Source: Methylacidimicrobium cyclopophantes
Lineage (GTDB): Bacteria; Verrucomicrobiota; Verrucomicrobiia; Methylacidiphilales; Methylacidiphilaceae
Direction of reading: 5' to 3'
Length of the DNA: 44,860 nt
Assembly: GCF_902143385.2 (NCBI RefSeq)
Contig: NZ_CABFUZ020000087.1
Location: 1 to 44,860, forward strand
Translations under genes and position numbers: made by a program
Notes under the pieces: model-generated
Told to the model about the DNA's origin: nothing
The model's input: only the letters and a program-made list of their open reading frames with translations
The model's database searches: none
In this document: piece by piece, positions 1-44,860 of the stretch
Layout of the letters: the number at the start of each line of letters is the position of its first letter
Position numbering within the stretch: the stretch's first letter is position 1

Positions 1-263
<263 letters not shown>

Positions 264-1553
264 CTAGCGGCCGATGCCCCAATAAGAGAATCCCCAAGCG
301 GCCATTCTGCCGCGATCCAGAAGGTTGCGCCCGTCGAAAACGAGCGGGCTGACCATTCGCTTTTTCATGGCCAGCCAATCCAGATCGCGAAACTCTTCCC
401 ATTCCGTAGCTACGACGACGCAGTCCGCTCCGTGAGCCACTTCTTCTCCAGACGCGCAGAGATGGAGCTTGGGGAGGGCCTGCTCGGCCTTCGCCATCGC
501 CTTGGGATCGAAGGCGCGAACCACTGCTCCCTCCTGGAGGAAAGACTCGGCCAAGGACATGGCCACGCTTTGCCGGATATCGTCGGTATTATTCTTAAAC
601 GCCAGCCCAAGCAAGCCGATCGTCTTGTCCCGGAGGAGCCAGAGCTCCCCGCGAATCTTCTTCAAGAAATGCTCCCGCTGCTGCTCATTGATCGATGCGG
701 CTTCCCGAAGCAGACGAAAATCGCATCCCAACTCCTCGGCGATCCGAATGAACGCGGAGACATCCTTCGGAAAGCACGATCCGCCCCATCCTACCCCTGC
801 CTGAAGAAAGGAACGACCGATTCGTCGATCCAAGCCCATCCCTTCGGCGACGAGGAGCACGTCGGCCTTCGAAGCCTCGCAGATTTGAGCAATCATATTG
901 ATGTAGGAGATCTTGAGGGCCAGGAAGCTGTTCGACGCGTGCTTGATCAGCTCGGCGGAGTTCAAGTCAGTGATGAGCATCGGCGTCCGAAATGGTTCGT
1001 AGATCTTCTTCATGATCTCGATCGCGCGCTCCGAAGAAGCCCCGATGACGATGCGATCGGGATTCATCAGGTCGGCGATCGCGGAGCCTTCCCTGAGAAA
1101 TTCAGGATTGCTCACCACGTCGAACTCGGCCCTTTGCTTGCTGTACCGCTCGATCGTCTGGGCCACCTTTTCTCCCGTCCTTACGGGAACCGTACTCTTG
1201 TCTACGACCACCCGATACTCCTGGAGCGTTCCAGCGATCTCGCGAGCCACTTTCTCGACGTAATGCAGGTCGACGCTGCCATCCGCATGGGGCGGAGTCG
1301 GCACGGCGATAAAGAGGGCAAGGCAGCTCTCCACTGCTTCCGCTACGGACTCCCCGAAGCGAAGCCGACCCGAGGCTACGTTCCGAGAAATCATGGCTTC
1401 CAGGCCTGGTTCATAGAAGGGGACGTTGCCTCCTCGCAAGCTCTTCACCTTCGCCTGATCGCTGTCCACGCAAAGCACGTCGTGGCCCACCTCCGCAAAG
1501 CAAGCTCCTGTCGTCAGGCCCACATACCCGGAACCGATAATTGCAATTTTCAT
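264..1553 (-). CDS. ugd: UDP-glucose 6-dehydrogenase
   Basis: This 429-residue protein belongs to the UDP-glucose/GDP-mannose dehydrogenase family, which oxidises UDP-glucose to UDP-glucuronate with two NAD+ for surface polysaccharides. The N-terminus MKIAIIGSGYVGLTTG is the Rossmann NAD-binding loop. The NPEFLREGSAI segment lies near residues 149-159. GVGWGGSCFPKD near residues 253-263 contains the catalytic cysteine, C260. LGLAFKNNTDDIR marks the C-terminal UDP-binding domain. The start at 1553 was chosen because the Rossmann strand begins there; an in-frame ATG 24 bases upstream would add only MSGLPLSI. No strong ribosome binding site is visible. It is followed closely by purA. The 176 bases between it and nadA contain no convincing gene. 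Confidence 0.95.
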   Translation of the reverse strand: MKIAIIGSGYVGLTTGACFAEVGHDVLCVDSDQAKVKSLRGGNVPFYEPGLEAMISRNVASGRLRFGESVAEAVESCLALFIAVPTPPHADGSVDLHYVEKVAREIAGTLQEYRVVVDKSTVPVRTGEKVAQTIERYSKQRAEFDVVSNPEFLREGSAIADLMNPDRIVIGASSERAIEIMKKIYEPFRTPMLITDLNSAELIKHASNSFLALKISYINMIAQICEASKADVLLVAEGMGLDRRIGRSFLQAGVGWGGSCFPKDVSAFIRIAEELGCDFRLLREAASINEQQREHFLKKIRGELWLLRDKTIGLLGLAFKNNTDDIRQSVAMSLAESFLQEGAVVRAFDPKAMAKAEQALPKLHLCASGEEVAHGADCVVVATEWEEFRDLDWLAMKKRMVSPLVFDGRNLLDRGRMAAWGFSYWGIGR

Positions 1554-1729
1554 TATGGAAAGCGGAAGGCCCGACAAGCCGCCGGCTTGGCTCTCGGACG
1601 CAGTTGCTCCTCTAGTTTCTTCCCTTCATCCCGATTCTCACGATCGGCGAACGTCAGCCCCACCCCGGCGATCCCCTTCTCCCGCGGGAAACCGCGCGCC
1701 CCGAGACGCTGGAAGAGAGCCTATTTCTC

Positions 1730-2659
1730 TTAATTGGTGCTCCAATCCAACATCCGCTCGATCGGAATGCGGGCCCGTTCCGCAATCTCCCGAGGTACGA
1801 CGACTTCCGGCTCGCCAGATTGCAAGCTTCGATAGACCTTTTCCAGCGTAATCTTTTTCATGAATAGGCAGTTGGCGCAGGCACACCGTTCGGTCGGCGC
1901 TGGCAAAAACTCCTTCTCTGGAATCTCTCGACGGAGTCGGTGGAGCATCCCCGCCTCCGTGGCAATGATGAAGCTCTCGGCGGGACTCTTTCGGCAAAAG
2001 CCGACCATCTTCTCGGTCGAGCAGATCTCGTCGGCCAACATTCGAACGGCAGCATCACATTCCGGGTGGGCGACGATCGGAGCGCCCGGATGGAGCTGCC
2101 GCATCCGGGAGAGGCTCGCATGAGTAAACTCCACATGGACGTAGCACCGCCCTTCCCAGAGGCGGATCTTCCTTCCGGTCTGCTGTCTGACCCATTCTCC
2201 CAAGTTTTGATCCGGGACGAAGAGGATCTCGTATTCGGACGGAATGCGATTGACGATCGCGACCGCGTTGCTCGAAGTACAGATCACGTCGCTTAGGGCC
2301 TTCACCGAGGCCGTGGAATTCACGTAGGTGACCACGAAAAGACGATCGGAAGCTCTCCGCGCCTCGGCCAACTCCTCCGCGCTACAGGAATCTGCAAGGG
2401 AGCAGCCCGCCTCCAAATCGGGAAGAAGCACCTTCTTCTCCGGATTGAGGATCTTCGCGGTTTCCGCCATAAAATGAACCCCGCAGAAGACGATCCAGTC
2501 GGCGCCGGTCCTATTGGCCTGGTAGGCGAGGCCGAGGGAATCGCCTACGTAATCGGCGATCTCCTGAATTTCCCGAAGTTGATAATTATGCGCCAGAATG
2601 ACTGCATTCCTCTCCTTTTTGAGGCGCAGGATCTCTTCCTGGAATTGGCTCGCTTCCAT
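1730..2659 (-). CDS. nadA: Quinolinate synthase
   Basis: This 309-residue NadA condenses iminoaspartate with dihydroxyacetone phosphate to quinolinate in de novo NAD synthesis, using an oxygen-sensitive [4Fe-4S] cluster. Family signatures are AHNYQ near the N-terminus, DLEAGCSLADSC near residues 81-92, GRCYVH near 170-175 and CANCLFMK near 261-268. By analogy with characterised NadA proteins, the cluster ligands are probably C86, C172 and C264, one per pseudo-domain. The length fits the compact class. No nadB or nadC is next to it. It diverges from the glutamine synthetase-like gene across a 223-base gap that holds two hairpins (see 2723-2784). Confidence 0.95.
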   Translation of the reverse strand: MEASQFQEEILRLKKERNAVILAHNYQLREIQEIADYVGDSLGLAYQANRTGADWIVFCGVHFMAETAKILNPEKKVLLPDLEAGCSLADSCSAEELAEARRASDRLFVVTYVNSTASVKALSDVICTSSNAVAIVNRIPSEYEILFVPDQNLGEWVRQQTGRKIRLWEGRCYVHVEFTHASLSRMRQLHPGAPIVAHPECDAAVRMLADEICSTEKMVGFCRKSPAESFIIATEAGMLHRLRREIPEKEFLPAPTERCACANCLFMKKITLEKVYRSLQSGEPEVVVPREIAERARIPIERMLDWSTN

Positions 2660-2722
2660 CGCAAAAGAGCAACCTATTGTTTCCTTTTACTCTGTCTGCT
2701 CCGGGAAAGCTTGTCTAGCGCG

Positions 2723-2784
2723 TCGTCGCAGCGGGGAGGCAGGGGCTCCCCGCTCGGCGACGAAGAGATGAAAAAACTTTCATC
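2723..2784. repeat. Two adjacent inverted repeats between nadA and the GS-like gene
   Basis: The first hairpin has an inner 9-bp perfect GC-rich stem (2730-2738 with 2746-2754, loop 2739-2745). After a 2-base bulge it extends by a 7-bp perfect stem (2723-2729 with 2757-2763). The second is a 7-bp stem, GATGAAA/TTTCATC (2767-2773 with 2778-2784), around a 4-base loop. They lie between two divergently transcribed genes, so a simple shared terminator is not expected. Possible roles are an operator, an mRNA leader structure for one of the genes, or a repeat-family element. The stems are seen directly; the role is unknown. Confidence 0.6.
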
Positions 2785-2882
2785 CAACATTTGTCTTCTT
2801 TTCATGCTTCTGCGCGAAGATCGGGCAAAACGAAGAGAACCATCTCGAAAAAACGTTGCCCGACGGTTTTTCGCTTTCGGTT

Positions 2883-4247
2883 ATGCATCTTCCCTCAAAG
2901 ATCCTGGAGATACGAGAGAACCTTCAAAGTCGAGGCATCCGATACTTTCTCCCCGCCTTTGTCGATATCCATGGCATCCCGAAGGGGAAGCTCGTACCTC
3001 TTTCCCACATCCAGCGCTCCGTCCATCGTCGAGAGCTTTTTTCCGGCCATGCTCTCGATGGCTTAGGCTCTCATCCCGAAGACGGCGAAGTAGCCGTTGA
3101 TCCGGACTGGGATCGTGCTTTCCCGCTTCCCTGGAGACCGGATTTGGCCTGGATCCCCTCGCACCTCACCTTTGCAGACGCGCCCTTTCCGGCTTGCACC
3201 CGCGCCGCCCTGAAACGATCGCTGGAAAAGGCACGGGATCGGGGCTTCCAACTGCGCCTCGGGATCGAATGCGAGCTCTACTTTCTCCAAAGGAGCGTTT
3301 CCGGCCGGCTCCTCTTTCCCAATCCCCGGGAAACTCTTCCCAAAGGGTCTTATGATGCGGGGAGGCTGCTCGACGCGTCGAGCGTCATCGATCCCATCTT
3401 GGAGGCGATCGAGAGACTCGGATGGGCGATCTCATCGATGCAGCATGAAGACGGCCGATCCCAATTCGAATTTGTCTTCGACCACTGCGAAGCGCTCGAA
3501 ATGGCCGACCGATTCGTCTTCTTCCGCTCTCTGGCAAGCAGGATCGCTTCGCAGCACGGGCTCGTAGCCGTCTTCATGCCGAAGCCCTTTGCCGACCAGC
3601 CTGGAAATGCCGCCCACTTTCACCTGTCGCTGGCAGATTCCACGACCGGCGCAAATCTCTTCCAAGCGGAACCGGAAGAAGATCCTCACGGCCTCGGCCT
3701 TTCTCCCCTCGGATACGCTTTTCTCGCGGGCTTGCTGAGACACGGTCGATCCCTCTGCGCGGCATTCGCCCCCACGGTAAACAGCTACAAGCGGTTGATC
3801 AAGAAAGGCGCCATGCAATTCTTCTCCTGGGCACCCGTCTTCAACTCGCTGGGACGGAACAATCGGACCCATGCCTTTCGTATTCCCTTCGGAGGTGGGC
3901 GGTGCGAGCTCCGGATTCCGGACTCCTCCTGCAATCCCTATCTCGCGGCAGCCCTTGCCCTCGAAGCCGGAATGGAAGGAATCCAGCAACACCTCGATCC
4001 CGGGCCACCGGAGCGGGAAAGCATTTATTTCTGGAAGGAACGCCGGGAAGACTGGCTGCCGCAGGAAGATCTCCTTCCCCGTACGCTCGGTGAGGCCCTG
4101 ACGGAATTCGCCGCGGATCCTTTAGTGGAAACGGCCCTCGGCCGCACTCTGCGCGAGGAGTTCCTTCGGTGCAAATTTGCGGAGTGGGACGAGTACAACA
4201 TCGAGATCACGAATTGGGAGTTAGCCCGCTATGGAACTCTGTTCTAA
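2883..4247 (+). CDS. Glutamine synthetase family protein, GlnT/type III-like
   Basis: This 454-residue protein has the glutamine synthetase fold. FVDIHGIPKGK near residues 27-36 matches the beta-grasp entry. GIECELYF carries E129 and E131, and HEDGRSQFEF near 188-197 and GNAAHFHLSL near 241-250 are metal and glutamate site segments. NSYKRL and GGGRCELRIPDSSCNPYLAAA follow. The closest groups I recognise are GlnT (TIGR03105-like) and gamma-glutamylmethylamide synthetase; both ligate an amine or ammonia to glutamate using ATP. Residues around the active site differ a little from typical GlnT (GRSQFEF rather than NGQFE), so the amine acceptor is uncertain. The start at 2883 begins just before the conserved domain; an ATG at 2856 would add nine residues. 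Its 3' end overlaps hisC by 17 bases, implying cotranscription. Confidence 0.85.
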   Translation: MHLPSKILEIRENLQSRGIRYFLPAFVDIHGIPKGKLVPLSHIQRSVHRRELFSGHALDGLGSHPEDGEVAVDPDWDRAFPLPWRPDLAWIPSHLTFADAPFPACTRAALKRSLEKARDRGFQLRLGIECELYFLQRSVSGRLLFPNPRETLPKGSYDAGRLLDASSVIDPILEAIERLGWAISSMQHEDGRSQFEFVFDHCEALEMADRFVFFRSLASRIASQHGLVAVFMPKPFADQPGNAAHFHLSLADSTTGANLFQAEPEEDPHGLGLSPLGYAFLAGLLRHGRSLCAAFAPTVNSYKRLIKKGAMQFFSWAPVFNSLGRNNRTHAFRIPFGGGRCELRIPDSSCNPYLAAALALEAGMEGIQQHLDPGPPERESIYFWKERREDWLPQEDLLPRTLGEALTEFAADPLVETALGRTLREEFLRCKFAEWDEYNIEITNWELARYGTLF

Positions 4248-5400
4248 GAAGAGCCGAAGCGACGATCCGTCCCGGAAGAGTTTCCCTCCCCTTCCGCCTC
4301 CGAACCCCTGGATCCGGAAAATCCATTTTTCTTCCTACCGGGAGCTCTTACCGATCCAAGATCTTTTGCCCCGTCATCTCTCTCTTGTCCGTCTCGACGC
4401 GAACGAAAACGGCCTGGGACCTTCCCCGCTCGCGCTGGAGGCGATTCGGGAGGCTGCGGCCGAAGCACATCGCTACCCTGAGATCGCGGGAGAAGCTTTG
4501 CGGGAATCCCTCGCCTCCGAATTCCACGTCACCCCCAAACAGATCGTCTTGGGCAACGGCTCGACCGAGCTTCTCGAACTTCTCTTTCACGCCTTTCTTC
4601 GCAACCGACGGGAAGAGATCGTAGTTCCGCGTTACTCATTTCCGCTCTATGAAATGCTCGCTCAGCGCTTCGGATGCCGCGTCCGCGTCGCAGCCGATCG
4701 GAACTTCGCCGTTGACTTGGAGAGCCTCCGTCGCACCATCAGCCCGCGTACCCGACTCGTTTTCCTTGCCAATCCGAACAACCCGACGGGAAGCCGGGTG
4801 GAAAACGGCGAGCTGCTCGCATTCGTCAAGAGCCTTCCGCCGGGCGTCCTGCTGGCTATCGATGAGGCGTACGCCGATTTCCTGGAGGATCCGCCTCCTC
4901 TTGGCGCCGCCATCCGAGACGGCGCTCCCATCGTCGCTCTTCGTACCTTTTCCAAGCTGCACTCTCTGGCAAGCCTCCGCATCGGCTATGCCCTTGCCCC
5001 GCAGGAAATCGCCCGCGCGATCCAAAAAGTCTCACTTCCTACCAACACCAACGGGCTTGCGCAGAGAGCCGCCGCCGCTGCGCTGAAGGACCGGCATCAC
5101 CAGCGACAGTCCAAAGAAGCCGTTTGGATTGGTCGCCTACGCCTCCAGCGCTGCTTCCGAGAGCTCGGGCTCGACTGCATCCCCTCATCCGCCAATTTCG
5201 TCATGGTCCGAATTCCGCACGCGGAAAATGTCTGGAAGGGGTTGGTTCAGCAAGGGGTCCTCGTGCGCAGCTTGAAAAGTTGGAAGCTCTCCGGGTGGCT
5301 TCGCGTCACAGTCGGTCGTGCCGAGGAATTGCAAAGATTCGAAGAAGCGCTTCAGACCGCGCTTTGCGCGACCCGGGCCCAAGAGACTCTCTTGGTATGA
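4231..5400 (+). CDS. hisC: Histidinol-phosphate aminotransferase
   Basis: This 389-residue fold-type I PLP aminotransferase has the HisC pattern. LDANENGLGPSP near residues 55-66 is the substrate-binding start, and NPNNPTG near 181-187 and DEAYADF near 211-217 follow. TFSKLHSLASLRIGYA holds the probable PLP lysine, K242. HisC transfers the amino group from glutamate to imidazole-acetol phosphate, and some members also act on aromatic amino acid precursors. The first 25 residues are an extension rich in S, P and R, so the true start could be internal. It starts inside the end of the GS-like gene, and its TGA overlaps the ATG of the next gene. The only other his gene in the window is hisB at 27366. 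Confidence 0.92.
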   Translation: MELCSKKSRSDDPSRKSFPPLPPPNPWIRKIHFSSYRELLPIQDLLPRHLSLVRLDANENGLGPSPLALEAIREAAAEAHRYPEIAGEALRESLASEFHVTPKQIVLGNGSTELLELLFHAFLRNRREEIVVPRYSFPLYEMLAQRFGCRVRVAADRNFAVDLESLRRTISPRTRLVFLANPNNPTGSRVENGELLAFVKSLPPGVLLAIDEAYADFLEDPPPLGAAIRDGAPIVALRTFSKLHSLASLRIGYALAPQEIARAIQKVSLPTNTNGLAQRAAAAALKDRHHQRQSKEAVWIGRLRLQRCFRELGLDCIPSSANFVMVRIPHAENVWKGLVQQGVLVRSLKSWKLSGWLRVTVGRAEELQRFEEALQTALCATRAQETLLV

Positions 5401-7169
5401 CAGGCGCTGCTTCTCGTGGGGAGCGTGGCCCGCGCGGCTTCCTCGGGAAGCGCTCCCTAGCTGCTTTCGGGGCACTCCTGCGCTTTCGTGCATCCTTTTT
5501 TGCCTTTGGGCTCATCCTCGTTGCCTTACCCTGTTTGGCGGCGGACGGCTGGGAAGATCAGCGTCTCTTCCTTCCCGAGGAGGGTACCGATACGCATGGC
5601 CGGAAACGCTGGTACGACTACGCACTGGATCCCGATCCCGGCTTCTGCACCGTTCGTATCAGTCCGGACTTCGCCGAGTCGGCTCCCAGCCGGATCGCCG
5701 TCCTTCCCTTTCTCGATCAAGGAACGGGAAATTATGTGCTCAACGAGATTCGATGGCCGGGACGAAAGGGAGAGGCGTTGGACATATGGCGGTGGACGCA
5801 CTCCCAACGGCTTCGGCGAATGGTTCACGGATATCTGGCAGCTCGTGAATTCGACCTCATTCCGGTTGCACTGATCGACGCCGCTCTCGCCGTGCACCAA
5901 ATCACCTCCGACCGACTCCTCCAGAAAGCGGAGCCTCAGGTTCTGGGCCGCATCCTGGATGCGGATGCCCTCGTTTACGGCGAGCTCTCCGTCTATCGCA
6001 GCTACTATGCGTTTCTGGCAGCCGGCTGGCGGGTAAAGTTGGCAATCCGGATTGTGTCCGCGATCACCGGTCGCGAAATCTTTTCCGGCACCGCCACCCG
6101 AAACATCCTCGGACTCCGAATCGCGACCAACCCGATTGATCTTGCCCTCGCCTCGATCGCCAATCTGGTCCATTTGCGGGATGTGACCCTGCGACGAGGA
6201 GAAGACGAGGCCTGCCGCGAACTCGTTCTCCGCGTGCCGCATCCTCCGCGCGCAGCCCGCTCCTTGGCCGATATGGCCCAGAAGGCCCTCCCCATCGCCA
6301 CCGCTCCCGCGCTCCCCTTGGATTCCGCGTCGGTTCCATCTGCGGCCTTCACCGTTCCCTTGCGCCCATGGAGTCCATCCGCCGCTTCGCCTAGATTGCC
6401 TCCTCAGCGTTTCTTTCTCCCCGAGCAGCAGCAATCCACCCATGGGAAGAAGAATCCCATCGATTTTCTGATCGATTTGGATCCTTCCCGATTCCAAACT
6501 GTGGCCTCACCTTCTTTGGCGACCGAGCGCCCGTTCCAGCTTTCCATTCTTCCGTTCGTCGACAAGGCGACCCGAGGTCACTTTCTCCTTAATGGAGTCC
6601 CGGCAAAAGCGCGTTCCCGAGAGAAGCGGGAGATGTGGCGGTGGACTACGGCGAACCGCCTCCGGCGAGGCATGGCGACCTATTTGGCCCAGAGAGACTT
6701 CTGGGTGCAAAGTCCGGTACTGACGGACAAGGTGCTCCAGGGGATGGGTTGGCGGACGGCCGGAGACATCTTCCACGAGAAGCCGGAACAGATCGCGGAC
6801 TGGCTCGGCGCCGATGCCCTGGTTTACGGCGAGGTCCAGACCTCGGTAGCCATTTACGCCTTTTTATATTCCGCTTGGCGAGTAGGACTTCGGATGAAGA
6901 TCGTGTCGGGGCGCACCGGACGCACCTTGATCGAGGTCAGCGGTCAGCGGCAAGATTCGACGCTTCTCCCGGCCATCTTTCCGATCGATATTGCAATCTC
7001 GTCGGTTCAGGCAGCCGGGTTCCTTCGGGATATCACTCTCAAAAGAGCGGAGGACGAACTCTGCCGAGAGATTGCGCTCCGGATCCCCATCCCCGCCGCT
7101 CCTCCGTTTTCCCCTTCCCTCGAAAAGCCGCAAACCGCCTCTTATCCGGCCCCGTCCGAGGCGCATTGA
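5397..7169 (+). CDS. Secreted protein with two tandem DUF799-like modules
   Basis: This 590-residue protein has an N-terminal hydrophobic segment (about residues 30-48) ending in an LPCLA-ADG site, which suggests export by signal peptidase I. Its one cysteine there lacks a good lipobox. Two homologous modules follow, about residues 56-282 and 338-560. Each begins R(L/F)FLPE...THG and contains (L)PF(L/V)D, W-RWT--NRLRR, ADALVYGE, a tyrosine-rich -YAFL--WRV stretch, TGR, P-ID-A-S and LRD(V/I)TL(R/K)R-EDE-CRE. The ADALVYGE and PV/IDA pattern resembles DUF799 (GNA1162/YhfM-like) lipoproteins, often linked to outer-membrane or transport assemblies. A proline/alanine-rich linker joins them. The ATG at 5397 overlaps the hisC stop, so earlier in-frame codons are hisC antisense-frame sequence. 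Function is unknown. Confidence 0.85.
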   Translation: MTGAASRGERGPRGFLGKRSLAAFGALLRFRASFFAFGLILVALPCLAADGWEDQRLFLPEEGTDTHGRKRWYDYALDPDPGFCTVRISPDFAESAPSRIAVLPFLDQGTGNYVLNEIRWPGRKGEALDIWRWTHSQRLRRMVHGYLAAREFDLIPVALIDAALAVHQITSDRLLQKAEPQVLGRILDADALVYGELSVYRSYYAFLAAGWRVKLAIRIVSAITGREIFSGTATRNILGLRIATNPIDLALASIANLVHLRDVTLRRGEDEACRELVLRVPHPPRAARSLADMAQKALPIATAPALPLDSASVPSAAFTVPLRPWSPSAASPRLPPQRFFLPEQQQSTHGKKNPIDFLIDLDPSRFQTVASPSLATERPFQLSILPFVDKATRGHFLLNGVPAKARSREKREMWRWTTANRLRRGMATYLAQRDFWVQSPVLTDKVLQGMGWRTAGDIFHEKPEQIADWLGADALVYGEVQTSVAIYAFLYSAWRVGLRMKIVSGRTGRTLIEVSGQRQDSTLLPAIFPIDIAISSVQAAGFLRDITLKRAEDELCREIALRIPIPAAPPFSPSLEKPQTASYPAPSEAH

Positions 7170-7228
7170 GGAAAAGCATGAAAGAGAGGGAAGCGGCTTG
7201 GATACCGTCGGATAGAATGGAAATTTCC

Positions 7229-8644
7229 TTATACCGCCATGGGACAAGGCGAGGACGCGGCGTCGCCGCTTTTTCTGGAAGGCTGGCGATCGGGCGCATC
7301 GGGCGGCCTTTTCTGGAGCCAGACGGTGAAGCGATTCCAATGTTCGGCGGGACTGTCATACCGAATTTCGCCTCCGTGGGCCAAAACGATCTCTCGGCAG
7401 AGGCTCAAGCCGAGTCCGCTTCCTGCCGCCTGCGTCCCTCTCACGCTCCTCGCTCGGTAAAACCGTTGAAAGATTGCGTTCTGATCCTCCGCTTCGATGG
7501 TCGGACCGGTGTTCGCAACGCTCAATGCGAGCCACGGGCCATCCTCCAGAAGCGTAATCCAAACGGAGCCGCCGGCGGTGCTATACTTCACCGCGTTATC
7601 TACCAGATTCCAAAGCAGACGAAGGAGAAGCTCACCATCTCCGTCGACCCTCTGATTCGGAATGATGGAGGTCGCCACAGCGAGCCCTCGCGGACCCGCA
7701 AGAATCCGGGCATCTTCCGCGACTTCCTCTACCATTCCGCTCCAATCCAGAGGTTGGAACCGCAGTTGCAGCTGGCCGCTATCGGCATAGGAGAGGAAGA
7801 GAAGATTTTCGGTGATCGTCGTCAGCCGTCTTACCTGCTCCAAGAGCGAAAGGAACACTTCCTCTCCCGGATCTTGCCGGCTTCTGGACTTGGCGAGAGC
7901 CTCCTCCAGCTCATTCCGAAGAATCGTCAGGGGAGTTCGAAGTTCGTGGGAAGCGTCGGCCGTCAATCGTGCCTCTTGGGCAAATGCCCGTTCGAGCCTC
8001 TCCCACATCGCATTGAGAATTTGAGCCAAACGCGCTAGATCTGGATCTTCCGTAGGGATTTCGACTCGCCCCTGCAAGGCGTGCGGACCGATCTTCTCCG
8101 CAGCCGCCGCGATCGCTTGAACCGGGCGCAAGGCGTAACCGGAGAGAAACCACCCTCCCCATATAGCAACCGCAAGGGCTAGTGGGAAGGAAAGCAGATA
8201 GGCGATTTCCGCCTTTTGCAAGATCGCGTTCAGCTCCCGCATATCTCTCCCGAGCGTCAGGCGATATCCGTCCTGGGTCTTGACCAGAACACGAAAGGTT
8301 CGATTTCGCGACGAAACGCATCGAAACCCGTCTCTCGTGAAACGATCTTGCGCCTGGAGAAAGGGCGCTCGATAAAGGACCGTGCCCCCATGATCGATTT
8401 CCCAGACGCTGCTCTCCTCGTTTTCCAGATTCTCGGGAAGCCCGCCCCCGGAGAGAGGGCCGGTCTTCCGTAAGGCAAGAGCCAATTCCCGCGCGTCTGA
8501 AGCCATTTGGAGATCGGTCTCCTGGACGAGCTTACGGGAGAGTGTCCAGTCGGCTACCGCACCGACCAGTCCGAGCGCAACCCCGACCGTCGCCCCGGTG
8601 AGGAGAGCAACCCTCCAGAGCAAAGGGAGTTTTTTCAAGAGCAT
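7229..8644 (-). CDS. Membrane sensor histidine kinase
   Basis: This 471-residue kinase has two membrane segments, about residues 11-31 and 147-169, enclosing a sensor region of roughly 115 residues outside the cytoplasm. A HAMP-type linker follows (about 170-222), then the dimerisation and phosphoacceptor box ADASHELRTPLT with H233. The ATP-binding domain has NLVDNAVKYS (N box) and GLGLSLCREIVLAHGG (G box). It belongs to the EnvZ/CusS-like HisKA class. Its ATG overlaps the end of the response regulator gene, with a GAGGA ribosome binding site inside that gene, so the pair is translationally coupled. The sensor has no recognised domain and the signal cannot be told from sequence. It converges on the DUF799 gene with a 59-base gap. 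Confidence 0.93.
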   Translation of the reverse strand: MLLKKLPLLWRVALLTGATVGVALGLVGAVADWTLSRKLVQETDLQMASDARELALALRKTGPLSGGGLPENLENEESSVWEIDHGGTVLYRAPFLQAQDRFTRDGFRCVSSRNRTFRVLVKTQDGYRLTLGRDMRELNAILQKAEIAYLLSFPLALAVAIWGGWFLSGYALRPVQAIAAAAEKIGPHALQGRVEIPTEDPDLARLAQILNAMWERLERAFAQEARLTADASHELRTPLTILRNELEEALAKSRSRQDPGEEVFLSLLEQVRRLTTITENLLFLSYADSGQLQLRFQPLDWSGMVEEVAEDARILAGPRGLAVATSIIPNQRVDGDGELLLRLLWNLVDNAVKYSTAGGSVWITLLEDGPWLALSVANTGPTIEAEDQNAIFQRFYRARSVRGTQAAGSGLGLSLCREIVLAHGGEIRYDSPAEHWNRFTVWLQKRPPDAPDRQPSRKSGDAASSPCPMAV

Positions 8645-9309
8645 TCCTCGATCTTATACCCGATTCCTCGGACCGTTTGAATCAGCTTCCGGTTTTCGCC
8701 TTCATCGATCTTCTTTCTCAATTTCTGAATATAGACATCGACCAAGTTCGTCCCCGGATCGAAATGGAAGTTCCAGACGTGCTCGCAAATTTCGGTCCTC
8801 GTAAAAACCTTGCCGGGAGACCGCATCAAGAGCTCCAAGAGAGAAAACTCCCGGCCCGTCAGCTCGATCTTCCGCTCGTTCCTCATAGCCACCCTGCTGA
8901 CCAAGTTCAAAGTCAGGTCGCCTACTTGGTAAAGAGAAAGTCCCACTCCGGCCGCTCTTCGAAGGAGAGCGCGCAAACGAGCGACAAGTTCCTCCATGGA
9001 AAATGGCTTCGAGAGATAATCATCGGCTCCGCTCTCCAATCCTTCCACCCGTTCGTAAATCTCGCCCCGGGCGGTGAGCAAAAGCACCGGGAGATGGATG
9101 CCCCTGCGTCGAATTGCGCGCAGCACGCTTAGACCGTCCCGACCGGGCAGGAGAACATCCATCACGGCCGCGTCGTATGGCTGCGTCGTCAGCGCGATGA
9201 GCGCTTCGTCTCCCCGTCCAAGCGTATCGACCACAAAACCACGCTCCTCCAATCCCTTGCGGAGGAACGCAGCGATCTTTTCCTCGTCTTCGACGATCAG
9301 TACGCGCAT
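8635..9309 (-). CDS. OmpR-family response regulator
   Basis: This 224-residue regulator has an N-terminal receiver domain with acidic residues VEDEE, phosphoacceptor D51 (AAVMDVLLPGRDG), T79 (LLLTA) and K101 (YLSKPF). A winged-helix DNA-binding domain covers about residues 125-220 (ELTGREFSLLELL, DVYIQKLRKKID, TVRGIGYKIE). It is an OmpR/PhoB-type transcription factor, most like the CusR/CopR/QseB branch. It is the first gene of the two-component operon, and the kinase ATG lies in its last codons. No metal resistance or efflux genes are nearby to suggest a target. The 199 bases upstream, to lspA, show no gene. Confidence 0.94.
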   Translation of the reverse strand: MRVLIVEDEEKIAAFLRKGLEERGFVVDTLGRGDEALIALTTQPYDAAVMDVLLPGRDGLSVLRAIRRRGIHLPVLLLTARGEIYERVEGLESGADDYLSKPFSMEELVARLRALLRRAAGVGLSLYQVGDLTLNLVSRVAMRNERKIELTGREFSLLELLMRSPGKVFTRTEICEHVWNFHFDPGTNLVDVYIQKLRKKIDEGENRKLIQTVRGIGYKIEECS

Positions 9310-9508
9310 GGGAGGGCGGTTCGCCTCGACCTGTTTCGACGCATTTCGTTACCGTTCCTGCCTCCACCATTCCCCGGAGCTTGCGAGATCGATCGAGTCG
9401 AACCCATAGGCGCTGGCGCGACATCCTGCCAATAGGCAAAGATGCGCTCGCTTCCGTTCGAAGAATAGCCCGGCGCCACCTCCCCGTCCAAGCCGAGAAA
9501 GGAACGGC

Positions 9509-10069
9509 TCAACGAGCTCGAGCGAGGGCGAATCGAAAAATCATCCAGAGGGAGGCGATGCAAAGGCAGCTATCGGCCACGTTGAAGCTCGGCCAGTGCC
9601 AGGAGCCGACGTAGACATCGATGAAGTCGACGACGAATCCATGCGCAATGCGGTCGCTGATATTTCCAGCGGCACCGGCTGTGAGAAGAGCCGCGATCAC
9701 GTTTGTCTCCCTACTACTCCAGTCCACGCTTCGGCTCGCCCAGAGACCGGCAAGAAGAATGAAGCTGCCTATTCCGATCCACAGCCAGTTCTGACCTGCG
9801 AAAAGACCAAAGATGATCCCGGTATTTTGGACGGACACCAGGTTCAGAAATCCAGGAAGAAGGGAGAGCGGAAAATTCTCCCCCTGCCGCAGAATCAATG
9901 TCTTCGTTCCTTGATCGAGCAGGAACAGTCCAAGGAGAAGCCCCCAATAGAGAGGTCCGGGCAATCGTCGACAGGAAGCGTCCGGTCCGGAAGAGGGAGT
10001 CCGGCGTTCTCGGCCCTCGGGGAAGAGAACGTTGGAGGAACTCTGCTTGGAGCGAAGCAGGGGAATCAT
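9509..10069 (-). CDS. lspA: Lipoprotein signal peptidase (signal peptidase II)
   Basis: This 186-residue inner-membrane aspartyl protease cleaves prolipoprotein signal peptides after lipid attachment. Four hydrophobic segments are visible. The catalytic aspartates are in the conserved GNISDR (D139) and FNVADS (D166) motifs, and LDQGTK near residues 51-56 is the other family signature. The N-terminal 37 residues before the first membrane segment are longer than usual and polar. The ATG overlaps the stop of the small unknown gene upstream (ATGA), putting lspA in the dnaA-dnaN transcription unit. Confidence 0.94.
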   Translation of the reverse strand: MIPLLRSKQSSSNVLFPEGRERRTPSSGPDASCRRLPGPLYWGLLLGLFLLDQGTKTLILRQGENFPLSLLPGFLNLVSVQNTGIIFGLFAGQNWLWIGIGSFILLAGLWASRSVDWSSRETNVIAALLTAGAAGNISDRIAHGFVVDFIDVYVGSWHWPSFNVADSCLCIASLWMIFRFALARAR

Positions 10070-10455
10070 AAAATTCCTTCCCTCTCCAACTCGTTGAGCC
10101 GCGCCTCATCCTTTTCATCGATGATCTCGCAAACTCTCGGCAGCTCGAGAAGGACCTCCAGGGAGAGAGGAATCCCGGACGTAGAAAAGCCGGTCGTCTC
10201 GACGCTTTTTCGACGCATGGAAAGATAGACCCAGGCGAAGGTCTCCCCTTCCGCGATTCGAAATTGCGGATGTTCCTCCCAAAAAATATCCGACACGGCG
10301 CGAATTTCCATTGTCGCCGCTCCTCCGCCGGCTCCTCCCGGGAGCGCCTGCTCCACCCTCTCGAATCGAGCAATCCAGTGAGCAACCAATCTCTCGACCT
10401 TCTCCCGGTCGAGAGGTTCCTCGAAAAGCGCGACGAATCCAGACTTCTCAAGCAT
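10066..10455 (-). CDS. Small conserved-context protein of unknown function
   Basis: This 129-residue soluble protein is one I do not recognise. It has a mixed charged composition, no membrane segment and no signal peptide; an ALPGGAGGGAAT stretch in the middle looks like a flexible linker. Its ATG at 10455 lies within the last codons of dnaN (overlap 8 bases), and its stop overlaps the lspA ATG. This tight coupling on both sides argues that it is a real translated gene. Longer in-frame starts inside dnaN exist but would lengthen the overlap. DciA- and RecF-like proteins sit near dnaN in other genomes, but I see no motif of either. Confidence 0.7.
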   Translation of the reverse strand: MLEKSGFVALFEEPLDREKVERLVAHWIARFERVEQALPGGAGGGAATMEIRAVSDIFWEEHPQFRIAEGETFAWVYLSMRRKSVETTGFSTSGIPLSLEVLLELPRVCEIIDEKDEARLNELEREGIL

Positions 10456-11551
10456 TGCGCATCGGCATGACGACGTAAAGAAAAGCCTCTTCGTCTTTGA
10501 AGACACAGGGACCGGACGCTTCTCTCAGCTGAAGCGCGATTTCGTCCGCCGAACTTTCCCGTAGCGGCTCCATCAGGTACACGACGTTGAACGCAGCACG
10601 GATTTGCTCTCCCCCGTAACGGATCGGAACTGTCTCCTTCGCCTCTCCGATTTCCGCGGAACTGCACAGGAGTTCGAGCTCGTCCTTTTGAAAGTGGAGG
10701 CGAACCGGAACGAGCTTTTCCCCCGCGACGATGGAAACCCGGCGCAGCGCTGACAAGAATGTCTCCCGCGGAATGTAGATCTTTTCCGAGCCCTCTTGGG
10801 GAATTGCCGCGCGGTAGTTGGGATATTTTCCGTCCACGAGCTTCGAAGAAAACACGATCCGTTCGGATTGCAAAAGAAGCCGATTCGATTCGAGCCAGAT
10901 AGCAACCTTCTTTTCTTCCTCCTCGCTGAGAATCCGCAAAAGTTCGGTGATCGATCGTGCGGGAACGACGCCCTGAATCTCCTCTTCCGCCTCCTCGGAA
11001 ACGGGACTTTCCATCAGTGCCAAACGCTTCCCGTCGGTCGCAACCACGGTCAATCTTGCCCCTTTCCAACAAATTAGCTCTCCGTGAAGGACGTAGCGCA
11101 TCTCATCGTTGGACATCGCATAAGCCGTGCGCCGGAGCAGCCTCACGAAAACAGATTCGGGAATGCAAAACGAGGGAGAGTCGCTCAAGGCTGGCGGCGT
11201 CGGATAGTCGTTAGCCGGCATCCCGAAGAGCCGGAACGAAGAACGGCCGCCGATGAGGGTGCTTTCTTCCTTCTCATTGGTAGTCAACGTAAGTTCCTTA
11301 GCGGCCACCTCCTTGGCAATAGCGAAGAGTCGGCGGGCGGGCAGGGTAGTCCGTCCCGCTTCCTTAACTTCCGCATCAATACGAAGCTGCAAGGTCGTCT
11401 GCAGATCGCTCGCAAAGAGAGAGAGCTTTCCTGAGGGATCCGCATCGAGGAGCACGTTGTTGAGGATCGGCAGCGTGGTTCGGCTACCCACAACGCTCTG
11501 GGCGAGGTTGAGCGCTTCTAAAAAGGAAGTTCGAACGATTTCACATTGCAT
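10448..11551 (-). CDS. dnaN: DNA polymerase III sliding clamp (beta subunit)
   Basis: This 367-residue protein has the length of the beta clamp and three repeated clamp-type domains. It begins with a QSVVGSRTTLPILNNVLLDA stretch, matching the typical VV..k.TlPIL.n. pattern. The C-terminus ends VVMPMRNA, matching the common ymvMPmr. ending. The dimer encircles DNA and holds polymerase III and other partners. dnaN lies downstream of dnaA in the same direction, separated by a 213-base gap that contains a DnaA-box-like site and a direct repeat. It overlaps the following small gene. Confidence 0.95.
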   Translation of the reverse strand: MQCEIVRTSFLEALNLAQSVVGSRTTLPILNNVLLDADPSGKLSLFASDLQTTLQLRIDAEVKEAGRTTLPARRLFAIAKEVAAKELTLTTNEKEESTLIGGRSSFRLFGMPANDYPTPPALSDSPSFCIPESVFVRLLRRTAYAMSNDEMRYVLHGELICWKGARLTVVATDGKRLALMESPVSEEAEEEIQGVVPARSITELLRILSEEEEKKVAIWLESNRLLLQSERIVFSSKLVDGKYPNYRAAIPQEGSEKIYIPRETFLSALRRVSIVAGEKLVPVRLHFQKDELELLCSSAEIGEAKETVPIRYGGEQIRAAFNVVYLMEPLRESSADEIALQLREASGPCVFKDEEAFLYVVMPMRNA

Positions 11552-11615
11552 GGAGGAACTTGAGTTAAAAGGAAAAGGAATGGCTCTTCATCATCTTCTT
11601 CTTACGCCTTCGAAA

Positions 11616-11624
11616 AGTGAATAA
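11616..11624 (-). promoter_or_regulatory. DnaA-box-like site upstream of dnaN
   Basis: Read on the minus strand the site is TTATTCACT, one base different from the TTATTCACA boxes at the dnaA start. It lies 65-73 bases upstream of the dnaN ATG and could let DnaA influence dnaN transcription. A single 8/9 match can occur by chance. Confidence 0.4.
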
Positions 11625-11654
11625 CGTAAAAATGCACTCGCGGCGAATGGTTTG

Positions 11655-11699
11655 CAGATTTGGGGAACTGTGAAGAAGAGACGTCAGATTTTGGGAACT
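11655..11699. repeat. 15-bp direct repeat in the dnaA-dnaN gap
   Basis: CAGATTTGGGGAACT at 11655-11669 and CAGATTTTGGGAACT at 11685-11699 differ at one base. Their starts are 30 bases apart, roughly three helical turns. They lie in the 213-base gap upstream of dnaN, where its promoter would be expected. Same-face spacing suggests a dimeric or cooperative regulator site. No match to a known operator is claimed. Confidence 0.6.
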
Positions 11700-11764
11700 A
11701 CCATAGAGGAGTTCATTTCCTTCCGCCAAATCGCTGGAGTTGTTCACCGATTTTCTCTGTTTGT

Positions 11765-13138
11765 TTACGCGGGGTTCTGGAATTTTTCAATCAGCTCGCG
11801 TACGAGCGCTTCAAAATGAGGGTCGCTTTGCAATTTTTCCGCCACGACGCGCTGCGCGTGGAGAACGGTTCCGTGATCTCTGCCTCCAAAGTTTTGACCG
11901 ATTTCGGCAAGGGAGCAGGTGGTGAGCTTTCGGCTTAAGTACATGGCAACCATCCTGGGCAATGTGATGTGCGCCAAGCGTCGTTTGCTCGTCATGTCGG
12001 CGAGCCGGATGTCGAAGGTTTCGGCGACCTGCTTCTGGATCAGCTCGACGCTTACCCCTTGAGAAGTCCTGTTGCTGAAGAGATCCTTGAGGAGGATTTG
12101 CGCTTTTTCGGCCGTCAGCTTGTCCGGATGGAGAGCGGCAAAGGCGGCGACTCGATTCAGCGCACCCTCAAGCTGTCGGACATTATTTTGAATGCGTTCC
12201 GCGATCGTCGAAAGAATTTCGTCAGGTATCGCGATCGACAGGATTCGCATCTTATGGCGGAGGATCGCCAGGCGAGTCTCCAACTGGGGAGGGAGGAGTT
12301 CGGCGGTCAATCCCCATTCGAATCGGGAGGTGAGCCGTTTTTCCAGAGTCTGCATGGCGCTCGGAACGGCATCGCTTGTCAGGACGATCTGCTTGCTCCC
12401 ATCGAAGAGGCAATTGAAAGTGTGAAAAAACTCTTCCTGGGAACGCTCTTTTCCCGCAAGGAACTGGACGTCATCCAGAAGGAGAACGTCTACCTCGCGA
12501 TACTTTTTGCGGAAGCGGAGGAGTGCCCCCTTTTGAATTGCGTCGATGAACTCGTTGGTAAACTGCTCACAGGTCACATATTGCACTCGGAGGGAGCGAT
12601 GAAGACGGCGAAGTTCGTTGCCGATCGCCTGCATCAGATGCGTTTTTCCGAGTCCGACCCTACCGTAAAAGAAGAGGGGGTTGTAGGCACGGGCGGGCGC
12701 ATTTGCCACTGCGCGAGCGGCGGCATAGGCAAATTCGCTGTTGGCTCCCACGATGAAGGTCTCAAACGTATATCGCGGATTTAATCCGGTGGAGGAGAGA
12801 GTGGTGCTGCTGCCGTTCGCCCCGACCTCCGTCTTCTCTCCTTTCCTGGGAGCTTCCGAATGGACCGCCTTCTCCGCGGAGGGTGCCGCAGGGAAGGAGA
12901 CCCGCACCTGCCGTCCGAGAATTTTTGCCAGGGCGGTCGAGAGTTGGGGAAGATAGTTCTCTTCGATCCAATATCGGTAAATGGAATCCGGCGCTTCCAA
13001 GATCACTTGGTCATCGGAGAGAGAGAGGATTCGAAGGGGGGAAAACCAGCGGTCTACCGCATCTCGAGAAGCAATTGTTTGCATCTCGGCGCAGACTTTT
13101 TCCCAAACCCAATCCAGTTCTGGAGAAGCCTTATTCAC
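11765..13138 (-). CDS. dnaA: Chromosomal replication initiator DnaA
   Basis: This 457-residue protein has all four DnaA domains. Domain I is about residues 1-80 (W10 to the YRYWIEENY region) and a variable linker runs to about 118. The AAA+ domain begins PRYTFETFIVG, with Walker A GRVGLGKT (K165) and Walker B LLLDDVQF. The C-terminal DNA-binding domain carries the signature AMYLSRKLTTCSLAEIGQNFGGRDHGTVLHA-like segment. DnaA opens oriC and also acts as a transcription factor. The start is a GTG at 13138, chosen because domain I aligns there and the next upstream GTG is out of frame. This GTG lies inside a perfect DnaA box and has no ribosome binding site, so DnaA may repress its own synthesis. 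Confidence 0.96.
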   Translation of the reverse strand: MNKASPELDWVWEKVCAEMQTIASRDAVDRWFSPLRILSLSDDQVILEAPDSIYRYWIEENYLPQLSTALAKILGRQVRVSFPAAPSAEKAVHSEAPRKGEKTEVGANGSSTTLSSTGLNPRYTFETFIVGANSEFAYAAARAVANAPARAYNPLFFYGRVGLGKTHLMQAIGNELRRLHRSLRVQYVTCEQFTNEFIDAIQKGALLRFRKKYREVDVLLLDDVQFLAGKERSQEEFFHTFNCLFDGSKQIVLTSDAVPSAMQTLEKRLTSRFEWGLTAELLPPQLETRLAILRHKMRILSIAIPDEILSTIAERIQNNVRQLEGALNRVAAFAALHPDKLTAEKAQILLKDLFSNRTSQGVSVELIQKQVAETFDIRLADMTSKRRLAHITLPRMVAMYLSRKLTTCSLAEIGQNFGGRDHGTVLHAQRVVAEKLQSDPHFEALVRELIEKFQNPA

Positions 13139-13482
13139 AAGTTATTCACAAAAGCGCTTCTTTTTTGCTGCGCTCCTGGGTTCAGATCGTTAAACATTCA
13201 GCAGGAATAAGTTAAGTTCCACTGAAAAGGAAGAAGCATCCCGAAGACATCGAAGTAATTCCATTGGTTAGCAAAGTTATTCACGGGATCTTCCAACACG
13301 CGGATCGGCTTGTTGTCTGTGGAAGAAAGGATCGTAAGAGCTGGGGAGGATTCGGACAAGGGAATCTCCTAACCTGAAAACTTTTTTTCGTTTCCGTTGA
13401 CGAATGAAATTTTGGTGCTCCACCTTTCGAAGAAAAGAAGGAGAATCTTCGGATCGGAAGTCGAAGGGAATCGGAGCCCGTT
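13131..13482. other. oriC: Candidate replication origin between dnaA and aroE
   Basis: This 340-base stretch has no gene. Two perfect boxes TTATTCACA occur at 13131-13139 and 13142-13150, and a near-perfect TTATTCACG at 13277-13285, all in the same orientation; each of the last two is preceded by AG. A weaker inverted match (7/9, TCTTCCACA on the minus strand) is at 13319-13327. The region is more AT-rich than its surroundings, with runs near 13160-13215 and 13376-13420 that could serve as unwinding sites. The dnaA neighbourhood is the classic origin position, but some bacteria place oriC elsewhere. GC-skew over the whole chromosome would decide. Confidence 0.5.
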
Positions 13483-14400
13483 TTAGGAGGAATCTCCTTC
13501 TGCATCTCGGCTCGAGAGGGAGGCGAAGAGGGCTTTGCGCATCACGGGAAGAGGGGGCGCATTGCCTGTCCAGAGCTCGAAAGCCAAGGCGGCTTGATGG
13601 AGGAGCATGCCAAGCCCATTCGACGCATGGGCGCCTCTCTCCCGCGCTGCTTCGAGCAGCGGGAGTGTCGGAGGCCAATAGCGAAGGTCGAAAACGAAAA
13701 GATTCGGCCGAAGGAGTCGGTCGAGAAAGTCACGGTCCTTCAAGAAAAGGGGATCTTCGGTCAGGCAGGAGACAAGGAGGTCGACGTCGGAGGCCGCTCG
13801 AAGAAGCGCAGCCTCTTCCCACGGTACGACATCGACTCGGGAACGAACTTTTATCTCTTCGGCGAGCGAGAGAGAGCGGGATGCCGTGCGGTTTGCGAGG
13901 CGAAGGAGAGGGCAACCCTCCCAGGAGGCTTGTCGAGCGACGGCAGCGCCTGCACCGCCGAGGCCTAGGAAGAGGATTCGCAACTGGGGAAGTGCCACGG
14001 AAAACGCCTCCTCCACGGCAAGCACCCACCCCTTACCATCCGTATTGTGCCCTTCCAGGGTTCCCTTCCGGTGAACGACCGTGTTGACGGCGCCGAGCCG
14101 TATCGCGGTGGTCGCTCGTCGATCGCAGAGCCGAAACATTTCCTGTTTGAGGGGAGCCGTGCAGTTCCATCCCGAAAAACCGATCGTTTTGAGCCGATGG
14201 ACGACCGGCTCGAGCTCGGCGGTGTCGACTTCCACCCGCCCATAGCCCCCGGGCCAGCCGATGGCGGCAAAGGCAGCTTGATGGATTGCCGGAGAGAGGG
14301 AGTGTGCGATCGGAAAGCCCAGAACGGCGTACGATTTCGGCCACGGGAGAAGCTTCGGCAGGGTGGAGAGGCGCCAAATTGCGCTTGCGACGTCGGTCAT
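13483..14400 (-). CDS. aroE: Shikimate dehydrogenase
   Basis: This 305-residue enzyme reduces 3-dehydroshikimate to shikimate with NADPH in aromatic amino acid synthesis. GFPIAHSLSPAIHQAAF near residues 28-44 is the substrate-binding signature. The catalytic lysine is K85 in NCTAPLKQEM and the catalytic aspartate is D121 in GHNTDGKGW. LGLGGAGAA is the nucleotide loop. The lysine motif is unusual: most family members read N-V-T-x-P-x-K, and here the second position is Cys and the P-L-K spacing is kept. The start at 14400 gives a normal length; an in-frame ATG at 14520 would add 40 residues of low-complexity sequence. It diverges from cysE across 154 bases. Confidence 0.94.
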   Translation of the reverse strand: MTDVASAIWRLSTLPKLLPWPKSYAVLGFPIAHSLSPAIHQAAFAAIGWPGGYGRVEVDTAELEPVVHRLKTIGFSGWNCTAPLKQEMFRLCDRRATTAIRLGAVNTVVHRKGTLEGHNTDGKGWVLAVEEAFSVALPQLRILFLGLGGAGAAVARQASWEGCPLLRLANRTASRSLSLAEEIKVRSRVDVVPWEEAALLRAASDVDLLVSCLTEDPLFLKDRDFLDRLLRPNLFVFDLRYWPPTLPLLEAARERGAHASNGLGMLLHQAALAFELWTGNAPPLPVMRKALFASLSSRDAEGDSS

Positions 14401-14526
14401 ATGGGGGAATGCTCTGAATTTAGAGGGGAAAAGGGAGAGCGACAACGAGATCTCTCGGGAGCGCGCGGCTTTGTCCTCGAGCTTGGTTTGGCAAAAGGAA
14501 GCGGAAAACGTAGGGATCACGGGGAG

Positions 14527-14546
14527 GAACGAGAAGAGGCTCGTTC
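14527..14546 (+). promoter_or_regulatory. Hairpin presenting the cysE ribosome binding site
   Basis: A perfect 7-bp stem GAACGAG/CTCGTTC (14527-14533 with 14540-14546) encloses the loop AAGAGG. That loop is the only purine-rich Shine-Dalgarno-like sequence near the cysE ATG at 14555. The element could modulate translation of cysE. The structure is read from sequence only. Confidence 0.4.
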
Positions 14547-14554
14547 ACTAAGCG

Positions 14555-15442
14555 ATGGCACTTCCGGGAATTTCCCAGGCGCTGCTCCAGTCCTACGAAA
14601 GGGATGGAGGAATCAACCGGGCGGATCGGGCGAACCTTCCTTCCAAGCCGGCGGTCGCTCGGCTGATGGAAGACCTGTTGGCTCTGCTTTTCCCCGGCTT
14701 CCACTCTCCTCCTCCCGGCTCCCACCGAGAATTGATCGATTTTGTCGAAGAGCGGCTGGCGCGACTCCATCGCGGCTTGACAGAGGAACTCCGGAAGACT
14801 TTGGGAGCGAATGAGGAATCCGAGCAAGCCGAGGAAGAGGTCGCTCAATGGTTTTTGGCGCGCCTTCCCGAGACGAGGGAGCGGCTCGCGACCGATGTCG
14901 ACGCCACATTTTCCGGGGACCCCGCAGCCGAGAGTACAGAAGAGGTCTTGCTCGCCTATCCGGGAGTGGAAGCGATCGCTACTTATCGGTTGGCACATCT
15001 TCTCTATCGACGGGGCGTGCCGTTGCTGCCGCGTATGATGACGGAATGGGCTCACAGCCGAACCGGGATCGATATTCATCCCGGAGCCGAGATCGGACCC
15101 TACTTCTTCATCGACCACGGAACAGGGATCGTCATCGGGGAGACCTGTCGGATTGGAAGGGCGGTCAAGATCTATCATGGCGTGACACTGGGAGCTCGTT
15201 CGACCGCCGGGGGAAGAAAACTTCGAGGAAGCAAGCGCCATCCGACGATCGAGGATTACGTGACGATTTATCCGGGAGCGACGATCCTCGGAGGAGAGAC
15301 TGTCATCGGCGCGCATAGCGTGATCGGAGGAAACGTCTGGCTCACGGAGCCCGTGCCCCCCTACTCCGTGGTGACATTGGCGCAACAGGAAGCCGAAGTA
15401 CGCAAACGCGGATCGGATCCTGGACGAAGCATAGGTGCATGA
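14555..15442 (+). CDS. cysE: Serine O-acetyltransferase
   Basis: This 295-residue protein transfers acetyl from acetyl-CoA to serine, giving O-acetylserine for cysteine synthesis. The first ~165 residues are the helical serine acetyltransferase domain, with AYPGVEAIATYRLAHLLYRRG near residues 133-153. The rest is a left-handed beta helix of hexapeptide repeats: GIDIHPGAEIG, IDHGTGIVIGET and IYHGVTLGARST. The catalytic His-Asp pair is probably in the IDHGTG/HPGA segments, as in CysE. The N-terminal region is long, as in plant-like and EpsC/SrpH-type enzymes. The stop codon overlaps the ATG of the following cysteine desulfurase gene. No cysK is adjacent. An upstream hairpin may control translation. 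Confidence 0.94.
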   Translation: MALPGISQALLQSYERDGGINRADRANLPSKPAVARLMEDLLALLFPGFHSPPPGSHRELIDFVEERLARLHRGLTEELRKTLGANEESEQAEEEVAQWFLARLPETRERLATDVDATFSGDPAAESTEEVLLAYPGVEAIATYRLAHLLYRRGVPLLPRMMTEWAHSRTGIDIHPGAEIGPYFFIDHGTGIVIGETCRIGRAVKIYHGVTLGARSTAGGRKLRGSKRHPTIEDYVTIYPGATILGGETVIGAHSVIGGNVWLTEPVPPYSVVTLAQQEAEVRKRGSDPGRSIGA

Positions 15443-16575
15443 GTCGAATCTACCTCGACTACAATGCAACCTCCCCACTGGATCCCAGGGTCCGGGCGGC
15501 AATGGAGCCGTATCTGGATCCTGGAGGCAATCCGTCGAGCTTGCATGCGGAAGGAAGAAGGGCCCGCGCCGTAATGGATCTTGCTCGAGAGAAGATTGCG
15601 CGCCTCCTACGGATTCAACCCAGAGAGATCGTCTTCACCGCCAGCGGCAGCCAAAGCGACACCTTGGCCGTCGTCGGTCTGGCGCGAGGCTTGGAGAAAA
15701 GAGGAAAGCATTTGATCTGCTCGAAGATCGAGCATCCGGCTGTCGCCAGATCGATGGCATTTCTCGAAAGCGTGGGTTTTTCCGTATCGAGGGTGCCGGT
15801 CGATCGTTTCGGGGTAATCCACCTTGAGTCTCTGGAGAGAAGCTTCCGGCCCGACACGACGCTCGTTTCGATCCTATCGGCCAGCAACGAGATCGGCACC
15901 AAGCAGCCAATACGAGCGATTGGGGAGCTCTGTAGCGAGCGTGGAATCGTCTTCCACAGCGATGTCGTCCAGAGCGCCGGAAAGGAGGAGCTGCGCCTTG
16001 CGGAGTGGGGCGTTTCATCTGCGAGCCTTGCCGCCCATAAATTCGGAGGGCCGCTCGGTGCGGCCTTCTTGTATGTTCGTTCCGGGCTACCGATCGATCG
16101 AGTCATTTTCGGAGGAGAGCAGGAGGGCGGTCGATGGGCGGGAACGGAGAACGTCGCCTCGATCGTCGGCATGTCGGAAGCGTTGGAGATCGCCGAGAAA
16201 GAAAGGCTCGGCGAGGCCGTCCGGCAGCGCGAGTTGATCGAGACGCTCTGGCAGGGGATCGCCGACCTGCCGGGAGTGGTGCGATGGGGTCATCCGGTGG
16301 AAAGGCTCCCGAACACCCTTGCGGTGAGTTGTCCGGAGGTGGACGGGGAAAGCCTGTTGATTGGATTGGACTTAGAAGGCCTCGCGGTCTCGGGGGGTTC
16401 GGCCTGCTCTTCCGGCGTCTTGAAGCCCTCCCCCGTTCTTTTGGCGTTAGGAGCGAGCAAGGCGGAAGCCCGTTCCATGGTCCGGTTCTCTATCGGCAAA
16501 GGAATCGGGCGGCCGGAAATCGAAGAATGCATCCGTCGATTTCGGAAGGTCTTTCTCAGACAGTGGAGTGGGTAA
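15439..16575 (+). CDS. Cysteine desulfurase, NifS/IscS class
   Basis: This 378-residue PLP enzyme has IYLDYNATSPLDPRV at its start and GNPSSLHAEGRRA near residues 31-43. TASGSQSDTLA and EHPAV follow, and the PLP lysine lies in SLAAHKFGGPLGAAF. The persulfide-forming cysteine is in SGGSACSSGVLKPSPVL, the longer flexible loop typical of group I (IscS/NifS) rather than SufS. It removes sulfur from cysteine for Fe-S clusters, thiolated tRNA or cofactors. Start-stop overlap with cysE links cysteine synthesis to cysteine use. No sufS lies beside the SUF operon here, so this enzyme may supply that scaffold; this is inference. Its 3' end overlaps the convergent reductase gene by 20 bases. Confidence 0.92.
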   Translation: MSRIYLDYNATSPLDPRVRAAMEPYLDPGGNPSSLHAEGRRARAVMDLAREKIARLLRIQPREIVFTASGSQSDTLAVVGLARGLEKRGKHLICSKIEHPAVARSMAFLESVGFSVSRVPVDRFGVIHLESLERSFRPDTTLVSILSASNEIGTKQPIRAIGELCSERGIVFHSDVVQSAGKEELRLAEWGVSSASLAAHKFGGPLGAAFLYVRSGLPIDRVIFGGEQEGGRWAGTENVASIVGMSEALEIAEKERLGEAVRQRELIETLWQGIADLPGVVRWGHPVERLPNTLAVSCPEVDGESLLIGLDLEGLAVSGGSACSSGVLKPSPVLLALGASKAEARSMVRFSIGKGIGRPEIEECIRRFRKVFLRQWSG

Positions 16576-17707
16576 TCTGTTCGCTTCTCGTCGACTGGTT
16601 CTGCAAGGAGGAACGACTGCGGTTCGGGAAGAGTGTCGAAAGGCCGTCCCGGAAGGGAAGAAACTCTAAGCCGAGATCCTTTGCGGCGACGGATGGATCG
16701 CCGGTATTTCCTTCCTCCAGCATGAGGAGCGGTTCGCGTCCAATGGGGAGGCTCGAGCGGATCCCTTCCACGCAACAAGCCAGGGTGTGAGCAACGGGCC
16801 AGGGTATCGGAAGAAAGAGCACGGGACGCGGCCGGACGCTCGCCAAACTTAAGGCGATCCAGCCTGACAGCAGGAGGCTCCACGCCTCCGGACTGAAGCC
16901 GCCCAGGATTCCGGCCAGAGCGGCTACAGGGAAGAGCAGGAAGAGGGTTGTAAAGAGAAGGAGGCGCAAGCAAAGACGGGTTCGGGAAGGGATTTGGAAG
17001 ACCGATAGATGGCTATTCTCCAGGAGAAGCCCACAAATTTCCGCGAGACTCATCCGGTCGGGGCCGCAAAGCACGTATTCTTTTCTGATCGTCTCCGGTA
17101 GGACCAATGCTCGGGTGAACGCGGCGACGACGTCTTGAACGGCGATCGGTTGCAGCGGGCTCGCTCCCCCTCCGGGGAGAGGGAGGAGTCCGAAGTAGCG
17201 AAAGAGAGGTTGAGAGAAGAGGTCGCGAAAGACCGTCAGAAAATGGTCATCCGGCCCGTAAATGATCGAAGGCCGGAAGATCGTCCAGTGGAGATCGCTC
17301 GATCGGACCAATTCTTCGGCGGTCCATTTGGTCTGATGATAGCGGGAGGGAGCGTAGGGCCGGGCACCGAGGGCACTCATATGGAGCCAGCGGCGTACCC
17401 CATTTTCCTTTGCGGCGGTAAGCAGCAGCCGGGTTGCCTGGACGTGGGCCTCCCGGTAAGTGGCCTCACGCTGTTCCGTCAAGATCCCAACGAGGTGAAC
17501 GACCGCATCGACTCCTTGACAGGCCCGTCGGCAGACGTTGGGGTCGAGCGGACTCCCTTCCACGAAGGCGGTATGTTCCGGGAGGCGCGCTGCTGCGCGC
17601 TTGGCATCGCGCGTGAGGACTCGGACTCGATAACCGAGCTCCACGAGTCGGCGGACAAGATGCCGCCCTACAAAGCCGGTGCCCCCGGTGACGAGAACGG
17701 TTGCCAT
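16556..17707 (-). CDS. NAD(P)-binding epimerase-like protein (NDUFA9-type) with membrane C-terminus
   Basis: This 383-residue protein begins with the Rossmann loop VTGGTGFVGRHLVRRL and has VDAVVHLVG and a YHQTKWTAEELV segment. RPSIIYGPDDHF is typical of atypical extended short-chain reductases related to the complex I subunit NDUFA9 and to ubiquinone-associated proteins. After the ~250-residue catalytic domain comes a hydrophobic region, about residues 245-310, with two to three possible membrane helices. The polar tail after it ends near a string of serines. The ATG at 17707 has a GGAAGAAG ribosome binding site. The substrate is unknown. It diverges from the secreted unknown at 17903. Confidence 0.8.
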   Translation of the reverse strand: MATVLVTGGTGFVGRHLVRRLVELGYRVRVLTRDAKRAAARLPEHTAFVEGSPLDPNVCRRACQGVDAVVHLVGILTEQREATYREAHVQATRLLLTAAKENGVRRWLHMSALGARPYAPSRYHQTKWTAEELVRSSDLHWTIFRPSIIYGPDDHFLTVFRDLFSQPLFRYFGLLPLPGGGASPLQPIAVQDVVAAFTRALVLPETIRKEYVLCGPDRMSLAEICGLLLENSHLSVFQIPSRTRLCLRLLLFTTLFLLFPVAALAGILGGFSPEAWSLLLSGWIALSLASVRPRPVLFLPIPWPVAHTLACCVEGIRSSLPIGREPLLMLEEGNTGDPSVAAKDLGLEFLPFRDGLSTLFPNRSRSSLQNQSTRSEQITHSTV

Positions 17708-17902
17708 CTTCTTCCCTCCGCAGCTGTTTCTTATGGGAAGGCCCTTCCTTTCTCCGCAGATTCGATTCCGCGGAGGCGTGGTGGGCCAATGAGCTTGGGT
17801 ACTCTCGGAGCCGCATCGGTGGCAAGCGAGAAGACTCGTTCCCGCAAGGAGACGGAAAGGAGATTTGCGAAGCGTCGCGAATTCGGCTATTGGGCAGTTT
17901 CC

Positions 17903-18517
17903 ATGAAACGACGGCTCGTCCCGATCGCGGTTTGTATCCTCTTTGCGCCTCTGCTCTCTTTTGCCAAAACTCCGCAAACGCGGGGTAGGGAAAGGCCGCC
18001 GACGGCGTTTTCGGCGTTAGCGGTGGCGCAGCAATATGCGCCCGATGGATCCCAGGCGAAGATGCTCGCCATCATCGGCCCGCGCAGCAAGACCGCCCTT
18101 ACTCCGACGGCTTGGGAGTTTGTCTACTGGAATCCAGGCGGTTGGAAACATCTGAAGCGGATTACCGTCGTCGGGGGCCAAGTCCGCGAGGTACGGGAGG
18201 GAATCATTGATGTCGCGCGGCGAGGCATCGTGCGCTATAAGGAATCTCAAGCGTTCGACCCGAGCCGGTTAAAGGTTGACTCAGACCGTGCGCTCCAAGT
18301 TATTCTGAAGACAGGAGCCGTAGGAAACGCGCGGTTGAGCACCGTCCTCTTCGAGCTGGCGCGAATGGGGGAAGAAGGAGAGCCGTGCTGGGAATTGCGC
18401 TTTTATGCGGACCGGCGGGGTATAGAGGCGGACATTGGGGTGGCGCGAGTGGGAGCGATTTCGGGGAAGATTCTTGAGCTGAGGCTCAACCCAAGCCGCG
18501 CGACGAACGACTCGTAG
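17903..18517 (+). CDS. Secreted protein of unknown function
   Basis: This 204-residue protein has a clear signal peptide: MKRRL, a hydrophobic core, then SFAK with cleavage probable near residue 19. The mature part has no family I recognise. It contains an EFVYWNPGGWKHLKRITVVGG stretch, and EPCWELRFYADRRG near the end. These resemble conserved periplasmic proteins of Verrucomicrobiota and PepSY-like folds, but the resemblance is too weak to name. The start was placed at the signal peptide ATG; the longer upstream frame is antisense to the reductase gene. It precedes the amidase by 62 bases in the same direction and may be cotranscribed. Confidence 0.75.
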   Translation: MKRRLVPIAVCILFAPLLSFAKTPQTRGRERPPTAFSALAVAQQYAPDGSQAKMLAIIGPRSKTALTPTAWEFVYWNPGGWKHLKRITVVGGQVREVREGIIDVARRGIVRYKESQAFDPSRLKVDSDRALQVILKTGAVGNARLSTVLFELARMGEEGEPCWELRFYADRRGIEADIGVARVGAISGKILELRLNPSRATNDS

Positions 18518-18579
18518 TCGCTCCCCGGAAGAAACGAAGGACGGTTTTCCGAGACTGTCGTCTGGGGGAGCGTGGAAAA

Positions 18580-19872
18580 GTGAACTTATTCCTGCGAGGG
18601 TTTTCGCTGGCCGGCACCATCGGCGCTCTTCTCCTTCTTCCGGTTTCTTCGCATGCGGAATTGAGTCCTCTGGCCCCGGAGCCCGATTGGAGTGCATTGG
18701 ATGCATTCCAAGAGACCATGACGCGGGAGGAGTTTGTTCACTGGGTGAACACGCTCTTCTGTCCGGAGGGCTCGTTTTGGAAGTTCACGGTCATCAACGG
18801 TAACGAGGTCACGCTCTTTGGCGACAAGGAGCACACGAGATTGCTCTACCGTCTTCGGCTCGCCCCGGATTTGGAATCACAGCTCCCGCTCCGGGCAACG
18901 ACCGTGAGCGGCTGGAAGGCCTCCAAGACTGGGGCATCGAACTCGAAGCCGCTGCGAGGTCTGGTGATCTGTCTCGACCCGGGGCATATCGGCGGTCGTT
19001 GGGCCAAGATGGAGGAGCGGTTCTTCCAGATCGGATCGGATCCTCCGGTCGTCGAGGCGGAGCTGAATATCCTGGCTGCTCGGCACGCCGCCAAGCTTTT
19101 GGAAGCGGTCGGTGCGACGGTAGTGTGGACGAAGCGATTGTTCGAGCCGGTTACCTCTCTGCGTCCCGCCGGGCTTCGCGAGGAGGCCCTCGCCTCTCTC
19201 TATCCCGCCGGAGGAGGAGCGGTCGTTCCAGCAAGCTTTTCCGCCGAGATCGAGCGTCGCATCGTCCGGGAAGAGGAGCTTCTCTTTTATCGGAACGCGG
19301 AGATCCGAGCCCGTGCGGAGATCATCGCGAAGCTCAACCCCGACCTGACCCTCTGCATTCATTTCAACGCCGACAAGTGGTCGAGTCACCCGACCCGCAC
19401 GGAGCTCGTCCCTCAGAGCCGGCTGGTCGCGTTTGTCCACGGCAACTATTCCGAAGAAGAGCTGATGTATGATGACCAGAAGTGGGATCTGCTTTATAAG
19501 CTCCTCTCGCGCACCAGTATTCCCGAGCAGGAGGCCGCTGAATCGATCGCGCAGCAGATGGCTGCCACTTGGAGCTATCCGCCGGAGAGCTATACCAATT
19601 GGAATGCGGCTCGACGGGTGGGTCCAAGTCCCTACGTATTTGCGCGGAATCTCTTGGCCAACCGCATCTATCGCGGACCGGTCGTTTTCGTCGAAGGGCC
19701 GTACATGAATGCCCAGGACGCTTACGACCGGATCATTGCGGGAGATTATGTGGGGAGCCGAGTCATTGGGGGTCGAGCCTATCGGAGCATTTTCGCCGAA
19801 TATGGCGAGATCCTAGCGCGCGGCGTGACCGCCTGGGCGGGAGGAACGACGTCGACGGTAGTTCGCCATTAG
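18580..19872 (+). CDS. N-acetylmuramoyl-L-alanine amidase, Amidase_3 family
   Basis: This 430-residue exported zinc amidase cleaves the amide bond between muramic acid and the peptide stem. A signal peptide covers residues 1-26 (VSSHA-EL). An unfamiliar N-terminal domain (about 30-115) precedes the catalytic domain. Zinc ligands are H136 in CLDPGHIGG, E159 in the EAELN motif and H261 in CIHFNA. The catalytic glutamate is probably E372 in VFVEGPYMN. About 60 residues lie between the second and third ligand, which is long. It starts with GTG at 18580, with a GGGGAG stretch upstream as ribosome binding site. No SH3, LysM or AMIN domain was recognised. Confidence 0.88.
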   Translation: MNLFLRGFSLAGTIGALLLLPVSSHAELSPLAPEPDWSALDAFQETMTREEFVHWVNTLFCPEGSFWKFTVINGNEVTLFGDKEHTRLLYRLRLAPDLESQLPLRATTVSGWKASKTGASNSKPLRGLVICLDPGHIGGRWAKMEERFFQIGSDPPVVEAELNILAARHAAKLLEAVGATVVWTKRLFEPVTSLRPAGLREEALASLYPAGGGAVVPASFSAEIERRIVREEELLFYRNAEIRARAEIIAKLNPDLTLCIHFNADKWSSHPTRTELVPQSRLVAFVHGNYSEEELMYDDQKWDLLYKLLSRTSIPEQEAAESIAQQMAATWSYPPESYTNWNAARRVGPSPYVFARNLLANRIYRGPVVFVEGPYMNAQDAYDRIIAGDYVGSRVIGGRAYRSIFAEYGEILARGVTAWAGGTTSTVVRH

Positions 19873-19912
19873 GCTGCGTCGCTTAGGATAGGGAGCAGTG
19901 GAGGAGAACAAT

Positions 19913-19980
19913 CCGATACCGCTCCCCACCGGGAATCCTTCCCTTCCGGAAAAAGAGGATTCGCTTTCTGTGGGTATCGG
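19913..19980. terminator. Two-tier stem-loop between convergent amidase and sufT genes
   Basis: An outer 8-bp perfect stem CCGATACC/GGTATCGG (19913-19920 with 19973-19980) encloses an inner 7-bp stem GAATCCT/AGGATTC (19933-19939 with 19956-19962). The genes on either side both end here (19872 plus, 19996 minus), so a bidirectional transcript end is the natural reading. There is no U tract typical of intrinsic terminators on either side. Confidence 0.5.
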
Positions 19981-19995
19981 GAGAAGGTCCAGCGA

Positions 19996-20544
19996 TTAAA
20001 CCAGCCCGAGCTGCATCTTCCCCTGCTCGCTGATCATGCTGGGGTTCCAGGGTGGATCCCAGACGAGATCGACGCGAGCATCTGCGACGTTGGGGATTTG
20101 CCGAATGCGGGATTGGGCGTCCTGGGCGATGATGACGCCCATGCCGCAGCCGGGAGCGGTGAGCGTCATCTTGACGACTACCTCGAAGGTCCCTCCCTCC
20201 CGAGGCAGAACTTGGCAATCGTAGATTAGCCCCAGATCAACGATGTTCACCGGAATTTCCGGATCGAATACTTCTCGGAGCCGATCGTAGACCATTTCCT
20301 CGTCGACGTGCGTTCCAGGCTGCGGCTGTTCGGAAGATACCTTTGGAGGAGAGGCTTGACCGATCGCGTCGGCGTCCTTCGCATCCAAGCGCACCAAGCA
20401 GCGCGAGTCGTACAAAAGAGTATAGGATCCGCCAAGGGATTGGGTGATCACCACCGGCTTGTCTTTTTGAAGCTGGATGGGAGCGCCGCTAGGAATCTGG
20501 ACCGCATCGACGGTGCGGGTTAAGAAGACCGACTCTGGTGCCAT
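19996..20544 (-). CDS. sufT: Fe-S cluster assembly protein SufT
   Basis: This 182-residue protein fits the long SufT family, with an N-terminal ~75-residue domain (FLTRTVDAVQIPSG, LLYDSRCLVRLD) and a C-terminal DUF59/MIP18 domain. The DUF59 part has VFDPEIPVNIVDLGLIYD near residues 92-109 and LTAPGCGMG near 127-135, where the conserved cysteine is expected to matter. SufT proteins help maturation of Fe-S proteins rather than initial cluster building. It follows sufD by 192 bases with no gene between them, so it may be the last gene of the suf operon or have its own promoter. Confidence 0.93.
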   Translation of the reverse strand: MAPESVFLTRTVDAVQIPSGAPIQLQKDKPVVITQSLGGSYTLLYDSRCLVRLDAKDADAIGQASPPKVSSEQPQPGTHVDEEMVYDRLREVFDPEIPVNIVDLGLIYDCQVLPREGGTFEVVVKMTLTAPGCGMGVIIAQDAQSRIRQIPNVADARVDLVWDPPWNPSMISEQGKMQLGLV

Positions 20545-20736
20545 GCTTTCCCTCTTGCTTCCGTTATTGATTCCGACGGGACGAAAGACTCCATACCGCT
20601 TCCGATCGTCGATCGCTTCCCGAGGCGGGCTTGGATGCCGTCCGATCTTGCTTCACCGTAACGTTTCTTTCCCTTCGAGGCAATAGCCGAAAAAGCGTGC
20701 CGAACGACCTTTCCGGGACGGCAGCAGAGAGATGCG

Positions 20737-22032
20737 CTACCGGAGCGAGCACTCGAGTTCCTCTACCATTGCGCTTTTGGCTTCCTCGTCTTCGATCCGG
20801 TCGACCACATCGGTCAAGAAACCCAGGACGAAAAGGCGCTGAGCCGTCTCGAGGGGGATGCCGCGTTGGAGGCAATAGAAAAGCTCTTCCGGGTCGACTT
20901 GTCCGATCGTCGATCCATGGGTGCATCGAACGTCGTTGGCCAGGATCTCGAGACCCGGCAGAGAATTCGCTTCCGCCTCCGGACTCAAGATGAGATTCCG
21001 GTTGCTCTGGTAGGCGTCGGTCTGTTGTGCCTGGGGATCGACATCGATCATGCCGGCGAAGATCGTGCGAGAAGAACCGTAGAGGGCGCTCTTGTAGAGA
21101 AGGTCGCTTTTCGTCCTTGGCGCTGCGTGTTCCTGAAACGAGCGCTGGTCGAATTCCTCTCGATCGCGCGCCAGCGTTGCGGAGAGCATGACGCTTTGAG
21201 CCCCGGGGCCGAGAAGGCGACTCCGACTCTCGGTGCGCGTGTAGCTGCCGCCTAGATTGAGTTGGAAAGTGGTGGAAGCCGCATCCCGGGAAAGCCGAAT
21301 CGAGGCGAGATCGAACGAGCAGACACCCTCGGCCCATTTGCGATGGGTGAAAAGATCCAGCTTGGCTCCTGCCCCGAGAAAAAGCTCCTCGACCGAACAG
21401 GCGAAGCCGCCCTTGGGGTTTGTGGAACCAAATCGGAGATGCAGCCGCGCATGAGCGTTCTCCTCCAGAATGACTAAGAGGTGCGGAAAGGTCGCCGCAT
21501 TTGCTTCGGTTAACCAGAAGGAAAGCTCCAAGGGCTCTTTGAGTTCGATCCCGCGCGGGACGTAAAGGAAGGCCCCAGCGGTGGCACAAGCGCGATGGAG
21601 GGATTCGAGCTTTTCAGCACCCAGAGCGACTCGTTCCTCGAAAAGGTAGCTTTTCACGAGGTCTGCGGAGCCGACCGCCGCGTCGAGGAGAGGAGCAAAA
21701 ATGACGCCTCTTTCTCGTGCCTCAGGCGAGAGCGGCCTGGAAAAAAGAAGCGAATCGTTGGCGAAAAGAAACGCGGCTGCCTTTCCCGGAAGAAAGAGCT
21801 TCTGCAGACTCGCAAAGGCATCTCCGGAGATGGGGGTCCCTACCGTGCAACCGTTCACAGCAATTTTGTTTAAGTCGGTGAAGCGCCATCGCTCGTCCTT
21901 TCGGTTGGGCATTGGTAAGCGTTCGTAGTCGGCCCATGCCGCGTCTTGCAGTTCTTTCCACCATGCGGGAAGTCGCGCCGGCTTGCTCTCTCCGCGGGCA
22001 ACTTCCGTGATTACTCGTTTGGGCAGATCCAC
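20737..22032 (-). CDS. sufD: Fe-S cluster assembly scaffold SufD
   Basis: This 431-residue SufD forms the SufBC2D scaffold with SufB and SufC, where clusters are built. The N-terminal stretch PNRKDERWRFTDL near residues 42-54 is the usual SufD opening (R.E.WrYT). The C-terminal beta-helix carries the family motif: DPQAQQTDAYQSNRNLILS, EANSLPGLEILANDVRCTHG and GQVDPEELFYCLQRGI. The conserved His near CTHG is the one expected to take part in cluster assembly with SufB. It is 20 bases downstream of sufB, and the ATG has an AGGAGGAG ribosome binding site in the gap. Confidence 0.95.
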   Translation of the reverse strand: MDLPKRVITEVARGESKPARLPAWWKELQDAAWADYERLPMPNRKDERWRFTDLNKIAVNGCTVGTPISGDAFASLQKLFLPGKAAAFLFANDSLLFSRPLSPEARERGVIFAPLLDAAVGSADLVKSYLFEERVALGAEKLESLHRACATAGAFLYVPRGIELKEPLELSFWLTEANAATFPHLLVILEENAHARLHLRFGSTNPKGGFACSVEELFLGAGAKLDLFTHRKWAEGVCSFDLASIRLSRDAASTTFQLNLGGSYTRTESRSRLLGPGAQSVMLSATLARDREEFDQRSFQEHAAPRTKSDLLYKSALYGSSRTIFAGMIDVDPQAQQTDAYQSNRNLILSPEAEANSLPGLEILANDVRCTHGSTIGQVDPEELFYCLQRGIPLETAQRLFVLGFLTDVVDRIEDEEAKSAMVEELECSLR

Positions 22033-22052
22033 GTCTCCTCCTCGATCCCTAA

Positions 22053-23477
22053 TCAGCCGACGGAGCCTTCCATTTCCAAATCGATCAATCGCTTCAGCTC
22101 GACGCTGTACTCCATGGGAAATTCGCGCACTAGGTCATTTACGAATCCATTGACGCTTAAGCTCATAGCTTCGCTCTCCGGAAGGCCGCGTTGCCGCATG
22201 TAAAAGATCTGTTCCGCACTGATCTTGCTCACGCTCGCCTCATGTTGGACCGCGCTTCGATTGCCGCGGAGAGTGATCGCAGGATAGGTGTCGGTGCGGG
22301 AACTCGTGTTGATCAAGAGGGCGTCGCATTCCGTGTTGTTCTTGCAGCCCTTGAGGTGGTTGGGAATCCGCACCATGCCCCGGTAACTCGACCGGCCTTC
22401 GCCGATGCTGATACTTTTCGCGATGATGTTGCTGGTGGTTTCGTCAGCCAAGTGAATCATCTTTGCTCCCGTATCCTGATGCTGGCCGCTATTCGCCAGC
22501 GCGATGCTGAGCACCTCTCCCCGCGCCTTACGGCCCCGGAGGATCACGGCGGGATACTTCATCGTCAGGCGCGAACCGATGTTGCAATCGATCCAACGAA
22601 CCTCGGCATTTTCCATCGCCATTCCCCGCTTCGTGACCAAGTTGAAGACGTTGGGGCTCCAGTTTTGGACCGTGATATACTGGATTTTGGCTCCCGGAAG
22701 GGCGACGAGTTCGACGACGGCGCTATGAAGCGTCGCCGTGTCGAAGCGAGGCGCGGTGCATCCCTCCATGTAGGTCACTTCGGAGCCTTCGTCGGCGATG
22801 ATGAGAGTACGCTCGAATTGGCCGAAGCTTTCCGCATTGATCCGGAAATAGGCTTGCAGCGGATGGCTGACTTTCACTCCCGGAGGGACGTAGATGAAGC
22901 TTCCGCCGCTGAAGACGGCGCTGTTCAAGGCGGCGAATTTGTTATCGCCCGGCGGAATGACCTTGCCGAACCATTTGCGGAAGAGTTCCGGATGCTTGTG
23001 GAGTCCCTCGGTACTACCGACGAAGATGACCCCTTGGGCGCGAAGCGCCTCCTTCATGTTGGAATAGGCTGCCTCGCTGTCGAATTGGGCTTCGACTCCC
23101 GCGAGGAACTTGCGCTCTTGCTCCGGCACGCCGAGGCGTTCGAAAGTGCGTTTCACCTCTTCTGGAACCTCATCCCAGCTCCGGCCGGCCCGTTGTCCAT
23201 GGGCCAGGTAGTAACGGATTTGCGAGAAGTCGATTTCTGCAAGCTGCTCGCTCGCCCAGTGCGTCGGGAGGGGCTCTCGAAGGAAGATCTCCAGGGCCCG
23301 CTTGCGGAAATCGCGCAGCCATGTCGGGTCGTTTTTGGCATCGCAAATGTAATCGACCGTCTCTTCGGAAAGACCAACGCCTGCGTCGTAGGCATACTTC
23401 ACATCGTAATGGAAGTCCCCCGCGCTCCGATCGAGCTGGAGCAAATCTTCTCCGGCGATTCCTTGTTCTTCGGCCAT
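22053..23477 (-). CDS. sufB: Fe-S cluster assembly protein SufB
   Basis: This 474-residue SufB is the scaffold partner of SufD and SufC. The conserved order is visible: an N-terminal helical region, [31 protein letters not shown], and the beta-helix with KTSSRTDT-like [10 protein letters not shown] and [27 protein letters not shown] at the end. The start at 23477 has a strong GGAGG ribosome binding site; 38 additional residues from an upstream in-frame ATG would overlap sufC. It lies 28 bases downstream of sufC. The gene order C-B-D differs from the E. coli order A-B-C-D-S-E. Confidence 0.96.
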
Positions 23478-23505
23478 AATCGAGCCTCCTTGTGTTACAG
23501 GAACA

Positions 23506-24294
23506 TTAGCCCTGAGTACCGGTCTCCGCCAGCGGAGAAAGTTTGGAGGAGCCGTATCGTTCTTCCAGAGAACCGTATCCGTGCCGCTCAAGCTCCAGGG
23601 CGAGTTCCGGACCCCCGCTCTGGACGATCCGTCCCTCGACCATGACGTGGACGAAATCGGGGGTAATATAGTCGAGGAGCCTCTGGTAATGGGTGATGAT
23701 CAAAAAGCCCACTTCCGGTCCCCGCAGTCGATTTACCCCATTGGCGACCACCTTGAGTGCATCGATGTCGAGGCCACTATCCGTCTCATCCAATATACCG
23801 TAACGAGGACGGAGCATGGCCATTTGCAAGATCTCCGCGCGCTTCTTCTCCCCCCCGGAGAAACCGGCGTTGAGGGGACGCGAACTAAAGTTGCGCTGCA
23901 TGCCCAGCGCGTCCATCTCTCGGTAGAGTTTCTGATAAAAGTCGGTTACGGATAGCGATTCCCCCTCGGGCAGACGTGCTTGCGCCGCCGCCCGCAGGAA
24001 GTTGGCGATGCTTACGCCGGGGATTTCGCAGGGGTATTGGAAAGCAAGGAAGACCCCCATCCTTGCGCGCTCGTCCGGCTCCCGTTCAAGAAGCGGGACG
24101 CCATCCAGGAGCACGGAGCCTTGCGTAACTTCATAATCGGGGTGACCCGAAATGACCTTGGCCAGCGTGCTCTTCCCCGAGCCGTTCGGGCCCATGATGG
24201 CATGGGTCTGGCCCAAGCGGATTTCGAGGGAGATGCCGCGGAGAATCTCCCGGTCGGCAATCCTTGCATGCAAATCGCAAATTTGGAGGCTCAT
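23506..24294 (-). CDS. sufC: Fe-S assembly ATPase SufC
   Basis: This 262-residue ABC-type ATPase energises the SufBCD scaffold. It has Walker [10 protein letters not shown] near residues 35-43, Q-loop [10 protein letters not shown], the signature [18 protein letters not shown], Walker [17 protein letters not shown] and the H-loop IITHYQRLL. The Suf-specific features, FSGGEKKR and ETDSGLD, separate it from transporter ATPases. It is the first gene of the suf unit. The 218 bases upstream include an AT-rich part that should hold the promoter, and I see no clear Rrf2/IscR-type site. Confidence 0.96.
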
Positions 24295-24512
24295 GAATCG
24301 AATGATTTATTTTCTCCCGTTTCGTTGAGCAGAAAGCGTGCCAGTTCATTTCTCCCGGAAATGCCTAGCCATGTCGGAAAACGTGCTACGGTTTGTCAGG
24401 ACTTTAACATTGCAAAAAGGCGTACAAGCAGCAATTTGTCTTTTTCAATACCAATCATAGGGCGTTCCTAGAGGGGGCGCATCCCGAGGCGCGAGGCGCT
24501 TGCAGGGGAAAA

Positions 24513-24587
24513 CGGAGTGTAGCTCAGTCTGGTCAGAGCGCTTGCTTTGGGAGCAAGAAGTCGCAGGTTCGAATCCTGCCACTCCGA
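24513..24587 (+). tRNA. tRNA-Pro (anticodon UGG)
   Basis: A 75-base cloverleaf. The acceptor stem CGGAGTG pairs with CACTCCG, followed by discriminator A. The anticodon stem CTTGC/GCAAG encloses loop TTTGGGA, with anticodon TGG at 24548-24550. The T arm contains GGTTCGAATCC. The C1-G72 pair is characteristic of tRNA-Pro. CCA is not encoded. A hairpin GAGGCG/CGCCTC (24612-24617 with 24621-24626) lies downstream, without a U tract. Confidence 0.95.
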
Positions 24588-24661
24588 GAGCAACGTTGCG
24601 ATCGATCCTCCGAGGCGAGACGCCTCCCGCGCGGTGAGAAACGGCGCAGGAGGAATCCAGG

Positions 24662-25837
24662 TTAGCCGTTGGGGGAGCTTCCCTGTCGCGGAACTTCTTC
24701 GAAGTGGGCAAGGAGGCGCTCTTTCTCTCTGGCGTGACGAAAGGCAACCTCGCTGCGGATCATCCCCGCCTTCCAGAGTTGGAGGATCGCGTCGTCGACG
24801 CGCTTCCCTCCGTCCGGAGCTACTTGGAGATACTCCTCGAGGGAACCAAACGACCGAGCACGGATGGCCGCTGCGACCGCAGGAAGACCGGGAAGAACTT
24901 CGAGGAGTACGAAAAAGCCATCGCCGTCCTTGCGTGGCAGGACGATCGGACAAAGAGTCAGACGCAGCGTTGCGGCCAACCGATCGATTTCCAGACCCTT
25001 GCCGTTCCGCTCAAGCTCGTGGATTACATTGGCGACCGCGGCAGTGGCTCCCTCGGACTCGTGAGTGGCGAGCACTAGTTTCCCCGACGCCGCCAAGGCG
25101 AGGGCCGCCGCGATCTCCTCGGCTCGCCGCAATGGGTCGATTGCGACCATTTCTCCGTCCAGCGCAACGGCCGCGTCGAGAGCGGCGGTCAGTGTGGGGA
25201 AGTCCCGGGGAATCTCCCATCGACAGATCCAGCTTGGTCCGAAAGGAAAGGAAAAGCGCGCGGGTTCGACCTCCAATACGAGAATTCGCCAAAACTGAAC
25301 GCTGCCCAGCCATGCAACCAGACTTCCCAAGAGGCTTGTCTTCCCGGTAGCAATTCCGCCCGCGACCAAGACGAGGCCGCGGATGTCTGCCAAATGACGA
25401 AGGGCGGGAGGAAGAAGCCGTTGGTCGATCGGTGGCGGAGGAAGGATCGGCAGAAGGACGGCACCCGACCCCTCTTTCGACTCGAAAAAGTGGCCGCGAA
25501 AGAGAATCCCGTCCGGACCGCGGTAGAGAATCCGGCCTGTCGCCGCTCGTTTTGCCTCGCTCGATTGGCGGGGGCCGGCCAAGGCCTGGAGCCAAAGGTC
25601 CAGTTGCGGACGCGAAACGGGAGGAAAGCTCAATGGAAGGAGTTTTCCCTCCACGCGCGCCGCAGGTGCTTCCCCCGCGAAGAGATGGACCGCGGTCGCC
25701 CTTGCCTCAAGGGCCGAAATCAAAATCTCGTCGAGATGGTTCACGGGCGCTCGCAGCCCTTTCCCGCAAAGGTTCCCCAGCGACCGGCAAACGAGGCCGG
25801 CGGATCCGCTCGAGTCGGTCGTCGATCCGGGCGGCAT
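24662..25837 (-). CDS. Degenerate PilT/PilU-like secretion ATPase (second of pair)
   Basis: This 391-residue protein matches the type IV pilus retraction ATPase layout. The N-terminal PAS-like part (HLDEILISALEARATAVHLFAGEAPAARVEGKLLPL, about residues 34-68) precedes RGLVLVAGGIATGKTSLLGSL with Walker A lysine K166. The rest of the motor is altered. The Walker B region reads VALDGEMVAIDPLRRAEEI, without the usual D-P-D-x-I-L-V-G-E-x-R-D. The His-box position is ATHESEG, where PilT has ATLHTNSA. It may be an inactive or regulatory partner of the upstream paralog. The first 33 residues look disordered and the true start could be later. No pilin or pilC gene is adjacent. Confidence 0.8.
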   Translation of the reverse strand: MPPGSTTDSSGSAGLVCRSLGNLCGKGLRAPVNHLDEILISALEARATAVHLFAGEAPAARVEGKLLPLSFPPVSRPQLDLWLQALAGPRQSSEAKRAATGRILYRGPDGILFRGHFFESKEGSGAVLLPILPPPPIDQRLLPPALRHLADIRGLVLVAGGIATGKTSLLGSLVAWLGSVQFWRILVLEVEPARFSFPFGPSWICRWEIPRDFPTLTAALDAAVALDGEMVAIDPLRRAEEIAAALALAASGKLVLATHESEGATAAVANVIHELERNGKGLEIDRLAATLRLTLCPIVLPRKDGDGFFVLLEVLPGLPAVAAAIRARSFGSLEEYLQVAPDGGKRVDDAILQLWKAGMIRSEVAFRHAREKERLLAHFEEVPRQGSSPNG

Positions 25838-25922
25838 GCGTTCCTATGGCTCCCGGGGAAAGCCGGCCTCCTCCTCATATCCGTCCTAACTGTAGTGCCT
25901 CGAGTAGGACCTTTGTGAGAAA

Positions 25923-27305
25923 TCATCGCTCGGGCGCATTCGGCGGATGCATTCTTTCCACCCATTGGGGACGATATCGACAACGGGCATAAGCGGCCTC
26001 CATGCCGACGAGACCCTGTTGAAAGAGCCGCCAGAGGGAGTCGTCGATCGGCTGAAAGTGCTTTCCCCCTCCCGCGCGTAGGACGCTCTCCATTTGCTCA
26101 GGTTCGGCGTTCCTCAAGGCGACTGCGGCCGCGGGAACGTTCCAAAAGAGCTCGATTGCCGCCACTCGGCCTCTGCCCGTCGCGTTCGGGATGAGCTCTT
26201 GGGCCAGGATGGCCCGGAGCGTGCGCACGAGCAAGGAGCGGCTCGCTCCTTTCGGCAGCTGTGCGCAGAGCTCCCGGAGCGCCTCCCCGACACCTCGAGC
26301 TCCCAGCGTGGCAATCACGAGCGCGTCGGTGCGCGCCGTTTCCTCGACGAGCAGGCGGAGGTTTCGTCGAAAGGCGCCACTGTCCAGAAGCAGGACATCG
26401 ACGTCAAGGCCGAATGCCGCCCGGAGCAGCTCATCGCTTTCCGTCGAGAATTCGGACAAGGGGAGACGGACGACACGAAGGCCTTCTTCCTTCCATGGGT
26501 GTTCCGGATGGTCTTCCATGAGTACGACTCTCCCGGCACCCGAGCGGTGGATTCGCCGGGCGAGAGCCGCAAAAAGAGTGGACTTCCCTTGGCCGGGACC
26601 ACCGGTCAAGACGACGAGGCCCGATGAGAAAGTCGTCAGAGCGGCCGCCTCTTCGACTCCAAGCGCGCCAAGCTCGAGAGGGCCGCGAAAGGGCAAGCGA
26701 AAGCTGAGAAAATAGCTCTCCCCGTCCCGACCGATGGTGAGCCGGGCCCTCCACTCGTCGGGTCCGTAGAGTAGAGAAATCCCCTTCCCTCGTGCCGCGG
26801 CCCCGGAGGGGAGCATCCTCTCGACAATCCGATCGAGCTGCTGGGGCGAAAGAGTACGCCAGTTTGGTCCGAGAATTCGAAGCGACCCGTGGCAACGGCA
26901 AAGCGGAGGATGATACGGAGCCAAATGCAGGTCAGAGGCTCCCTGCCTGGTCGCTTCCGTCAGCCATTGATCGACAAATCGCTCCGGAACTGCTTCGCCT
27001 GGAGGCGGCGTATTTTGGCGTTGCAGCCAGCTCCTCTTTTCCTCGTCGATGATGCCTTGCTCGTAGAGGAGATCGGCCGCGTTCGCTTGGGGGAGGACGG
27101 CCAGGGCAGCTTGAATCGCAGGAAGGCGAGACTCCTCAAGCCAATGGCGGGCTGTGGCAATCGCGAGCATTCTCTCATTTCCCGAAGGTTCCACGGAGAG
27201 CGTCCTATTTCCCGGACTGTACGGAAGGAGAGGACCGATTCCAAGCCCGTGCGCGTCCGCCGGAAGAGGGCAGATTCCGAAACCGGAAGGAGCCGCTGCC
27301 GACAT
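25923..27305 (-). CDS. Degenerate PilT/GspE-like ATPase (first of pair)
   Basis: This 460-residue protein has an N-terminal ~105-residue extension. The GspE/PilT N2-like segment FVDQWLTEATRQGASDLHLAPYHPPL follows at about 110-135. The ATPase domain has Walker A GGPGQGKST with K241. The Asp-box position reads MEDHPEHPW, where the family has T-I-E-D-P-x-E. The Walker B region is VDVLLLDSGAFRRNLRLL and the His-box position is ATLGARGV, so the conserved histidine is missing. The family moves type IV pilins or type II secretion substrates. The start at 27305 has GAGGAAAG as ribosome binding site; an ATG at 27566 would overlap hisB. It diverges from hisB by 60 bases and precedes its paralog by 85 bases. 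Confidence 0.8.
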   Translation of the reverse strand: MSAAAPSGFGICPLPADAHGLGIGPLLPYSPGNRTLSVEPSGNERMLAIATARHWLEESRLPAIQAALAVLPQANAADLLYEQGIIDEEKRSWLQRQNTPPPGEAVPERFVDQWLTEATRQGASDLHLAPYHPPLCRCHGSLRILGPNWRTLSPQQLDRIVERMLPSGAAARGKGISLLYGPDEWRARLTIGRDGESYFLSFRLPFRGPLELGALGVEEAAALTTFSSGLVVLTGGPGQGKSTLFAALARRIHRSGAGRVVLMEDHPEHPWKEEGLRVVRLPLSEFSTESDELLRAAFGLDVDVLLLDSGAFRRNLRLLVEETARTDALVIATLGARGVGEALRELCAQLPKGASRSLLVRTLRAILAQELIPNATGRGRVAAIELFWNVPAAAVALRNAEPEQMESVLRAGGGKHFQPIDDSLWRLFQQGLVGMEAAYARCRYRPQWVERMHPPNAPER

Positions 27306-27365
27306 TCTTTCCTCGGAACCAATCTTCTTTGCGGGCGAAGCGGTTTTTGCTAGGGGTAATGGGCT

Positions 27366-27968
27366 ATGCTTTCCCGAACGGCGATCGTCGAACGTTCGAC
27401 GAATGAGACGGAGATCTTTCTTTCGCTCGACTTGGATGGCTCCGGGAAAGCGGTGGTGCAGACGGGGATTCCATTTTTCGACCATATGCTCTGCCTTTTT
27501 GCCAGGCACGGGCTCATGGATCTCGAAGTGAACGCACGCGGCGATCGAGAGGTCGACTTTCACCACACCGTCGAGGACGTGGGTATCTGTCTAGGGCGGG
27601 CTCTGGAGAAGGCTCTTGGCGACAAGAAGGGCATTCGTCGCTATGGATTTGCGCTCATGCCGATGGATGAGGCCTTGGCGCAGGTGGCGATCGACCTGAG
27701 CGGCAGGCCGTTCTTTGCCTTGCGGACTCCGAATCTTCCCCCTCTGTCCCTCCTCTACGCCGGCACCTTCCCGGCGCAGCTGCTCGAGGAATTTTTCCGA
27801 GCCTTCTCCATGCACGGGATGCTGACTCTCCATCTGGAGATTCGAGCGGCCAGGGACACTCACCATTTGTTGGAGGCGTCGTTCAAAGGAGTGGCACGCG
27901 CACTCGCCGCGAGCGTGGAGAAAGACGAGCGGGTCTCGGAGGTCCCGAGCACGAAGGGAGTTTTGTAG
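27366..27968 (+). CDS. hisB: Imidazoleglycerol-phosphate dehydratase
   Basis: This 200-residue protein is the monofunctional HisB. It dehydrates imidazole-glycerol phosphate to imidazole-acetol phosphate, one step before HisC. Metal-binding segments of the family are present: FFDHMLCLFARHG, FHHTVEDVGICLGRAL, PMDEALAQVAIDLSGR, and HHLLEASFKGVARAL near the C-terminus. The length is standard. It is followed 24 bases later by the DHPS-like gene in the same direction, and no other his gene is next to it. Confidence 0.95.
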   Translation: MLSRTAIVERSTNETEIFLSLDLDGSGKAVVQTGIPFFDHMLCLFARHGLMDLEVNARGDREVDFHHTVEDVGICLGRALEKALGDKKGIRRYGFALMPMDEALAQVAIDLSGRPFFALRTPNLPPLSLLYAGTFPAQLLEEFFRAFSMHGMLTLHLEIRAARDTHHLLEASFKGVARALAASVEKDERVSEVPSTKGVL

Positions 27969-27992
27969 CGAGCCCTTGGAAAGGACAAGCCC

Positions 27993-28934
27993 GTGCTTTC
28001 GTTGCGTGATTTGGGCGAACTCGCCGATCGTTACGCTTCGCTGCTTGATCGGGCGCCCAGAGAGTTCGAGCTCCGCGGTCGCCTCTTTGGCGGGCGCGAT
28101 CCTGACTCTTTCCCTCGGCTTATGGGGGTGATCAATCTTTCGGCCGACTCATGGTATCGGGAGAGCGTCGCGCTGACGTCCGAGGCCGCGATTCGCCGGG
28201 GACAGCTTCTCGCGGATGCGGGCGCGGCCATTGTGGACGTCGGGTCGGAGTCATCCTTGGATTATGCGTCGCGCGTCGAACCGGAAGAGCAGATTCGCAA
28301 GTTGATGCCCGTCATCGAGGGCTTGGTCGCCCGGCAGCTCCTTGTCTCGGTCGAAACGTACTATCCCTGGGTGGCAGAAGCCGCTCTTCGAGCGGGGGCC
28401 GCGGTCATCAACTTCACGGGCAGGGAAGGACTCGACGAGCTCCTTCCCCGGATCGCGCGAGAGGATGCGGGGTTGATCCTGAATTTCGTGGAGGGTGCGC
28501 ATGTGCGGGATCCGCATGCGGTTCGCCTTTCGCACGATGCGATCGGCGATCTGCTCCCCTATTTCGAAGCACGGTGTCGTCTGGCCGAAAGGGCCGGAGT
28601 GCGTAAGCTCTGGATCGATCCCGGGCTCGGGTTCTATTACCCAAACCTTCAGGATGGCGCGGTCCGCATCGAACGGCAGATGGAAATTTTCCTTGGAAGC
28701 TTTCGCTTGCATGCGTTGGGTTGGCCGGTTTGCCATGCCCTCCCTCATGCTTTCGAATGTTTCGAGGACGAAGTCCGCTGCGCGGAACCGTTTTTCGCGG
28801 TGCTCGCCCTTCTTGGGCGGACCGACTTGCTGCGAACGCACGAAGTCAGCCGAGTCCTGGGGGTGGTCCGGACTATGAGGCTCTTCCACGCTCGGCGGAT
28901 GCCGGGTCGTCCTCGGGAAGAAATCCCAGGATGA
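27993..28934 (+). CDS. Pterin-binding, dihydropteroate synthase-like protein
   Basis: This 313-residue protein has the TIM-barrel DHPS pattern: LMGVINLSADSW near residues 43-54 (N48), AGAAIVDVGSESS near 76-88, LVSVETYYP near 117-125, VIN near 138-140, IDPGLGF near 208-214 and LLRTHEV near 279-285. DHPS condenses pABA with a pterin diphosphate in folate synthesis. Several active-site positions depart from true DHPS. The STRPG loop is replaced by SSLDYA, the SVDT aspartate by E121, and the S-R-K-S lysine segment by CHALPHA. It may therefore act on a related pterin or corrinoid-type substrate. It begins with GTG at 27993. Its 3' end overlaps the convergent ilvB by 62 bases. Confidence 0.75.
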   Translation: MLSLRDLGELADRYASLLDRAPREFELRGRLFGGRDPDSFPRLMGVINLSADSWYRESVALTSEAAIRRGQLLADAGAAIVDVGSESSLDYASRVEPEEQIRKLMPVIEGLVARQLLVSVETYYPWVAEAALRAGAAVINFTGREGLDELLPRIAREDAGLILNFVEGAHVRDPHAVRLSHDAIGDLLPYFEARCRLAERAGVRKLWIDPGLGFYYPNLQDGAVRIERQMEIFLGSFRLHALGWPVCHALPHAFECFEDEVRCAEPFFAVLALLGRTDLLRTHEVSRVLGVVRTMRLFHARRMPGRPREEIPG

Positions 28935-30699
28935 TGTCGCGAACGGTCATGCCCGCCGGGATCATCGGCAACACATGCTCCGTGTAGGGAACGTGGACGT
29001 CGACGACGTAGGGGGTTTCTGCCGCCAGGAGGCGTTCCAGCGCAGGACGCAGCTCTTCGGAACGCCGAACCTCTTCCGCGGGAACACCAAAACCCTCACA
29101 GATCGTTCGGTAGGAGGGGTAATAGCGAGACGCGTTCCGCGGGTCGCCCAGAAAGGTATGGGCGCGGTTCCCTGCGAAGAAGCGATCCTCCCATTGCACA
29201 ACCATTCCCAAGTGCTGGTTGTTGAGGATGATCGCCTTTGCCGGAATTCTCTCGGTCACTGCGGTGGCAAGCTCTTGAATGTTCATCAGGAAGCTTCCGT
29301 CGCCGTCGATATCGATGACCTGCCGATTCGGAAACGCCACTTTGGCCCCTAAAGCCGCGGGATAACCGAATCCCATCGTTCCCAAACCCGAGGAGGAGAG
29401 GAAACTCCGCGGCTGCGTGAATTGATAAAACTGGGCCGCCCACATCTGATGTTGTCCCACCCCCGTGGTGACGATCGCCTCGCCTTTCGTCAGACGGAAA
29501 AGCTCCTCGACGACCTGCTGCGGGAGGATCGCTCCCGGCACCGGACGGTAGGAGAAAGGATAACGCGCCTTCCACTGGGCTAATTGCGCATGCCAAGCTT
29601 TGAAATCTTTCCGAGGACGCCGCTCGGACTCGAGCATCCCGTTCAACCGGTCCAGCGTGTCATGGATATCGCCGAGAATCGGCAGGTGGGCCCTCTTGTT
29701 TTTATTGAGCTCGGAGCTGTCGACGTCGACATGAATGATCTTCGCACCTTTGGCAAATTCATCGACGTTGCCGGTCACGCGGTCATCAAAACGAACTCCC
29801 ATGGCTAAGAGAAGATCGCATGCATCGGCCGCGTAATTCGCGTAGACCGTTCCGTGCATGCCCAGCCAGCGGAGGGAGAGCTCGTGAGTTTCCGGGAAGC
29901 AGCCGATTCCCATGAGCGTCGTCGTTACCGGCACGCGGGTCTTTTCCGCGAAGCGCCGCAGGGCTTCCCAAGCCTCGCCGGCGAGGATCCCCCCTCCGAC
30001 GTAGAGCAAGGGGCGCTCCGCCATTTCCAGAGAGACAAGAATCGCTTCCAACTCCTCGTCGGAAGCTCGTGGCACCGGCTTGTGCCTTCCAAACGACCCC
30101 TCCGAGCGTCTGGGATGGACAGGAGCCTGCTGAACATCTTTAGGGATATCGAGGAGTACCGGCCCGGGCCTTCCGGATCGCGCGAGGAGAACTGCTTCTT
30201 GCACGATCGAAGGGATGTCATCCGGAGATATGACCAAGTAGCTATGCTTGACGATCGGGAGAGTGAGACCGAAGACGTCTGTCTCCTGAAAGGCGCCCCG
30301 GCCAATCATCTCCCGCTTCACTTGGCCCGTAATCGCGACGAGGGGCACGGAATCCATGTAGGCATCGGCGATGCCGGTGACCAGGTTGGTTGCGCCGGGT
30401 CCGCTCGTAGCCATGCAGACCCCCACTTTGCCGCTGGCTCGGGCATATCCTTCGGCCATGAAGGCTCCTCCCTGCTCATGGCGGGGCAAAACGGTGCGAA
30501 TCTTTCGAGAGCGGGTCAGCGATTGGTGGAGGACCATGCTCGCTCCGCCGGGGTAGGCGAAAACGGTATCGACTCCCGCTCTTTCCAGCGCCGCCACGAC
30601 GGCGTCTGCGCCATTTTTGTAGCTCTCCTCGACGAACTCAACGGATGAGGAAACCGATGAGTCGTACGCGGATGCCTTCGGCGAATCCTTGCAGCTCAT
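28873..30699 (-). CDS. ilvB: Acetolactate synthase large subunit
   Basis: This 608-residue thiamine diphosphate enzyme makes acetolactate or acetohydroxybutyrate in branched-chain amino acid synthesis. Features include FAYPGGASM and the catalytic glutamate in PRHEQGGAFMAEGYAR, then TSGPGATN and the FAD domain with VTTTLMGIG. The ThDP motif is IDIDGDGSF...NNQHLGMVVQWEDRF. The C-terminus VLPMIPAGMTVRDIILGF is typical of ilvB/ilvI, before a 15-residue tail. The first ~27 residues are a serine-rich extension. No regulatory subunit (ilvN) or ilvC lies beside it. The upstream gap holds a probable promoter and a hairpin. Its last 62 bases are also coding for the DHPS-like gene. Confidence 0.96.
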   Translation of the reverse strand: MSCKDSPKASAYDSSVSSSVEFVEESYKNGADAVVAALERAGVDTVFAYPGGASMVLHQSLTRSRKIRTVLPRHEQGGAFMAEGYARASGKVGVCMATSGPGATNLVTGIADAYMDSVPLVAITGQVKREMIGRGAFQETDVFGLTLPIVKHSYLVISPDDIPSIVQEAVLLARSGRPGPVLLDIPKDVQQAPVHPRRSEGSFGRHKPVPRASDEELEAILVSLEMAERPLLYVGGGILAGEAWEALRRFAEKTRVPVTTTLMGIGCFPETHELSLRWLGMHGTVYANYAADACDLLLAMGVRFDDRVTGNVDEFAKGAKIIHVDVDSSELNKNKRAHLPILGDIHDTLDRLNGMLESERRPRKDFKAWHAQLAQWKARYPFSYRPVPGAILPQQVVEELFRLTKGEAIVTTGVGQHQMWAAQFYQFTQPRSFLSSSGLGTMGFGYPAALGAKVAFPNRQVIDIDGDGSFLMNIQELATAVTERIPAKAIILNNQHLGMVVQWEDRFFAGNRAHTFLGDPRNASRYYPSYRTICEGFGVPAEEVRRSEELRPALERLLAAETPYVVDVHVPYTEHVLPMIPAGMTVRDIILGFLPEDDPASAERGRAS

Positions 30700-30768
30700 G
30701 ATTCGTTCCTGCCGGGAGAATTCTTTTTTAATAGAAGTCCTTTTCCTCTCCCGGAAGAGGAAAGTTAA

Positions 30769-30797
30769 ACTATAAAGGCAAGAGTGGCATCCGTCGA
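30769..30797 (-). promoter_or_regulatory. Possible ilvB promoter
   Basis: On the minus strand, TCGACG (30797-30792) is separated by 17 bases from TATAGT (30774-30769). The -10 element differs from consensus by one base and the -35 matches 4 of 6. The transcript would begin about 60 bases before the ilvB ATG and include the 8-bp hairpin at 30742-30763. Confidence 0.35.
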
Positions 30798-30967
30798 GGG
30801 GGACTTTCGGAGCCGGAGCGCCCGAGCCGACAGATGTAAATCATGAGATCCCAAAACCAAGGCGGTCATGAAGAGAAGGCAACGACCGTTTTTCGCCCCT
30901 TTCCACCGACTCGCCTTCGGTGTCAAAAGTTCAGGGCCGACTCGCTTTCCGGCGACGACAGATAGCC

Positions 30968-30996
30968 TTGACAAGCTTGGGAATCTTCTCTAATGT
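30968..30996 (+). promoter_or_regulatory. Consensus promoter of rplM
   Basis: A perfect TTGACA (30968-30973) is followed by a 17-base spacer and TAATGT (30991-30996) as -10 element. This is the best sigma-70-type promoter I noticed in the window. Transcription would start near 31003, only a few bases before the GTG of rplM at 31007. Confidence 0.65.
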
Positions 30997-31006
30997 CTGC
31001 CCTCCC

Positions 31007-31438
31007 GTGAAAAGCTTTAGTGCAAAACCCGCCGAGGTTCGGCGAACTTGGTATGTAATTGATGCGGCCGGTCAACCCGTCGGTCGGGTCGCCGCGCGCG
31101 CGGCTGTATTGCTTCGCGGAAAGCACAAGCCCGACTATACGCCCCACGTCGATACCGGCGACCATGTCGTCGTGATCAATGCCCAAGGGGCTGTCTTCAC
31201 CGGGAAGAAGGATACGACGAAGACCTACATGCGGTATTCCGGCTTCATCGGCGGCCACCATTCCGACACGGTTCGGGAGGTTCGAGCGAAGAAACCCGCC
31301 TTTCTGATCGAGCATGCCGTGAAAGGGATGATTCCTCACAACCGGCTTGGGCGAAGGATCTTTCAGAAGCTTCATGTCTATGCGGGGCCGGATCACCCAC
31401 ACTCCGCGCAGCAGCCCAGAGTCGCCCCCAACCGCTGA
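31007..31438 (+). CDS. rplM: 50S ribosomal protein L13
   Basis: This 143-residue protein matches L13 throughout: VKSFSAKPAEVRRTWYVIDA at the start, VGRVAARAAVLLRGKHKPDYTPHVDTGD, AVKGMIPHNRLGRR, and HVYAGPDHPHSAQQP near the end. L13 is an early-assembling large subunit protein. The start was placed at the GTG at 31007 because that is where the family begins; the frame stays open upstream to 30920, but that part is not L13-like. No Shine-Dalgarno sequence precedes the GTG, and the likely promoter ends 10 bases upstream, so the message may be almost leaderless. rpsI follows after 7 bases. Confidence 0.95.
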   Translation: MKSFSAKPAEVRRTWYVIDAAGQPVGRVAARAAVLLRGKHKPDYTPHVDTGDHVVVINAQGAVFTGKKDTTKTYMRYSGFIGGHHSDTVREVRAKKPAFLIEHAVKGMIPHNRLGRRIFQKLHVYAGPDHPHSAQQPRVAPNR

Positions 31439-31445
31439 GAACGTT

Positions 31446-31841
31446 ATGACCACGCAAAGTGAATGGCAGGCAACGGGCCGACGAAAGACGGCGGTCGCCT
31501 CGGTAAAGTTGCTCGTCGGGACGGGAACTTTTCATGTGAATCAGCGACTGCTCGAGGAATATTTTCCGGAAGCCTCTCAGCGGTTGGCGGTCTACAAGGC
31601 GCTGGAGGTGAGCGAAACGCTGAAGAAATTCGATTTCGTCGCCCGGGTGCGGGGAGGCGGTTTAAGCGGTCAGGCGGATGCTTTGAGCCTGGCGCTGAGT
31701 CGAGCCCTCGTTCGCTGGCAGCCGGAGTTGCGCCCCAAGCTTCGGGAGGCTTCGCTCCTCACCCGAGATCCTCGGATGAAGGAGCGCAAGAAGTCCGGTC
31801 AACCCGGGGCCCGGAAGCGGTTTCAATTCTCGAAGCGGTAG
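31446..31841 (+). CDS. rpsI: 30S ribosomal protein S9
   Basis: This 131-residue protein is S9, with ATGRRKTAVASVKL near the start, the central VRGGGLSGQADALSLALSRAL segment, and LLTRDPRMKERKKSGQPGARKRFQFSKR at the end. The C-terminal KR tail is the part that contacts P-site tRNA. The start ATG at 31446 follows rplM by 7 bases; the rplM-rpsI pair is one of the most conserved in bacteria. A 7-bp hairpin lies 31 bases downstream, before argC. Confidence 0.96.
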   Translation: MTTQSEWQATGRRKTAVASVKLLVGTGTFHVNQRLLEEYFPEASQRLAVYKALEVSETLKKFDFVARVRGGGLSGQADALSLALSRALVRWQPELRPKLREASLLTRDPRMKERKKSGQPGARKRFQFSKR

Positions 31842-31871
31842 CGCAGGCTGGTTTTTTGAGGCCGGACCGTA

Positions 31872-31890
31872 CGGAGAGCTGTCCTCTCCG
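31872..31890 (+). terminator. Hairpin between rpsI and argC
   Basis: CGGAGAG (31872-31878) pairs perfectly with CTCTCCG (31884-31890) across a 5-base loop. Only a short CCTTTCC follows, so it is weak as an intrinsic terminator. It could attenuate read-through from the ribosomal genes into the arg genes or be incidental. Confidence 0.3.
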
Positions 31891-31913
31891 CCTTTCCGAA
31901 AACGGGTGGAATC

Positions 31914-32945
31914 ATGGGCTTGTACCGAGTTGCCGTGGTCGGCGGGGCGGGCTATGCCGGTGAGGAGCTCGTGCGGATTCTTTCTCGGCACCCCGGAGTT
32001 GCCCTGACTCAGCTGACTTCTCGTATGCATCGGGGAGAGCGGGTGCGGGAGGTGATTTCGGGTCTTCCGGGCGCTGCCGAGAATCTTGTCTTCGAGGAGC
32101 CCGATCCCTCTCGATTGTGCGAGGCCGACGTGATTTTTTTGGCCCTGCCCCATGGCGCTGCCGCCGAATATGTCGTGCCGCTTCGAGAAGCGGGTAAGAT
32201 CGTCGTCGACCTGAGCGCGGATTTCCGTCTGCGGAATCCGCGTCACTACGAAGCCGACTATGGCTGGGAGCACCCTGCCCCGGCTCTTCTTTCTAAGGCG
32301 GTCTATGCTCTTCCGGAGCTCCATCGGGCGGAGATTCGTCACGGAGATCTGCTGGCGGCTCCGGGATGCTATCCCACCAGCATTCTTTTGGGTCTCTCTC
32401 CCGCGCTTGGCGCGGATTGGCTCCGCGAGGAGGAGATCGTGGCGAATTCGCTCAGCGGAACCTCCGGAGCGGGCAGACGTCCGGAGGTGCCTCTGCTCTT
32501 CAGCGAAATGTGCGAAAATGCGCGTCCTTATGGGATCCCGCGCCACCGCCATATGGCCGAGATGGAACAAGAGCTCGATCGGTTGGCCGGTCGAAAAATA
32601 GATCTCGTATTCATTCCTCATCTGATCCCGCTCGCCCGAGGCATTCTTTCGACCATCGTCTGTCCTCTGCGAACCGAGATCGGCTTGGAAGAGATGCATG
32701 CGCATTACGTCTCCTTCTATCGAAACGACGCTTTCGTGCGCGTTTTACGCCTCGGAGAGCTTCCTGCCGTTCGGGACGTGGTTCGGACGAATCGTGCCGA
32801 TATTGGCCTGCAATGGGATGGGACGCACCGCCGCCTTTTGGTCTTTTGCGCGATCGACAACCTCGGGAAGGGTGCAGCGGGCCAAGCCGTGCAGGCCATG
32901 AACCTTCGCCTCGGGCTTCCCGAAGAAGAAGGCCTCCTCCGGTGA
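31914..32945 (+). CDS. argC: N-acetyl-gamma-glutamyl-phosphate reductase
   Basis: This 343-residue enzyme reduces N-acetylglutamyl phosphate to the semialdehyde with NADPH. The N-terminal VAVVGGAGYAGEELVRIL is the nucleotide loop. DLSADFRL and the active site APGCYPTS, with C152, are the family signatures, and HRHMAEMEQEL with IPHLIPLARGILSTI completes the C-terminal part. It is the long ArgC class (type 1). It is the first gene of the arg run. Its stop overlaps the GTG of argJ. Confidence 0.96.
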   Translation: MGLYRVAVVGGAGYAGEELVRILSRHPGVALTQLTSRMHRGERVREVISGLPGAAENLVFEEPDPSRLCEADVIFLALPHGAAAEYVVPLREAGKIVVDLSADFRLRNPRHYEADYGWEHPAPALLSKAVYALPELHRAEIRHGDLLAAPGCYPTSILLGLSPALGADWLREEEIVANSLSGTSGAGRRPEVPLLFSEMCENARPYGIPRHRHMAEMEQELDRLAGRKIDLVFIPHLIPLARGILSTIVCPLRTEIGLEEMHAHYVSFYRNDAFVRVLRLGELPAVRDVVRTNRADIGLQWDGTHRRLLVFCAIDNLGKGAAGQAVQAMNLRLGLPEEEGLLR

Positions 32946-34153
32946 AGGAAGAGATTACTCCGATCGAAGAGGGGAGTGTAACCACCCCACGCGGGTTTCT
33001 CGCTTCCGGGGTTGCTTGCGGGATCAAGGCACGCGGAGAGATGGACCTCGCTCTGGTCTGTTCGGAGCGGTCTGGGCGCGTAGTGGGCCTCTTTACCGAA
33101 AACCGAGTGGCCGCGGCTCCCGTGCTGCTTTCGCGACGCCACGCCGCTCTAGGAGTCGGCCGCGCGGTGATCCTGAACTCGGGCAATGCGAACGCCTGCA
33201 CCGGCGCTACCGGAATGGCCGATGCTACCGAGATGGCCGAACGAGTCGCGTCGGGAATCGGGTGCCCGACCGAAGAGGTTTTCGTCTGCTCGACCGGCCG
33301 GATTGGAGTCCCCCTGCCGATGGGAAAGGTGCGAAAGGGCATCGATCAGGCGCTCGGGCGGCTCAGCCCGCAGGGAGGGAGCGACGCGGCTCTCGGGATT
33401 CTGACGACGGATACCTATCCGAAGAAGATGGGTCTCAAGGTCGGTTTGGGGGAGCAGGAAATCTTTCTCGGAGGGATCGCGAAGGGCGCCGGCATGATCG
33501 ACCCTCATCTTGCGACGATGCTTTGCGTGATCACGACTGATGCCGATCTTTCGAGCGAAGCCTTGCAGGTCGCCGCCCGGCGGGCTGTCGCCGAGAGCTT
33601 CAACCGCATCAGCATCGACGGGGATTGTTCGACCAATGATACGGTGCTGGTTCTTGCCAATGGCTTGGCCCGCAACCCGACGGTAACCTTGGAGAGCGGA
33701 GAGTTCCGCCTCTTCCAATCCGCTCTCTCCCTTCTCATGGGACGCTTGGCCCGCATGATCGTGGAGGACGGAGAGGGAATCTCCAAAGTCGTGGAGATTT
33801 TGATCGAGGGGGCGTCTGACGAAGGCGACGCAGAACGGGCAGCCCGGGCCGTAGCCCATTCTCTCCTGGTGAAGTGCTCCTGGCACGGAGAAGATCCCAA
33901 TTGGGGGCGTCTTATGGCTGCCATCGGGTATTCGGGCGCGGCGGTGGACAAAGACCGCGTGGATATTTTTTACAATGGGGTCCAAGCGGTCTCCCGCGGG
34001 GAGCGTGCGGGGACCGCGGGGCGGCTTCTACGGGAGGTGGTCCGCCTACCGCAGTTTACCATTCTCATTGATCTGGGAATCGGCTCCGGCCATTTCCGAC
34101 TGCTGACCACCGATCTCACGGAGCGGTATGTTCGGCTGAACAAGGGAGAATAA
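32942..34153 (+). CDS. argJ: Glutamate N-acetyltransferase (ornithine acetyltransferase)
   Basis: This 403-residue protein transfers acetyl from N-acetylornithine to glutamate, recycling the acetyl group; bifunctional forms can also use acetyl-CoA. The self-cleavage site is DPHLATMLCVITTDA with the nucleophile T192. Other landmarks are RGFLASGVACGIK, AVILNSGNANACTG, STGRIGVPLP, SFNRISIDGDCSTNDT and GEDPNWGRLMAAIGYSGA. The GTG start at 32942 overlaps the argC stop (GTGA), which implies translational coupling. The frame is open far upstream, but that part is antisense-like within argC. The presence of argJ means an argA or argE gene is not required for the cycle. Confidence 0.95.
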   Translation: MKEEITPIEEGSVTTPRGFLASGVACGIKARGEMDLALVCSERSGRVVGLFTENRVAAAPVLLSRRHAALGVGRAVILNSGNANACTGATGMADATEMAERVASGIGCPTEEVFVCSTGRIGVPLPMGKVRKGIDQALGRLSPQGGSDAALGILTTDTYPKKMGLKVGLGEQEIFLGGIAKGAGMIDPHLATMLCVITTDADLSSEALQVAARRAVAESFNRISIDGDCSTNDTVLVLANGLARNPTVTLESGEFRLFQSALSLLMGRLARMIVEDGEGISKVVEILIEGASDEGDAERAARAVAHSLLVKCSWHGEDPNWGRLMAAIGYSGAAVDKDRVDIFYNGVQAVSRGERAGTAGRLLREVVRLPQFTILIDLGIGSGHFRLLTTDLTERYVRLNKGE

Positions 34154-34223
34154 CCGTTGCTTTTTCTTGTGAGGCGTGGGTTCGCTTTACTACCGTAAAG
34201 CCCGCCGGTCTGCGATCGATCCT

Positions 34224-35090
34224 ATGACAGCTGCGGATAAGGCTAAGATTTTCCTTGAGGCGTTGCCCTACGTTCAGCGATTCCGCGATGCACGCTTTGT
34301 GATCAAGTATGGTGGCGCCGTCATGGACGATGCCGAACTCGTGCGCCATACCCTCCGGGATGTGGTGTTGTTGGAGGCCGTAGGGATCCAAGTGGTTTTG
34401 ATCCATGGGGGCGGCCCTGCGATCGGTCGTGCTCTGAAAGAGGCGGGAATCTCCTCATCGTTCGTAGACGGCCTGCGGATCACGGATGCGGCCACTATGC
34501 AGGTGATTGAGCGGGTGCTCTGCGGAGAAGTCGGGCCGTCTATCGTAGCCCTGCTCGAAAGCCTGGGCGGGAGGGCGCGGCAGGTGCTGGGACAGCGGAT
34601 GTTTCAGGTGAAACCGTTTCGGAAGGCTGCTCCCGAGGAGGGCGGGCACTCTTTGGGATTCGTTGGGGAGCCGACTTCCGTGGATACAAACCCGATTCTT
34701 TCCCTCTTGGCCGAGCGGGTGATTCCCGTTGTTTCTCCCCTCGGTCTTGGAGAGGATGGCCAGCTGTATAATATCAACGCCGATACCGCGGCCGGCTGCT
34801 TGGCCGGCGTCCTGCGAGCGGAAAAGCTGGTCTACTTGACCGATGTCAATGGCGTGCTTCGAGACCCGCAAGACCCCAGATCGACGATTTCGGTCTTGAA
34901 TCCGAAGGAGGTGGCTGTCCTGCAGGAGCGCGGAGTGCTGCGCGGTGGCATGTTGCCCAAGGTGCGGTCGGCGTTGTGGGCCCTCCAGGCGGGGGTGGGG
35001 AAAGTCCATCTTTTGGATGGACGAATTCCGCATGCGCTCCTCTTGGAGGTATTCACCGATTCCGGCGTCGGTACGGAACTTGTCCCGTGA
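34224..35090 (+). CDS. argB: Acetylglutamate kinase
   Basis: This 288-residue amino acid kinase phosphorylates N-acetylglutamate. FVIKYGGAVMDD near residues 26-37 is the ATP-binding start, and VLIHGGGPAI near 58-67 is the substrate loop. NINADTAAG and VYLTDVNGVLRD follow, and RGGMLPK near the C-terminus is the ATP-closing motif. The start at 34224 agrees with family N-termini (ADKAKIFLEALPYVQRF); an upstream GTG at 34176 would add 16 residues and has a GAGG sequence before it. The gap to argJ is 70 bases. Confidence 0.94.
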   Translation: MTAADKAKIFLEALPYVQRFRDARFVIKYGGAVMDDAELVRHTLRDVVLLEAVGIQVVLIHGGGPAIGRALKEAGISSSFVDGLRITDAATMQVIERVLCGEVGPSIVALLESLGGRARQVLGQRMFQVKPFRKAAPEEGGHSLGFVGEPTSVDTNPILSLLAERVIPVVSPLGLGEDGQLYNINADTAAGCLAGVLRAEKLVYLTDVNGVLRDPQDPRSTISVLNPKEVAVLQERGVLRGGMLPKVRSALWALQAGVGKVHLLDGRIPHALLLEVFTDSGVGTELVP

Positions 35091-35136
35091 ACCGAGGCGT
35101 CCGAGTCCGGTGTTTGAGTCGACCCGATTTCTTCCC

Positions 35137-36378
35137 ATGAACAATCCGATACCCAATCTGGGAACCGCCGAAATCTTGGAGGGCTATCAGCAATTCGTCG
35201 TTCCCTCCTATGCCCGTTTCCCCGTGGCGTTCGTGCGGGGGAAAGGTTCCTACGTTTGGGACGCGGAAGATCGACGTTACCTCGATTTTTGCGGCGGGAT
35301 CGCCGTGAACGTCTTGGGACATGCGAGTTCGGTTGTGGGGAAGGCGCTGGGAGAGGCCGCTGGCCGGCTCATTCATTGCTCCAATCTCTATTACCATCCG
35401 GCGGGAGCGCAGCTGGCGGAAGCCCTCGTGCGGCGAATTGGTGCCGGAAAAATGTTTTTCTCGAACAGCGGGGCGGAAGCAAATGAATGCTTGTTCAAGT
35501 TGGCGAGGCGGTATGGCGCGTCTCGCGGCGCTTTCGAAATTCTGACGGCGCAGGGTTCGTTTCATGGGCGGACGTTGGCAGCGATGGCGGCAACCGGCCA
35601 AGAAAAGGTGAGGGAGGGATTCGGCCCGCCGGTGCCCGGCTTTCGACACGTCCCGTTCCTCGACTTGGCGGCGGCGGAGAGGGCGATCGGGCCGGCGACA
35701 GCGGCGATCCTCGTCGAACCGATTCAAGGAGAAGGCGGGGTACGCCCGGCTACCGCAGCCTATCTGCAAGGTCTACGTCGGATTTGCGACCGGCATGGGC
35801 TTCTCCTGCTTCTCGACGAGGTCCAAACGGGCTCTTTTCGTTCCGGCCGATTTTTGGCCTTTCAGCGAATTTTGGAAAGCTTCGAAAAGGGAAATGATTT
35901 CCTTCCGGACGGGATCGCAATGGCGAAGGGGCTGGCGGGAGGCTACCCCATGGGAGCTACTTGGATTCGGGAGCCCTATGCCGAGTTGCTGGGGCCCGGT
36001 TCTCACGCATCGACTTTCGGTGGATCCCCTCTGGCTTGTGCGGTTGCCCTCGCGGTTCTCCGCCATATGGAAGAGCAAGACCTCGGCAGGCAGATCCGGG
36101 AGAAAGGGGAACGACTGCGCGCCGAGTTGGAAGCGCTCGCTTCCCCGGAGCGAAGACTCATCCGTTCCGTTTCTGGAGTAGGCGGTCTTTGGGGCCTCCA
36201 TGTCCGGCGGGACGCCCGGTCGGTGGCTTTGGAGCTGATGGACCGGGGCCTTCTGGTTGCACCGGCCGCGGGAAACATCGTCCGCCTTCTGCCGCCGCTT
36301 ACCGTCTCGGAAGACGAAATTTCCGAGGCGGTGGCGATCCTTCGCGCCGCCAGCCGAGACGAGGAGGCAATGAGTTGA
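35137..36378 (+). CDS. argD: Acetylornithine aminotransferase
   Basis: This 413-residue class III aminotransferase converts N-acetylglutamate semialdehyde to N-acetylornithine. YLDFCGGIAVNVLGH near residues 48-61, NSGAEANECLFKLARRY, GSFHGRTLAAMAATGQ, EPIQGEGG and DEVQTG are family motifs. The PLP lysine is K264 in GIAMAKGLAGGYPMGA. Compared with the usual sequence, a stretch of roughly ten extra residues (RILESFEKGNDF, about 244-255) lies between the aspartate that contacts PLP and the lysine. The ATG at 35137 gives the normal N-terminus. It follows argB by 46 bases. Confidence 0.95.
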   Translation: MNNPIPNLGTAEILEGYQQFVVPSYARFPVAFVRGKGSYVWDAEDRRYLDFCGGIAVNVLGHASSVVGKALGEAAGRLIHCSNLYYHPAGAQLAEALVRRIGAGKMFFSNSGAEANECLFKLARRYGASRGAFEILTAQGSFHGRTLAAMAATGQEKVREGFGPPVPGFRHVPFLDLAAAERAIGPATAAILVEPIQGEGGVRPATAAYLQGLRRICDRHGLLLLLDEVQTGSFRSGRFLAFQRILESFEKGNDFLPDGIAMAKGLAGGYPMGATWIREPYAELLGPGSHASTFGGSPLACAVALAVLRHMEEQDLGRQIREKGERLRAELEALASPERRLIRSVSGVGGLWGLHVRRDARSVALELMDRGLLVAPAAGNIVRLLPPLTVSEDEISEAVAILRAASRDEEAMS

Positions 36379-36519
36379 TCCGCGCCTTCAAGAAACGGTC
36401 CCTGTTCCCAGTTCGGAACGCGGATTCGTCCGGAAGGACGAACTATGGGCCGCGGACGACGGTCCGCCTGCGGGAGGCGGAGGACGTTGGCAATCCATCC
36501 CCCGCAACGTGAAGCGACT

Positions 36520-37443
36520 ATGGCTCAATCCCCCCTTCCCCATCATTTTCTTTCCGTCACCGATACGAGCGAGGACGAAGCGCGCGCGATTTTTGAAGGG
36601 GTGGCTCGGCAGAAGCGCGCCGGCAACACGAATAACGAGGAGGATCTTCCATTGCTCGGCCAATCCTGGGCGCTTCTTTTCCGGAAGCCTTCGACGCGGA
36701 CTCGTGTCTCCTTCGAGCTGGCGATCCGTCAGCTCGGCGGATCCACCCTCTTCCTCAGCGCAGCGGAGCTTCAGTTGAGTCGGGGGGAGCCGATGGAAGA
36801 TACGGCGCGCGTGTTGGGTCGGATGGTTCAGGGAGCCGTAATCCGGACATTTGCGCAAGAAGAGATCGTGGCTTTTGCGAAGAGCAGCGGCATCCCTACC
36901 GTCAATGCGCTCACCGACCAGGAGCATCCCTGCCAAGTGCTGGCCGACATTTTTACCTTTGAGGAGAAGCGGGGCCCGATTGCGGGGAAAACGGTGGCTT
37001 TCTTGGGCGACGCCTCGTGCAATGTCGCGAGGTCCTGGGCTCTCGCAGCGCCACTCTTCCGATTTCACCTCCGCTTCGGGGCTCCCCGCGCCTTCTTTTG
37101 CGACGTTGAGAACCCATGGGTGACGCAAACCGAATCGCCCGAGGAAGCCGTGCGGGGCGCGGATCTTCTCTACACCGATGTCTGGATTTCGATGGGCAAG
37201 GAGGAAGAAAGCGCTGTGCGCGAGAAGGCCTTCTCTGCTTATCAACTCAATAGTCGGCTGCTGCGGCGAGCAAAGGCGGAGGCCTTGGTTCTCCACTGCC
37301 TACCCGCCCATCGGGGCAAAGAGATCGAAGGGGAGCTCTTCGAAGAAAGGGCCGGGGACATTTTCGACCAGGCGGAAAATCGGCTCCACGTGCAAAAAGG
37401 ACTCTTGCGGTGGCTCGTGGGACGATCAGAGAGAGTCCAATAG
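36520..37443 (+). CDS. argF: Ornithine carbamoyltransferase
   Basis: This 307-residue enzyme joins carbamoyl phosphate to ornithine, giving citrulline. Carbamoyl phosphate binding is shown by KPSTRTR near residues 56-62. HPCQ near 136-139 is conserved. HCLPAHRGKEI in the C-terminal half carries the ornithine-side cysteine. The ATG at 36520 was chosen because the upstream in-frame ATG at 36445 adds an Arg-rich stretch unlike the family. It is the last arg gene, 141 bases after argD. The 3' end overlaps the convergent ribE by 18 bases. Confidence 0.95.
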   Translation: MAQSPLPHHFLSVTDTSEDEARAIFEGVARQKRAGNTNNEEDLPLLGQSWALLFRKPSTRTRVSFELAIRQLGGSTLFLSAAELQLSRGEPMEDTARVLGRMVQGAVIRTFAQEEIVAFAKSSGIPTVNALTDQEHPCQVLADIFTFEEKRGPIAGKTVAFLGDASCNVARSWALAAPLFRFHLRFGAPRAFFCDVENPWVTQTESPEEAVRGADLLYTDVWISMGKEEESAVREKAFSAYQLNSRLLRRAKAEALVLHCLPAHRGKEIEGELFEERAGDIFDQAENRLHVQKGLLRWLVGRSERVQ

Positions 37444-38028
37444 CGGCTTGCCCAACTGGGCGGCAACATAGCGCACGAGAATATCCATTTCCGCGTTGAG
37501 CGGATCTCCCGGGCGTTTCTCCGGAAGATTGGTCGCATGCCAAGTGAAGGGAGTGATCCAGACAGAAAAACGGTCGTCCGTAAGGATGCCGATCGTCAGG
37601 CTGATCCCGTCGAGCGCGATGCTCCCCTTCGGGATGATTCCTCTCTCCCATTCCTTCGGCCGCTCGATCCAAAGTTCCTGTTCCGAGCCTCGTCTGCGAA
37701 TTTCGAGTAGGTGCAACCTCCCATCCACATGCCCGGTAACGAAGTGGCCGTCGATTCGGGAGCCGACCATAACGGGGCGTTCAAGGTTTACGAGATCCCC
37801 GTCCTCCAGCATGCCCAGATTGGTTCGCCGCCGGGTTTCCTCCAAAATGTCGAAGCGGAGCGATCTTCCTTCCTTTTCGGTCACCGTGAGACAACAGCCA
37901 TTGACAGCCAGACTGTCTCCAGGCTTTAGGGTCTCCGTTACCTTTCCGCCGTCAATCCAGAGGATGGGGCGGTCGGCCGTGGGCGGCTCTCGAACGGTTC
38001 CCAATGCTTCGACGATGCCCGTGAACAT
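37426..38028 (-). CDS. ribE: Riboflavin synthase alpha chain
   Basis: This 200-residue protein has two lumazine-binding domains in tandem. The first begins MFTGIVEALGTV and contains KPGDSLAVNGCCLTV; the second has GHFVTGHVDGRLHLL and GSIALDGISLTI. It dismutates two 6,7-dimethyl-8-ribityllumazine molecules into riboflavin. The start at 38028 is the canonical MFTGI. It lies 8 bases downstream of the reductase gene's stop, so the two are cotranscribed. No other rib gene is adjacent. Confidence 0.95.
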   Translation of the reverse strand: MFTGIVEALGTVREPPTADRPILWIDGGKVTETLKPGDSLAVNGCCLTVTEKEGRSLRFDILEETRRRTNLGMLEDGDLVNLERPVMVGSRIDGHFVTGHVDGRLHLLEIRRRGSEQELWIERPKEWERGIIPKGSIALDGISLTIGILTDDRFSVWITPFTWHATNLPEKRPGDPLNAEMDILVRYVAAQLGKPLLDSL

Positions 38029-38036
38029 GAGTCGGT

Positions 38037-38771
38037 CTAGCGGAGATTCCATCCGCCGCTGACGACGATATGGGCGCCGGTTACATAGCCGTTTTGCTCG
38101 TCGATTAAAAACCGGATCGCGCGCCAAATATCATCGTACGTTGCGAAACGGCCTGCGGGGATCTTCGAGGGCGGAGGGAGGTTAATGCTCTCCTCGAGAT
38201 AACCGGGGGAGACGACGTTGACGGTAAGACCATGCCGGGCCTCTTCTCGGGCAAAGGAGCGAGAGAGCAGGTAGACCCCGACTTTCCCGATATGGTAGCC
38301 CAAGGCCATCTCTCGTGCTCCGAGCCGGTCGCAGGCCGAATCGCCGATATTGACGATTCGACCGACGCCGGAAGCGCGCAAAAGAGGAAGGGCGGCAAGG
38401 GTGGTGAAGAGCATTGCCGTTGCCGTCGACCGCCACCCGAGCATCCAGTCTTCCTCACTCGTTTCGAGGAGGCCGACGGGCCGGTAGACCCCGGAATTAT
38501 TGATCAAGAGCCGCAAGCCGCCGAAGCGCTCTTCTACCCGGCTTACGAGGCTTTGTGCTTCCGTCTGGGATCCCAAATCCGCGCCGAAAGCCTCGGCATC
38601 TCCGCCGTCCGTCCGGATCCGTTTCGCAATTTCCTCGCCGCCTTCTTTGCTCGAGTGGTAGTGGACGCCGACGGACCAGCCGTCCTCGCTGAGCTTTCGG
38701 GCGAGTGCCGCCCCGAGACCGCGTCCGGCTCCGGTCACGAGCGCCACCTTTTTCCGTTGCGATTGTTCCAT
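38037..38771 (-). CDS. Short-chain dehydrogenase/reductase, possibly pteridine reductase-like
   Basis: This 244-residue SDR has the cofactor loop VTGAGRGLG and HYHSS after the second strand, where NADPH-type enzymes carry a basic or polar residue. It also has LINNSGVYRP, and NIGDSACDRLG with the YHIGK catalytic tyrosine and lysine. It ends SGGWNL. The HYHSS segment and the NIGDS region resemble PTR1/FolM-type pterin reductases as much as FabG. Adjacency to ribE, another pterin-like pathway gene, is compatible with that, but the substrate cannot be fixed from sequence. The ATG at 38771 has an AGGAG ribosome binding site 5 bases upstream; an upstream in-frame ATG lies inside the divergent methyltransferase gene. 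Confidence 0.85.
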   Translation of the reverse strand: MEQSQRKKVALVTGAGRGLGAALARKLSEDGWSVGVHYHSSKEGGEEIAKRIRTDGGDAEAFGADLGSQTEAQSLVSRVEERFGGLRLLINNSGVYRPVGLLETSEEDWMLGWRSTATAMLFTTLAALPLLRASGVGRIVNIGDSACDRLGAREMALGYHIGKVGVYLLSRSFAREEARHGLTVNVVSPGYLEESINLPPPSKIPAGRFATYDDIWRAIRFLIDEQNGYVTGAHIVVSGGWNLR

Positions 38772-38812
38772 TCTCCTGCGCAGCTTCTTATAGGAGAAGC
38801 CGGGAAAGCGCG

Positions 38813-39817
38813 ATGAAAAAGGAATTCTTCTATGTAGAGGTTGCGGAGTCGCATCTTCCCGCGGTTTGGATGGCCGCGAAGCGGACTTCCCTGGAGCAGG
38901 GCGAGATTGCCCCGTTTTTCCATTATGCAACGGCAAGACAAGCAAACCTCTGGATGGCGCTCTTCCGGCGCTACTCCCCCTTTTCCCAGGAGGAAGGCAG
39001 GGGTCTCTATTCGCGTGCCGCGAAGGAATCCGTGGCTACTCTCTGCGAGCGGCCCGGCCAACTCGTCTCTCTGGGTTGCGGGACTGCGGAAAAGGAGTCG
39101 CTCGTCTATGATGCGCTTCTCGGGCGTTCGTGGAAAGCGGATTGGGTCTGTATAGATGGGAGCCTCTCCCTGCTTCTGGAAGCAGATCGGCTTGCCCGAA
39201 GTCGCGGAGAAGGAGTTCGGCTCGTTTTGGCCGATATAGTCGTTCCGGATCTTCTTGACCGGCTGCTTCCGGAAGGAGCGGTGTCGCGTCTCATCACCGC
39301 GTTTGGATTGATTCCGAATTTGCGGCCCGACACCTTTTTGGAGAAGTTGCGGGTGCAAGTGGCTCGGCAAGACCGTCTCTTGCTGGGGGTAAATCTTGCG
39401 CCCGCGCCGGAGGAGAGCCCGGAGAGCTATCGCGCCTCTGCGGAAGAGATCTTGCCGCAGTATGCAAACCGCTCGACCCGTCTCTGGTTGACGGAGCTTC
39501 TTCGGGATTGGGGATTGCGGGAAATGGTAGAGAGCTACGAAGTGAAGGGCGTGGAAAACGAGGGGTGGATTCGATTCGAGGCGACGGTTCGGTGGAAGAG
39601 GGATCGGGAGATCCTGTTGGAGGATGGCTCTTCGGTCGCCGTTCAGAGGGGATCGTCTCTTCGGCTTTTTTCGAGCTATCGCTTCACCCGGGAGGGATTT
39701 GCGCGACTTCTGCGGGCGACCGGATTTGAGCCGGTCGCATCCTGGACGGTATCGTCGGGAGAGGAGGGAGTTTGGCTTGCGGCTCCCTCCGACTCTTGCT
39801 CGAAGCCGACGGTGTAG
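38813..39817 (+). CDS. EgtD-family SAM-dependent methyltransferase
   Basis: This 334-residue protein fits the Methyltransf_33/EgtD family, which N-methylates amino acids such as histidine in ergothioneine synthesis. LVSLGCGTAEKE near residues 85-95 is the SAM loop, and CIDGSLSLLLEA is the second acidic element. ITAFGLIPNLRPDTF near 161-175 aligns with the EgtD GSSIGNF.P segment. LLLGVNLAP near 189-197 and SYRFTREGFARLLRATGF near 288-305 also match. The usual R-T-E-N-S-Y-K-Y at the end is R-L-F-S-S-Y-R-F, so the glutamate contacting histidine in EgtD is F285. No egtB is present. It diverges from the SDR gene across 41 bases. Its last 142 bases are overlapped by comEC on the other strand. Confidence 0.8.
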   Translation: MKKEFFYVEVAESHLPAVWMAAKRTSLEQGEIAPFFHYATARQANLWMALFRRYSPFSQEEGRGLYSRAAKESVATLCERPGQLVSLGCGTAEKESLVYDALLGRSWKADWVCIDGSLSLLLEADRLARSRGEGVRLVLADIVVPDLLDRLLPEGAVSRLITAFGLIPNLRPDTFLEKLRVQVARQDRLLLGVNLAPAPEESPESYRASAEEILPQYANRSTRLWLTELLRDWGLREMVESYEVKGVENEGWIRFEATVRWKRDREILLEDGSSVAVQRGSSLRLFSSYRFTREGFARLLRATGFEPVASWTVSSGEEGVWLAAPSDSCSKPTV

Positions 39818-42030
39818 GAAACGGGGGAGCGGCGATAGGGGCGAAACTCAATGCGGTTCGCTTCGAGTACGACTTCGACCGCCGTCCTGCCCAAGCTGCG
39901 GCCTTTTCCGATTCTCCCTTGCGGGTCGAGTTCCCGAAGGCAGGCACCGCTCGGTGCCAGAGAAAGCCACAACTGGTTCGTGGGTGCAGACCGATGCATC
40001 GTCGGATCGGAGACCGCTTTGGTCCGCTCGACAAAGAGGCTGAGGTGCTTGGAGGGGAAAGGCGCGGTCTTTTCTTCCGGCGAAGATTCCAGAGCGAGAG
40101 CAAAGGAAGGAATCCCCGGTCCTTCGAAGAGCAACGGGGGAGCCACGGCCGAGTCCGAGCGTTGGCGGAGGCGATAGGAAGCGGGCCGTACGCAAAGGGG
40201 AGCCGCTCGGGAAAAGCGCTCGAAGGGGGCGAAGGGTTTGAGGACCCCCCAGGGGCTCGGGTCGGCAACCGCCCACTGGTCACCTTCCGGTCGAAAGGTG
40301 CCGGCGAGCCAGTTCCACCCGTAGAAGCGTCGAATCGGTTCCATTCTCGCCAAGGAAAGCGTGCCTTCGCCTCCTTCGATAAGGAGCTGCTTTCCTTTCC
40401 ATCGTGCGATGCAGGCCGATCCGAGGGGGATTGCGGGAAAGAGGAGGCGGAGATTGCGTGACTCGGAAAGCAGGGTTGCGGGGTCGCCTACGGCGATGCC
40501 CGCGCCGGGAAGGTGGGAGGCAAAGGCGACGGTGAGGAGCAAGCCATGGGCGAAAAGCCAGTTTGCGTTATTGAGGAGAATTCCGAGGAGTCCCCAGAGG
40601 CTGCCGAGGAAGAGCGAGAGCACTCCGACCGTGACGATGAGATCCGCCAGCGGAACCACGAGTAGGTTGACGAGGGGAGCGACGAGGCTGACGAAGTGAA
40701 AGTGGGCGATTTCGAACGGGAGAGCCCCTAATGATGCCGCGACGGAGGAGCCCAAGAGAAAGCCAAGAGCTTTGCCGAAGCGTTCCCGGAAACGGCTTTG
40801 GGGAGGAAGGAGGCTTCGAGGAATGAGGGGATCGGGCAAAAAAGGCGTGGTAAGCCATCGCGCGAGGGGAGCACTGAGCAGAAGGAGCGCCAGGAGGACA
40901 CCGAAGGAGAGTTGGAGGCTTACATCTCTGACGGCAAGGGGTTCGACCCCAAGGAAGAGGAGGAGGCAAGCTCCCCAAAGGTTTAGGAGGCGGACCGGCC
41001 GGCGCAGGAACCAAGCGGCCAAGACCAAGGAAGAGAGCAAGGCTGCTCTGCCGACGCTTGCGGAACCTCCCGAGACGAAGGCGTAGAAGGTGATAAGCGG
41101 CAAAAGCGCCCAACCCCATCTCCATCGGGAAACTCTTCCCGCCTCAAGCAAGGCGAGCCCTACGGCTAAGAAAGCAGCGATATTTTGCCCGCTGACTGCA
41201 AAGATGTGGTAGGCTCCCGCGAGGCGAAAATCTTCTTCGACTTTTGCGGGCAGCCCTCCGGTCTGGCCGTAAAGCATACCGGTAAGGAGGGAGACGGCTT
41301 CACGATCGCTTTCGATTCCGGTTTGCAAGAGCCGGGAAGCCCACCGTCTCGCGGCGGTAATTTGGCGGCCGAGCCGGCTGCCGGCGTCCAGCGGTCGAAT
41401 CTCTCTCCAAGTGGAGGTCAGGCGGTATGCGATGCGGCGAGAGGCGAAAATCTCCGTCCAGTCGGGATCGCCCGGATTTTGCGGCTTTCCGGGGCGTTGC
41501 AGAGCTCCCCGGACCCAGAGGTGTTGGGAGAAAACGAGAGCGCCGGGCGGAGCGGAGCGAACATCGAGGAGGATCCTGCCCGAGACGGATCGACAACTCC
41601 CCGCAATTCGCGCTCGATGGACGGCGAAGATGGCCGTAGTGGCGCGGTCGACGGGGCGATCTTTTTCGATGGGCACGCTCTCGATGGTGCCTCCCCACCA
41701 GCAGTCGGCAGCAAACTTTGCCTTTGGAAGATGGCGCAGGTGATCCGGAGTGCTCCATCCTTTGTGGAAGGAAGCGCTTGCGGCGCCGGAAAAGAAGATG
41801 GCCGAGAGAAAGGGCAGGAGTGCGCTCCGGGGCCCATTCGATCGAAACCAGAGAGCGCCCATGAGAGCGACCGTGGCGAGAGCCGGCAAAAACAGGTGCG
41901 GAAATCCGGAGCCCAAGGCGCAGCCGGCGGCAAAGACCAAGGCGGGAGCTAGGAGGGGGCAGCGGGCGGAAGCGGAAGGACGGCTGGATGGCTCGAAGAG
42001 AGCGGAGTCGGGCTGCCGATGGGTCCACAT
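39676..42030 (-). CDS. comEC: ComEC/Rec2 competence channel with a degenerate C-terminal domain
   Basis: This 784-residue inner-membrane protein has the ComEC plan. N-terminal membrane helices and a DUF4131-like soluble region (about residues 60-215) precede the competence domain (about 240-510), which has LLTGMLYGQTGGLP, AGAYHIFAVSGQNIAAFLAV and later helices. ComEC moves single-stranded DNA into the cytosol. The C-terminal ~270 residues should be the metallo-beta-lactamase domain. Here I see only a possible remnant, IPLGSACIARWKGKQLLIEGGEGT, in place of the DVGQGD...LLIDGG opening, and no H-x-H-x-D-H. The last 46 residues are antisense to the methyltransferase gene. The start is uncertain. 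Confidence 0.88.
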   Translation of the reverse strand: MWTHRQPDSALFEPSSRPSASARCPLLAPALVFAAGCALGSGFPHLFLPALATVALMGALWFRSNGPRSALLPFLSAIFFSGAASASFHKGWSTPDHLRHLPKAKFAADCWWGGTIESVPIEKDRPVDRATTAIFAVHRARIAGSCRSVSGRILLDVRSAPPGALVFSQHLWVRGALQRPGKPQNPGDPDWTEIFASRRIAYRLTSTWREIRPLDAGSRLGRQITAARRWASRLLQTGIESDREAVSLLTGMLYGQTGGLPAKVEEDFRLAGAYHIFAVSGQNIAAFLAVGLALLEAGRVSRWRWGWALLPLITFYAFVSGGSASVGRAALLSSLVLAAWFLRRPVRLLNLWGACLLLFLGVEPLAVRDVSLQLSFGVLLALLLLSAPLARWLTTPFLPDPLIPRSLLPPQSRFRERFGKALGFLLGSSVAASLGALPFEIAHFHFVSLVAPLVNLLVVPLADLIVTVGVLSLFLGSLWGLLGILLNNANWLFAHGLLLTVAFASHLPGAGIAVGDPATLLSESRNLRLLFPAIPLGSACIARWKGKQLLIEGGEGTLSLARMEPIRRFYGWNWLAGTFRPEGDQWAVADPSPWGVLKPFAPFERFSRAAPLCVRPASYRLRQRSDSAVAPPLLFEGPGIPSFALALESSPEEKTAPFPSKHLSLFVERTKAVSDPTMHRSAPTNQLWLSLAPSGACLRELDPQGRIGKGRSLGRTAVEVVLEANRIEFRPYRRSPVSYTVGFEQESEGAASQTPSSPDDTVQDATGSNPVARRSRANPSRVKR

Positions 42031-42099
42031 TTGGCGTCGGCTCCGTAGTCGAGGAAGCTTCCGGCAACGGAAACGGATAGGTTGGCTCCGAACACGTAC

Positions 42100-42795
42100 T
42101 TACTGCTCCTCCACCGTTTCCGGAGGTTTGCGGCGGTGGAGGATCCGATCATTGAACTCGCGGATCGCGTGATCGCTCGGCCAGGAGGGCCCGAGCTCTT
42201 CCCGGAGACGGCTGATGACTTCTTCGTCGGAGTCGGTGGCAAGGACGATCTGTTCCATGGCTTTGGAGTCGACGCAGAGAAATTCGAGGACTGCACGATC
42301 TTCTTTCCGCAGAAAGGGCCCTACGGAAGGGAGAAATCCTGAGGAAAGACGACGGATCGAGTCAATGAGGTGGGGGAGCTGGGCGAGCCCGGCCAAACGC
42401 TGATCGGGGGGGCGACAGGGGGGGAAAGCGCCGATTTCGATGGGCAGGGCCGCCTTCCGCCAAGCCTCCCAGCCTCCGGCAAGGGAGTAGACGGTCGGGA
42501 AGCCCATTTGGCGGAGAAGGTCTGCCGCGATGAGCGAGCGCTCTCCGATCCCGCTGTAGCAGAGGAGTGGAATTTCAGAGCTCGAGATCTTCGACTCGAT
42601 TGCAGGGGGCAATTGTCCAAACTCGATGTGGATTGCTTTCGGTAAGTGGCCGGCGACCCATTGGCGGGGTTGGCGAAGATCGATGCACCCTCCCTTGTCT
42701 TCGCGGATCCAATGGAATGCTTCGGCCGGGGAAAGCTCACGGACGCGCTGCCGCAAGGAATCGAGGAAGAGCCGGTAGCGGTGGGGCGTTGTCAT
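42100..42795 (-). CDS. Rhodanese-DUF5069 fusion protein
   Basis: This 231-residue protein has two parts. Residues 20-120 are a rhodanese domain ([63 protein letters not shown]), with probable catalytic C79. The loop from C79 to R86 has six residues between them, two more than the usual C-x4-R. Residues 132-222 are a DUF5069 domain ([32 protein letters not shown]). DUF5069 is common in Verrucomicrobiota and of unknown function. The ATG overlaps the mnmG stop (ATGA). The usual role of rhodaneses is sulfane sulfur transfer, and mnmG/tRNA-modification coupling is possible but unproven. Confidence 0.85.
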
Positions 42796-44690
42796 TGCTG
42801 GGCCTCTTGGAAAGATGGACTTTCGCCCACTGGTCGGTCGGGAGCGCCTTTTTTGAGGGCGACTAGGAGCACCGCGAGATCGGCCGGGTTTACTCCAGGG
42901 ATTCGCGCGGCTTGGCCCAGGGTCGAGGGCCGGATCTGCTGGAGCTTTTCCCGCGCTTCGTTCTTCAGCCCCACAACCTTTTGAAAATCGATCCAAGGAG
43001 GAAGAGCAACCCCTTCCATTCGCCTGGCTCGCTCGATCTGCTCCTGTTCCCGGGCGATATACCCCGCATATTTCACTTCGCATTCGATATGGGCGGCGAT
43101 CTCCGGCTCGACATTGCGGAACGGTTCCGGAAGATCCCCCCAATGAAAATCGGGTCGGCGAAGCCATGCCAGGAGCGAGCAGCCCTCCTTTTTCGCCTCT
43201 GTCAAAGTTCTCCGAACTTCTTCGAGCCGGCGCTTTTTTTCGAGCCACCTCTTCTGTCGTGGTTGTAGCACCGATCCGACCGCGCAACCAATTTCGGCAA
43301 GGCGGACATCGGCATTATCGTGACGCAGGACGAGACGGTGTTCTGCTCGTGCGGTGAACATCCGATAAGGCTCTCGGATAGGGCGAGTCACTAGATCGTC
43401 GATCAAGACGCCGATATAGGCTTGATCTCGGCGCAGGACCAGCGGGGGGGCTCCGCGGACGATGCGAGCGGCGTTGATTCCCGCAATCAATCCTTGCGCC
43501 GCCGCTTCCTCATAGCCGGAAGTTCCATTAATCTGGCCTGCGAGGAAAAGGCGGGCGACCCGCTTTGTCTCCAGGGTGGGAAGGAGTTGAATGGCGGGAC
43601 AATAGTCGTATTCAACGGCATAGCCGGGCCGCAGGATATGGGCTTTCTCGAGGCCGGGGATTGTCCGGAGGAAGGCGCATTGAGCCGAAAAAGGGAGGCT
43701 CGTGGAGCAGCCGTTGACATAAAACTCTTGGGTGTGTCTGCCTTCGGGCTCAAGAAAGATCTGGTGGCGTTCGCGATCGGCGAACCGGACCACCTTGTCC
43801 TCGATCGAGGGACAATAGCGCGGTCCGATTCCTTCGATCTTCCCCGAGTACATCGCGGAGAGATGGAGATTTTCTCGGATAATCCGATGCGTTTCCTGAG
43901 TCGTATAGGTGGTCCAACAGGGCATTTGTTCCACGTGGAACATCTGGCCGTTCCATCGATTGAGCGTGAACAGCTCCTTCCCTTCCCCGGACAATTCGTC
44001 GGGAAACAGAGAAAATGTCGGAGGGGGCGTTTCGCCCGGCTGCAGCTCGCAGGAGCCGAAATCGATCGTCCGCCCGTTGATCCTCGGCGGAGTTCCCGTT
44101 TTCAGTCGCCCGATCTCGAAGCCCAACCGCTTCAGCTCCAACGATAAACCGCTGCTCCCTTCGCCCGCCCTACCGCCCGGTCGCTGCTCCGATCCGACGT
44201 GGATCAATCCGCGGAGGAATGTTCCAGTGGTTATGACAAGACTCTTCCCAAGATATTCGACCCCTAAATCGGTGACGATCCCCTCCACGGCGTCGTCTTT
44301 CACGGAGAGCTTCGAGACCGAGCCCTGCTGAAGATCGAGATTGGGCGTTGATTCGCAGATCGCTTTGAGCCGAAACTGATAGGCCTTCTTGTCGCATTGC
44401 GCTCTAGGCGCTTGAACGCTCGGACCCTTCCGGCGGTTGAGCATGCGGAATTGAATGCCGGTTGCATCGGCATTCTGGGCCATGACCCCCCCGAGGGCAT
44501 CGATTTCTCGCACCAAAATGCCCTTCGCAACCCCACCGATCGACGGGTTGCAGGACATTTGACCGATCGAGTCGAGCTGGAGAGTCAAAAGCAGCACCTC
44601 GCAACCCATGCGAGCGGCAGCGAGGGCCGCCTCCACCCCCGCATGTCCTCCGCCAACCACGATCACATCATAACTTTTGGGCCAACGCAT
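42792..44690 (-). CDS. mnmG: tRNA uridine-5-carboxymethylaminomethyl modification enzyme, FAD subunit
   Basis: This 632-residue protein is MnmG (GidA). It has the FAD loop [81 protein letters not shown] and [12 protein letters not shown], followed by [17 protein letters not shown]. With MnmE it installs the cmnm5 group at the wobble uridine of several tRNAs. The length is normal. It converges with nothing; the ATG at 44690 lies 76 bases from the divergent dnaB start. mnmG is often near the replication origin, which is consistent with dnaA elsewhere in this window. Confidence 0.96.
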
Positions 44691-44766
44691 TTTTTTCGAT
44701 CCGCTTTTGCTTTCCGAAACGACTTTCTTACTCGGTCTCCGCTTCCCTTTTCGTTATCTTCGCACC

Positions 44767-44860
44767 GTGCCTCGCGCCAAGAGCACCGCCAAAGAGCCTC
44801 CGACCGAAACGCCGCTACCCGCCGTCCTCTACAGCGCGGAAGCCGAGCGAGCCGTTCTCG
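44767..44860 (+). CDS. dnaB: Replicative DNA helicase DnaB, N-terminal fragment
   Basis: Only the first 31 codons are present before the right edge. The GTG at 44767 opens a frame with a basic/proline-rich leader, then LYSAEAERAVL, which matches the common P-x-S-x-E-A-E-x-A-V-L-G opening of DnaB. The helicase loads on the open origin with DnaA. The 76 bases upstream contain no gene and no strong ribosome binding site. The identification rests on this short motif. Confidence 0.7.
   Translation, partial: MPRAKSTAKEPPTETPLPAVLYSAEAERAVL

Follow-up and report, generated by a model that had tools for sequence, protein, structure and literature searches.

A PilT-derived ATPase pair without pilus machinery or catalytic glutamates in Methylacidimicrobium, a candidate for exaptation as an ATP-binding switch or scaffold

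The stretch of Methylacidimicrobium cyclopophantes DNA analyzed here (44,860 nucleotides, contig NZ_CABFUZ020000087.1, hereafter the window) carries two adjacent genes, A and B, which descend from the tandem retraction ATPases of the type IVa pilus, namely PilT-A with a helical N-terminal extension followed by PilT-B. Neither protein retains the catalytic Glu or the His-box His, and the family to which the organism belongs has lost the rest of the pilus machine. Judged from sequence comparison, the pair is best explained as a relict of the retraction motor, co-opted as a pseudo-ATPase that binds ATP but hydrolyses it poorly and acts as a switch or scaffold without a pilus, a reading to which we give a probability of roughly 0.55. 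The altered pair is present in each of the seven Methylacidimicrobium genomes and is thus neither a chance event nor a sequencing artefact.

The gene pair and its altered motifs

The initial annotation had placed two adjacent PilT-like ATPase genes at 24662-27305, and these coordinates proved exact. The features of the locus are as follows.

25923..27305, minus strand: gene A, PilT-derived with an N-terminal helical extension, 460 aa; an alternative GTG start at 27194 is possible
27015..27182, minus strand: N-terminal four-helix domain of A, residues 42-97, common to the upstream PilT of order-level pairs
26577..26603, minus strand: Walker A of A, GGPGQGKST, 7/9 positions invariant in the genus
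26379..26393, minus strand: Walker B of A, LLLDS, Gly to Asp invariant, catalytic Glu replaced by S/I/A/V
26289..26312, minus strand: ATLGARGV of A versus ATLHTSNA in relatives, His box lost
26019..26060, minus strand: C-terminal block of A, HFQPIDDSLWRLFQ, residues 416-429, invariant in 7/7 genomes
24662..25744, minus strand: gene B, PilT-derived, 360 aa from GTG 25744, reading frame open back to ATG 25837
25337..25360, minus strand: Walker A of B, GGIATGKT, a GxxxxGKT motif in which Ala replaces the middle Gly
25133..25147, minus strand: Walker B of B, VAIDP, Gly to Asp invariant, catalytic Glu replaced by P/S
25049..25069, minus strand: ATHESEG of B versus GTLHTNN in relatives, His box lost
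24513..24587, plus strand: tRNA-Pro (TGG), just downstream of B, given as context

The reading frame of B from 25837 to 24662 would encode 391 aa on the minus strand, but the start at GTG 25744 is better supported because homology to all relatives begins there, near residue 32, and 360 aa is probably the true length. The genes are separated by a spacer of 178 bases (25745-25922) in the window's genome, while A and B overlap by a few bases in the other six Methylacidimicrobium genomes; the spacer is single-copy in the genome, which ruled it out as a mobile repeat. One flank of the pair holds, besides the tRNA-Pro, what we take from sequence recognition to be a SUF iron-sulphur cluster (sufC, sufB, sufD), and the other presumably a divergent hisB and a folP-like gene. 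The flanking genes are identical in type across the other Methylacidimicrobium genomes, so that synteny is kept.

Both proteins match the PilT/PilU model TIGR01420 over almost its full length (A 2e-28, B 8e-35), with bit scores of 99.5 for A and 120.6 for B, far under the curated cut-off of 319 bits. The threshold of the Pfam T2SSE model was reached by A (36 bits) and missed by B (13.7 bits), and the nearest solved structures by sequence were PilT and PilU for both. AlphaFold models of A (pLDDT 77) and B (pLDDT 88.8), built from 19-row alignments, match PilT4, PilT2, and PilU along the entire length of PilT, and the PilT fold, consisting of N-domain, RecA-like core, and C-terminal helices, is predicted to be full-length and intact in each. 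The PilT-family assignment made initially thus agrees with profile, structure, and fold matches. The secretion ATPases DotB, GspE, PilB, and VirB11 belong to the same ATPase superfamily, but their sequence and fold matches to A and B are weaker and their scores lower than those of PilT, and a GspE or PilB identity was ruled out on these grounds. A plain PilT plus PilU identity was ruled out as well, by motif loss and by scores far below the TIGR01420 cut-off. A and B share with PilT/PilU the fold, the domain order, Walker A, the tandem arrangement, and descent; they differ in lacking the catalytic Glu and the His-box His, in the Walker B change of Gly to Asp, and in a genome without the pilus machine.

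The motifs were read from an alignment of the window's pair with the pair from 19 further genomes, including 12 canonical relatives that belong to the order but to other families. This reading is not an alignment choice, because no gap occurs up to and including Walker B and conserved acidic residues upstream anchor the alignment. Walker A, GxxxxGK[ST], is present in A and B of all seven Methylacidimicrobium genomes with an invariant Lys; the initial description of a clean motif in both suits A, and for B it needs the qualification of the Ala noted above. Where relatives have VGEMRD at Walker B, A has LDSGAF and B has IDPLRR, and throughout the genus (7/7 genomes each) the atypical GE has given way to D[S/A/I/V] in A and to D[P/S] in B. 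Likewise, in place of the LHTS/LHTN of relatives, A has LGAR and B has HESE; across the genus, neither protein has the His-box His at its place. The Walker B and His-box changes reported initially were therefore borne out. The Asp box, reported as changed too, is altered only around its key Glu, which itself is kept in B (7/7) and nearly always in A (6/7, with Gly in G005). The alignment revealed neither a conserved catalytic Glu and His box in both proteins nor a plain PilT and PilU, and the initial reading on this point stands.

In ordinary ASCE ATPases the Walker B Asp is the Mg-binding residue. According to a previous study, the Walker B acid of PilT-like ATPases is Gly, Mg is bound by the Asp-box Glu, and the catalytic Glu is completely conserved (PMC5424180). 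The change from Gly to Asp has occurred in parallel in A and B, accompanied by loss of the catalytic Glu in both; the two paralogues are only about 27% identical. Arginine fingers have been described in PilB as R271/R286, 15 residues apart (PMC5424180), and by this spacing both putative finger positions are kept in A and only the first in B. In A, the Walker B strand with its Asp is invariant across the genus at 6/8 positions, and the stretch after the Asp has drifted, with invariant positions numbering 0/7 in A and 1/7 in B; enrichment of invariance in the B motifs was not significant (P = 0.15-0.37). The 14-residue block HFQPIDDSLWRLFQ of A is more conserved than the nucleotide motifs.

Loss of the pilus machine and ancestry of the pair

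Profile searches of the 13 family genomes gave no match to PilC/GspF (PF00482), prepilin peptidase (PF01478), or N-methyl prepilins (PF07963) in any of them and no secretin in 12, and PilM matches were partial and weak only; PilC, the peptidase, prepilins, secretin, and PilM were all present in the order-level relatives tested. No pilus gene lies within the window, and the initial remark that none surrounds the pair is true of the whole genome, where neither pilin nor PilC was found elsewhere. A pilus-type PilB was not found either, the only other T2SSE protein of the window's genome being a 698-aa GspE-type ATPase with canonical motifs (L063, G000:C109, 8975-11071). It adjoins genes resembling a conjugation/type IV secretion cluster and has a relative in most family genomes, also in genus g2, which lacks the pair. 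With such neighbours and its persistence in g2, this ATPase was ruled out as a partner of the pair. Taken together, the profile searches show that the family of Methylacidimicrobium lost PilC, prepilin peptidase, prepilins, secretin, PilM, and pilus-type PilB in any form that these profiles recognize.

The sole secretin of the family is a lone secretin-domain reading frame (787 aa) on a metagenome-assembled contig of the genus (G002:C219:7285-7818), and this contig is possibly contamination or a mobile element.

The same pattern emerges from a sample of 113 genomes of the class. PilC is missing from 14 of these, comprising 12 of the family and two 0.9-Mb genomes without a PilT match, and PilC is present wherever a PilT scores above the family cut-off. 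Within this sample, a PilT-derived pair without PilC occurs only in Methylacidimicrobium's family.

A tandem pair with intact motifs in both genes (GEMRD; LHTS, LHTG, or LHTN) is present in 12/12 aligned relatives from other families of the order, and the helical N-terminal extension of the first gene is also found in all 12. These order-level pairs (for example, G019 C1:1698632-1700763, G013 C40, and G028 C82) resemble the window's pair in the A-then-B order and in the extension on A, and differ in their full motifs and in the PilC, pilins, peptidase, and secretin encoded by their genomes. Within Methylacidimicrobium the pair recurs in the same order in 7/7 genomes, the window's included, with 57-65% identity to the window's pair, and is thus confirmed to be shared by related genomes. 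It is absent from 5/5 genomes of genus g2. In G008, which represents a third genus of the family, the pair lies at another genomic place with partial motif losses: the Walker A of A reads GRGSGRT, without its Lys, and neither protein has the catalytic Glu. The G008 pair is situated just downstream of what we take by eye to be a lanthanide-type methanol dehydrogenase (xox) cluster (L070 4445-11528). Owing to the loss of the Walker A Lys in G008 A and of both genes in g2, the family shows a trend towards loss.

In separate trees, A clusters with A and B with B of the relatives, with 99-100% support. In the joint tree, A and B of the genus attract each other, which was flagged as long branches meeting; a recent A/B duplication inside the genus, as drawn in the first tree, was ruled out by this flag and by the separate trees. 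The neighbouring genes were also considered as a clue to function and set aside, since only housekeeping genes adjoin the pair in the genus and the G008 pair lies elsewhere; no conserved partner gene was found.

Constraint on the pair and its possible roles

For the pair, dN/dS values of 0.18-0.34 were obtained, and their upper 95% limits do not exceed 0.48 even for the closest genome pairs; the values of neighbouring genes are mostly 0.03-0.2, although one of them (g17135) is as fast as the pair. Overall, the pair's rate of evolution is several times that of its neighbours, and its stem branches exceed 3 substitutions per site (about 3-4). Change at silent sites amounts to about one per site, yet none of the 14 gene copies contains a stop or frameshift, one copy of A being cut by a contig end. 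The pair is therefore relaxed but clearly constrained by purifying selection and is not decaying freely. Together with the machine missing from genome and family and the seven syntenic open pairs, this supports the initial proposal of jointly diverged motors with an altered role.

The history of the pair can be summarized as follows. An ancestral PilT-A/PilT-B retraction pair, standard in the order's other families, was left behind in a family that lost the remaining pilus machine; genus g2 lost the pair too, and Methylacidimicrobium kept it. There the catalytic Glu and the His-box His disappeared from both proteins, the Walker A Lys was retained, as was the Asp-box Glu in nearly every case, and Asp replaced the Walker B Gly in both. 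The products may fold as PilT subunits and bind Mg-ATP with very slow or no hydrolysis, assemble as PilT-like subunits, perhaps mixed, and form an oligomeric switch or scaffold that depends on ATP and serves some partner that is not PilC. Since both arginine-finger positions are kept in A and the second is lost in B, A would probably be the subunit that chiefly holds the nucleotide, with B assembled alongside it, though this is a weak inference. The invariant C-terminal block of A is a possible partner-binding surface. Tentatively, the pair can be pictured as a natural pilus-free pseudo-ATPase complex made from a tandem PilT pair, in which hydrolysis was lost jointly, the classical Walker B Asp was regained, and an ATP-holding switch or scaffold serves a new partner.

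The initial annotation had offered a heteromeric hexamer with one regulatory subunit as an example. An arrangement of one active and one regulatory subunit is not favoured, because the catalytic Glu and the His-box His are missing from both subunits and neither looks like an active partner; where PilT and PilU have been studied best, each forms a homohexamer of its own (PMC6821130). A PilT unable to hydrolyse ATP can nevertheless be useful, since the Vibrio cholerae Walker B mutant PilT E204A, for which ATP binding without hydrolysis is expected (PMC6821130), still supports PilU-dependent retraction (PMC6821130, PMC6762196). The mutant lacks the catalytic Glu at the position equivalent to that lost in A and B (PMC6821130, PMC6762196). 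However, it is an engineered single change with an active partner and a pilus, whereas in A and B the changes are natural, affect both partners, and occur without a pilus.

The main rival to exaptation, which we regard as rather unlikely, is a slowly decaying relic that has no positive function, is held by weak residual constraint after pilus loss (for example, fold stability, avoidance of toxic misfolding, or expression within the locus), and will eventually vanish as in g2. The fast evolution and long stem branches are as expected of relaxed constraint and count against exaptation, as do the family trend towards loss, the lack of a conserved partner gene, and the non-significant enrichment in the B motifs. 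The fast evolution, the dN/dS, high relative to the neighbours, the catalytic residues lost in both proteins, the missing Walker A Lys of G008 A, and the five g2 genomes wholly without the pair all fit decay. Decay is opposed by reading frames that stayed open despite the silent change noted above, by the upper limit on dN/dS, by a Walker A Lys and a new Walker B Asp that are invariant in both proteins across the genus, and by the fully invariant block HFQPIDDSLWRLFQ in A.

It is improbable that the pair is a still-active motor or transport ATPase which uses other catalytic residues, such as the new Walker B Asp, to drive a non-pilus machine. Walker A, the Asp-box Glu, both arginine-finger positions of A, and the purifying selection would suit such a motor, but the catalytic Glu and His-box His are gone from both proteins, the residue after the new Asp varies (S/I/A/V in A, P/S in B), and the genome yielded no PilC/GspF-family membrane platform for it to turn. 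It is very improbable that the pair drives a type IV filament system too diverged for the PilC, pilin, peptidase, and secretin profiles: the strong divergence of PilT in this lineage implies that its partners could have diverged too, and G002 has one secretin-bearing contig, but three independent component families are missing from 13/13 genomes and secretin from 12/13, PilM matches are only weak and partial, and, in place of a pilus-type PilB, the other T2SSE protein adjoins a conjugation-like cluster and is itself also present in the pair-less g2.

Significance of the altered pair

No description of an altered PilT pair was found in the literature searched, which likewise yielded nothing relevant on Methylacidimicrobium or Methylacidiphilum with PilT or pili, or on degenerate PilT. 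A pair without the catalytic Glu in both members, in which a Mg-type Asp has reappeared at one place in both, departs from the complete conservation described for the catalytic Glu and the Walker motifs across the PilT/GspE superfamily (PMC5424180). The pair has outlived its whole machine, providing a natural experiment on a secretion motor without hydrolysis or platform, and the case is directly testable through the class-wide contrast, where a PilT above the cut-off is always accompanied by PilC and this family alone has the altered pair without PilC. The host genus consists of acid-loving, methane-eating bacteria and, if the exaptation reading is true, these acidophilic methanotrophs would possess an ATP-holding switch or scaffold that works with a new partner.
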